A DNA stretch of 64,000 bases from NCBI GenBank assembly GCA_020055645.1, contig CM034547.1, positions 32,990,909 through 33,054,908 of the forward strand, read 5' to 3'. Under the pieces are notes generated by a model. That model searched no databases, was not told the DNA's origin, and saw nothing but the letters and a program-made list of their open reading frames with translations. Shown piece after piece: positions 1-64,000 of the stretch. A program made the translations under genes and the position numbers. Numbering within the stretch: position 1 is the first letter of the stretch; every line of letters begins with the position of its first letter. This stretch comes from Tomocerus qinae (taxonomy: Eukaryota; Arthropoda; Collembola; Entomobryomorpha; Tomoceridae).

Positions 1-203
1 ATTTCGTGTATTCTATTCAAAATAATATTATCTAATTTAGGCACTTATGTTAAGATTTCTACGTACATTATGCACAATATACTGATATGAAGAATTAGTG
101 CATTTATTTCCTACAAATTAATCTTTTCTATTCCTAATTACATTACAAAATGAGTCATTGATGTGTTAATGTTCCGCAGGGCTTTGCATTTCTCGTAATT
201 GAT
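1..203 (+). other. Upstream flank / 5' leader of the ABC transporter gene
   Basis: An AG acceptor at 178-179 precedes the first Met codon (204), so this stretch probably holds the end of an intron and a short leader. The frame of the Met is open back to the acceptor (about 8 codons), so a coding exon further upstream, outside the window, cannot be excluded. No promoter element was recognised. Confidence 0.4.
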
Positions 204-3200
204 ATGACAAAAAGCGATCAAAAAGATAATGTACATAAAGTGGTCTCCCTGTTGTCCACCGTTCCCAGTAACCCAGGTTCTATTTACTATTATTAACAAC
301 AATGGCTATCTATAGCTAAAGCTTTATGAGATCTAGTAAGATATATAGTTCATTCTATGTTATGATTCCTAATAATATATATAAAATTCCCGATTTACAG
401 CCATTGGGGGACAAAGTGCTAACAATGGAGCATCGGGTGAAGGGGCAGAGATTGCGAAACTCTTGAGCAGTAATGGAAATGATACTAGAGCTGAAGACAA
501 AATTGTTGAGATAGACTCAGAAGATACAATAAAGCATTGGACAAAACATCGACGAAAAACATATAATTACTTCAACTTGGTATGCCCATAAGTGTGCTAA
601 TCTCTGCTAGAAAAATGTCAACTTCTAATGCATACACATTAAGTAGTATTTAATTTTTAATAGCGATATGACTGAGATGAGACATATTGTAATTTTATTT
701 CAGTTTCGCTTTGCTACAATAAAAGAAAAAATACTGTTATTGTTGGGACTCATAGCTGCAATTTTAAGCGGAATTTGTATTCCGTTAATGATATGGCTTT
801 TTGGGAACCTAACAAGGAAAATGGTCTACTTTTCACTTAGAGCTAACAGAGGATCTTGCCGTAGTGGTTGGTGTAAAGAGTATTATAAAAAGTGTGGTTA
901 CAACCGTACTATACCAATGTCGTAAGTTTTCATGAAAGTTAAAGATTACTTTGTAGTAGTCGTCATAAGTAATATTATTTAAGCTGATGTAACTGCTCTA
1001 GACATTATCATGACAATATAATGGATGATGTCTACAATTTTGCCGTATTGCATGTCATTCTGACTTCAATTTACACAGTTCTCACCGGATTGTACTTTTT
1101 TTGTTGGTATTTCCCTGCTGAAAAGCAAGTGAGATTTTTAATTATTTGATGCTAATAAACCACAAATATGATCATTTTCATAACACTGCATTTCAGATAG
1201 CTAGAATGCAATTAGCTTACTTTGAGGCTATTTTAAGGAAAGACTCATCCTGGAGTACAAATCGTGGCGACAGAGATTTTGCTAACAAAATAATGGAGTA
1301 AGATATAGTTTTGCCAAGAGACAACATTTATAAACAGATATATAATTGTCACTTTAAAAATGTTTTTGCAGAAATACACGCCGAATTAGAGAAGGAATCG
1401 GAGAAAGTGTTCCAATGGGTGTTAGTTTACATTCAATGTTCATAATCTCACTAATCATAGCCTTTTGTCACGGATGGACTTTGACTCTAGTGGCCTGTAC
1501 TGCAATTCCAGTGCTATCATTTTGTTCGTCTTTGGTTTCCTCTTTACATGCTAGACAATCCATAGCTGAGCAAAAGGGTTACGCAAGGGCAAGGGAATTG
1601 GCTGCGGAAGCGTTTTCATTTATCCAGACTATTTTTATCTACGGTGCTCAAAAAAAGATTTCGGGCAGATATAGAGAAGCTATTGCAGAATCGGAGAAAA
1701 GCACCAATCGGAATATGTTAGCCACTTCACTTGCTATTGGATTAAAATGGATGTTAACTTTCTGGTCGTTTGCTTTGGTCTTGTGGTATGGATTTGCTAG
1801 AACGCTTCAAGACTTCACATGCGGAGGAAACTATTTATTTAAGGAATATGACTCTGGAGACGTTGTCATTGTAAGTTATTATTATCACCGAAAACATGAC
1901 TGGGTGAATGTACAGTTATCTGAAAATCAGTTGACATTATGTACTTTCTCTATCCTAACTCCATATAACACTTTCACCTTTCACTAGTACTTTCACCAAA
2001 ATTATAATCAGCTCGGTTGGTGTAGTGTGGTGAAAGTTGTGAAAATTAGTCTGAGTTAGCTTATAGAGATATATTTAAACTGGTTTTGGAAATTTTTGGA
2101 TCACTAGCTATACTAACTAATATATTTTTCAGATCTTTATGTGCGTTTTCTTCGTCATGATGAATGATGGGCCTATGTTTCCATTTTATCTGTCTATAAA
2201 AATTGCCACAGTGTGTGGTCGGGATGTGTTCTGGATAATTGACACGTAATTATTTTGAGACCCGACTATGATGTAGTCATCGTAGTACTTAATTGACATC
2301 TGATGACCCTTTTAGTTATAGTTATGTAGTTTTTATTATTATCAGTATCTCAGATATTGACAGCATGGGCAAAGATGGATTTACTTCCCCGGAGCCAGTG
2401 TCTGGAAAAATAGACTTTGAAGATGTTTGTTTCACCCACCGATCTACCTACAAAACTGGCGTAAACATACACTAATAATAGATATCTTATTAAAATAGTA
2501 TCATCACCCATTAAGCCGGGAATGTAAATAGCGGAATACATTCTACAGTAATTTATGTATCATAGGTTTTGAATGGTTTTCATCTCTCTGTTCAACCAGG
2601 AACGAAAGTTGGAATCGTTGGCACTAGCGGATCTGGAAAATCTACAATACTTAATTTGCTTCTTAAAGAATTTTTACCTGATAGTGGATTTGTAAGGAAA
2701 GCTTGTGCAAATTCCATTATTAGCATTGTATTGTGCCACAGTCATGATTGTAAGATTATTGAACAGGTGAAGATTGATGGTATTGACATAAAGACTCTGA
2801 ATACTCACTGGGTAAGAAGCCACATTGGAATAGTTTCTCAAGATCCAAGTCTTTTTGATGATACTATTGAGCAAAATGTCAGAATGGGGAAGCTAAACGC
2901 TTCATTTTTTGAGATTCAAGATGCTTGCAAAAAAGCAAATGCGCACGATTTTATAGTTTCTCTCAAAGACGTATGTACATAGTATATCAAACTACTGTCT
3001 TCGATACTGATTCTTGTGCAATACAATTTTTTTACTGATTATTCTCCAAGGGTTATCAAACTAGGATTGGAATAGATGGAAATAAATTGACTGCTAGTCA
3101 GAGACAACGAGTTTCGGTAGCGAGGGCCTTAATTCGCAATCCTAAAATTCTTCTTTTAGACGAACCAACATCATCTTTGGATAGTCATAGTGAGAATATA

Positions 3201-6200
3201 GTTTTGCAAACTCTGGATCAAGTTTGCAAAAATCGTACAGTTATCACAGTAGCCCACAGATTGCATACGATTGTCAATTCAGATATGATTTACGTTTTGA
3301 AAAGAGGAAGGGTGGGTTTAATGTTTGTAATTACATTGTTATTACCCTACATCTACAAGTGTAAGATAATTAGGATTTTTCAAATATTTGTATGATTTTG
3401 TTAGGTTGTTGAAAAAGGCACCCATGCAGTATTGCTGAGGAACAAAGGACCTTATAGTCAATTAGCTTCAGGACTTTTTGATGGTCCTTCAGCGGCTCAC
3501 AGAAAAACGCAAAAGAGTTTGGATACTTTTGATGTTACAGAAAGATATGCTACAAACTACCTAAGATCCTTTAACACGGTGCCACTGATGATAAACAGAA
3601 TCAACAATATTCTAACGTTAGATCCTGTTGTTGAGAAAGTTACAAGAAGATACATAATTCAACGAGAGGCAAGCTTAAAACAAAAGTTCCGGGGAAGAGA
3701 GGAATTCGACTTCGAACTTTCTTCCAAACCAATAATTTGTCCTAAACAAACTAAAAGCATCCTGAAAATTGAAGAACCTACCGAAGAGGAAATTCAGAGG
3801 GATTCAGAAAGACACGATGCTTTAATAGAAGCCTATGTCCACGCAACAAACTCCGAAGATGTAAACTCCCTTGATTGTCATTAGATAGTATGATAGGAAC
3901 TAAAAAATAATTTATTTTTTACAGGAATTTGAATCCATAACATATACGTACTGGAAAATACTTGCCTTCGTGTCTAGAAGTAGTGTCTTGATACTTTTGG
4001 GTGTCGTTGCTTCTTGTGTAATTGGATTGGCAACTCCTGTGTATGGAATTTTGTTTGGTGGCATCATTACAGTATGTTTGTATTTTACGAATTGGAATTT
4101 TTATCTTGTCAAATTGTGTTTGCTATGATATAAATTATATTTGAAGAGATTTAGCCATCCTGAAGGATGGATGAATTTAAATCGCACTCGAGACTTTGAG
4201 AATCGCCTTGCGGAAGATAAAGTAGGAAACTGGTGGTTGTTGGGATTCATATTACTAGGTATGGTTCTTGCAGCAGCTACCGCACTCCAGGTACTCAAGA
4301 CATGCAGTCCGTGTATTGTAAATTATTAATTAGTTTTTTTAATTTCAAAACATTTGTGCTCGAAAGAAATATCTAATGCAAGTCTCCGCTACACTATTTC
4401 TACTTTACAGAATATATGTCTCGACCTAGCAGGATATCACATTATGCGGCGACTTAGAAACGTACTATTTTCATCTATACTTCAGCAAGATAAGGTTTTC
4501 TTTGACGATCCTGAGAACACTGTAGCATCCCTTTCAACCATTTTAGACCATGACGTTGGGTCCATGAGATATGTAAGAAGTTTTTTTTATCTCGTTACCA
4601 TTGATGTGCGTAAAACTGCTATTTGTGTTAAATATTCAATATTAAATTCTAGTAGCTCATTAATTTTATACTTTGCAATTTCATATATTGACAGATTGTG
4701 ACCACTTTTTATGGAACGTTTATTCAATGTGTGGTCACCATTATAGCAAGTGTAGGTTACTGTTGCATCTTCAACCCAAACCTTACTGGCTATGTCGTGG
4801 CAATGTTCCCAGCTATGATTGGTAACATAATACAAATATTGATTATACAATTGGTTAAGAATACATCAGATTGAAATAGTAAAATATTCCCAAATTCCCA
4901 ATACTGTTATTATTACAGGATTTCCGCTCCTAGAAAGTTGGTTAGGTAAATTGCATGAAAAGAAAAGTGCTAAAGATATTGAACAAATGTCTGGCTTGAT
5001 TCTAGAAGTTTTTAACAAGCTTCATGTAGTTGCGACACTTCAATTAGAACCATATTTTATCGACAGGCTGAATATCATCCAAAAACGTGTCCATAAGTAA
5101 TTTTCAATTTTTATCTACTCATCATCGTCTTAGATAGATAGAACCCTTGCAAGGAAACTATATTTCAATTACTATGAAAATACTATGAAATTTTCAGGTC
5201 CAAAAATAGATACATATTATTTCGAGTGATTACATTTGCATTCGCTCATTCATCTTGCTTTTGGGCCTATTCACTGTTCATGTATTTAGGAGGCAATGAA
5301 ATTGTATACTTCGGCGAGGTTTACGAAGACGTTGTAACGTAAGTCAAAGTAGAAATTATTTTTTTGCAGGCAGCCTTGTATGAATATTTTGCAATTACAG
5401 ACCGATTTTTAAAATAATTTCGTTTAGAATTGGAGAGATCTTAATATTCGGACTCATTTCTCTTGGCTCCAATCTTTCGGTACTAGCCACCTTTGATCTG
5501 GCTGTAACAGCAGGAGAAAAAATATTGACTTTGCTTAACAAAGAACCTGGGCTAAGAAACGCTGGAGGAGAGATTGTGGTGAATATTTGTTTATTTTCCT
5601 GATATATGACTGTAAATTGTAGAAAATTGTGATTTACTGAGTAATGTGTCAATCTTGTTGAAAATTGCCCTTGCATTAAATGAATTGTAGGTAGAATGTT
5701 CGGGTGCAATTAATGTGAAAGATGCCCATTTTTGGTACCCGCATTCAACAGACATGCCTCAACTTAGGGGAGTGAATGTAAGTATTGAACCTGGATCTGT
5801 AGTAGCCATTGTTGGTTCTCCTGACTCTGGAAAATGCTCATACCTATCAGTTCTCCTTAGAATGTATGATCTCATTGGGGGAGCAATTGTAAGTTCTCTT
5901 AATTATTGGTAATTCTATTTCTTATTACTTACACGATAATTAATTGTGATGTTAAATTCCTTTAGACCTTAGATGGTGCAAATATCAAGAACTTAAATAT
6001 TCCCTCATATCGTTCCAATTTCGGGGTGATCGATTCAGAACCACAACTTTTTAACACGACTGTAGCTGAAAATATAGCTTATGGGGATAATACCTACCAG
6101 GCTACCATGAAAGATGTGATAGAAGCCGCTAAAAGAGCGAATGTCCATCACTTTATTGTGAGCCTATCCGATGTATGTTCTGAACCTGCAACTAAGATAT

Positions 6201-6858
6201 TTATAAATAAATAGCTTTACGATGCAATGAGAATCAAGATGTGAGATGAGGATGTTATTTTCACTAGGGCTACAATACTCGAGTAGGAATGGCTGAAGAT
6301 ATGCTAACTACGGGACACAAGCAACGCATTTGTATTGCTCGAGCTCTTTTAAGAGATCCTAGTATTTTGTTATGTCATGATGTAGTAAGTGAACTGGACA
6401 GAGAGAGTGAGAAGGTAATTATCGAGAGTTTGGAAGGGGCTCGTCGAGACTGTACATGCATCATCATCGCCCATCGATTATTTTCGATTCAAAAAGCTGA
6501 TCTAATATGCGTCATGGAGGAAGGAGAAATTGTGGAAAGGGGAACTCATCGGGAATTACTGAAAAGTCGAGGCAAATATTTTGAGATGTGGAAGCTGCAG
6601 AATCCTCTGGCAGATGAAAACTTTCGCAAGGGTAAAATGTCCTTTGATACCGATGCTATCCCTTTGCGTAAAAAGTCATCTGCTCGTTCTAAAAGAAAAA
6701 TTGTCGATAAGCCAGTCGAGGTCAAAAAAGAAGAGATGAAACCTGACCCGATATTGGATTCAGCTTTGCCGACAAATCCGTTAACAACTTTAGAGACAGT
6801 CACTGAGACAAAAGATCCACCAAAGAAATCTGGATGGTGTACTATCTTTGGTGAATAA
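204..6858 (+). CDS. ABCB-type (P-glycoprotein-like) full ABC transporter with degenerate NBD2
   Basis: Predicted 1514-residue membrane exporter built TMD1-NBD1-linker-TMD2-NBD2. Exons: 204-276, 401-579, 704-921, 1002-1128, 1197-1297, 1372-1870, 2133-2245, 2346-2460, 2566-2691, 2767-2970, 3051-3311, 3405-3860, 3925-4071, 4147-4290, 4411-4572, 4695-4821, 4919-5096, 5198-5338, 5401-5578, 5691-5888, 5966-6172, 6268-6858; all junctions are GT/AG and in phase. NBD1 has Walker A GTSGSGKST (about residue 494), Q-loop VSQDP, signature LTASQ (598), Walker B ILLLDEP (622) and H-loop VAHRL. NBD2 has GSPDSGKCS (1225), IDSEP in place of the Q-loop, LTTGH as signature (1331), ILLCHDV where LLLDEA is expected, and IAHRL. 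The linker between NBD1 and TMD2 is about 120 charged residues and the C-terminal tail is Lys-rich, making it longer than the usual 1280. Family is certain from the domain order; the substrate is unknown. Start is the first Met; the frame is open upstream to the acceptor. Confidence 0.92.
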
Positions 6859-7043
6859 CTATTTGCTCTGAAACTAATGTCTATTTTACTATGGACATGA
6901 TAATCCAAGTGTAATCTGATCGGCATGTTTGCTGCAAAAACCAAACACACCACACAAGCAATTAAAACGAGTTATAAGCAGTCAACTTCCTTTAAAATGA
7001 TGGCTTGGCTAAAATTAACCAATGCTTAATATACTACAGTACC

Positions 7044-7049
7044 AATAAA
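7044..7049 (+). terminator. AATAAA poly(A) signal of the ABC transporter
   Basis: First AATAAA downstream of the stop codon at 6856-6858, giving a 3' UTR of roughly 200 bases. Confidence 0.5.
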
Positions 7050-10000
7050 GATAGCAACTGCGATCAAGTCTTTGATATTAAAAAAGAATGTTAGCATTTA
7101 GCATTAGTGAATTGCATCAGCTGTTATCTACATTCACTAAGAAGTTCTCCGCGTCCCAATTCCCAATCTAGTAATGTAAAAAAATATCTAAGCCAGTGGT
7201 AACTTTCCATTTACTAAATATGCTGGTAGAATCATATAAAATATAGATAGCCAGAAGCATACCATTTTATGCTTCTTCTGCCTAATTTACTATATAGATT
7301 GGTGGATTTAGTAAGAATTACTTCGCATCCAGAATTAATAGTGCTAGTATAAGCAATTTTTTGTAATGCCTATGTGCATTCACAAACGAAGGGTAATTAT
7401 CGAAGACCGAAAAGAACATTAAATATCATATTTCTGCTGACTTCCTTTAATAAAAACTTAGATACCTCACATATTATGCTAGATACCTAAACTTGCAGTG
7501 AAGATACCACCACGATGTCATGCATAGTCATATACAAATGTATGCATCTCGTTAGAAGCACAGTACATACAGGTTCGACGAAATACATTATATTATAGTC
7601 ATTTGTCCAGACCATTAGAGAATTGAGCTTGTCTCAGCAATCAACATGTAATATGAGAAAACTTACTCAAAAGTTCAATGAGATTGCTATTTGATAAGGC
7701 TTCCTTTGGTTATTCTTCTAACTGTAGCATTGATTTGTGGTGACATGAATTTCCTTGATACTAAGAAAATTATATAGCTAACTGTAGTATATCTCTCCAC
7801 CCATATGTATATCAGATTTACCCTAAGCAAATTTTGTCCTTGTAAGCCAAGGATGGAGATCAAATAGTTGATGTAAAAAACTAATCATACATAAATGTGC
7901 ACAAAAGTGAAAGTATAGTGAATAGTGGATTATTAAAATTAATTGGGAAATGAAGTGCAGACATAGTACAAGGTATGGATAAATAAGATCTTTGGCATTT
8001 GGTAGGTGGCAGGTGGACCTTTTTTCGCGAGACTTTTTGCGAGACAAAAGTATTTCCGCTACTGCAATACTTTTTTAAAGCTGGTACTGTAAATCGAAAT
8101 GCTGCATGACTAATATGAATGAGAATTAGCATACTACAAGTATGAGTAAAGGAACATATAGATAGAGCAAATAGGTAAGGTTGTACTGCTTGAAAATTGT
8201 AAATATAGCAAGTACGTGTATATGTTTATATTAAGTTGAATCGCCGGAAGATCATCTTACACGAAGTGTTCAGTCATTATACTTCTCTGCATGACTTTGT
8301 GATTCATTCCCATTACTCAGATGCAAAATGACGTGTTTCACAACATCAATGTAGTTTTTTCTGGTTGCCCACCCTGGCCCTGATGTTCAGACGAATGCTA
8401 CAGACATACCTATAGATACGTTTCTGCATTACAAATGCAAGCGTACTAGTCTCCTCTATTTCATTCATCTAATGCAATGTTAACGACAGCTTGCAATATT
8501 CAAACCACCAATGACAGCCTGACTAGTGGCAGGGCATGTCTCTGTCTTTTGCCATGCTGTCATTAGAGTCATTACTACAAATGACTTTAAGGATACAAAA
8601 ATCCCAACACCCAAATGCTAATAAATAATATTCAAATTACCTCTCACACAATATACATGCTGATAACACCCAACCAATAAACTCTAACTGCTTTATATTT
8701 CTATCGGTAGTTTTAAGTTTCCACATTAAAGGTTATCTACCTATTATCTACGTATTTTCTTCTATTCTAGGTTGAACGCAGTAGTTCCAAAAACGTTTTC
8801 GTTATTCATAATAATGCTATGCTGGCAGATTAGTAGAGATCTAAAACTACTACCTGAGCACAATTTGCATAATGTAATACAGGCACATATCATGCACAAA
8901 TATGCAACGCAAGCTTCTTGTAGTGAAATCTGCTGATGCGTGTAAGTTAAATGCATTTGGATGACGAAATTGACACACAACTCTCTAAACGAATCATAGG
9001 CAAGTTGAACGAAGGCGTATCGTAAACACACTTGTTCTTATAATACATTTATAGCCTATTTAATGTGGTATGCACGTATTGCGTATGTGAATGATAATAT
9101 AAACATTAAATAACAAATGAATTCGTAAAATTTGCTTGCATGCATGTATCATTTGTAGGAAAGGATGACCTGTTTTTGTGAGAAACTGTGAATGATAATA
9201 TGTTAAATATGTTATGAGTATTCATATTAACGACAATGGTTTGGGTGAGTAACTACCTAGTTTGTTTTACACAGTAGAGTGCAATTAAATTGTCTTCATT
9301 TATAATATGTTTCCGATGTCTTATGTGGTATATTTACTTCTTTAAAGTATGAAATTAAAGTGGAAATACAATGTATTCCTTGAGATAACTGAAAGTTGGC
9401 ACATCCTTCAATTTAACAGCAAAATTAATTCTCATATGGTTCATTTTATTTCATTGTCATTATCTTTACGACTTTACCATAATATTATATTATTTAATAA
9501 CATGGTAATATCTTGAAGATGAATTGAATGATATTATATTATACTGGATGACATAGGTTATAATTGTCGGTTGACTGAATGCATTTATTCTTTCTTAATG
9601 CCAGTAATTGATATTACAACATTCGTTTGACAGGTTGTTCTAATGATGTCGTGCATTCATTATTCACATTTCACCCTTAACCTTATGAGAAGACTTCTTG
9701 CTAAATACTGTAAATACTTTTTATTGATCTTGCTACCTTAAGTACTTACATAAAATTTAAAGCTAAATATACCATAAAGTAATAGGCAAATAAAATAACA
9801 TTGATCTTTGTATGCCTACGGTATGCAAATCTTGAAATTCAAAGTTGTGATTGTGATCTGCACATTATTCTTGGCACATGAAAAATGTAGAAAAATTATT
9901 ATTATTATATCATCCAGTCATTTCATCCAATTAATTGTCTATCGTGCCATGTATGCTAGTCTTCTACTGATAATCATTTTCTAGTTTAAGTACATACGTT

Positions 10001-10267
10001 TAAATGCCATTGAGCCACATTAGTAGTAGTCATCTTTGCTGATAATTATATATAGCACGTAGAATAATCAGACTTAAGTAGTAAATAATTTTTATTGAAC
10101 CTTGAAGTAAGGAGTTCATTCTCCGATGTAGCCCAGAGGCTTTAAATGACTTTAATAGAAGGGAGATTATCTAGATATACATAATAATATCTAAAATTAC
10201 AGACTTCATTCGAGTACAACGCTGATATGCACAAAAGGCATTACCTATTAAGGTGGCTGTTCCTTTA
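7050..10267. other. Gene-free AT-rich stretch
   Basis: Only short chance ORFs (under 90 codons) with biased composition and no recognisable domains, splice-linked exons or RNA genes were seen. Confidence 0.6.
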
Positions 10268-10312
10268 TTATTTCGAAATTCGAAATTTTGAAATATTTCG
10301 AAATTCGAATAA
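10268..10312. repeat. TTCGAA-rich quasi-palindrome
   Basis: Two near-complementary blocks of TTCGAAATTCGAA type (10268-10286 and 10295-10312) separated by a few bases, so the segment can fold on itself. Four TTCGAA hexamers lie within 45 bp. Confidence 0.7.
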
Positions 10313-11020
10313 AAATATGCTCTTAATAGTAGCCGAAACCCATAGCCCTACTAACCGACAAACTAACTGAGGATGCAAACACAAGACAGCAGTGCAATAC
10401 ACTCAAAATAACAAAATGTTTACGTTTACACCCAAGTTCCATAATTTTGAATGGGTTATGTAGCTGTTTAACACAGGGAGCCAATAGCAACAGTAATCTG
10501 CAGAATCTTCATAAATGTAGCTCCTACCACTTTTGGTGAAGTCAATAAGAGGATGTGTTTTGTTTTGCTCTCCTTCTGCCACCAGTTTGAATAAGATAAA
10601 ACCGAGGGGATCAGTGGCTGTATCCATGACCACGGGCTTCTCCCAGCCCGTGGACTGAATGCACCCAGCTAGACTTCAATCAAACAGGCTGCAGAAAAAG
10701 GCTGACTATTGGCCAATGACAACACTTGGTGCACATTTGCACTCATGTAGTGTTATTTCGTGTATTGTCGTATTGCACTGCTAGATCTCTTGCGACAGTA
10801 ATCCGTAACCATGGGATCGAATTACTGTACTGTGATATAAGTAATTTTATTACACAATGGAAATTCGCAGGGCAAATTGACTACACCAGCGTTGGCATAG
10901 AGAAAAGCTCAATGCTCTGTCTCATGTTAGTCCATCGCTTCAATCTGTCGGATATTCATGACCTGCAAATCCGGTCAAGTATAGGGCAGTTTACATTTCA
11001 AACTTTTTCATGCAACTCTC
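10313..11020. other. Gene-free stretch
   Basis: An open frame of 113 codons runs from 10726 into the inverted repeat that begins near 11021; it has no domain likeness and is taken as chance. Nothing else was seen. Confidence 0.5.
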
Positions 11021-11337
11021 TTTGCTATTTTTGTTTCAACTTCCTGAGTTTTGCTCCGATTTTCTAATGAAGTACATTTTCGGAAAGGTAAAAACATTGG
11101 CTAGGATTTGGATAAGGAAAATTTTCGATTATTGTCTCAGTTTATATACAGTTCACACTTTATGTTGACTTCTGGATAGAAATTCAGTTAAAATTTTGAA
11201 CCATTGCTACTCCTAAATGATCAAAAAAATCAAAAGTTTTCCTTATCCAAATCCTAGTCAATGTTTTTACCTTTCCAAAAATGTACTTCATTAGAAAATC
11301 GGAGTAAAACTGAGGAAGTTGAAACAAAAATGGCAAA
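11021..11337. repeat. Foldback element with arms of about 110 bp
   Basis: The left arm (about 11021-11130) is repeated in inverse complement at about 11228-11337 with scattered mismatches, leaving a loop of about 97 bp. Clear shared blocks include TTTCTAATGAAGTACATTTT and GGATTTGGATAAGGAAAA. This is the shape of an old MITE or foldback transposon; no target duplication was identified. Confidence 0.8.
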
Positions 11338-11615
11338 AAATTTTAACATGTAATTTGATAGTCACCTGAGTTTCCCAAATCGTATACACAATCACCTTAA
11401 TACAATACATCACTGTTTTCTTGTTACAGATATAGAAATATCCTACACAGATTCAGATAATCAATGATAAACAGAAAATTTTGTTATTTTTGGAATATTT
11501 ATGGAGGTACTGGATGACTTTAGATTAGACCAGGGGACAGACATAAACGGATGTAGCGAGCCCAATAGATGTAGGGAGCCCAATAGATGTAAAGATCTAC
11601 TATTAAGGACACTTA

Positions 11616-11775
11616 AGCCTAAACTATAGTTCCCGTTTCATCGTTAAGTTCACGTTTGGTGACGTCAAAATGACGTCATATCACATTTCAAATTTTTTTT
11701 AAATTACTGTAGTGACGTCATTTTGACGTCATCAAACGTGAACTTAACGATGAAACGGGAACTATAGTTTAGGCT
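11616..11775. mobile_element. Near-perfect hairpin MITE carrying four CRE-like sites
   Basis: The arms at 11616-11678 and 11713-11775 are 63 bp each and complementary at 62 positions, around a 34-bp loop. Each arm contains two copies of the palindrome TGACGTCA (the consensus cAMP-response element), so four sit within about 65 bp. Bases just outside the arms are TTA-like on both sides, but a target duplication is not certain. No coding capacity. Confidence 0.8.
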
Positions 11776-13734
11776 TTATAGTTAGTGGCATCTACACCAA
11801 GCACTATAGATATAATTATGACCTAGACGAAGACAGCTTCAAGTATAATAATAATGAGGGTGAAGGGGGTAAGGCCACTTTTCTCAGGTTTTAAAATGTT
11901 GTTGACTTCGTCGCTAACGATTTGCAAGGTCGTAAGCACAGCCTATCGATGGGAAGAAAAGTTTATCTACGTATTACTTTGGTGCAACTTCTATTTGTAT
12001 AGATATTATGTACATGAAGTAAGATGCACATTACTAAACTACCACAACTACTACTACCTAACTAAACCTAAATAAATAAATAAGCGTTCCTTGAATATAA
12101 AATGCTGCTATTTGTTCTACAATAGTATTTAAATCGAAGTTTTCAAATCAAAGTAGTTTAACAAAGTATAAAATGGGTAATTTGCATACAGGCAGATAAA
12201 AAGTTGAGAAAATAGGAAGGCACTGTCCAGCTAAAACCAATTTATTCCAGTTTGGACCAGTTGCTTTTGGATTCCCTGCACCCTGCAATTTTTCAATCGA
12301 TACTCTAATCTAAGCATTTTCGCATTCATTAAAGTGAAAATCTGCAACATTTGAGTGACTGTATACTACATTAATGATAGATAGCTAAGTTCCTTCCAGA
12401 AGGCTCCAAATAATTAAGCATATCTTATCTTGTTCTTCTCTTGAGGTTCAACCTTGTACACTTGTATATGTAAAAATTATGCTATCCTGCTTAGTATGCT
12501 TTCTGGGTGCATTGTCCTATACTGTACCGATACCGACTCTGAATTGAGCATACCGACATGATTTGATGCATCTATCTATGGCTAATATTAAATGATTGCT
12601 TCTACATACACTGCATTTAAATGCAACTTTGCGTTTTTCTCAATGCACCTCGTGAAGTATGAGGGTGTGTCCACCTCCTGCAAGCTTAAAAATAGTCACC
12701 ATAAAACTTCGCCTTACTTTTAGACCGTCCTTGCTGTCTATATAATAAGTTATATGAAGCAAGACAATATCATTATATGATATTTATATACAAACCTAGG
12801 AAAATACAAAACTAGTCTATATGCATGACTGAATTGGCAATTCGCAATTCACAAGTTTAGTTTTACTTAGAAATTTTCTGTCCGTTTTAAGAGGAATTTT
12901 TATCCACCTACCTAGTACCCATTGTATTACAACAATATTAAATACCTGTTAGTTTTTGCTAGTCCGTGTATATGGACTTTGAGACAGCTAAGCATCTAAA
13001 AACGCACGTAAAAGTTAATTGGATTTCGTCTCCACTCCTCCACTGCTGACCAATAGCATTTCTCAGAATTGTAGGCCGAGTTTTTCCGTTGGCTCCTGCT
13101 TGAGCTCTTCCTCTATATTTTACATACCATGCATTCCCTACTTCTCTGTCTGCGTATGCCGTGAGCTGAGCTGGTGCATGGTGCATATGTACCTCTATCT
13201 ATGTAACCCAGCTATTGTATTGTATATTTTCCACGTCGTCGTGTATGTCCATAACTCACTTGTACGAAGTATTCAGTCAGAGAAGTCTGTCTTTCGCTCT
13301 CTTTGCATTTCCATTTGATAAATTTACTCTTTTCTTCTCTTTGCCAGTCAATCGCAGTTTGGATTTCACTTCACTGACATCAGTCTCACCTCCAACCTCA
13401 CGTTCGTTTGTTCGATTGTTACGCATCAAATACTGTAAGTGTTTTGAAATCTAAAAAATATCATTTAAGTTGTTCTTTGTTGAACGAGATTTTCAGTGCG
13501 TTCGCTATAATAGTACAAAAAGTTTCCTGATAGATAAGCAATATTTTGTGTACGAAACTCATTTCCGGTTACCTTACTTTTCCATCAGAATCAGTTTATT
13601 TCTGTTTGAGGTTTCAATGATTTGTTTCCAATTTCCCATTATTTGTTTAATGCTCTTGTGATGAAATGTTTTATAATTTATTTATTTATGTGTTTAGTTT
13701 AGACTGTTTGACTACCAAAGAATTGCATAGAGAA
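11776..13734. other. Gene-free stretch and probable 5' leader of the small Ser-rich gene
   Basis: From about 13020 the sequence becomes pyrimidine-rich and less AT-rich. A consensus donor GTAAGT at 13435 and an acceptor ending at 13702 would make a 5' UTR intron just before the Met at 13735. The open frames at 13019-13454 have no domain likeness and are treated as leader sequence. Nothing was recognised at 11776-13000. Confidence 0.4.
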
Positions 13735-14207
13735 ATGTCGTCCACTGCAAAGTTTGCTCCCACTCTTGGCGGAAGATTTTGGCGGTTGCAGTCTCAAGTT
13801 ACCAAACCTCTCTCATCTGCGAACTCTTCATTGAGTTATAATACTCAAAGTCAAAGCATGGGAAACTTATCCTCTTCTAAAAATTCGTCTACCGTTGGGT
13901 AACTTGAAATTATAATTAGAATTATTAATATGTCGTTTTTCTGTATAAACGTAGCCCTTCTGTAGTTATGTAATATTGTGTAAAACTAGAGTGTTTTGTT
14001 CTTTCAGTTCAACAGTTTTCAAAACCAAATTAATGTAACAATTTTGTGTATAGACATATTATATGAGTGCAAGATGAATGCAAATATTGTATAATCCTTA
14101 TTTATTATTTTAGAAACTCTTCGTTCGGGTCAAGTCAAGACTGCTCTTTTGGAAGTAGCTCTAAAAGTGGTCGTTCTTCCGGTTTCTCCTCGTATTCTTC
14201 AAAGTAA
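13735..14207 (+). CDS. Small Ser-rich protein, 85 residues, function unknown
   Basis: Two exons, 13735-13898 and 14114-14207, joined in phase 2 across a consensus-like GT..AG intron. The N-terminal part starts MSSTAKFAPTLGGRFWRLQS and is mixed in character. The rest is low-complexity Ser/Asn/Gly: the second exon encodes about 30 residues with SSFGSS, SFGSSSKSG and SSYSSK motifs and stops at 14205-14207. No signal peptide, transmembrane segment or known domain is visible. An upstream leader intron is likely (13435-13702). I do not recognise the family. The support is two in-phase exons and codon use unlike the surrounding AT-rich DNA; a chance model is possible. Confidence 0.55.
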
Positions 14208-14325
14208 CTTCTAGATCATTGCTCGTAGAACAAAGAATTTTTTATAAGGTAAATATAATTATTGTGTTTGTAATATTTTGCGCAGGAATGCATGAGATGA
14301 GATCTTGACTATTTGTTGTATTGTA

Positions 14326-15463
14326 CCGGGTGTCTGATAATTACATGAAAGTGTTCTAAGTCCTATAACTCCTGAACAGAGGCTGCTATGAAAATGAGAT
14401 AACCACCATTGAAAAGACAATCGTATTTTCAACAAAATGGGTTATAATAATAATTTTGGTGACTCTTATTACAGGGTCAGCATTTCGACAAAAAAATATC
14501 AAAATAGCCTATAATTGTGTGTATACTTGACATAATTGGAACGGTGACACTTTTAGGAATAGTAACTTAAGCTTCCGATGATAATGAAAAGTGATAGATA
14601 ACATTCAAAAGAGTACGAAAATAGTTATAAAACTATTTTACCCCTCTTGGTTTAGACATTAGACGTTTAGAAAAAATTAAGACTTTAAACACCACATTGG
14701 CATATTGAAAGAGCGAAATTAAAGACATTTTATCGTCCGAAGGAAACCAAACGTCTCAGGTCTTTAATAAATTGTTTACATCAGTCTGTAGCTGATGCAG
14801 AATGAATTTCCTTTTGGATTTTTCTGAGCTAGCCCGATTGGGTTCCAATGATCATTATTTAAAGGTAATGAACTAATGCAACATTTAAGAGATGCAGAAT
14901 TTTCTGAAAAAAGAACACTTGGTCTGAGAGCTGCCCTTCAAGACAAATAATTTTAACTGTAAATCAGAATCCTAAACGATGGACTAGTGTCTAGAGGAAC
15001 GACTGGAACGGCCCAGCACTTTTAGTAGTTTTTACAGCTTTGTTAAAATTTGTGCAGTTATTATTGTTGCTTTGTCAAGTGACTTTAACAAACTTTTACT
15101 CAACAACTTAGTCTAAATGGTGGTCTTTGAAACCCAAGAATGTCATTTCAACAGGTTTTTAATGGCTTCAATCTGCATTTTATTCAATCGCAATTCGGTT
15201 GAAAAATCGTTACCAAAATCACAGAAGACGGAAGCGAATTAAATAAGTAATTTTGTGTTTATTTGAGATTTTTAACAAGGGAAATTGGCCTTTGACTTTC
15301 CCATTTTTAATGTGTGTAACGAAGGTTTTAAAAAATTATTATTATAGGCCATTTTGTTGAAAATACGATTGTCTTTCCTATGGTGGTTATCTCATTTTCA
15401 TAGCAGCCTCTGTTCAGGAGTTACAGGGCTTAGAACACTTTCAAGTATTTATCAGACAGCCTG
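14326..15463. mobile_element. Non-autonomous DNA transposon, TIR 132 bp, TA target duplication
   Basis: The terminal inverted repeats at 14326-14457 and 15332-15463 match with roughly ten mismatches over 132 bp. The element ends read CCGGGTGTCTGATAA and, inverted, CAGGCTGTCTGATAA. TA dinucleotides flank both ends (14324-14325 and 15464-15465), as in Tc1/mariner-like insertions. The 874-bp interior has no ORF of note, so it would need a transposase from elsewhere. It lies about 120 bp downstream of the small Ser-rich gene's stop. Confidence 0.85.
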
Positions 15464-15465
15464 TA

Positions 15466-18400
15466 TATTGTATTTTAAAGTCTATTTATGCTGTTTTCAG
15501 AAAATTGAAAGCAACTCTCCGGTTGATGTCTTGTATGAATTGGCTGATTAACTATTGGCAGAAAAAAACCAGGAAACAGTATTAGCTACCATCTTACACA
15601 AATGAATGATAATCATTTCCACAAAATATATTTTCAAAACTATTACTTTAATGACAACTACTTTGTTCGATTTTTAGCTGTACTGGCTAAAGGTGTTTAA
15701 ATTGAAGTGTCTTAATCATTTAATAATGTTTGAAAAACGCGAATAAGCCAACTGTTGTGTCTTAAAATGTTAAAGTATCGTAAGCTTAATATTGTACTGT
15801 TCCCGTTCCTAAACAATGTCAATACAGATAGATATTATACAATATTACAATAATTAAAAATATCAGTAAACATTGTAAAATGTAATAAGAAAATACGTCT
15901 CAGCCGTTTGGTAGCTTTACCAGGCAGCACACAGGCTTGTATTTCCCATAGAACTTTCCGTTCCTTCAATCTTCATGTGCCTGTACTAGCTACTTTTGTA
16001 TAAGTGTAAACGTATTTTTATAAGAGGAGTAAGAAGTAAAGCAATTTTTCTAATGTGGTGATAGTTGTTTTAGTGAATGATATGTATTGTGCAAATAATG
16101 ATAACTTAATAAATACGTAATTCTATAATAATCTAAAATAAAACATTTCTGCGTCCTTTTTCTAGCGGAAAGCGTCATTAAACTTGATAAGTGAACAAAG
16201 CTTTTTGGAAATACAGTAGTTTACCTTGTAACTGTAAGTAAATCATTTTACTAGTTTTTTTCAGATCAGTTAAGGCTATCATATACCAATATTATGTGGT
16301 GGACACGTCATGATGAGATACGATACGAAACTTTCATATAGTTATAGTTATGCATTACACCTATAGCTCATCAGTCGTAGCCATTATTGGTTGAGAGTTG
16401 AGGCAAGTGTTCTCTTTTACCGTTTTACTGTCTTGATAGTGGCAATATTAATATTTCTATGCTTATACGTTTTTGCTTCAAGCGCGCCTGTCCAATAATG
16501 AAATTGCAAACTGGATTTTATGATTGAGAACACATTAATGTACAACGTAGCGGACAAACATTGGCGTATACTTTGGAGGGGTGGGGGTGGCTCTAGGTCC
16601 AATCTGACTTAAAACAATCATCATAAATAGCAATTGCCAATAATTTTGTTTGCAGGTTTGGCCTTGAGAAATTTAATTACTAAAATATTTGCAAGGGTAT
16701 GTAATCAGATCGAATGCATTCTATAGTTCTGTATTACTTCATACTTGAACCTCGAAATCGAAATATAATGGGCAGACTAACATTATAATATTATGATTAT
16801 GATTCGTAGTCTAGTACTACTAATAATAAGTTATGCTACAAAGGAATTTTATGTACTTCGATGAGAAATTATTTTGCCCATGGACAACTCTGTAAGCTAC
16901 TACACTGATGATTTTCTGTATAGAAAACCTAACCTAACTAGAATAGGATTGAGAACTATTATCATTTTATATACGCACTACAATACTACTGTTCTTATTC
17001 TAATATATTTTTATGATAGATACTGCATCAATTAAATGGTTTTCTTTCATTTTATGTTTCTGTGAGCTGCACCTGATTTTGACTGCACCCATAAAGAAAA
17101 AAATCCTATTTATAGCCCCTAATTATAGGTTGTTGCAATTGATGTTGATAGGTAAGACTAGATAGAACTTATAACACCAGACACTATATAGCTTCACTTC
17201 AGTTGTCTCATTATTGATTGCTATGATACGATATTATTTAACATACATTTCACCATAATCGTAGTCATTTAGACATAATTCGCAAAAAGTCTTGGAAAAC
17301 GCCTATTGGGTAAATTGGGTTTTACATTCTGTAATTTTAATATAGGCTTGTTAATAATTATACGCTTATTACCAGGTACATATTATGGCATATGGATTAT
17401 GGATGTTAATTGGATTGGATTGATAATGGAAAGTAATTCCGTTCATTAAACAGACAAACCGATGCGACAACGACCAACGATATTCTCTTAACTGTCATTT
17501 ACTCTCATTTGATTTGTTTGTGGTCATAGAACGATAGAAAAAATTGTTCATTTCATTCGGACATTTCCATTGGTAATTAATCAGTTTCATGTAAATAATG
17601 ACTAAAGACCTCTGTAACAGTAAGGACCACTGAAATACTACTAATTACCAATAAAAGTAACTTGAATTGAAAAGGTTATTTGGGGGTCACAATTTATAGA
17701 TGAGTTGAGAATACTCAATGAATGAGACTACTCAAGATAGGAAAGAGAATTCGAAAGCCTGCCAATTTTTGCCTTGATTTGAGAGAGAGAGTCAAATAAT
17801 TGGACACATTTCAGTCTTTGTTCAATGTTGCCTCAACGTAATTCAATTTAAGAAGCTCTATAAATAATTTAGCAATGCTGATGTTTTTCTGTCTAGCCAT
17901 GGCATTGCGCTAATCTGAAAAGTCCTAGTGTAAGTGTAAGTCTGCAGTTATTTTGTACGAGCTAGTTTAACCTTGCCCCAGCACAAGGCTACAATTTACA
18001 GTTGCTAGCTTCTATAATCCCAAATCAAAACATAGCTCCCGATCGTATTGCACTGCACTTTTACTACATTGTGCATTGTATACTGTTACTGTACAGCTCT
18101 TAGAAAATATCTTGTAAGCATTTACAACAACAGTAGTTATGATTTGTAAAAGCATATTCAACACCTTGATAGTATATTGAGGAAAGATAATGTACATACC
18201 AGTCAAGTCAGCATGCGACAACGGATTTAATTAACGTTATCCTAAATCCTATTAAATAGTTTGTCTCAAGGTGTTGGTATAGTGTATAATACTCATTCTA
18301 TTATTTGCCATGAAAATCAATATTAGAATAAATAATCAATGATGATTGATGACTTTGATGACCATTATTCTTAGAACTAATGGAAATAATGGAATTGTAT

Positions 18401-18985
18401 GTATGAGTTATACTAGGAAATTGATTTATACCGAATTTATGTTGACGGAAGACCGACAAGGTCAGATATACTCCCAAAATGTGTATTTGTGGAACTATGG
18501 AACATGAACCGAATAGGCAGGTATATAGTTATGGTAGGCTATTGATAATGGCTATTATATATAATTGTAGAATTAGGGTTTGTCTATTTTTTAAAGTTCC
18601 TTCTATTCCGAAAGCTCGGGTTTTCCACCTTTACTGTGCATGTAGCTTTTTGGTGGAAGGAATGAGGTATTTAGTGACGTCTTTACCGGAATGTCCAATT
18701 TTATGCCTTAAGAACGTTCTGCTGCGTCATGCGTGTAACTAGTAAAGCATTCTATGTAGATTATGTAGATGTTTAGTTTTCCTTCGGCAAGCCTACGATA
18801 TCTTTGCTCGTTAAGTAATAATACTTTTGATTGTCTAGATTTTGGAGAACGCAGAGTTTTAGCTTTTCCAACTTTTCGCTATGGTCTAAGTCAAATAACA
18901 TGTCTATTGAATCCTTAAAATTCATACTCAAATTGTGATTCACAGATACTCTTCGACCGGACATGAAGAGTATTATAGGCACTCT
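15466..18985. other. Gene-free stretch
   Basis: Only short open frames without domain likeness. A 70-codon minus-strand frame at 18773-18982 is interrupted at its 5' side by the LTR element (see findings). Confidence 0.55.
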
Positions 18986-18989
18986 ATAC

Positions 18990-19408
18990 TGTAGTATTTG
19001 TAGTATTATAAGATATTGTAATGTACTATCTATAAGGGGAATACTATTGTACTATAATAATATAAGGTGCGACATGCGCACGGGGGAGACTGGCTGATTG
19101 TAACTGTTGAGCGGTAGCGAAACAGAAGGCAGAAATAAGATTGTAAAGTCAGTAGTTGGGATCAGTAGAGAATTGGCAGTCTACTCGATCAGGCGAGGAG
19201 TAGAGTATTGGCGAGCTACTTGATCAGTCGTTTGGGTCTCGGTCTGCGAAGCAAGTCTGCACTACTATGGCAGAAATAAAGAGAGACAATTAAGAAGTAC
19301 TGCAGATTGTCCGTCTATTCATTCCGTGGCATCTTCACCTGACTCATACTCAACCCGCCTATCCCTATCTCTTATATCTCTACCATCCGGGTTCACGTCA
19401 TCCTTACA
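18990..19408 (+). repeat. 5' LTR
   Basis: 419 bp, TG...CA termini. A TATA-like run (TATAAGG at 19061) and AATAAA at 19275-19280 suggest U3 up to about 19.09 kb and an R/U5 part after it. Read against the right copy, no difference was noticed. Confidence 0.93.
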
Positions 19409-22400
19409 AAAGATGCGTTTTTTTCGATTTTGACGGGACGAGAAATGGACCAGGAGGAAGACAACAGCGGAAACGACGACGGAGGATAGAAGTCAACATC
19501 TGCATCGCAACCGACGACGTAAGTGAAAGTGTTTTTTTTGTTTAAATTTTAATTGGGAATATTAAAAAGGGAAAATTTTGATTCATATAAAGTTAAATTT
19601 TGAGAAAAGGGGATGTTAGAATATGCCTATAATATAGTAGTTTGAAAAATTAAATTAAGGGGTTAAAGTAAATGGGGGAGGAGCGCGTCACATTAAATAA
19701 GGACAAGTAAATTGCGCTGAATCCGAATATATATTTTTTGTTTGCTAAAAGTTTGTCATTTTTTCAAAAAATTGGGATTTTTACAACACATGGAAAAGAG
19801 TAGGAGAGCTTGGGCCACTAAATGGTCGGCCATCTTATTAGTATACTCCATTCCATGCTGCAGCAACAGAGTACTTCGTGTATGTATACCGTGTATTGTA
19901 TTACACACAAGCACAGTGCAACACGAAAGGAGCTGTTGATTTCTGCGAAAGGGAAAGTTGAATTGAAATTGAAAGTTTTTATTGAAATATAGGCATATCA
20001 TTGAAATTATTATTGGAAATTGTGGTTTTTGTAATTGTGGGTGTATAATGTGTAAAATTTGTGTGAATTAAGGGAAGCATAGCATTTAGAAAAGGAAATT
20101 TTCGATTGAATTTGGTCATGTGTATTATGAAATTTAGATTGAAAAAGAGAGCAAATTGTGGGGCAGAATGTGAAAAGAGTTAAAATATATTTATTATTGC
20201 ATTTGGAATATAGTAGTGTATATTTATTATGAATTTGGAATTTTAAATGGCAATAATAATATGAATTTCTAATTTTGAGTTTTGTTAACCAACGTGAAGT
20301 TATAGCGTAAAGATAAAAAAGCAAAGTAATGTTATAGCAATTTTGGTTTGGATTTGTAAGTTTGGATTTTAAAGTTTTGATTCATTTTCGTATGAGAGGA
20401 AAGTAGCAAGATGCCCCATAATAAGCGAAAGGAGTAGATAGTTAAGGATAATTTAAGGTTAAAATTGGTGGTAGCTGTTACGGAAAGACCTAATGCACTT
20501 TCATTAGAAAAGCGAGTTGGAATTGGTATTGAAAATGCAAACGAGTGAAGTCTGGGATTTCAGTCGTCTGCATAAATTATATTTGAACTTTGATGATCAG
20601 TGAGATTTTTGTGATTTTCTGTCTAGAGATAAAAAGTAATTATTTTCGTTTTGGATTTTTGTCAGTAACTAATTAACTTAATGATAAAAGCTAGCGTTGT
20701 TCTTTGAGAAGCAACGACGAATCATGCGATTCGTATAGCGAGATTCTAATTTGAGAATTTAACTAATTAGATAAAAAATTATGAAATACCTACCTAATAA
20801 GAATTATGGTGATTGTATCTAATTGAAATGAATAATATGTGTGCAATGATTAGATAATTGGTAGAATGGCATAATGAGATAAAAGTAAATTTGTTTAAAA
20901 GTTTGTACTAATTGGTATTTTGTTTCTTTGAGCTAAAATCTAAGTGTGTTTCTCGACGGAATCCTAATCTAACTTGACATCAGACTGGCGCCGAGAAACG
21001 TGGCGATGGCAAAGAATGTGGCCAAAGAGACGTGAGGTCAAGGAGACTCAGAGGACAAATCGAGGAGAAGAGTCGTTTGAGAACTCGTGAAGTGAAGAGG
21101 ATGATGGAGGAGGAAGACGAGAAGGACGTATGGATTGGAACTTGGGTTTAGGAGTACTCATTCTGAGACTCCAAGGCTAAGTCAAAATTATCGATTTCAT
21201 TTATTTAATACAATTTATTTTGATTATGGCATTTATTAATGAAAATATCGTTGCACTTTGGAAAATTCTGATTTTATATCATGTGGTATTTGAATTTATT
21301 TTGATTTTGTTTGATTTGGAATTGAAATTAACTTAAACTATTGGTCTATATCGGTCTGGACGTGAGTGTATAGTAGGAGTAAGGAATTATGATTGGAAAT
21401 GGGGGCATTTGAGATGCATTTAATGAAAATTTTGGATTTAGTTTAGAGTAATCATGTAGACTAATAGACAGCATGTGGTTATTTATTTAAGAAAGGAAAC
21501 ATGGAATAATTATACAATGCATATAAATTGGGAGAGATTTAATGGAATAAAGTTAGAATTTTGGAAATGATAGTATGATTTGTTATCAGAGGTTTGATTT
21601 TGATTTGAGGTGAAGAAATGTGCATTTATAATTACGAAATGAAGGAATGGCATGAAAGGTTAATAGAGATTTAGTTAATGATATGAAGTGAGTGTGCGTT
21701 TGAGTATAGTTATAAAATAATTTGGATTTCGTGAGTTTAATTTGAAATTATGCGTTTGTTTATGAAAAAGCGATTAATTATCTACAAGGCATTTGGCGTT
21801 TTATTATTTTAAATGAAAAGCGAGATTCCAATTGGGAATGAGCAAGCGAGATTCCTATTGGGAATGGGAATGCGAGATTCGCATAAGCGAATAAAAGAGC
21901 AAAGCTAATAATAATAAATCCTTTTGCGTGTCTATCTAGTAATTATTTCGTATTTTTCTGATTGTACCTAGCAATACAGAGATGAATAAAATGGAACATT
22001 GAGTTGATAAGCATTAATTTTTGGAGATTTAATTTTGGAATTGAGTTTTATTCTTGGAAACGTAAATGAAGTTAAAGTTAAATGAATTTTGGGAATAATT
22101 TTAGTAAAGTCAATTTTGTTTCGGGGATTTTATTTTTGAAATGTTGATATTGGATAAAAAGGTGTGAATTTGATTGGAAAGTCACAAAGTATGCCGGTTT
22201 GGATAAAAGAACGAGTGAAAATTCAAGTATGAGGTGTGAATGGAGATCAGGATAATAGGAATGGGGGATTAGTTTCTCTACGTTCTGATTCTCAATTACG
22301 GGCAAACTGAGAATAAGTAGAGCAAGGCATCAGCAGTTACGTTAGAAGGGACTTGTTGGAGAGAGGATTTCCTAGGTCGTGGAAAATGTAGAGTTGCTGT

Positions 22401-24830
22401 ACGCTGAGTTTGAATTGTCTCAAAAATATAATTGTTTGCAAAAATTCTTCGATTCTTTGAATCATATCTTGAGATTGAATGATGGTTGAACGAATAGCTA
22501 GTATTACCTTAAGAGACGTAAGCTATAATACGGAGTGATCTAGTAAAGAATCTTCTACCTTAAAATTTATTTTATTTGAAAGTTGATTTTGATTTATTTG
22601 AACAATTGGGAAATTATTTGAAGGTCTGTTGGATAACTTGACTTTGCTAATGGAATTTTAGTAAAAGTAACTGGGGAAAATTGATAATGCTTATGAAAAT
22701 AAAATGTGAAGTGAAATTGAAGTTGTAATTGCTAAGGAATGTGTTTAATGTTGATCCTGTATTACAGACAGTATAAGTAAAAAGGATTTATGCGTTTAAT
22801 TTTGCAGTTGAAGTTTGCTAGACAAGAAATATTTATATTTTCGTGAAACTTGAGTTAGTCAAATAGCAGTAAATCTTAGTTGCATAAAGATGAGAGAAAG
22901 AAGAAGTGCATATAATTTTAGGAAAAGTTGAAGTTATTGTATTTTTGGCTAATAGCTATGAATTGGAGAATACTTCAGTAATTTCATATATGTAAGGTTT
23001 GATTTCTTAGGTTACCTATAACATGTAACCATGAATTGAGGAATACTATCGATATTTGTAATGAAGTCGCTTCCTTGGAGTGGTGAAATCTTAGGAATTG
23101 TGGGAATGAAAACTGATCATTAGGAAAATGAGATTCGCTTCTCTGGATTAGTGAAAAGGTTTGAAATGCATTGATGAAAACTTATAGTAAGTAAGGCGGG
23201 GTGACGAAACGTAGGGAAAGCGTTGTATCTACTAGTACTACTCGGAGGATAATTAAATTGATAGTGTCATTGGCGCATCAGTGGGACTATTCAATAAAGC
23301 GAAGAAATGCTGTTATGTTTTGGGTTACGATTTCTAAATCTGGTACTTTTCGATCGTGTAAGGCTTAGCTCTAACGTTCCATCCTAGGGATGCATTGGTT
23401 GTAGCGTAGGAAAAGCGGTGGACCGGATTATTAGTATTACCTTGTGGGAGAATAATGTGCAGAGTACATATTATTCGATACGATAATAATGTAGGAAACG
23501 TGAGGCTTGTTCAGACGGTGCAATCCATCCTATAGATTAGTATTTATTTTAGTTGTGATTGAGAATTGATGAGAATTGGAAATGATTGGCATAAGAAATG
23601 AGAATTTAATTTAAGGATAATTTGTTGGTGAGAAATAGTTATAGGCTGAAAGAATAGAGAGGAATTATCATATGTTTGATACGTAAGGAAAGTGGAAGCA
23701 AGGGATTACCCGCACTGGAGAAAGATAATTTGTTGATATTTGGAAAGCAAATATGTAATTAAGTTGAGAAAGACATCCTGAGTCAGGGATTGTCATGAGC
23801 AATAGATTTAAGTGAAAGAGTTAGATTTAAGTTAAGTTGAGAGAAAGCCTTGAGGGCAAAAAATGAACTGTTATAGTATTTAAGAGAGAAATAGAGGCCT
23901 TGAGGGCAATGAGATAATATAGTAGTAGTAGAATTTAAGTTTGAGATTTTGGGTTGAAAGAGACCAATAGTTTATAAGTAAAGTTTTGAAAGTTTGAAAT
24001 TGATGAAATTATGAAATTGAGTGATTTAGTAATAATAGAATGTGTTTAAAATGAGATAATATTCTTGATATTATGTGTTTTGAGTTGGAAAAGTGTCTGA
24101 AAGTAATAATTAAGAGTTTTGAAGTGAAAGCTAGCACCAGGGAGTGGTGAAAGGAAAAGAGAGACACAAGTAAAAGTTTTAGTGCAATTTTTGTTGGATT
24201 TTTCTGAGAGAAAAACAGAATGTTGGGAGTGCAAAGGTATGAGTGTGATTTATGCTATAATATAGTATGTTTTGAATTTTGGTATAAAAGTATGATAAGG
24301 ACTTTGGTAATATAAATGTTTTTGAAAAGGAATTGGAATTAATGGAAAAGTCAAAAAAAAAAGAAATATTAATTGCTAAAGGAAAAATTAATTATTTGTG
24401 TTTTGTTGTATTTTTGGAACTTGGAAATGAGTCATTTGAGTGTTGCGGTCGTATCCGTATGAGGAGAGAGACGACATGACAAGCGAGCAGGAATGAAAGC
24501 CTGATTTGATGAATCGTGAGAGGCCCCACGAGAGAATTATTTCTTCTACTCAGCAATTGTCATCGAAAATCTACAGCGTCTCAAATGATCGAGCAACATG
24601 AAAAGAATATTGGCATTAAGATATTATATATGAAATGTTTGAATTAAGATTGAATTATGTTTATGATTTGGAATTATGAAGTTATGTATTATGTGGAAAT
24701 TGGCATTATGATGTTAAGTTTGAGGTTGAAATTTGTTAGTTGACATTTATATTATCAACCAATTGTAAAAACAACTTGCATGGATTTTTCTTTTGGGTTA
24801 GAAGGGTTAATTTCGGGAGAAATTAATTGT

Positions 24831-24841
24831 GAGAAAAGGGG
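24831..24841 (+). other. Polypurine tract of the LTR element
   Basis: GAGAAAAGGGG ends three bases before the 3' LTR, the position of the plus-strand primer in LTR retrotransposons. A similar purine run occurs near 19603, so the assignment rests on position. Confidence 0.7.
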
Positions 24842-24844
24842 ATT

Positions 24845-25263
24845 TGTAGTATTTGTAGTATTATAAGATATTGTAATGTACTATCTATAAGGGGAATACT
24901 ATTGTACTATAATAATATAAGGTGCGACATGCGCACGGGGGAGACTGGCTGATTGTAACTGTTGAGCGGTAGCGAAACAGAAGGCAGAAATAAGATTGTA
25001 AAGTCAGTAGTTGGGATCAGTAGAGAATTGGCAGTCTACTCGATCAGGCGAGGAGTAGAGTATTGGCGAGCTACTTGATCAGTCGTTTGGGTCTCGGTCT
25101 GCGAAGCAAGTCTGCACTACTATGGCAGAAATAAAGAGAGACAATTAAGAAGTACTGCAGATTGTCCGTCTATTCATTCCGTGGCATCTTCACCTGACTC
25201 ATACTCAACCCGCCTATCCCTATCTCTTATATCTCTACCATCCGGGTTCACGTCATCCTTACA
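24845..25263 (+). repeat. 3' LTR
   Basis: 419 bp, same sequence as the 5' LTR as far as can be read, with AATAAA at 25130-25135. It is followed by the ATAC target duplication. Confidence 0.93.
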
Positions 25264-25267
25264 ATAC

Positions 25268-26458
25268 ATATTAGATACCAAACTTTACTTTTCCAATCTT
25301 CGGCATACTCGTGTTAACAGAGACTCTAAAATAATGTTATACATAATGCATAGAAAATGAAAATTAAAGGGTATTTGAAAGCGTTTATTACAACAATAGA
25401 CAAAGAATGCATAGTATAGAGAAAAAGTATTATTTGCAGTATATCAAAAAACACGGTGTAGTTATTAAGACTTCCTCTGTTAAAATAATATGGCAGCAAT
25501 TATCAATCTAGGTATGGGTATTCAATATAGGATAGCGTATAAGTAGGTAGTAAGATATTTGGAAGGTAAATAGGTAGGTATAGTTCTTGTGTACATACAT
25601 GTTCATCGCTATAATATTTCGTGTCTTCCGTCAGATTCTACATATTTAATAATCTGTTTTATTGAGGAATTCGTTATCCCTTGCATATTCTTCGATAACG
25701 GATATGATTGGTTACCTCTGATTCAGGCGTCAAGTAAATGCGATGTATATATCTCTAACCACATTACCAACAACTATTACATGAAGATATATAATTAATG
25801 GGGCAGATATCTGTACTGCCACAGCCCACAGCGAAGACTCTGCACGTGAGTGTGTAGATGTACAATGTATACAATCGAATTAAAATGCATACCAGAGCAA
25901 TGATTGTGGCATGGCATTGTGGTATAATTAAGACCAGTAGTATTTAGAGTGAAGCCAGACGAAATTTCAATATCACATGAATAACTAATAAGGATGCTTG
26001 GTTTGGGAGAACTCGTTTTCTCTAGAAATTACCGAACGAAACCCAATGCATGCTTTAATCAAGGCAACTTACATTCAGTAAAAACACTTAAAAAATTATA
26101 AGCTAAAGAAATGGAAAAAAACCTTTTGGGTGAACATTTACAATAGTTACGGATTTTTAAACTAAATATTCATTTGCCCCACCACATACGCATTTATATA
26201 ATAATGCGTATGTATTATGGTTAGGTACATATAATTGTATTGTAGTAATTGTAACCATATCCATATACGTATTCTTATAAAATGTATATAATTATGTGCT
26301 GTAGTGTAATTTAGTGTAAATTGTAGACATTGTATAACTACTATAAAGAAACAGATAGATTAAGTAAACAATGTTGTGTAAGAACAAAGAAATATGTATT
26401 ACCTACTGTGAAGGCACGGTAAGATGAATTTTTATAATACGAGCAAGAAATATTATTT
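25268..26458. other. Gene-free stretch
   Basis: No coding exon or RNA gene was recognised between the LTR element and the 3' end of the PDSS2-like gene. The part nearest 26459 should contain that gene's 3' UTR. Confidence 0.5.
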
Positions 26459-27943
26459 TTACATGATTTCTATTAAAGCCACTAGAGAAGTAGACGCTTG
26501 AGACGCCTGAGAGTTACCTCTTATCTTAGAAATTAACTCAATTGTTTTTATTTTGAGTTGTTCAATTTCTAGGGATGTGTCTTTATCATCGTCATTAGCA
26601 GGATGACTTTTTCGTTCCATTCCTCCATGAACTACCTATATACAATTCCAAAAAAACAGTTTTTACACTTCCTCATTGCAACAACAACTGGAATTACAAA
26701 TAGATATTGGTAATTAAATACTCAAATTGAGAACATGCTTAGAGGATAAAGTTTCCCAGATTCCTAACTAATTATGCAAGTAGTCGCACTCATGATAAAC
26801 TGCACCAAACCAAATATACACAGGGAAATGTCAACACTTACATGTTCTTGTATAATAGTGCCGATAAGAGTTCCTAATTCTTCAGCTATCATTTGAGTAT
26901 CCTTTCCTTGTCCTGAAATTATTGCCACAGAACGAAAACTTTTTCCAATAAGCTGGCTTAGACCAGAATATGCAATATCAAATTCAAATCGCGTGTCGCT
27001 ACTGGTTTTGGGTCGGTTTTCGTTGGAAAACATCATTAATTCTCCGTACTCCATTAAAGCATTAAAGCATAATTCGGCAACTTGAGAATTCTCAATGGAT
27101 CCCGCTTGAGAGTATATTCTAGCTAAAAGCAAATCTCCTATGAGTATTGCCAACTTATTTCCCTTGTGAAGCATCTTTTCAGTAAGTTTGTGTTGTTGAG
27201 AACAATCGGAGTTACTTGTGCAAAGATCTTTTATTTTCTCAGAATTTACATCCATCACAGTAGCATGGAAGATTTGACAGAAGAGCAATATCTCCGCCGT
27301 AATCGCTATCTGATATTGTCTAAAACAAATTAAAGGTTAATTTTGAATCATACATGGAACTACGAAATAGTATTTGTGTCAATTGTGACCACTATTCATA
27401 TAAAATAATGTCAATTTAGTTCAACATTTAGTTTTACTGATTTTCGAGCAGTGTTTGTTTTTCTGTTGACATATTTTGCGATGTCTCACTATGCCCAAAG
27501 AATTTAGCACCCAACATAATAACTCTCGCACTCAACAATGGAGGGGTTAATGCAGCTCCAATTTCTTTTTGTGGGTCACAGTTTTCTAACAAATATCTGT
27601 GACAATATTAAGTAAGCATTATTAGAATAAGGCATGAATTAATCTGAAAATAGGAGTTGAGAGAATTTTTAATGGTATTTGAACATGAATCGATAATAAT
27701 ATCATCATAAATCGTTTATAGCATGAATTTGGGTTAAGTTATTGTACTTTCATTAATATTACAGACTGGTAAGACAGTTTACACTGTAATAGTGGAGACA
27801 GGTGTATAAATAAATAAGAGGGTACTGTATTTGTTTGAGTAGAATACTATTGTCAGCCAAATGCGCATTTAGGTTATGTTTAGTAGTAGTATTTTCCATT
27901 CATACCTGGAAAGATATCGTACAGGATGTAGTTCAATACTCAT
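26459..27943 (-). CDS. Pdss2: PDSS2-like decaprenyl-diphosphate synthase subunit 2
   Basis: Subunit 2 pairs with PDSS1 to make the isoprenoid tail of ubiquinone in mitochondria; the family lacks the usual Asp-rich catalytic motifs. Minus-strand exons, in reading order: 27943-27906, 27596-27438, 27319-26842, 26635-26459, giving 283 residues from the Met at 27943. The best family match is LHKGNKLAILIGDLLLA in the third exon, equivalent to the GNKIAILSGDFLLA segment of animal PDSS2, followed by a helical region with VAELCFNALMEYGELM. No DDxxD is seen. The protein is much shorter than the roughly 400 residues of human PDSS2, and the region before the match is divergent. An in-frame TGA lies four codons before the chosen Met, so the N-terminus must start here or come from an exon with a junction I could not place. 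Two candidate upstream exons are listed separately. Confidence 0.72.
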
Positions 27944-28177
27944 TGACCCCAATCAAGGCAGATACAATCTAACCAGGTAGCCTTTTGCCATAATATTTCA
28001 ATTAAAACTTCACTTTTTTCCTCGATAATCGCAGTGCGTTACCGTTACACTACCGTAACTATGGTCCCCTATTCGGGGTCCCTTACTGAGATACGAATGT
28101 TGGGAATAAAATGGCGATTTTATTCCCAAGAATGAAAAAAGTTAATTTTTGTCAGAAATATTACGGGAAGAGAGTAC

Positions 28178-28967
28178 CTTATATTGTGTTGTTATAGCTG
28201 CCTTGGACCCCAATAGTAACTGTCTGATGTATTCTAAATGTTTATCAAAGAACAATACTTCCAAGAGAGACGGGGCCGATTTATTGGAAAATAGCTGGCG
28301 TGTTGTGGGTGACAGCCATTGCACCGCTTGTCTAGTGATAAAAAATCAATTGAACGCAATATGCATGTACTACACAATGGCATAATAAATATTTACAAAT
28401 TGCTCAGCAAAAATAACGTGGAACAGGTAACATCATCGCGCTTTTTTGTCTTTGACATATATGAGTATCGCATTTATAATACTGCGTAATACTGCAATCC
28501 AATAATAGTAAGGTAGTGTGTATAGGTAAGCATTTTATCAAAATCGATGATTAATAAATATTAGATGACTACATGTACAGGTTTTACTATCTATCCCTGC
28601 AAAAATGTAGTAAATGATGCAATATGTACACTAGGTAAATTAAATTGATAAACCCTTACTGATAAAAAGGTGAATTAAGTTGAGGTATAACATTAAATGA
28701 TCCTTGTCACCAAAAGATGCTAGAAAACTGAACGATAAAATTGAAATTGAACTAATAGGGAATTGTGAATCGGGACTTTATGTTTAGCCAATAGGCAATT
28801 GTGAATTGGTGACATTATGTTTAGCCAAGAAAACTTCTATAGCGCCCAGCTAAGTATGTCAAATTTTAAACTATGCAGTTTTCCCATTAGTGAGTAGTGA
28901 GCAATTAATATTTAATGTAAAACTGATTAATTTATTACCCCTCTAAAGCTGCTGTCCAGCGATCCAT
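28178..28967 (-). CDS. Two tentative upstream exons, possibly the PDSS2-like N-terminus
   Basis: On the minus strand, a Met exon at 28967-28939 (MDRWTAALE) ends in two bases of a Gly codon and joins in phase to 28331-28178, which starts after a pyrimidine-rich acceptor and reads QAVQWLSPTTRQLFSNK onward to a GTACTC donor (51 codons). The segment LEYIRQLLLGS loosely resembles the N-terminal helix of PDSS2 (pattern R-K/Q-L-V-G-S). The downstream donor is phase 0 and does not fit the first secure PDSS2-like exon (27943-27906), so either an exon is missing, the assembly has an error, or this is a separate small gene. It could also be read on to an exon ending at the TGA near 27947. The gene identity is unproven. 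Confidence 0.4.
28754..28826. repeat. Tandem duplication of about 36 bp
   Basis: Units at 28754-28789 and 28790-28826 share AATAGG, AATTGTGAAT and TATGTTTAGCC with a few substitutions and one length change. Confidence 0.7.
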
Positions 28968-29615
28968 TTTTCAAATTTCCCAATGTATGAAGCTTCACTA
29001 ACTGAAGCCTGATGGTGAAATATAAATCTTATGTTATAAATGAGTTTGCAACAGTGCAAAGTTTGCTATTTGAAGTCAATTTAGGTGTAAAATGGGAGGA
29101 AATGAGATGAATTGTAAAAATGAAATAAATGAAACAGAACCTTGCATTTTATTTAAGAATAGGGTCAAAACACACTTACAGTCTTGATATTCTCATAATT
29201 TTAGTATCATTAGTTGATTCATGTGTCATGAACACTATTTCGTGGAGACTGCAAGATATACATAAATACTTAAACGCTTCAATTATGTAATCATAATGCT
29301 ACAAATACATTCACACGCAGTTGACATGGACATGTCTTATTGTTTGATAATTACCTACTTATTAAGGGTTGCGTAATTCCACACGTTATCGTTGTGTGCA
29401 CAGAAAGTATTGCTTATAGTTTGTCATTTTTATGTAATTATTTTTGTGGGTAATAAAGGCTTTAAGATTGCATAGAAGAAACGTGATTATTAGGCATTTT
29501 GCATAGTAGTAGTAGTATGTATGTACCTGAACTTATCTTTTAATTATTGTGAGTACGCGTATTAAGAAGCGTAATCATCCAATAGGCAATGTGGGAATTG
29601 TTTTTCAGAACGTAA
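28968..29615. other. Intergenic stretch, includes SIRT6 3' UTR
   Basis: No exon was recognised. The part next to 29616 must contain the SIRT6 3' UTR; no canonical AATAAA on the minus strand was found close to the stop. Confidence 0.5.
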
Positions 29616-31524
29616 TTAAAATGTTGCTTCATCGCGCTCTGGCTCCGATTTGATTTGTACCGTATCTGTGCTTGCGGATGCCATATCATATTTATTTCGA
29701 CCATCATCCTTCCTTGACTTATTAGTAATACTGGTTCGTAAATCTAACGGCATGATGATGTCATCTTCAGGGTCTTCGTCATTCACATTGAATTTGGGCT
29801 TCGGAATTTCACTTTCATCACTACTTGAATCCTCGTCCCTCTCCGTTCGGCGACGTTTTCGCTGCACTTTAGGCTTATTGTTTCCTTTGCCATTATCCCC
29901 TTTCAGTGATGTCACCGCCTTTTTTAACTTGGATATCGACGAAACTGTGATGGAAAAAGAAATTAAAAAATACATCGAAATAAGCTTAATCGCTTTACGT
30001 GCATTGCTTTACCAGGGATAGTCCATTCAAGAATCCGTGCCTTCATTCGTATGTCTTGAAGTCTTCTTAAAATCTGAGTAGGATCTATTTCTGGACAATA
30101 CGATGGAACATTGACTCCTAGAATACGAACTAATTTTTCTAGTACCCTGTCAACTTGCGTATGTATTACCAAGTCCGCCTTTTTGTGCTAGAAAATACAC
30201 AAATATACAAATTATTAACTATAACAGTATATTTCCTTGCATAATAGAAATATCTTTAAAATACATGTTTCGTTGGCTGAAGGTTAACAATGACCACTTT
30301 GCCTCCATTCTTTTTGGCACGAAGAGGAAGGTTTCCAGCAGGGACAATCTGTAAAGTTGTTCCTAAACTGATACTTAAATCTGAAAGACTGAAAAAAGTA
30401 AAACTTTTATGAGGTTTACTTGGACATGAATATTTCCAAATAAAAGAGCAAAAATGAATCACTAACGTGGAATGCATGTCTGCCATATCAAGGTCACGTT
30501 GTGGGAGATTATGCTCCCAGTCGAGAATATTGTCATGTAGTTTGCCCCGACAAGGTCTTCCGCCAGCTTTAACCCAAGGACAGTTGAGCCCGATTTCTTT
30601 CTGTCCGACTGTAGGCACTGCATTTGGTTGAATAAATTGCCTGTATAGCACAAACATTCTTAGTCCATTACCACTTTTAGAATTATAGATGGGTTTATTG
30701 GTTGTGACTTCTAGCATTGGCGTAACAGTTGTATTAGTATTATGTAATTACTATATAATCCAACAATACCTGTCACAATATGAACACTGGGCTATAAACA
30801 TATTTCCGTGTAACTCCGATATGGATGTTCTTTTGAGACCAGAGCGAAGATGAAGACCGTCTATGTTTTGGCTGATGATATATTTGAGATGTCCTGTATT
30901 ATCAATTATAAACTGTACATATATTAATCCAGAAGATATGACTTAAAAATATGCTTAATGCGGTATAGTACTTTATTTGTATAGAAAATTGTATCCGAAT
31001 CAGCATACCCGAACTTAGCAATCCAGAAAGAGCCATGTGGGTTGTTGTAGGCACTGCAATATCGAACGATGTGTTCATATTTGGTTTTTGACCTTTCTGT
31101 TCCAATGTCCACACTCCATTGGGCCCCCTGTTATGGAACAATGAAATAATAGGAAAGATAATGTAATTTATAATCATATATTTAAAGATGAATAAGATGT
31201 AGTAATGGAAATATACCGGAAATCAGGTATCCCAGCCGCAGTTGATATTCCAGCTCCAGTATGGACAACAACATGCTTAGCAGCTTTGATCCATTCTGCA
31301 AGTTTCTCCACTTTTGCATCCACGGTACTGACGTCATCAAATATCTTAAAATCAATTTAGTCGTTTTTAGATAGAAGAGTGACATTACTTAAATCTTAAG
31401 TATTAGGAACTTTACAACTACAACTAAACCATTTTTGACGATAAAAGTGTTGCATTACCTCCGGGAGTCCCAATTTTCCTTTATTTTCATATGGGGATAG
31501 GCCCTCTGCATAATTGCAAGACAT
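29616..31524 (-). CDS. Sirt6: NAD-dependent deacylase sirtuin-6
   Basis: Nuclear class IV sirtuin that removes acyl groups from histone H3 using NAD+. Eight minus-strand exons in reading order: 31524-31459, 31344-31217, 31127-31009, 30893-30770, 30640-30467, 30388-30265, 30187-30013, 29944-29616, giving 412 residues. The N-terminus [20 protein letters not shown] matches the family. The NAD motif [17 protein letters not shown] spans exons 2-3, SQNIDGLH is followed by the catalytic His at residue 133 (ELHGNMF), and zinc ligands fall at Cys141, Cys144, Cys166 and about Cys176. [15 protein letters not shown] and IVNLQPTKH complete the Rossmann fold. His133 and the first three cysteines have the same numbering as in human SIRT6. 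The C-terminal tail (about 110 residues) is charged, with [14 protein letters not shown] as a likely nuclear signal. Head-to-head with FBPase. Confidence 0.97.
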
Positions 31525-33039
31525 ATTGCAAATAGTAGTAAATACTCAAGTCTTCATTGTCAATTGGTATTTGGGTATTCATTCCTACATCCAAAATTAA
31601 ATAAACATCCACATCAACACAACAACATTACGAATACAACTTACAACTGTAGACAATGTACAGCGAAACTGCATATATCTGCTATTAACTCTGTCAGGTT
31701 ATTTTCTAATGAGCAATAATTTTATAGTGCCATATAAGTATAAACTAATACGATGTATTTACGTAATCTGTTTTAAAAACTAAACACAATTAATAAACCA
31801 TTTTACTATACCATAAATGTAAAAAAGGTAAATATGGTTTGATTGAACTGAAAAATAAGTACCTCGTTGTATTTTGACTAAAGATTTTCAACTTTAGCCA
31901 TTACTAACCACATCAATTTACATAAAGTACATCGCAAAAAAATGAAGATTAAAAGTTTTAACTGTCACTTACAGAATGGAAAATACCCGACGTTTATTAA
32001 GAGTTATCAGTATTGAGAGATCATCTGCAAGCCTTCATATTAAAGTTAAAAATGCTGATCTGTATTAATCAGGTCAAATTATTTTAAACAAATTGTTCGC
32101 ACGCACTCACGCGTTTAATTAGTTTGAAAATATTTATATGCATCCCAAAGAATATCTCCAGCAAGCACATAATTTGTGAGTAGTAGCAACCGACCAGATG
32201 GAGATGGATGTATAGATGTGTAAAGTTCCGCCGTACGCAGTGGGAAGAGCTAAAGAAATAATAATAAACGAACAAGAGAGCCTTTCTTCAATTCTTTTGC
32301 GTGCAGCAAATGCATACTCTTCTTATATGGAAATATGAAGAGTAACCATGCAAAGTGGTTGTAGTGGTTTTGCTGCACATGCACATGAGACATCCGTCAA
32401 GGCATGCATTTAAAAATTAAATGCACATAATAAACTTCTATCAACGTGTACATGTACTTTTTCAAGCATACACAATATACCAGAAAATCTTAATTTATTC
32501 AATTGCCACGTTTGTAAGCAAGGGAGCTAAACATTATTATTATCATCACTTGCTCAGTTCAAACTTCAAAGTACACTTCGAGATTTAGAAATCCGCTTTA
32601 ACCTTAGGATGCAAAAACATTGGCATGATAGTTATATGATTGCACATGGTTTTATGTAAAGCTTTAGATCAACCTCTTCTCCATCTGACTATGAGTTGTT
32701 ATAAGATTCCATTCTAAACAGACTCAGACTTCAGACGTTGCTGCCGGCCAAGTCAAAGTCTATCCTGTATATTGCATAATAAACAAAGCAGGGTCATTGA
32801 CAAATTGACTTTCAGATTTAGATTACAAATCCAACTGAATGTTGATTCACCCCATAGTAAGATAAGAGAAATGACGAACACATAGTTTAGTATACAAATA
32901 CATTCACGTCAACTGTGATCATAACTATACATCGATCTCTGATTCCTTTCAGTATTCATTTGAACTTCTGCTACTACATCCGTTCCTAAACAGATCAAAA
33001 ATATTTTTTCAAAGTAAAGTATTTCAACAACACTGCAAA
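31525..33039. promoter_or_regulatory. Divergent control region between SIRT6 and FBPase
   Basis: The 1515 bp between the two start codons must contain both 5' UTRs and both promoters. No coding exon was recognised, and no core promoter element could be assigned with confidence. Confidence 0.55.
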
Positions 33040-34853
33040 ATGAGTTCCGCTAGCGGTCAAGCCATTGACACCAATTGTATGACACTTACTCGATTTGTTC
33101 TTGCCGAACAGCGAAGACGAGCTCCTGAAGCCACCGGTGATCTTACATTGCTTCTGTCTACAATTCAGTCTGCAGTTAAAGCTATCTCATCTGCTGTCAG
33201 AAAAGCCGGCATTGCTAAACTGTGAGTAATTAGTTACACTAATACGATTCAGAAGTGTTTTTCTAGGCTTTTGTTTCCATTCTGTCTTTCTCATGACCGC
33301 ATGCCCATTTTAAGCATGTAGCTGATTCACAAAAAGCGCACGTAATGTGTTGCCATAAATGTGGTAAACTGGTAAATTGAGATTACATAATTTTACATTT
33401 GGTATTTAGAACTGGAACCCAATCGCTTTTTACCTCCTCTTTTTTTATATACTCGATATTATTTCAATTCACTGCTCGAATTAAACTAAACGAAATAAAA
33501 TCACTAATTTAAGATCTCCACTTCACAACTTTGAAGAAAATTCTAAAGAAAATACAGATGCCTTAAATGAAAATGCTTTTTATTTCTGTCTGCAGGTATG
33601 GTATCGCAGGAGAAACAAATATCCAAGGGGAGGAAGTTAAGAAGTTGGATGTTCTCTCTAATGACTTGTTCATCAATTTACTCCGATCTTCTTTCACCAC
33701 TTGTCTTCTTGTTTCGGAGGAGAATGAAAACATAATAGAAGTAGCCTACTTAATATGTTTAATCTAATAACGTCCAATTTCATTCTTGGACACTAAAAGT
33801 AGTCTCCATATTCCAGGTGGAAACTGAAAGACAAGGGAAATATATTGTTTGCTTTGATCCTTTGGATGGTTCATCCAATATTGATTGCCTTGTTTCAATT
33901 GGATCTATTTTCGGAATTTACAGGTTTTGCATTATTTTAAAGAATGCCCTTCATTATGCATAATTTTATTCCTTGAACTTGTAATATGACTTTTAGTGCA
34001 ATTTGTTTTCCAGGAAAACTTCAGAAGGGCCTCCATCATTGAAAGATGCTTTACAACCTGGACGAAATATGGTGGCAGCTGGCTACGCCTTATATGGATC
34101 TGCGACTGCCCTTGTCCTCTCCACTGGACACGGAGTTCACGGATTCATGCTTGATCCGGTATAGCCACCAATATTAACAAAAATATCATTAATTTTGTAA
34201 CAGTCCATGCATCGTGGTAACATAAGGATAACATTTTATACCAATTCGACTTTTATAGGCAATCGGCGAGTTTATTTTAACAGATCATGACATGAAGATA
34301 CCAGCTAGAGGAAAAATCTATAGCATTAATGAAGGATATGCAGCAACATGGGATGATGCAATTGTTGAATACGTCAATTCCAAGAAAAATCCAACTGTAC
34401 TATACATAAAAATAATTTCACACAGATAAAGTATGCAAACAAAAACGGATTATTATGCCATTATTGTATCTTTAGAACGGAAAACCTTATGGAGCCCGTT
34501 ATATAGGATCAATGGTTGCCGATGTTCATCGTACATTGAAATATGGAGGAATATTCATGTACCCAGCAACCAAAGATGCTCCAAAGGGAAAGGTGCATTA
34601 AGTTTTACTATTTCTATTCTTGATACATTTATAAACACATAACATCCATCTATCTTTTATGCAGTTAAGAATCTTGTACGAGTGCAAGCCTATGAGTTTC
34701 ATCATTGAGCAAGCCGGTGGGACTGCAAGTGATGGCAAAATTAGTATTTTAGATATCCAGCCAAGTGGCATTCATGCACGGTCCCCTATTTTCTTGGGGT
34801 CTAAGGATGACGTTAAAGATGTTCTGGATATTATTGCAAAACATGCAAAATAA
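33040..34853 (+). CDS. fbp: Fructose-1,6-bisphosphatase
   Basis: Cytosolic gluconeogenic enzyme that hydrolyses fructose-1,6-bisphosphate to fructose-6-phosphate using divalent metals. Exons: 33040-33221, 33596-33740, 33817-33923, 34014-34158, 34259-34396, 34476-34592, 34665-34853, all in phase, giving 340 residues, the usual length. The metal motif FDPLDGSSN is at residue 122 onward, following the loop region with the SEEN acidic pair. The substrate-binding segment [19 protein letters not shown] and the downstream GGIFMYPA are intact, as is the C-terminal [11 protein letters not shown] block. The Met at 33040 gives the family N-terminus ([12 protein letters not shown]). No break or missing catalytic residue is seen. 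Divergent from SIRT6 and convergent with NCBP1. Confidence 0.98.
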
Positions 34854-35030
34854 AATAACTATCAAAATGTCGGGACATGAGTCTGGGGATGAGGGAAAAC
34901 TGTAAAAGACTAGTTAGAATCTAAGATTGTAAGCATCTCAAAATTAAATCTGACTATTTCTTCTACGCACTATTAATAATTAATAGTTATGGCTATAAAC
35001 ATTTACTTATATGTACAGAATCGTTTGTGT

Positions 35031-35036
35031 AATAAA
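35031..35036 (+). terminator. AATAAA poly(A) signal of FBPase
   Basis: About 180 bases after the FBPase stop. Confidence 0.6.
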
Positions 35037-35151
35037 AAAATTGTTGTGCCTTTCCAAAAACTATCTATTTTACATCTACTTGTATGACATAATGACAGTT
35101 ACATACAAAATGTGAATTTTGATTTTTAGTAAGCAGTCTACACAACCAGCC

Positions 35152-35157
35152 TTTATT
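35152..35157 (-). terminator. AATAAA poly(A) signal of NCBP1
   Basis: TTTATT on the plus strand, about 110 bases downstream of the NCBP1 stop on the minus strand. It faces the FBPase signal about 120 bp away. Confidence 0.55.
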
Positions 35158-35264
35158 CATGACATCTTATAATATTAAGTATGTTAGCAGTAATACATAA
35201 GCATGTAATTAATTAATAGGAAGTTCTACAGGGACATTAGAATAATATTACAATATATATAACA

Positions 35265-38200
35265 TTAAGCCCGTAAAGCTTGAAATTGATGAAATATTTC
35301 CAAAATATTCTTGTCCCATTCTTGTGTAAACAGCAGAGTTTCCAGAGTAGAACTGTACTGAGCCACTTGTTCAGCGTGCTGAAAGTAATATCATAAAATT
35401 GATGTTAAGTTTAAGTTAAAGACTTTAAATAGTTTTTTCAAAGTTGACAAGTGACAACACAGTCAAAGCACGTACCTGCATAAAGACTTGTTGGAGACGA
35501 CCAATAGTCCACCGATACCACGGAGTGCTTAAATGCTTTCCATCAGTGTCACATTGAGCAATATGCTCCGATAAAATCATAATAAATCTTTGGAAAACAA
35601 TCAAAAAAAGATTCTTCTGATCAGCTTGGGCAACTTCCAACTTTTCTTCCATTTTCTCAACCTGTTCTTCAGTAGGAATATCTTTAACATCCTTTTCCTT
35701 TGGAGTATCTCCATCTTCCTCTTCGCTGTCACTAGAATTCATTTCTGCCCGACGGAGTTTCTCCTTAGCGTCAGCGAGCTCATAATTGAGCCTAGTCACG
35801 TGCTTATTCATTTTTCGAATAGTCAAATGCAAAATTTCCCATAGGTAAATTCTATAACAAAATTTGCATTAAAGGAAAATTTTAATTTAGAAATTTATTG
35901 TAGCATATTTATAATTAAATTAAAACTTACCTTGTAAATTCCCCAGTCATTTCTTTCATAAAAACCCAATTAGCCACAGCAGCGCATTCAACTATTTGGT
36001 ATTTTAGCAGCAGATCAACGACAACGGCCATCATTTGAGTGTCATGCCTCCATACTTCAAATACTGCTTTCAGGACACAAACCTGGCCCTCTTGATTTTC
36101 CACCAGTGCCTATAAAAGCAATCGAAAGGTGATGTTATGTTATCAGACATTTGTATTTTTAGCTAACCTGATTTTTATTTTTATAATTTAGCATTAATCA
36201 AGTATGTATGGTGTTAATTGACCTTAAACACAGGAACATATTTGCTGATGGCAGAGAAGGCGTGAGTCAGCGTTTTGGATCCGAGCATCAGTAAAGTCTG
36301 AGAAAATAGATCTATAGCCAAAGGATTATGGGTTGCAGGCATTTCATCCTCTTCAAGAGGGTTCGGCACGTCTTTCAAAATCACCATAATTTCGTCAACG
36401 GCAGCTTTCCCACGAAAAGCAGCTTGTAGTTGCTTTGATTGAAAAATCCCTTCGATGTTTTTGTCCTCTGTAACAAGAACAGTTTGATTGTTTAAAATAT
36501 TTGAAGCGAGAAATGTTACTCAACATTAATGTCACATTTAGTATTTAGTGCTGAGGTAATTGTAGATTTACGTGAGCATGAAAATTCAGCCTAACCCAAC
36601 TAAATCAATGGGTTCGCATCAATCGCATACGTATCTAATTACATGTACGTGCAAACTTTCATTCATAAGGACATCCTATCTATGTCACAATACGACGAAG
36701 GTATTTGTTTAGATATGCCAAATAACCAGCGATCTAAAAGAAATGAGATGCGGGCCCAAAAGTCATAGTTGAATATTTTGCGTTGCGTATTTGTACTATC
36801 TTAGTATAGTATACTCATCCGTATATACTGTACTATAATACATGCTTGCGCTAAAATATATATTAACAATGGCCATAAAAAATATTAGAAAAATCGACGC
36901 TACTAATGCAGATGTGACTAATGTGATTATCCGGTTTACCTTTACAACTGCTTAACATGCACACAAAACAATATTACCAAATTACTGCCACAAAACAATG
37001 CTTGATCTAATTATCTTCAATTGAATTAGTTCAATTGCTAACAAAACAACACTGGTCTGTGTGTGGTATGCATGCCTGCTTTCAATGCTCTCTCTGTCTC
37101 ACTTTTAGCATACTTTTAGTATACAAAGCATAAATTACACCTAAAGGGCTAGAATGTACATCTCAAGCTTTATAACTTTGATTGACTGGTCTGTTTGCAC
37201 ATAAAACGCATTCATTCAAAAACAAATACCTAACTAAAATATTTGCAAATGGTTATTGTCTATATATTCTCTTGAATCTTGTGAAGTTGAAAGTTGAGCA
37301 ACTGTTCAATGTCACTACGTAATGTAAAGGAAAGTTTTCATTCCATTGCATTATTCTAACAAATCTAGCCAACTAAACTAGGTGAATTAAAATTATTTAC
37401 ACAGTACACAACTACTATATAGGCAGATCCCCATTTCTAGGGAACTATTTCAATAATAATGAGATACAACCAAAATTCTCAATTAATAATATAATTTACC
37501 ACCCACCCAGTCCTAATATATTGACCCACGACGAAATATTCTCCAATTCATACTTAGCATTTTTGTTAATACAAATAATTACTTTGTTACGAAAGTAAAC
37601 CATGAGAATTTTGTTTTTTGTCTTCAGAAAGCACAAAGGGAAACGAATAGTATTTTTGTACATCTTTTACTGCTGCATTGCACCTTGTTCTTGTTATCAT
37701 CTTATTCATCTCGTTCTAACAGATGCGCTGTTGCAGCAATCATTTAACATCAGTGATATAAAATATGAACATCAAAATGCATATGAGTTTCCTTCCACCA
37801 ACCAACAACTGAATCTTTAAACAGCCGCTTCACAGACTTTGAAATTGAAACCAACGAAAACCAAATACCCAACACAAAAATATTATCACTGCACATTATG
37901 AATACGATATCAATCTCAAATCTCAACTCAACACTCGTGAATACAATAAGATGATATTACCAATCCCAGTATATATACAGTCATTAAAATCAATAAATTG
38001 ACCTTATGTCATTCATTCATAATGATCATACTTTAATATCTGTACAGTACAATACAGTACAGTACATTGTCAGGTAATTAAATATACCTACCTACAACAT
38101 TAGAAAATTTTGCCAATTACATTAATGCAATAAAGCCTAGTTTTGAATTTCCGCTAGTACTTATTCTACCTATTATAACACTATCACAGACAAGGTGACA

Positions 38201-41200
38201 AGACGCATGTGTGTATAAAAATTCACCTTCATTTCTTTTAATCAAAAACCTCCATCGCAAGTTTATTTTTGGCTTTGACCTATAGTCAAGAACCATAGCA
38301 AAGTTACATTTGTTTCTTTCATCTCCAAATTAGATATTCATCATAAAAGTCATAACCATAGAATAACTAAGACGAGTTACTTACTACATTCTCTCACTAG
38401 TAAAATTTATTTATATCTTTATAAGTGAGCATGAATTAAGACCTTAATTTATGAATCACACTATGACACCTTACTTTGTTGACATACTATTAAGCACATT
38501 ACATTAGACCCATATTAAGCACATTACATCTTGACAATGGCTATATAACACTATTATGTAAATTTAAACGGCATAAAATATTTTTAATCGTCTCATCTCC
38601 GAAGATACAAATTACACGGATACTTTTCAATGGATCGCGTCCGTGTCTGAATCGCTCATTTTCTACAAAATGGATTTATGATGATACAATAGCTAGCTAA
38701 AATTGTGATGGTATAAAATTATGGTAAACACGATATGCTTAGTGTGTGTGCGTATTAGTGGGTATAGTCATAGTCCTTATAGGAAGGTTAAATAACAGAG
38801 AGCGAGTCTAGTTAAATTTCTATCACAGCTACAACATTTACAGCATGTGCTATCTCACACATTGTAATCCATCGAAATCAAACCAAAAAAACCTTGTCTA
38901 TAATTATAAAAATAATCGCACGATGAGTTCCGAGATTATCTAATTTTTAAGTTAGTGTAGATAGCGCAACCTTTAATAGGTATTTGTTCCACAGTTCTAC
39001 AGACTGTAAATGATGCATGGCGAATGCTGAACTGTAACTAAAATGAACAAAATCTAATTACTGACCGTATAAATACCTAGTAGTATAATTTTTGATAGGA
39101 AATACATATTATAACCTCTGTACGAGTATTGACTAGATAAATAGCATGTGCTATAAGTAATCCATTTATATAAATCGTGTGAATTATGATCCCGTCATCT
39201 AAACCTTACATAAAAAGTAGATAAACCAATAAAAAAATGATGCAAGCTTTGTTGTCGAATTAGATTTCCATTTTTATGTAAACTAATAAATATCGACCTG
39301 TTTCATTGTCTCGTCTACTATACTTAATAAAAATGTTGCAATCTTAAGGTACCCCACTGCATTGATATAAATAAGGTATAACAGTATAACTTGATGTGGT
39401 TTGGTATGGTAAGAAACAGAGAGACATTTATTATATTGTTATTAGCAATGGAGGTACCTTAAAATAACCATTAATTGCATACTACTTAATTTTGCAAATA
39501 CAGATTTTAGTTTCAGTTTTTACTTCCATAAATACACTGCATAGCTATAGTAATTATATACTTTACCGCAGTTTAGTGGTTCATTTCATATGTAATGAAT
39601 GATGCAATATGCAATACATATCAAGTATCAGGTCTATTTATGCACTACATGAAGAACAAGTGCAATAACACGTTTGAAAAAAAGTATGTCAATATTCCAA
39701 AAATAATGATAGTTATTATGCAGTAATCTGTAATACAGTAATATTAGCTACGCACGCACATCTACAAATAAATAGTACCTCTAAAGAAAGAAACAAAAAT
39801 GGAAATCCTTGTAATACCATTAAAATATATTAATGCATAATATTACATATGCCAGGTTCTACCTGTCTACAATGCTAAACATAGAGTTGGTAGTAGATGT
39901 TCGGTACTTGTTGGATTGAATTCAATTACACAAGCTAATAAAATAATAATTATTATCTTAACGGCAGGGCTATGGATGCGTAAAGAGAAATTAGAGCTGA
40001 AATGAAGAAACATTTAGTATTTCTATGTATTTTACAATTTGGGCCACTCGAGCATTATTTTTATGGGAATGCTGTTTTTAAACTACAACGTTTGAACATT
40101 TAGTACCACATCTTTGTACCATTATTTTTGGCTACATAAGTAAATGTAAAACTATATTTCACTACAGTTGGGTAGTAGTATACTATAGATATAAGAAAGA
40201 GCCAATTTGTATAAACGACACTTACGCAGTTCTTACACACTACCATTTCCTCAGTATGCCTGGGAATGAAAACACCAAAATTCATATGAGGATTTCAGCT
40301 AGATGTCCAAGTTGTTTATGGACATATGGGTCAGTTTGCCAGTTTATATTATCCCTAACCCTAACAGATTTGACATTTGTATAGGTAGCCAAATGGATTT
40401 AATGCAGCAGTTGTACATTATTTACACTTACACCAGAGGTTCTTTTAAACCACAATAAAGTTGCTTTCCCTCACGCATGACGAAAATTTGACGTTGACAA
40501 GTAGCAGTAGCACGACCATATGACATGCCACACACTGTAGTGCTAACTCCACTTACATAGCACACACTAGATAAAACGAACTATAAGCTCTTCTTTGCTA
40601 AATGCAAGGTTTATATAATATTTCTTATAATTAAACCTAATCTGTATATCTGTCAGTGAGTAAGTTAAGTAACTATCATTGTCTGTGAAGACGTAGTTTG
40701 ATACAGAAGATAGAGATTAGAGACACTGAGGATAACATTATTAGGTACATATGCATGAAATTTAGTTATGTATATAAGTACAGGCATACAGCACTAATAG
40801 TGCAATGCACACCTGTAATGTACATAATTGTAATGCTGTGTTCTAAGGTAGTAAAAAAGAGATTGCAATAATAATTCGTACATAATACGTAGCGTTAGCG
40901 TTCATACAGTTTTGTTCAGCATCTACATTGTTAAACAAGATAATTTTGGTGTGACGACTATATGCATGATATTAGGACAACGTATTAGTTAACTCAGTAA
41001 TAAGAAGTATTGTTTTTGCAGCATTCAACATTAGTCAAAGTCAAAGACAATTGTTTCACATTATGATTTTTTCTATAATATTACATCTGTGTAATACAAA
41101 TCTTGAACACAATGGCTTAAAGTACAATTGCAATAAGTACCAGCATGCATTACCAACCAAGACTATTCAATTCCGTTATTCCTTATACATAGGCAATAAG

Positions 41201-44200
41201 CATAGCTTAAGCATACGTTTGAAACAGGAATCGCATGCATTTATTCTCATATGACTGAGATTTACAATTAGCTTAGTAGTGGCACAAACGAAAACGAAAA
41301 CTTTGTTTTGTATCGTTAATCACATAATATCACATACATTACACATAAGATAGCTTAAGTAAGTATATTTGCCTAATTATATTTATTTGTTTTGATGTCT
41401 TTTCCCTTTCCCTCACTTCCTCTACTAACTAACTACAACTAACATTACAGCATGTGTCTTCAGTTCCTGTCAAGCCGGATTTGAGATCACACTACTGTCT
41501 CACTCTCACTCAAAATTCGGATACCATACACAAACAATGGTCATCATTCTACATGGTTAACTTACTAATAAATACTGAAGGAAGATGGGTCGAATTCGGA
41601 TAGCCTTTCTGGTATTAAATTCAAATTCACAATTTAAATATATAAATAGCTTATAGTAGGTTCATTTAATAAGTATTGACCAATAATTGGCGTATTAAAT
41701 GACTATTTGTTTTCAGATTATTTCGGTAGTAATACTGTCTTCCACACTTTCAACCATTCAAGCTTTAGACTTTAGTCAATTTTATCTTCCACCTTGTTGT
41801 TACATTCCTCCACAAGGAGAACCTTACTCAGGATATGCTTCAGCTATTGTGAGCACAAAACATGAGCCAGTTCCGGCATTTAGAGAGGTACTCGAAGAAA
41901 CGACAAATTTCTCCTTATCTTCAAATAGAACGAAAGCAGCACTTCCTGCTGAGTCTATTAGACTATATAAATTAATAGTTCCCATTGAAAATGAGGAAGA
42001 AACGACGACAAATACTCCATTTAGGGAAGACACCACACAATTACAACCACCAAGTGTGACTGTCGAGAATATTTTGTTCCCAGACTTTGAAAACATTTCC
42101 GAACCGATAAAGTCTAAAAGAAATTCCAAATCGGAGAGAATATTGAAAAATACTGCTTCAGAGCATCAGAAAATTATTCTTCTTGATATGGAAGAACCTG
42201 AGGACTCATACTCAGAAAAGAAATCTTTGTCCGAATTGGAAACAAAGCAAATTGCAGGTCAAAGTATATATAATGAGTCTTTTCCGATAACAACAACCAT
42301 TTCAAGTTTGGCAGAAGTAAAGCTGTTGAAACCGCCAAGCACCAATGGTAAATTAACTGGCGACGAATCGGAACCCTTGCAAGAGGCTTCTTCAGAAATG
42401 AAAACTTACTCTACCAGCAGTGTCACCCGTAAAATGCCAGCCGTTTGGCTGCAAAATTTACGACGTGCTCTTTATCAAAGTTTGACTTCGGAGAAAACCG
42501 AGAGCAGTAACCAAATAGGCCAAGCAGATACGAAACAGCGGAATTCAGTATCTAAACAATTTTGGAGAACGTTACGGAAAGCAAAATTGAAATATGTTGA
42601 CAAACTCTCTCAGTCTAGTTCTGAGCTTCCAGAAGCAATTTATTTACCTTCGGGTCAGGGCCCTATTGTTTCGGGTGTTGTGGTCAATTCCCCTAATGGT
42701 GTTGAACTTCGTTTAGCCTCTGAACTCTACTCGGCTCCAGCCGAAGGGGGTGAGGCTAGAGAGGAGTGTCAATGCTCTTTAATCCATCACGGTGATATTG
42801 TTATGGCATACTGGACAGTTAGTAGAATATTTAACGAACATGGAAACCCCGCTCTTCAATATTTGGTGTACCCTCTCCCCTATACTGTTCCAACACCGCC
42901 AGAATTACATTCTTTTCCGGGTAATGACGGTTTCCGTCCATCCCCTATAGACCCAGTTGCTAATTTTAAAGGGGTTTACCAACAAACTAACAACAATGGG
43001 CTAGCTCATCAAAATAACCATATCAGTGATTTCCCAAACCAGCAAATTCCTAGCCCTCCCTATTTTCATCAGTTATCAAATGGTCATCATAGACTTGAAA
43101 TTTCTCCTGCTCCTGAATTGCACACAACCCCAATTATTCCTACTGGACCCAATCCAAACGCATTCCATTCCACACATCCACAAGATCTTATCAAGGATTA
43201 TAGAGGAGTTTTAGTAGAAAACGAGCATGGGTACACTCCAGAATTTCTCAATTTGTACCGAACGGCTATTTTAGAACATTTTCGTCGTAAAGATGCCTAT
43301 CATAATAAAGGTATCCATTACAATGACCCAGAAGGCTCTGTTGGGCCAACGGGTGTACCATTACCGCATCAGGTACCGACTGATCTACCACATCCTCACG
43401 ATCCTCCTGTGCAAGAAAATCCCATCATTGGACCCACACATCTACCACCACCTCCTTTAACGTCATTAGGACCAATTTCAACTCACAATCCCCATTACCC
43501 TAATTCTATTCAAGATATCTTGGCCCCAATTCATCCTCCATCTGGACCGTCGTTACCTCCTCTGGATGCAGATAATTTTATATATCCTCATCCTGCGGAT
43601 GGTCCATTATCACATAATCCACCAACTGGGAATTACCATCCACCAAGAACACACGATAAGTATCCACCAAAGGATAGATATCCTGAATCATATCCCAAAG
43701 GAACTGGGAAAGACAAAATTCGTCCTCATACTCCAACGAAACATCCTAACAATAAAGACAAATATCCGTATCCACCACGGTACCCAGTCGGCGAAGCCGA
43801 GATTGCCCCTTATCCATTTCCACCCGGAAAATATCCAATTGCTGAGGGACCCGGAATTGAATTTCGCCCACAAGCTAATATTGACGGTAACGGTGGTGAA
43901 GGCTCACTTCCATATAAACCACCGTACACCCATCCTGAAAGACCTGAGCCTTTTCAGGACAGAGACAGGTATGATACCAATAAAATATATGACAGCGATC
44001 TTGTTAGGCCACTTACTAAAGGTGTAGGCACTGCATACCGTATTAATGATAAATTGTACTACCCTGACGCAAGACCTAAACCGTATGTCAAGTATAGTAC
44101 CAACAAACCCCAGGAGACGAAGAAGCTAACACAAGAAATTAATGACGGAACCTATATTCTCAATTTTTAACACTTATTATCACTTACTACCGAAGAAAGT

Positions 44201-47010
44201 ATTCCTTAATTTGTCATTTTGACTCAAACTTTAATATCTAATCTTAATAATTCTTAATATATAATTAGTAGAAATCTAGATACATAGTTGGTGAGTTTCA
44301 TTATGTTTTGGCTAATGATGATGTTCTGATGTAATGAATAAACGTCAAGTAATTACCCTTACTATTTATTTTCTTGAACTATCAATACTAAAAGAATACG
44401 CTAATTGAAATTCGACCTCTATGATTTTAAATGACGTTTCGTAAGGATCGAACCCCTTAATTACAAGAAAGCTATGACGATACAAGACAAGATTTAGTAT
44501 GTGTGTATTGACGAGCTAGAAAGTATAGCAATAAATAGTCCAATTAACATACCTTTATCACTCTCGTAGAACTTATATAAAGGCTCAGCCACTGGAGGAA
44601 TAAAAGGCTTGAAATGTGGAGGCAGCATCTCCACAATCCTTTCGTAGTACGAAAGTCTACAATAAAAATTGTTATTAGCCCTTAATGTCTCAACAATAAA
44701 CGGGTTTCATAAGACAGGATAACACTGCGCCGGTCGGTACAAATATATTTCTACTAGTAACATTACCTGATACATTTGAGGATGACCTCCGAAATGAATT
44801 TCGGTTTCGGATGCTCTGGATCCATTTCCAAAGCAGATGACCAATCATCCCAACTCCACCGAAACTGGAAATTGCTCAAATGGTATGCAAACCAACTGGC
44901 AAATCGATCTATGCATGAAACGTTCATATTATCCAGACGAGTGAAGAGTAATTCTGAAGTTTGGGCTAAAACCTGGAACCACAGTAAACAATATTTAATT
45001 TTTATAATACAAATAATATTGATTAGATATTCGTATACTTGTAGACACCAAAAGCATATTTTATACAAACACGGACGAACTAACCTGAGGAATAACACCA
45101 GGCTGCTTCTTGCATAATTCGATCAATATTGATCCATAACAAACCTCCAAATACTCAGGCATGGGCAAATGAAATAATTCTCCAAAAATGATTTCCACTA
45201 TCATATATTCAATTGGTACACGATTGTTGTGCGAATAATTGATCAGAGCGGTAGCACTGATAGAATAAAATTCCGTTAAACACAAAATTTTGTTTCAGCA
45301 TACATTGCTAATTTTTTAAATAAACAATTACCAATCTCGTCTATCCATGTGATATTTTTTCAATATGTCTTTCAGCTCCTGCTCAATTAAATATCTTTCG
45401 ATAGAATGAGCGCCAGGCAAGACAGGTGCCATTGCCCCCTGAAATGTTAGACAATTATATGTAAGTCAAAGTAAAAGTTTCTTAACATGCTTCAATTGAT
45501 CAAAAAGGTTTAAAAATCAACTCACATCGGGACAATCAGTATAATCGAACATCCGAAATACCACACTTGGAATCGGATATTGCATATTTTCATGATGCGG
45601 CGGAAGAGTTATTTGCTGCAAATTGTGCTGAAGAGCCTCACATAGTACACTATCAAAAGCCAAATATGGACGATCAATATGTTTTTCAATCCATCCATCT
45701 AACTTCAACTTTTCAATTTGGGCCCAAAGGCAATCCAAGTACTGAAAATGTTAATTTGTTGATTAAATAGTTAAATGAAAATAAAATGATAAATAAATAT
45801 TGACTATTGATATATAAAATATTTTATATCATAGCATTTTTATATAAATATTCAAAATTTCATACCTCTTCTTGGGGATGAGGTTCGTCTATACTCCACA
45901 CACGGAGTAAATTGTGATGAGTCCTTTTTCGCTTTTTCATGTAGTTATCAATAGTAATCATCAGACGCTCTACAGTTTGCTCTTTCTTGTCGTAAAGCTC
46001 TCTACCAACCCACGGAAGGCAATTAAGTATTGCAAAAACCAACCAATCGCGACGAACCTATAGAACAAGAAATCAGTGAAGTATGGAATATGCGAGGAAA
46101 CCCTCGTGTTCCTTATTTTAAGCCAAGGTATCATGCAAATGAGAGGCTAAGAAAAATACCTGAGGAACAACGCTGTCTATTGCACCTTCCATGAATGTAT
46201 CATACAATTGCAACAAGGATGTCGCAGAAACAACATGACAGTTGACAAGATCGGAAAGAAAACGCATTGTATACTGGGCCAATGTCCAGTTTCCAGTGCG
46301 TAACTGATCTTTAAAAGTCTTCACCACACTTTCTACAAACTGTTATTATCACAAATTAAAATGCTGTTCACAATTTCCATTTCTGCCTTTCACGATTTTA
46401 CATACATAAACATAATCTTTAGCTATAAATTTACAATAATAATAATGAGTTCTCCAAATATTACCTCGCCACCAAAATTATAATTTTTGGCATTCAGAAG
46501 TCCAGCAAGAGTCGAGTAAACCGAACACTTTTCAGGCATACTAGTTACAACTTCAACGAGAGTTTGGAGAATATTCGCTTTCTGAGTTCCAAGCTCAGTT
46601 TCCAATCGTTTTGCAGTACCTTCTATGCTCTCAACTGGTGCATCGTTCTACAATATACAAGTTTATCAATCCAACCCATCCTCATCTATTTAGTATTATT
46701 TATGAACTCCATTGATACAATTTGATATTTTGTTTCAATTTTAATGACAATTACCTTATCACCGACATTTAATATTCTGGTCCTAATAGGGTTTTCATCT
46801 TCTTTTTTCTCATACGATGTTCGCCTGCGTTTATTAAAGTAACGACCCCCTAAAAGCATAAAATTATAACATAATTGTTTAAATTGCAAATTGCAACTAC
46901 TTCAAACAAATAAAAAGCTCTGGCCCATGAATGGACATTCGTCTTGAAAAATTAAAACATTTACCAGAATCATCATCTTCGTGTTGACGACGTCTCCCTT
47001 GTCGATTCAT
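35265..47010 (-). CDS. Ncbp1: Nuclear cap-binding protein subunit 1 (CBP80)
   Basis: Large MIF4G-repeat subunit of the nuclear cap-binding complex, partner of CBP20, acting in splicing, export and decay of capped RNA. Fourteen minus-strand exons in reading order: 47010-46965, 46849-46755, 46647-46465, 46339-46160, 46057-45866, 45741-45526, 45438-45332, 45256-45085, 44972-44767, 44656-44553, 36467-36223, 36109-35931, 35851-35476, 35378-35265, giving 804 residues (human 790). Diagnostic blocks are [85 protein letters not shown] and [14 protein letters not shown]. The basic N-terminus MNRQGRRRQ is a likely nuclear signal. Intron 10 (36468-44552) is 8.1 kb, while nearly all others are under 300 bp, and it holds a gene on the other strand. 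A 5' UTR intron is indicated just upstream of the Met. Confidence 0.97.
36468..41584. other. Non-coding part of NCBP1 intron 10, upstream of the nested gene
   Basis: About 5 kb without recognisable exons or mobile elements; it should contain the promoter of the nested plus-strand gene. A 17-18 bp direct repeat (TATTAAGCACATTACAT) occurs at 38488 and 38513. Confidence 0.5.
41585..44170 (+). CDS. Secreted Pro/His/Tyr-rich protein nested in NCBP1 intron
   Basis: Two exons, 41585-41611 and 41717-44170, joined in phase 0 across a 105-bp intron, giving 826 residues. The nine-codon first exon supplies a good signal peptide when joined: MGRIRIAFL followed by [16 protein letters not shown], cleaved before LDFSQF. 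Starting at the in-frame ATG at 41699 instead gives a poorer leader and reads through the acceptor. The N-terminal third is Ser/Thr/Glu-rich with basic pairs (KSKR), the middle has the only compact segment (about residues 310-400, with [19 protein letters not shown] and CQC), and the C-terminal half is Pro, His and Tyr-rich with many YP, HPP and PPP runs. It may be an extracellular matrix, cuticle or silk-like protein; I do not recognise the family. Poly(A) signal AATAAA is at 44337-44342, before NCBP1 exon 10. Confidence 0.85.
44337..44342 (+). terminator. AATAAA poly(A) signal of the nested gene
   Basis: About 165 bases after the stop and about 210 bases before the nearest NCBP1 exon. Confidence 0.6.
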
Positions 47011-47300
47011 TACGCTGCAAGTAAAAAGGATAGATATTACAAGATTTAACACGACTCTACATTGGTCTAGTAAAAAGTTATAACATACATTAGCAATCAG
47101 CAATAATAATCGTATTTTGTATTTCATATTCTAAAATTAATACAACGAAAAACGAATGGCAGAATTACAAAAATACTTACCTTCGGAATTACGAATTAGA
47201 ATCAACTTTTCCTGTCCGTGTCACGGTCACAGAAGTACTTGTCAGCTTGTCACTAACAAAGTTACCACTTTTGACTTTAAACACTTAGTAAATATAAATA
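47011..47300 (-). promoter_or_regulatory. NCBP1 5' UTR intron and promoter region
   Basis: On the minus strand an acceptor TTTTTACTTGCAG ends at 47015, four bases before the Met. A consensus donor GTAAGTATTT begins at 47180, so a leader exon ends at 47181 and a 166-bp UTR intron lies between. The transcription start was not located. Confidence 0.55.
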
Positions 47301-50300
47301 AATAAAGATGAGAGTTATGTGATTGTGTGCAACGAGCTCTTCCTTCCTTCGTTCGACAAGATAGCTATAGCTGTCTAGCTGTTGCCTTTGCCTGAAATTC
47401 GCAATTTCGCACCCCACCAAGAATCAAAAGATTCAAGCCGGACAGCACAGCTTCAAATCAAATCTCATCATCCCAAAACAACGAGGGGCATTCAAATTCC
47501 GATTCTCAATGGTACTTTTCCATGTTGACTTTCAATGCCCCATCACTTCATGCATCGGATCTCGCGTTGTACGGAGTTTTGTTCTCTTGTGCTTGTGTAT
47601 ACTAGCGATATCGACCAGACATTTCGGTTTTTTCTGTAGTAATTGCATCGTTTACCAGTCTAGTTTAACAAAACATGGAACTAGGCTAGTAACCTATGAA
47701 TGTATGCTTACAGTTAATGTTCATAATATGCTATGAATTGTGAATATTAACAATCTGTTAGGTATACTTATATTATGCGCTGCTGCATGCTGCTTGTTGG
47801 ATCTGCAAACGGAAAAATACAAACACGAGCTGATTTACAAACGTTATATGAAAAAAACATTTCATTCATATTTCGGGTAATAATTTGTACACATTAACCA
47901 CCGAAAATAAAGCATTGTCAACCCAAAGAGTATAGAAAGTAGAATGTTTCTTCAGAAGACACCACCAAAACAATACACATGTACTTACTACCTCACTTAT
48001 AAACTGACAGTCATTCTATGTAATTTAATGGTTCAATGAGTGTGGCACCAAAAGGGTAGAATAATTTCAGCATATCAATATTACTTTTATCCGGGTATCT
48101 TTTGATTAATTTACAGATATTAATATATGATGTCATGAACATGAACCATTGAGGATATACTAGTAGACTAATATCGTTTAAAAATACTGCAAAGTACTTA
48201 TAATTTTTGATTTTTAATAGATTATGTACTAACAATTTGTAAGGGCATGTGAGATTATAGTTATTATGCAGATTCATTTAAAGGAAGTAACTTGATTAAA
48301 ACAATAGATACCTATACGAATTAAGACATTCCCTAGAGAGGTAAACCTATCTTGGCTTGAATATTACTTTTCTTTTGTTTACAGGAAGCATTATTATTAA
48401 TGGATTAATTAAATCATCTTTGACAGAGTTTAAACATTAGTTCCTGCGTATACAAGACTCGTGTGTGTACAATGAATCCATATTATCTTGAAAAATCCAC
48501 ACAATATTGAAGTTTTGCTCTGAAATAATCACTATAATGCATTTTAATTGCTGCAAAATAACTAACTGCGTATGTAGTAAGGAATCCTACAATAATATAA
48601 AACGTTGAATTAAAGATGGTGCTGTACTGTAGTTGTTTGCAAACTAAAGAAGTAATATTATGGTTATTACAACCTGATTTCTTCTGTTTAATCCATTATA
48701 TAGGCATATGGGCTCTACCATGTATTTCTTATTTGTTAAATATGGTTATATGAAATTAAAAATTTAAACTACCAACTGCCTTGATGAATGATGGACCTTC
48801 GGAACATGTTTATGGACGTTTTTGAAGTGAAACCTCCATAAATACTTAATAACATGTCAAATTCCTATAGTACTTTTGTAGTTCCTAAATATTAGCATTT
48901 GACCACAAATTTAAAGTCAGGTTAGTCATGTATTGTAAATATGGTGCTGTAGATATCGACAACAATAATTTTCGTTCGATAGGAAAGCAGAAGGTATTAG
49001 AATTCGAAAGACTATAATGTACTCTATAGACCATAGCTCCATTCCATAGGTTACTAAGATGTTTTAAAGCTCATTGTATTCTATTATCATTTCATATCAG
49101 TCCGACCTCAATAAATGTATCCAACAGGCAAGTGCTTTTATGGAAATGCATCAATACCTAAGCGAAGCCTAAGAGGTGTATATTTTGTTATTCATTCACT
49201 GTGTCGTATTCTGTGATACTAATATTTCTGAGTCTAAATTTTAGCACTGGCTCTTACAATACATTTATATCCCAGATTACAATTACTCATATATAAGACT
49301 ATAGAAGCCTGTAGAATAATAATGTAAGAGCAAGTAAGCTGCAATCAGAATCAAGTGCGTTGATTTATTTCATACCTGAGCTTTACTTTACTCTTTAATA
49401 TGTACATGCTCACTCAGATCAGATCGGGGCTTGGTAATTACTACAATATGTACAAAAGGAACCTAAAGAGGTAGATAGTTCTTAAAAGCTATAGGGATAC
49501 TTAAGTTTGTATGCATAGCTAAGCTAAGATACATTGTAAGTGTGTGTTCCTGTGGCAGTAGTAGTAGTAGTACAGTTTAGTTTAAAGTTAGTTTAGTTGA
49601 ATCAGCCTCTAGGCTTTTCACATTCTATAATAGGTGAACTGTATATTGTTGTGTTTAATGTAATGTAAGTGAGTGAACGACTCTAGCTCGACTGACTGAA
49701 GTGAACTGCTGAGATACTTGAGCGAACACCGAGCACGAAACATGCATTTCTGGTTACCCAAACTGAACTGACTAACTTGACTTAACTGACTCAAGAAACT
49801 CACTCAACTCTTATTGTTAGCTACATTTATTATAAAGTCGTTTTCTTTTTGCTCATAAAAATCTTGTTTCGTTTCGTTTGGTCGCCCCTCTCCTATCGCT
49901 CGGCTAGCCATCGAATTATATACTTCTACAACTTACAAGACAAGCTAATAAGCAAGCAATGTAAAACTAGCATAGCATAAAATATCATCCTCTTGAAAAG
50001 GGAGACGAGAGAGAGATACGCACACACATTACTTTACTCGCTATTAAGTATACAACAATGCACACACAATAACATTGCATATTATATACGAGAAAGGAAT
50101 ATCATCCTAAATGAACATCTCATCATCATCCTCCTACTATCTATTACTATTACCCACTATTAACCTCTGTTCTATATGTACAGCTCAATCGTATAAATTC
50201 AAGCTTATCAAGCAACCTAAAAGGCACGGCAGGGCAACCACACTATTTGTATTTCATTATTACTATTCTCTTATATTGTATTTATTACTATTGTAGTCAC

Positions 50301-53300
50301 TCCAATCTCTAAACCAACTAAACTAGCGAAGTTTGAGGAATTTATTATGCCTTGTCTTCAACTGCCGATTCCCTTGGGTTCTCTTCCAAAATTCTCATCT
50401 GAATTCTCAAGTCCTACTCTTACCCATTATCTTTTCAATTCTAACTAGTAACACTCTTCTGAACTAACAGCAAATAAAATTATAACCAACATCTTGGATA
50501 TTATGTATGTAGATGAGTCTTCCTATCTGCAGTCTAGTAACTACAAGAAATCTCAATATTCAAATCTAACAAAACTGCTTCTACTCGTTTTGCACAGATT
50601 AAACAACAACTAGTATTGGTATTTAGGATTGTTATGGTTTGATGTTTTTCTTTTCAGATCGAGTGAAATTGCAAATGAGGACTATAAAAACAAATATTTA
50701 CTGCATACAACTTGTTCAGTTAGCTGAGAGCTACACCTGTAAATGTGTATGCATTGATCATCACACTATATTCTTTGCTTAATTTGACTATAAGTCTGTC
50801 CAGTTGGGGCAAACACACCTATGACTTCACTACAATGTATGATTATTATTCAGTGTCAATACAGTTATTCTGTAACACACTAAACACACCTTGATTTATT
50901 GGTACAATATTAGCTTAAACTTTTTTGCTGTTAACATTATACTAACATCAACAGGCATGTAATATTTTTATGTGTAATATGCATTATGCAGTTAAATTTA
51001 TAAGTCTTAGGAAAATGGTGACATAAAGACGGTAGAAATGGATATGTACGCATCTTCAAAACAAACAAGCGAAAATACACTTAACTAATTGTGATAATTA
51101 CTTTAGAATGCAAATCAAGTACTGGCTGGACAAGATTACTTTCAGTTCAACCTCCTTTAACCATTTTAACAACTTCGTGCCCGTTAATTTAATGTGCCCA
51201 CTTTACCAAATGAATACCATTTAAATTAAAGGTTGCATTAATGGTAGGTACTTATAGTCTGCAATAAACCTGAATCAATCAGTACACGAGTTGATTTTAT
51301 TTTATGGTTCACTTTTACCTGTATTTACCAGGTAGTATTTGCATGCTTTGTGTCAGGCAGATATTTAGTTGAATAGATTTACTCACAAGTCTTGTTTTTC
51401 TCTGTGCCAGAGCATTTACAAAGACTTAATTTGCAATCTAGGATTGATTATAGGTATACGTCCTATTTAATACCCAGTATGTAGATAGCTTGGAAAGAAA
51501 TGTGTCTGTTGAGTCGGGTTGTGATATTAGTATAACAAATACCAATGGAAGGATTGGTATAAAATAGTATGAAATGAAATTACCTCGAAAAGTAAGGATG
51601 CTGATTCAGACAGACAGACGGAATCATATGACGATAAAATGAGCATGATGAGCAGAAACTAGTCCCTATCAGTGTATTATAAATGAGTCTGAGTAAAGTA
51701 AAGCTAAAGTAGTAAAAGTTAATAAGTTAACTACTGTTTGTTTGAACTAGTATAGCCATGGCCATACTGTGTCAAAGAGAAGCAGAGAGCAGGCCTAGCC
51801 CATAGTCACAATAGCCCAGCCAGTCGACCTAGTCGAGTTATGTACATAAATGTAGTGTAGAGCCAAGTATATTAAAATCATAAGGAGATGCGAGAGAGCT
51901 AAAGTCAAAAGTAAAGTGCTACGAAACGATACAAAGATAATAATAAATATTATATTATTGTATGAAATGAAACGCACAACAGGAATATCCACATTAACTT
52001 TTAACCTACCACCTCTGTCTGTGATTTGATTGGTATAAGGGAGCATGCATGGCTTGTAAATTGTAACGCAATGGTAAATGCAATAGAAAATGTATGTACC
52101 TACTAACTATCCAACTAACTAACTACTACTTTTATAATAGCTTTTTTACTCTACTACTGATAAGTAAAATAAAGGTGAGGTACCTACAGATAGAGTACAA
52201 TGTACAATACCTTGATGTTTTGTGTTACAACAGGTTTAGATTTCCATTGCAGTAAATACTTATAAACTCACAATTACAATGTATCTGCACATAACACGGC
52301 TTATTATCTTCCTGCCACACTACATGAGTGTCTACATACCGTTTCTCCGTATAGGTAAGTACAGAAAACGTATGTATGTACATATTCGTCTAACATCTAC
52401 TTACTCCGATACAATAGGTATTTTAAAGCTACCTATAATAAGCAAAACAGAACTAACATTAGTTAACGTAAAGGGTTGTGATATCACGTTTGTAAAGTAA
52501 AGTATAGTTAGCAAGTCGTAGATAAATAGGATTCAATTTAACTGATATATAGAAGTGAACTGAACAGAACAGGAACAGGATGAATGCGCAATTTTCATTT
52601 TCTATTTGTTGGATTCCTTCTACATTACATGCAATTCCATAGCTTTTTGCATTAAATGTGCCTACTTACTTATATTAGTACTCCTGTGTATGTATATCTA
52701 TCTACTGCTATAATAATAATAATATCTATATCTATCTATCTATTCCTACCTACTTGATTCTTTCTGGGCTGCTACATTTATTTTATTGCATTACATGCTT
52801 TTGCTTTATGATTTGCTTCGTTGTTAGCTGTTTACTACTAATATGATACTATTACTACAAATTCTATTTAGTATCACACTTTAACTTTACTTGGCTTTTG
52901 CTTCCCTAACTAAGTACTAACTAAAATCACTAACATTTTGTTCCTACTGCAGCTATCTACGTCTGCTCTTCTCTTCTGTACACATGGAAAACAACTCCAT
53001 GTACTTGACTGCTATCACTCATTGACATTATTTATTTCATCATTCTCCTATCTATCGGGACGTCTAATCTACATAAAACCTATTTTCTAGTAAGACGACT
53101 ACGCATAACATTGTATCATGCATAGTTAGCAGTTCAAAGTACACACGACAACAACATTTTATATTATACTCTCAAATCATACACTACAATTAGAAAAACT
53201 GTAAACTACATTGGATTATTAGAATCACGCAAAATAATCACTGCAGAAAAATTCATTCAAGTACCTACTTTACTGGGTATTCCCATTATCCCATTATTTC

Positions 53301-54422
53301 TTACTATATAATAATACATATAAAGTTTAATCTTTTGCTAGAAGATCTAGAAGAACCACTCATCCTTCTATGAATTTTTCACATGATTCATAGAGGATCT
53401 AAAAGATAGCCGTGTAAGGTTGCTAATATCTTCTTTGCTAAACTGCAAACTACAAAACTGCCACTATCTACCATATTATGCTATTAAACTATTACATTAC
53501 ATTTCACGCTAATTCGGTTTACATTAGTTCTCAACACTGCTCTAGCCATTCCATGTCGTTTCTTCTATTTGTATGCAAGTTTAGTAGTGGAGCAGTAACA
53601 CAGTACCACGAGTAGAGCTAAAAAACTGCTCTCTCCTTCCTTTAGAAGGCTAGCGAACCAAGTAGCTAAGCTGCTCTTCTCGCATGTACCTAAATGTAGA
53701 TAGATAGACAAGAATGAATAGAACATAAGAAGCTATTCACAATTTTATCATTTCTATTAGGTACACACACACTTTGCTCTACGTTTTCTTCACATACACT
53801 TCTTCTAACTCTATAGAGCAATAGAGCACTACGTACATTACAATTTACACTTTAGCTTCTTTAGTAAACATTCTGTTTTCTATTACGACGACTACGACGG
53901 TGTGGCTGGCTGCTGTGTCATGTCTGAGATTTTTTATTATTAGACTGAATCTGAAAATGACGCATTGAATAAGTGACTCAATTTGTTCCGTTTATTTTCT
54001 ATTCATTTTTTCACTTTTCTCAATCTCCTAGTTTTTTCACATTTTTAATAATTACACAACGAAAGACCCAAAAGTCATATGGATCGGGTCGAACACTGGT
54101 GCTTTTATTTCTAACAGTATTTTTTAGGTTGCTAGTGCATTTTAAACACTACTGTTCAGTTGACTAAGTAGTTACACACACACACGCGGTTAAAAATTGT
54201 GATTTTATAGCTATCTACAGTTTTGTTGTACTGTCCAGTGCTGTGTGGAAGACGGGGATTTACCAAAAATTAATTATGTGCTAATTATTGGATTTAGATC
54301 ACTTTTCAACAAAATTCTCCACTTATTCAACTTCCTGTGCTTCTAAAACTGATTGTCAAATTGGAATTTCTTACTCAACTTAACTTATGCAGCCCGCTTT
54401 GAATTTACACTTGTCATATATG
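47301..54422. other. Long gene-poor stretch
   Basis: About 7 kb with only short chance ORFs. Simple repeats are present: GTA repeats near 49557-49574 and CTAT/TAA repeats near 52700-52745. The 53.5-54.42 kb end may be the first exon of the BTB gene: a GTGAGT donor sits at 54423. Confidence 0.45.
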
Positions 54423-55649
54423 GTGAGTATTATTTTTATGTTTACTTAAAACATGTAAAATATTACGAATTTTAAGTTATATCTGATAGTACAAAAATTA
54501 TTTTTACAAACAATAAAGTTAACGGCTACAATGATTAGTCTCAGTACAAGAATAGTTATACGCAATAGAAGAGTCTGTATTTTTTATACTTATAGTAGTA
54601 ATGTATATTGTCTTTGACTCATTAAATATTAATGTCATCGTTGTATTTGTATATGTAACCGACCAAAGTTTGCATTGAGGATGTAATTGTATGTACTTAT
54701 TGTGGAGTTAAGCGAGCTTAGTTTGTATTCCTAATGCATTTAATGTGTGCATTGTTTTTCATTATTGTCATTGTCAATGACCTGTGTGGCGGGTACTGAA
54801 TTTGTAGTTTCACTGCTAATAATTACACAGTTTTAATTGTTTTATGACGTGTTTGCGTTGTATATGGATTTATCTCTAGCATAAGAAAATGTTTTTGAAA
54901 CTTACAAGTGTGTACACTGAAATAATGGAAATTTTATGGCATAATTTTTTTAATCATCGAAATTATGTTCCAATTAACGCAGATAGTTTTGATTCAGTTA
55001 GCTTTGATTAAATCTGTTTGTATACTTAGCTGTGAGAAAAGCGACTTTCATGGTCTCAGGTATTTTATTACAGAAGTGGGTAATTAACTTTTTCATGATT
55101 CATGGCTAATGGTATTTACGTTACAAAGTTACAATCGCTGTATCCTATCATTGAGTCGTTAAGTCACAAGCAAGTTGATACATGTTTGATTTTTTAAATA
55201 TTAGCAAACATTGTTATCAATAAATGTTGGTGATAGTAAGGTTGTATATTTTAGTATCTGTAAATTAATCTGTAGCAAGCAGCTATGATTTAATTGGTAA
55301 TTGGGGCAGTTTTGCTCAGTCAGCCTCTCTACTTGAAAATTGAATGCCTAATATTTTTATCATTATGTAAATATTAAGCCCATTATTCTCTGGCTGGTGG
55401 GTTACTTAACTGCATAGTTGTGGCCAAGAGACAAAAATAACAAAGAACTGGCATTTATGTAATATCAACTTACTATCACAGCATTTGCTGTACAATGGTT
55501 ATCTCTTATCTGCTTTTTTTGTATGCTAAACGAGTCCAGACTCCAGACAACTAGATTTCGACGATTAAGCAACTTTATACTGTACTGTAGATTAAATGTG
55601 CTCAGGAACATAAAATCGTGAAATTTATAATCCTTGATTTACATTTCAG
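54423..55649 (+). other. Probable 5' UTR intron of the BTB gene
   Basis: The stretch is bounded by a GTGAGT donor at 54423 and the AG of a pyrimidine-bearing acceptor at 55648-55649, five bases before the Met. No coding exon is seen in it. The donor choice is an inference. Confidence 0.4.
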
Positions 55650-55654
55650 AAAAA

Positions 55655-58600
55655 ATGAATTTAAAAATGTCCGATGATGCTCTTTTCAACCTTCGGTGGG
55701 ATGCCCAGCGTTCAGCTCTGTTAGGGTCAGTTGCTACATTGTTCAGAGAAGAAGCCTTTGTTGACACGACGGTCGTTTCGGATGGACAAATTTTCAAAGC
55801 TCATAAGCTGCTCTTGTCAGCCAGCAGCACATATTTAAAGCAGATATTAGAAGTAAGATGAACATGATTTAGGTTTTTTGTACATATGTATTTTATTATC
55901 TTACAGTATGTTTAACGAATGTAAAACAAGTAAAGATCATGTCTGACGGACGCATTCGTCACAGTGAAAGAGTATACGTTTTTAGATGTTAGATATAACA
56001 TATATCGCAATTAATTAACCTGTTGTATAAATGTAAATTCAATAGAGCGTGCCTTCTCAACATGCCGTACTTTTCATGCCTCATATCAACTCTTCTGACC
56101 TGGGCAATGTGCTCAAGTTCATTTACGAAGGGGAAATCAAGATTAATCGGCGAGCTCTAAAATCATTTCTAGCAGCTGCAAAATTGCTTAAAATAAAAGG
56201 AATGGACTTCGACTTGGATGAGGTGAGGTTTTCTCGGACTATGAATTTCTAAAATTACCTTGCGTATTTCCTTCGCTAATGACACTCAGACTCAAGAGAG
56301 TAAATGGTAGTATTATTAGGTTGAGTTGCATTTACAACATTTAATAGCAGAAAATTATATGTACAATTATCACAGGATCTTGACAGCAGTATCACTTCTG
56401 TACCTCACTCTCAACAATCACTTGCTAGTTCTCTAGCGTCTACACCCTTGAAACGTTCAGCTACAATTCCACCCATTTCAGCCAGTAATTCTGGAACATC
56501 TCTACCTGAAGATGAAGTCAGCAATATTCCACCTCATAAAAAGTCTTCCAATAATACTTCGCTCAAGCAAGAAACAAGAAATGTGCAAAACAATGAGGAT
56601 ACCTGCTTAAATCAAAATTCAGAGTCAAGAAGTACTGGCAGCTTAGATGGAAAACCACGGACATCCACTAGTACCATTGCAGAAAGTCCTACCAATGGAA
56701 ACTCAAGTAATACGAACCAATTACCAGAACAAACGCAGCTAGATAAAACCTCGAGTAATCCCAGTCGTAGTGAGAACTCTCGGCATGGAAGCGGAACCAG
56801 CAGTGTCAGCGATGCGGAAATGGGCATAATGGAAGATAGCAATCAAAGTAGTAATGCCGAGGCCCTTCCATTGGTAACCCTCCCGGAGCATTTGATGGAC
56901 AGTGCAGCTGATATGGATAGCCGTCAAGATGATGACGATCACGACCATGATCCTAACATGGAAAATGAAATGGACAACGACTACGATGATGACGAAGATC
57001 AAAACTTCTCCATGTCAATGCAACCAGAGGTTTCCATTCGGGAATCTGACGAATCTTACAGCATATTGGATCGACATCAACCTTTGCGCCTAAAAGCAGT
57101 CCAGGGCATGAACTCATTTAGTCTTCCTTCACATGGTGGGAGTGGGCTCACGGTCTCCGCAGCGTCAGGCTCCTCGTCTTCCTCCCAGTTTGGTTCACAA
57201 GGTCTGTCTTTGAGAAATATACACAAACTGAGACCTTTGGTTCCAAAATCCTGCCAAAGTGTTCATCACAGTTCTGGACAAACCACCAGTCAAGCTCAAG
57301 CTATCACCGATGGAATTCTTATGCGAATGATGCGAGAGCCTCTCCATTCTTCCAAATCTGGCACAGCTAGTTCAAGCGCTCTGGCCAATTTTTTCGATAT
57401 GGGACACAATGACACGTAATTAATTTTCAGTATTTCCTAACAAGTATTTCTACTTCCCTCTAATCTATCTAGGAATTTAAATGCACGTCAATTGAGTTGC
57501 AAGTAATTATTATATTTGACAGTGACAGGCAGACAGATGATTTCAATTTAATTGAAAGTGATATTAGATTGTTTCAATATTTATAGCTAAGCGAAAGTAA
57601 TTTCGTATTAAAAATGATATATTATGTTGTTTGTAATGTGTAAACAAGGTTAATGATGTTATTGTCTGATATTAGTTCTTCGTCGATTTATTCTAGGTTC
57701 CGTTTGAGCTCTTTTCTCTAAAACTAGTTTGATAAGCCTTTATAAATGGTGCTCTACTAGGTTATTTACATTTCATACTGCTTAACCATAACTAGACGTT
57801 TCTTGTTAGCGCTCTTAACGTTAACTAGACTGTTGTGTGAATTCCTTCCACACCTAAGTAGATTGATCAAAATCTAGCTAAGAATGTTAACAGGTGCGAA
57901 CTAGATGTTTTGGTTTAATTAACTTTTACTTTATTTTTTTAATTATTACTTGTGCTACAACACGATAAGGTAATCTAGCACATAATTGGTGATGATAGAG
58001 AAGGTGTAGGCTCTTTTTCTAGTTTATTAAGCTACTAATCTACTATAACAATGTTATAGAATTATCATTTAGGTAATTAATTATTATTGGCTACTTCTTT
58101 TAGCTATCTTATTACTTTACTAGCAGTCAAGTGTTTCAAATGATGTACATATACAGATTCTTGCAAATATCTTAGTCACTGACCATTGGCTATAGGTTAA
58201 ATATACCTATGTTTAATTGTTTTCTAACACGTCAACAGGGGTAAATTGTTGACATATAATGACAGCATATTAATATTGCATGTTTAAATTATCTTGCAGT
58301 AATCATGCAGGGGGATTGAGGAAACAAAAGCGATATGTACAGTGCACCAGCTGTAGTAAAGTCCTGAGCAGCCTGTCAGCTCTAAAGAGGCACATGGAAG
58401 ATGTGCATTGTGCTCGAATTCAAGGTAAGAGTACACCTTTTGTATTTATATTTGTAGGCAATGGTAGTACTACTAGATGAAATATATACTATTTAATTAT
58501 TATTGTTTGTTTTGTAGGGAAATGCATCATTTGCGGCAGAGTTTACAGTTCAAGGAATTCTTTATTGACGCATGTTTATAGTGCCCACAAGAAGCACCAC

Positions 58601-58663
58601 GATTACAAAGCTGTAGCTCGGATAATTCGAGAGAGCGACTTTGAGCAATTTGCGACAGCCTAG
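55655..58663 (+). CDS. BTB/POZ and two-C2H2-finger transcription factor
   Basis: Predicted 561-residue nuclear factor of the broad/tramtrack/lola style. Exons: 55655-55852, 56046-56222, 56376-57415, 58300-58424, 58518-58663, all in phase. The BTB domain covers about residues 12-120: FNLRWDAQRSALLGSVATLF, then VSDGQIFKAHKLLLSASSTY and VLKFIYEGEIKINRRALKSF, with the family core features. The third exon is a 347-residue low-complexity linker, Ser/Asn-rich with an acidic run (many D/E/H) near the middle. The last two exons each encode one finger, C-x2-C-x12-H-x4-H (C487, C490, H503, H508; C516, C519, H532, H537). In related insect genes finger exons are alternatively spliced; no second finger set was found downstream. 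A Met-Ser (MSDDALF) four codons in may be the actual start. The orthologue is not assigned. Confidence 0.92.
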
Positions 58664-61600
58664 AAATTACTTATGCAAACCTGAGGGTTAAGATCAACCC
58701 CATTAAGAAGGAGCAGCTGTTAACAAATAGTATCAAAACGAAAGAAAAGCAAGTATGATATTAGTATAGTGTCTTAATTATAATTTGTGTTTGATCAAGA
58801 CCTACAACCGGCATTAGTTTATTTGTTTGAATTGATACGCTTCTTCTTTTTAATTGGCACAGAGTGGACATTGCATGTCCACTTATATGTAATTCATAAC
58901 TAGAAATTCGATAAACAGGTATTTATGCATAGGGACATTCACACGTATTTCCCAGCCAAGAAAGAAATATCGAGCTGTAAAAATGTTTAAGTATCAATTA
59001 CTTACGTTACCATTTCTTAGTAGCAACTAGCAAACATTCGTTAACTTACGTATTTTTCAGATCATGCAATATTGTGCAAGAGCGATTGTTCATTTTTGTC
59101 ATTTACTTTGACCCTAACAAAAAGGTGGGCTGCAACTATTCATTTACATTAGAAGAATGTGGTAAGCTATATATCACAATTTACATATTAAATGCACATA
59201 GTAGTAGGAATAGTGTCCTCTACTCTTAATTAAGCATACACATCTGCGTTTGACAGATTTTGCAGTAGCAATTTTTCTCATTAGGAATTTGAATTTGGAT
59301 TCTAAATTAACGTTATTTGCAAAATGCGTTACAAATTCAATATTATTTAGAAAACATTTACAAAACCATATTTTGGGTGATTGACATTGTCTGAATATTT
59401 ATCAGTACGTTGTGAGGAAAAAAAATAGTTACAGAGAGACTTTAGGTTCTGCTAGTAAAAACTTGGTATCAAGGATATTTAAGTTTTGAGTTTGAAATGC
59501 AATTAGATTGACTTGGTTATTTGCAACGATATTTTTAAACATGTGGTCATAGATTGACATTTACAAATAGAGCGCATGCTAGGACAGAGTAGCGTACTAT
59601 TATAAAGCAATGGGAAAGATGAGATACACTCATTTTTACTGGAACAATATTTTTAATTCAATTTTTAATCGACATTTACATACAATGATCAGCAATGGTT
59701 GTTTTAGTTCAATTTAGGTTGTTACTAAGAGTAAATACTAACAAAGAATAGGTGAGTTATAGTATGTAGGATATTAAGACTTAACGGCTCTACTGCCTCA
59801 ACAATATTTTTAAACTAATATATTACATGTACCAGTAATATATGGTAATCAAGCAACACAAAGGCTTTATTAATTTTTAAATAGTTAGTACAGAGTCTAT
59901 TATCGTGGGTGTTAGAAAAGGGAGTCGTAATTCATTATGATGTGAATGAGGAGATATGCAGGGATAATACAAGTAGCAATCATCAGCAAGCGATTTGTAG
60001 AATTTGTACATAATCATCATTACTTATATCACAAAAAATACCCATCCTCACATTACGGACAGTATCAAAAGTAAACTGTACTCAGTCACTGGGTATAGCA
60101 CTATTAATACAAATGCCTTACTCTTACTGCGCATTAGTAAGCAGAGTACTTAGCAAATCGTATTTATAGTGTAATGCTTTAAAATGGAAAAGTAATCGGT
60201 GTGATGTACAAGACCATTAACTACATTGGCTTTACCCTTGTAGTGATAACTTGCTAGAACACAGCTTTTGTAGAATCATTGTACAGCTTTGAAGGACCAT
60301 ACTCATGAACATTGTATGATTATAAAGCAATAATAGATAGGCAATTAACTCTACAGTTCTGTAACCCCGGTTGGGAAAATCGATAGCTTTGGAGCAATAT
60401 TTTTACTCTTGAATTAAAACGTTGGCATTTACAAGGTCAATAACAAAGAAGCAATTATACATTTACAATAACTATTTAGGTGGTAGGATTGAAGGAAATT
60501 ATATATTTTAGAATAGATGCAACTATATATACAACGCATTATATACATAACAAAGATATTTACATGATGATTGCTATACTTACATTAATCGATACTAACA
60601 AAAATCTTCCAATACTGACGATAACAACGATTATTCTGAAAAACAATAACTCAACATATAAATTATATTTACCATTAATATTATGTATTTATATATACTA
60701 ATAATCAAATTAACTAAAAAGGAATTGGTCCATAGTATACAATTATGGATTAAAATAACGAAACGAAGACTACTTCAGTGCAACTTAAAACAAACGAATA
60801 CCCTTGTACTCATGAATAGATTAGTAGGTAGTAGTAGATACTGATATACAATATATACATACATAGTAGTTACTTTACAAGTAGCAAATATTTATTACTA
60901 TCTACTTATACATATACACATTATACGATAATACCAGACATTTACAGTTTTGGTTTACGAACAAAATGTTCATTTTCGCTGCAAATTGCATTTGCAATTT
61001 ACATATTCTTAGTAATGCAAATCATTTACATGTTGTAATCACACTTAAATTGTGTGCAAATGCTTTATTCACTGATACATAATTGGATTGATAGTGTGAT
61101 TCACTAAAATATAGATACGGATATGTCTGTTCTTAGATATCTGTTCTTTATTTGGAAAATTATCTGTTACCCAAGACATGCTATAATATAAATCCGTTTA
61201 GTAACGCTGTTTGAGAAAGTTTTGATTAATATTTATAGCTTTAAGCTTTAATTATATTCCAAAATAGTTGGACGAAATGGGAACACTGCAATTCTTTATT
61301 ATTGTTGTAGATTTTATTGGTTATTAATTTTATGAATAAAAATGTGCATACTTATAATATTGTCATGTGTAATTATGTAATTATACATATAATTAGTAAT
61401 TATTACTACACCCACGTAGAATAGTAATTACCAATTCAATCATAATTTAATGCTATATTTAGTACGTATTAATTGTAGTAGTATATAAAAATAAGTTAAT
61501 TTGTCACTAGTGCAATGTGTCACTAGCACAGCTCTTTACCAAACACTAACATAGTATCTGGGTGTATAGGGATAGACACACCTATAATTAATGATAAGAA

Positions 61601-64000
61601 CTATTTGATTTCAATGATTTTGTAGAGTTGGATTTTATTAAGCACAAGCACATGCGTGTAATTTTGTTATAATTTTTCATTAAATTTATATGAAAGAATT
61701 ATCATTAATTGAGCTATGTTTACAGAACAGTCATGCAAAGATACGAGATGAATTGTATCATGCATGCCATGTATCTAGTACAATGCTCACTTATCGAGTG
61801 TTTCTGAGCTTTTGTTTATGAAATAGTGCGAGTGTGCAGCAAATGAGATTTAATCAGCCTAATCAGCTCACTTTATTATACATCGTAAGGTAAACGGTAT
61901 TGTGTGGTTGATTGTATTTCTGTGTTGTGTTGTATTTTAGTTTCAATGAATAAATACCAATCATTTCACGTATGTAATTACTTAAAAAAATTTATGGTGC
62001 CATTATTGTGTTAGTGCATTTCTTGTATATTAAAATGTAATTCATCAAATCATTTGGGACGCATAGGTAGATCCGTATCTAAATATAAAAGCAGACACCG
62101 ACTAAACGAAATTGGCACCACTCACTCGCTGTGCTCATTCAGGAAGCCTTGCTATTGTCAGTTTACACATCAAACTCCCAGCTATAATGACTGTAGACTG
62201 CTAATATATCATAATTATTACATAACCATTAAAGACACGGTTTTAGATTTCCAATTATTCATATTCCTGGTTATTGCAAAATGAGTATTTAAGTTTACTA
62301 ATTCCGGTCAAAGATACTGCAATCCTTTTCCTTTCAATTCTCTAATGTCGAATTTCATTTTTAGTGGATGTGCAATAGACAAAGTTATGGCATTAAGATT
62401 TTAATGATTAATGTGTGCAGTTTTTGAGTACGTAAATTAATATGGAAGTACCTAGTTGATTGTCAGTAAAGTATTTACGGTTCTTTGCTCTGGTTTGCCC
62501 AAAACTCTCAGTTCCGCTAATGCTTTCAGTTCAGATTGCATAGCTTCGTCGAGTTTATCAAGCTTATGTAGTTCAAGCATTTTAGTAGATGTAGTTTCTG
62601 TACTAAATACCTGGGCTAGCTAATCTATTAAGTATAGTAATTATTATAGTCACATCACTACAAAGTACAATGATAGAGATTGAGATAACAATTCACATAC
62701 TACACCAATGTTAGGCATGCATAACAAAATATGGCACGACACTGAGCATGTAATTTTTATTTGAGCTTCCTACGAGTGCTTTATTTTTGTGTGCTTTCTG
62801 AAATACTTTTAGTATACATATATCTCTATTACATTGTGTACATAGTATTAAGTCATGTGCACGTCTTTATCTACAACTATGAGTTAACAACAATAAAAGA
62901 TAGCCCTGTTCATGTCTCTATTTTTTGTTGGCTAGTTTTAATTTAACACTACGAACCAGGTGAATGAAAATCCACGCTTCTCTGACTGCGTATAGCTATG
63001 CTATGGAAAACAATCTACTCTAGGAATTCCTTAGGTGTCACGATACCATGAAATTCTGTCACACCTGCATGACCTGTCTTCATTATCTCTAATAGTTTGT
63101 TAGTTGCACACATTTAGATAATTATCCAGTTCTTCTTCGTTTTATATGCACTGACTGTAGACTCGAAAACAAATCTAACATATTCTGTATTCTCCATAAT
63201 ATTGCTAAATAAAATATGCCATGTATAGTAGTAGGGATTTGAGGAGAGGCTTAGAAGAGAATAACACAAAACCAGAAACTCGAATAGTAAACAGCATAAG
63301 AAACTTTAGCAAAATTAAAGCGCAATAAATGTAAATAAGTGCCATAATACTGCTGGCGCCTGATGAACTAAATAGTTCAATATACTTACATGTGACGGAT
63401 CTGTGCTTCACTGTTTGTGAACATTGTATTACATACACTCCAAATTCGTACAACCTTTAAGTGTTAAGATTCCATATGTTTCCATATTTATGTGCATGTC
63501 ATTCTCTATAGCTCGTTGATAAATAAGTTACAACTTCATAATACACTATTTCATACATGTGAGGAAGTCATGATTCTTTAAATAGCCATAAATAACGAGT
63601 AAAAATAAGATACTACAACCATTATCCTTAGTACGTAAAGAAGGGGAATGTATTTCTCGATTGTTCAGAAATGATTATGGACATGTGTATTTTATTATTG
63701 TTATGTGGATGTTTCTAATAATATTTCTAGATACTCAATAATATTTCTGCAGTCATGTCCTGGAATTCACAAGATAATAATGATGAGTGACAGATGCATC
63801 GATTTCGTACGAAATTCCCTCAGGAGTATTTCCCGATGCGCGTATAATATTTTTACTCCGCTGTCCATCCCCGTATTATCACACTTCATACCATTTTGAT
63901 ACATTATAAGTATTAGTAAGTAAAGAACTTATCTATGTACATACTGTGTATACATACGTGTTGCACTTAACTTTTCAGCACATAAAGTATAGGTGGGAAT
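58664..64000. other. 3' UTR of the BTB gene and gene-free stretch
   Basis: Over 5 kb without a recognisable exon; short ORFs at 60480, 62054, 62761 and 63705 have no domain or finger motif. The extent of the 3' UTR cannot be fixed. Confidence 0.5.

Follow-up and report, generated by a model that had tools for sequence, protein, structure and literature searches.

LARDs, such as Sukkula of grasses, are LTR elements with a non-coding core domain that are assumed, in the passages of the source cited here, to be moved by the proteins of autonomous elements (PMC7215508). The mouse VL30 elements are described in the relevant part of the source as full-length elements that carry replication signals without coding capacity and whose RNA is packaged into MoMLV virions; a length range of 436-681 bp given there is taken to be that of their LTRs (PMC4859993). 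In Culex quinquefasciatus, the cqUNK elements are non-coding LTR elements of ~1.6-14.6 kb with LTRs more than 98% identical, and the section of the report on which we draw states that no master copy was found (PMC3286476). Among animal TRIMs, Helenus generates 4-bp target duplications, and in the excerpt cited Gypsy elements are believed to mobilise it (PMC10886601).

The window, that is, the whole stretch of 64,000 nucleotides that was analysed, contains an LTR retrotransposon at 18990-25263, with an interior of 5436 bp (19409-24844) between two direct 419-bp LTRs that have TG...CA ends (Table 1). The initial annotation had described identical LTRs, an ATAC duplication on both sides, a polypurine tract (PPT) and TATA-like and AATAAA signals, all of which we recovered, the PPT lying 5' of the 3' LTR. 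It had also proposed a young insertion, in agreement with the 0 differences between the two LTRs (419/419 bases). In an alignment of 11 family 5' LTRs, with L013 and L018 omitted, all 40 bases of the putative promoter block are invariant in 11/11. The tandem repeats in the element are short ones only. Two features come in addition to the initial annotation: a second PPT-like copy, which begins 188 bp past the 5' LTR, and a strong bias in the base composition of the interior. C makes up 8.9% of it and G 23.2%, with a GC skew of ~0.45 compared with at most 0.32 in 1-kb windows of the rest of the window. Pure mutation equilibrium was rejected as the explanation; it predicts a C fraction of 0.14-0.16, against 0.089 seen, and thus explains the composition only partly.

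Table 1. Features of the element and its flanks, in window positions.
Feature	Position	Strand	Remarks
Target duplication ATAC, 5' copy	18986..18989	.	
5' LTR, 419 bp	18990..19408	+	ends TGT...ACA; same sequence as 3' LTR
LTR promoter block (putative)	19053..19092	+	TATA-like stretch 19053-19067 and TAAGGTGCGACATGCGCACGGGGGAGACTG 19063-19092; role predicted from sequence
AATAAA poly(A)-like signal	19275..19280	+	columns invariant in 11/11 aligned 5' LTRs
Leader right after 5' LTR	19409..19470	+	begins AAAGATGCGTTTTTTTCG; nearly invariant in 12 aligned copies
Short leader ORF (putative), 14 codons	19445..19489	+	TAG end in window copy
Splice-donor-like GTAAGT	19519..19524	+	GTRAGT at same column in 12/12 aligned copies; splicing putative
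Internal PPT-like copy AATTTTGAGAAAAGGGGAT	19596..19614	+	18/19 bases shared with 24825-24843
G-rich, C-richer block 3' of possible acceptor	20984..21151	+	branch-like CTAAC, ...CATCAG/ACTGG
Conserved non-coding core	22180..23479	+	low diversity per 100-bp window
3' PPT	24825..24843	+	TGAGAAAAGGGGAT at 24830-24843
3' LTR, 419 bp	24845..25263	+	
Target duplication ATAC, 3' copy	25264..25267	.	

Counting the window copy, 13 copies running from LTR to LTR are present in the 334-Mb genome, at loci with different flanks. Perfect target duplications of a fixed 4 bp flank 10 of the 13, the window copy among them; the flanks of L010 do not match, and those of L013 and L018 were unreadable. LTR pairs are identical without gaps in eight copies (3194 aligned bp) and free of substitutions in ten, the comparison covering 373 bp only in L013 and extending beyond the LTR end in L018. 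When the 12 other copies were compared with the window element by blast, seven matched in a single stretch, four (L009, L014, L019 and L020), which contain a single additional segment of about 220-230 bases, in two stretches, and L018 was rearranged. L010 is likewise a rearranged locus. L024 (3' part only), L053 and L056 stand outside the count of 13. Five further places (C1:14.86, 18.97, 19.02 and 80.12 Mb, and an inverted pair at C3:0.54 Mb) are called LTR-only, as there is no other promoter block on the same strand within 25 kb. The window element is a recent insertion that belongs to a small, recently active family of non-autonomous LTR retrotransposons, as the initial annotation had anticipated in postulating an active non-autonomous family; none of the 13 copies has a long open frame.

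The interior is conserved within the family, as a comparison suggested earlier for this locus confirmed: the 12 copies aligned and tested (the rearranged L018 was omitted) differ by 5.2-9.8%, with a mean of 8.2%. Their interiors are mosaics. In 12 of the 66 pairs the two copies share an identical run that is 332 nt or longer and reaches 677 nt at most, against run lengths of 76-108 nt expected from the overall distance of these pairs, and nearest-neighbour differences summed per 250-column window amount to 2640, compared with 3692 ± 31 in 30 column shuffles. Furthermore, four-gamete incompatibility rises from 0.31 for sites 1-5 apart to 0.58 beyond 150 sites, with 0/1000 order shuffles attaining the value observed. 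Between the window copy and L012 there are no differences over at least 521 nt, which extend to where the alignment stops at the 3' LTR, nor over the initial 113 nt of the LTR, yet the whole LTR differs by 5.9%, which places a switch point inside the LTR. Together, mosaic interiors and identical LTR pairs suggest template switching before insertion as the source of the mosaics. Substitutions are strand-asymmetric (G>A 99/1172 vs C>T 16/457, p=3e-4), more weakly so with the columns split (variable p=0.07, conserved p=0.01). Such asymmetry is expected if substitutions arise in the retro-cycle, not during chromosomal residence.

Interlocus gene conversion or ectopic recombination among resident chromosomal copies, and not reverse transcription, could instead have produced the mosaicism, an explanation that we consider unlikely. 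Conversion would often change one LTR of a copy alone, yet 8/13 pairs are identical and 10/13 lack substitutions, and within-copy pairs are mostly identical although the mean difference between LTRs taken from 11 different copies is 8.8%. It also leaves the strand-asymmetric substitutions unexplained. Conversion would nevertheless accommodate the identical tracts of hundreds of bases in dispersed copies, the rearranged loci L018 and L010, and L020, in which 17 substitutions and a 28-bp gap separate two LTRs that lie inside an intact target duplication.

The longest stop-free stretch in the window-copy interior is 123 codons on the minus strand and 72 on the plus strand, and across the 13 copies the longest per interior ranges from 64 to 89 codons (plus) and from 79 to 199 (minus). 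Judged by these open stretches, a several-kilobase interior without coding capacity is common to 13/13 copies. A Pfam scan of the window copy in all six frames, with stops written as X, found no family at E<=1, and thus no trace of gag/pol, so that the earlier claim of no coding capacity holds up. A search of a phage collection gave no match. The leader occupies the place where a primer-binding site is expected; the complement of a TGG-type tRNA 3' end is absent from the first 37 bases past the 5' LTR, with the first TGG at 19446. Self-priming via LTR-leader pairing was rejected, with matches of 7 bp only, one of which, GCATCTT, reads GCATCCT in several copies. Diversity per 100-bp window is 0.016-0.075 (mean 0.045) in the conserved core, whose limits were set by eye once the profile was known, compared with 0.043-0.160 (mean 0.094) in the other 41 windows, both means being computed by hand. 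RNA folding gave z<-3 in 8/76 windows of the plus strand and 12/76 of the minus strand, one value (-65) being disregarded and attributed to low variance in its shuffle set. The core contains none of the 14 lowest-scoring windows (of 152), and a conserved fold in it is not apparent by this measure. Folded as a single sequence, 20680-21180 has a z of -2.8. Rfam found nothing in the element at gathering score (one weak match, E 3.4), and the window contains no tRNA genes.

Given the splice-like signals, the interior might be an intron-containing gene whose functional product is a short spliced mRNA starting from the leader ATG, which strikes us as very doubtful. GTRAGT stands at one column in 12/12 copies, and in 8/12 an open leader frame of 27 codons runs into this donor-like site. 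A branch-like CTAAC and an acceptor, detected by script in 9 copies, lie 1.44-1.47 kb downstream. In these nine, however, the second-exon frame is not preserved: stops occur in L012 and L019, and shifts give different carboxyl ends in L011, L013, L016 and L017. A stop lies 5' of the donor in the window copy, L014 and L015; the block 3' of the possible acceptor is open up to a TAG in the window copy, its spliced frame varying between copies, and variable sites in the interior have no clear codon periodicity. A spliced small protein was rejected on the failure of its frame to be preserved across copies.

That the family instead descends by decay from an ordinary autonomous element, and that its interior is what is left of gag/pol, is highly improbable. 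The copies have one interior in common (7/12 others match in a single blast stretch), the lack of clear codon periodicity in variable sites counts against former coding sequence, and identical LTRs exclude decay after the window insertion. Degraded gag/pol, named in the initial annotation as what would overturn it, did not appear in the Pfam scan, although a leader ORF of 14 to 27 codons with a splice-donor-like site does sit at the gag-leader position. The other such caveat, an assembly artefact in which LTR identity comes from a duplicated contig end, found no support and has practically no probability: the 12 further LTR-LTR copies, on different flanks, and the duplications at 10/13 exclude chance and assembly duplication alike.

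The initial annotation had further predicted a partner element sharing the LTR ends, and in this it was not borne out: searches with the PPT, leader and promoter block gave no coding partner in the assembly. Wherever the PPT boundary, the promoter block or the LTR/leader boundary was matched exactly, the place was a family copy or a family LTR, and no coding partner is among the looser matches listed. A 28-mer of PPT and LTR start, allowing up to 3 mismatches in 334 Mb, matched 14 times, each time the family (14/14; control 0). The LTR/leader boundary had 12 exact matches in one search and 13 in another, all family, with totals not clearly above controls (24 vs 21; 783 vs 971, the 2-mismatch matches of the second search being judged from the minority that was listed). 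A promoter-block 30-mer matched exactly at 36 genome places and with up to 3 mismatches at 43 (control 0), and same-strand pairs less than 25 kb apart are limited to the 13 copies already described, one tandem LTR and a duplicated solo LTR (15.2 kb). A looser PPT-boundary 20-mer gave 78 non-family matches against 47 in the control; an excess thus remains, made up in part of two repeated strings (12 and 5 matches), and the one place of each that was examined showed no LTR element. Integrase genes are plentiful (579 candidates in the genome), and among the 150 scored the one nearest to any of 42 LTR matches is 20 kb away.

Two sets of candidate partner loci were rejected, and a third found no support. 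Around both LTRs of the 15.2-kb pair at C1:62.43-62.45 Mb (L021, L022), ~1.05 kb is duplicated at 96.6%, and frames of at least 120 codons in both loci are simple-repeat frames only. The leader match at C1:83.11 Mb (L053, L056) belongs to a family copy that is rearranged and contains an insert. One frame of the insert has an endonuclease/exonuclease match below the cut-off (E 2e-4), as in LINEs. Neither 4.1-kb stretch at the PPT-boundary near matches L054 and L055, one place for each of the two repeated strings, has a direct repeat of LTR size; in L055 the PPT pattern falls within an open frame, and a weak reverse-transcriptase match below the cut-off (E 0.002) lies on the opposite strand. A helper is still needed, but none was recognised in the assembly by shared termini or LTRs.

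The best reading is a passenger resembling LARDs or VL30, which a helper would move in trans. As the copies look like shuffled mosaics, the element probably relies on the enzymes of another element and exchanges segments during copying. Each copy would be transcribed from its own LTR, and its RNA packaged and reverse-transcribed by the proteins of another LTR element. Two different family RNAs would often be co-packaged, with reverse transcriptase switching between them, and the product would be a mosaic DNA with two identical LTRs, inserted with a 4-bp target duplication. We regard this model as a whole as likely. Against it count the lack of a helper with matching termini, the unexplained 20-mer excess (78 vs 47), the missing canonical tRNA primer-binding site, the weakening of the G>A asymmetry once the columns are split, and L020, whose divergent LTRs with intact duplication fall outside the template-switching prediction. 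More speculatively, and with little probability in our view, the family could exist as RNA genomes that recombine freely within a pool and are carried by a helper not stably resident in this genome (infectious, polymorphic or otherwise absent), the chromosomal copies being fresh shuffled snapshots; if true, this would account at once for the missing partner, the age of the lineages and the youth of most insertions.

Most searches are directed at proteins and so easily miss non-coding LTR families, and the present case indicates that finding partners by shared LTRs, the usual route, can fail. The LTRs of barley LARDs measure several kilobases, and the window family is unlike LARDs in its animal host, its 419-bp LTRs and the failure of termini to reveal a partner. 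Both are LTR elements with a non-coding core, as far as the cited passages describe LARDs (PMC7215508). The family resembles cqUNK in comprising non-coding LTR elements for which no master or partner was found; cqUNK, in the section cited, is marked by tandem repeats in its interior and has an evident tRNA primer site, with duplications mostly of 5 bp (PMC3286476), whereas the window element has short tandem repeats only, a 4-bp duplication and no such primer site. Helenus shares non-autonomy and the 4-bp duplication, but the cited excerpt gives TRIMs almost no interior and Helenus LTRs a tRNA-like sequence (PMC10886601), in contrast to an interior of 5436 bp and no Rfam match at gathering score here. 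VL30 is similar in layout; it has gag/pol-related stretches with stop codons and a tRNA primer site, whereas our element shows no gag/pol trace and no canonical primer site. The combination of young insertions with recombining, 8%-diverged interiors was not met in the literature compared. Mostly identical LTR pairs accompany interiors that are 8% apart and whose recombination is almost that of a sexual population. The family, unusual in population structure and composition within known kinds, provides a natural arthropod system for measuring packaging choice and template switching.

The element in the window is a structurally complete LTR retrotransposon flanked on both sides by ATAC, and its two 419-base LTRs are identical. 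The interior contains no long open frame, and a six-frame Pfam search of it, with stops written as X, returned no match. These features had been read correctly in the initial annotation, and the gag/pol remnants that it named as contrary evidence were not found by the Pfam search. Across the whole window no tRNA was detected and no Rfam family was matched at the gathering score; a permissive Rfam-type scan of the element gave a single match (E 3.4). The surroundings resemble ordinary genes: domains of the ABC transporter, MIF4G and BTB types occur there, and one match to polyprenyl synthase fell under its cut-off. PF00379, an arthropod cuticle family, has 114 matches in the genome, which suggests an arthropod host; it has none in 14 control genomes, which are no test against other animals. 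The window also holds two foldback- or MITE-like stretches, each self-reverse-complementary (one for 317 bp at 81%, the other for 162 bp at 88%), and a 134-bp inverted repeat with 92.5% identity enclosing roughly 1.1 kb, an arrangement resembling a non-autonomous DNA transposon.

Locations of the element, its parts and other repeats (plain numbers, window coordinates; C1 and C3, sequences of the same genome)
Feature	Location
5′ LTR	18990-19408
Interior	19409-24844
Low-variability core	22180-23479
3′ LTR	24845-25263
Foldback-/MITE-like stretches	11021-11337 and 11615-11776
134-bp inverted repeat	14324-14457 and 15332-15465
L018, rearranged copy	C1:92880200-92887700
L020, copy with unlike LTRs	G000:C1:50993900-51000900
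L021/L022, duplicated solo LTR	C1:62432000-62448300
L026, opposed LTRs	C1:82833562-82834037
Opposed LTRs	C3:544285-545377

The proposed search with the LTR against the window's own 334-Mb genome gave at least 42 matches; all counts are lower bounds, since scoring covered 40 of the 48 candidates. They include 12 further LTR-LTR copies, making 13 with interiors of 5.4–5.7 kb, in which the longest open stretch spans 64–89 codons on the plus strand and 79–199 on the minus strand, without a long frame. Two further copies are partial (L024 and the rearranged L053/L056), and the remaining sites appear to consist of LTR sequence alone. Perfect 4-bp target duplications flank 10 of the 13 copies (ATAT three times, ATAC and CTAT twice each, TATT, AACC and AGCC once each); the flanks of one copy, L010, do not match, and those of two others could not be read. 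In L018, interior pieces are inverted and one additional inverted LTR is present. At two places, oppositely oriented family LTRs lie about 1 kb or less apart, and at L021/L022 a solo LTR is duplicated together with some flank (about 1.05 kb in all, at 96.6%), the duplicates lying 15 kb apart with simple-repeat sequence in between.

Eight of the 13 LTR pairs are gap-free and identical and 10 are free of substitutions, the remaining three carrying 3, 5 and 17. Between copies, interiors differ by 5.2–9.8% (mean 8.2%; 12 copies, L018 excluded) and LTRs by a mean of 8.8% (11 copies). Near-identical LTR pairs within copies that are diverged from one another point to recent insertions from different, long-separated sources.

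These sources appear to have exchanged sequence. Identical runs of 677, 637, 598, 598, 521 and 440 nt occur in pairs that are 5–8% apart overall and for which 82–108 nt would be expected, and 12 of 66 pairs share a run of at least 332 nt. Nearest-neighbour differences, added up over alignment windows, amount to 2640 against 3692 ± 31 in 30 column shuffles. Four-gamete incompatibility over 563 informative sites rises from 0.31 for near neighbours to 0.58 for distant sites; none of 1000 site-order shuffles attained the observed value. Both patterns, read from the alignment, are signs of recombination with linkage decaying with distance. Between the window copy and the LTR-LTR copy L012, the final 0.5 kb of interior and the initial 113 nt of LTR show no difference, and beyond that point their LTRs diverge. 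Because a single cycle of retroviral replication produces the two LTRs of a new copy, mosaics formed by template switching during reverse transcription, the preferred explanation, would keep identical LTRs. The main rival is chromosomal gene conversion, which better fits L020, where two unlike LTRs (17 substitutions and a 28-bp gap apart) lie within an intact ATAC duplication; this mismatch may record gene conversion or an unusual strand transfer.

The LTR promoter block is nearly invariant (36 exact and 43 near-exact places genome-wide; control 0), as are the first ~60 bases 3′ of the 5′ LTR (12 copies) and ~40 bases upstream of the 3′ LTR (13 copies). A GTRAGT splice-donor-like site is kept in 12 of 12 copies, and an internal second copy resembling the polypurine tract (PPT) is mostly near-invariant. 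A 1.3-kb core, its limits set after the fact, has about half the mean variability found elsewhere (0.045 versus 0.094); it shows no clear codon periodicity, folding revealed no clear conserved RNA structure, and we infer that it may serve RNA packaging. Directly 3′ of the 5′ LTR, the usual TGG-type complement of a tRNA 3′ end is missing; copia-type and fungal Helenus elements prime from within a tRNA (PMC10886601).

The interior is poor in C (8.9%, with 23.2% G), and diversity correlates negatively with C content (Spearman −0.55, p = 2e-5). Singleton changes are strand-asymmetric, with G>A at 99 of 1172 G columns and C>T at 16 of 457 C columns (p = 3e-4; split by class, p = 0.07 in variable and 0.01 in conserved columns). 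This excess resembles a strand-specific mutator, and reverse-transcriptase bias or deamination could be its source. The equilibrium of the singleton spectrum predicts 14–16% C, thus explaining the composition only in part.

The interpretation of a young non-coding family mostly held, with 13 copies; its further claim, a partner sharing the LTR ends, was not supported, and no full-length reverse-transcriptase-encoding relative was recognised among the family LTR matches. All 14 genome-wide matches to a 28-mer across the PPT/LTR boundary belong to the family (control 0). Same-strand promoter-block pairs within 25 kb comprise the 13 copies, the solo LTR duplicated 15.2 kb apart and a tandem LTR in L010. 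Exact LTR/leader boundary matches, 12 in a first search and 13 in a second, are all family; total matches were 24 versus 21 in the control and 783 versus 971, about the first 100 of the 783 being inspected. A looser PPT-boundary 20-mer gave 92 matches (control 47), 14 family and 78 other, the latter including two repeated strings with 12 and 5 matches; the one place inspected for each held no LTR element. The string with 12 matches, GAGAAAAGAGGATTTGGAGC, resembles the PPT boundary; in L055, one of its places, it is part of an open frame, and a weak reverse-transcriptase match is found nearby on the opposite strand. Integrase domains are abundant, many in frames of more than 1000 codons, and of the 150 scored among 579 candidates none comes within 20 kb of the 42 LTR matches, nor of the matches to looser patterns tested in sets of 11, 78 and 33. 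No helper was recognised by the signature searches or among the scored integrase matches; its termini may be unrelated, it may be absent from this assembly, or it may have escaped detection.

The basic type of element is already known, and the point of interest is the structure of the family's population, which recombines and is for the most part young. Among the papers listed by literature searches for comparable families, none was seen to describe this one, which is no proof of its being unpublished. The nearest insect precedent found is the non-coding Culex families, which are without master copies, and the closest systems in working principle are LARDs and mouse VL30.
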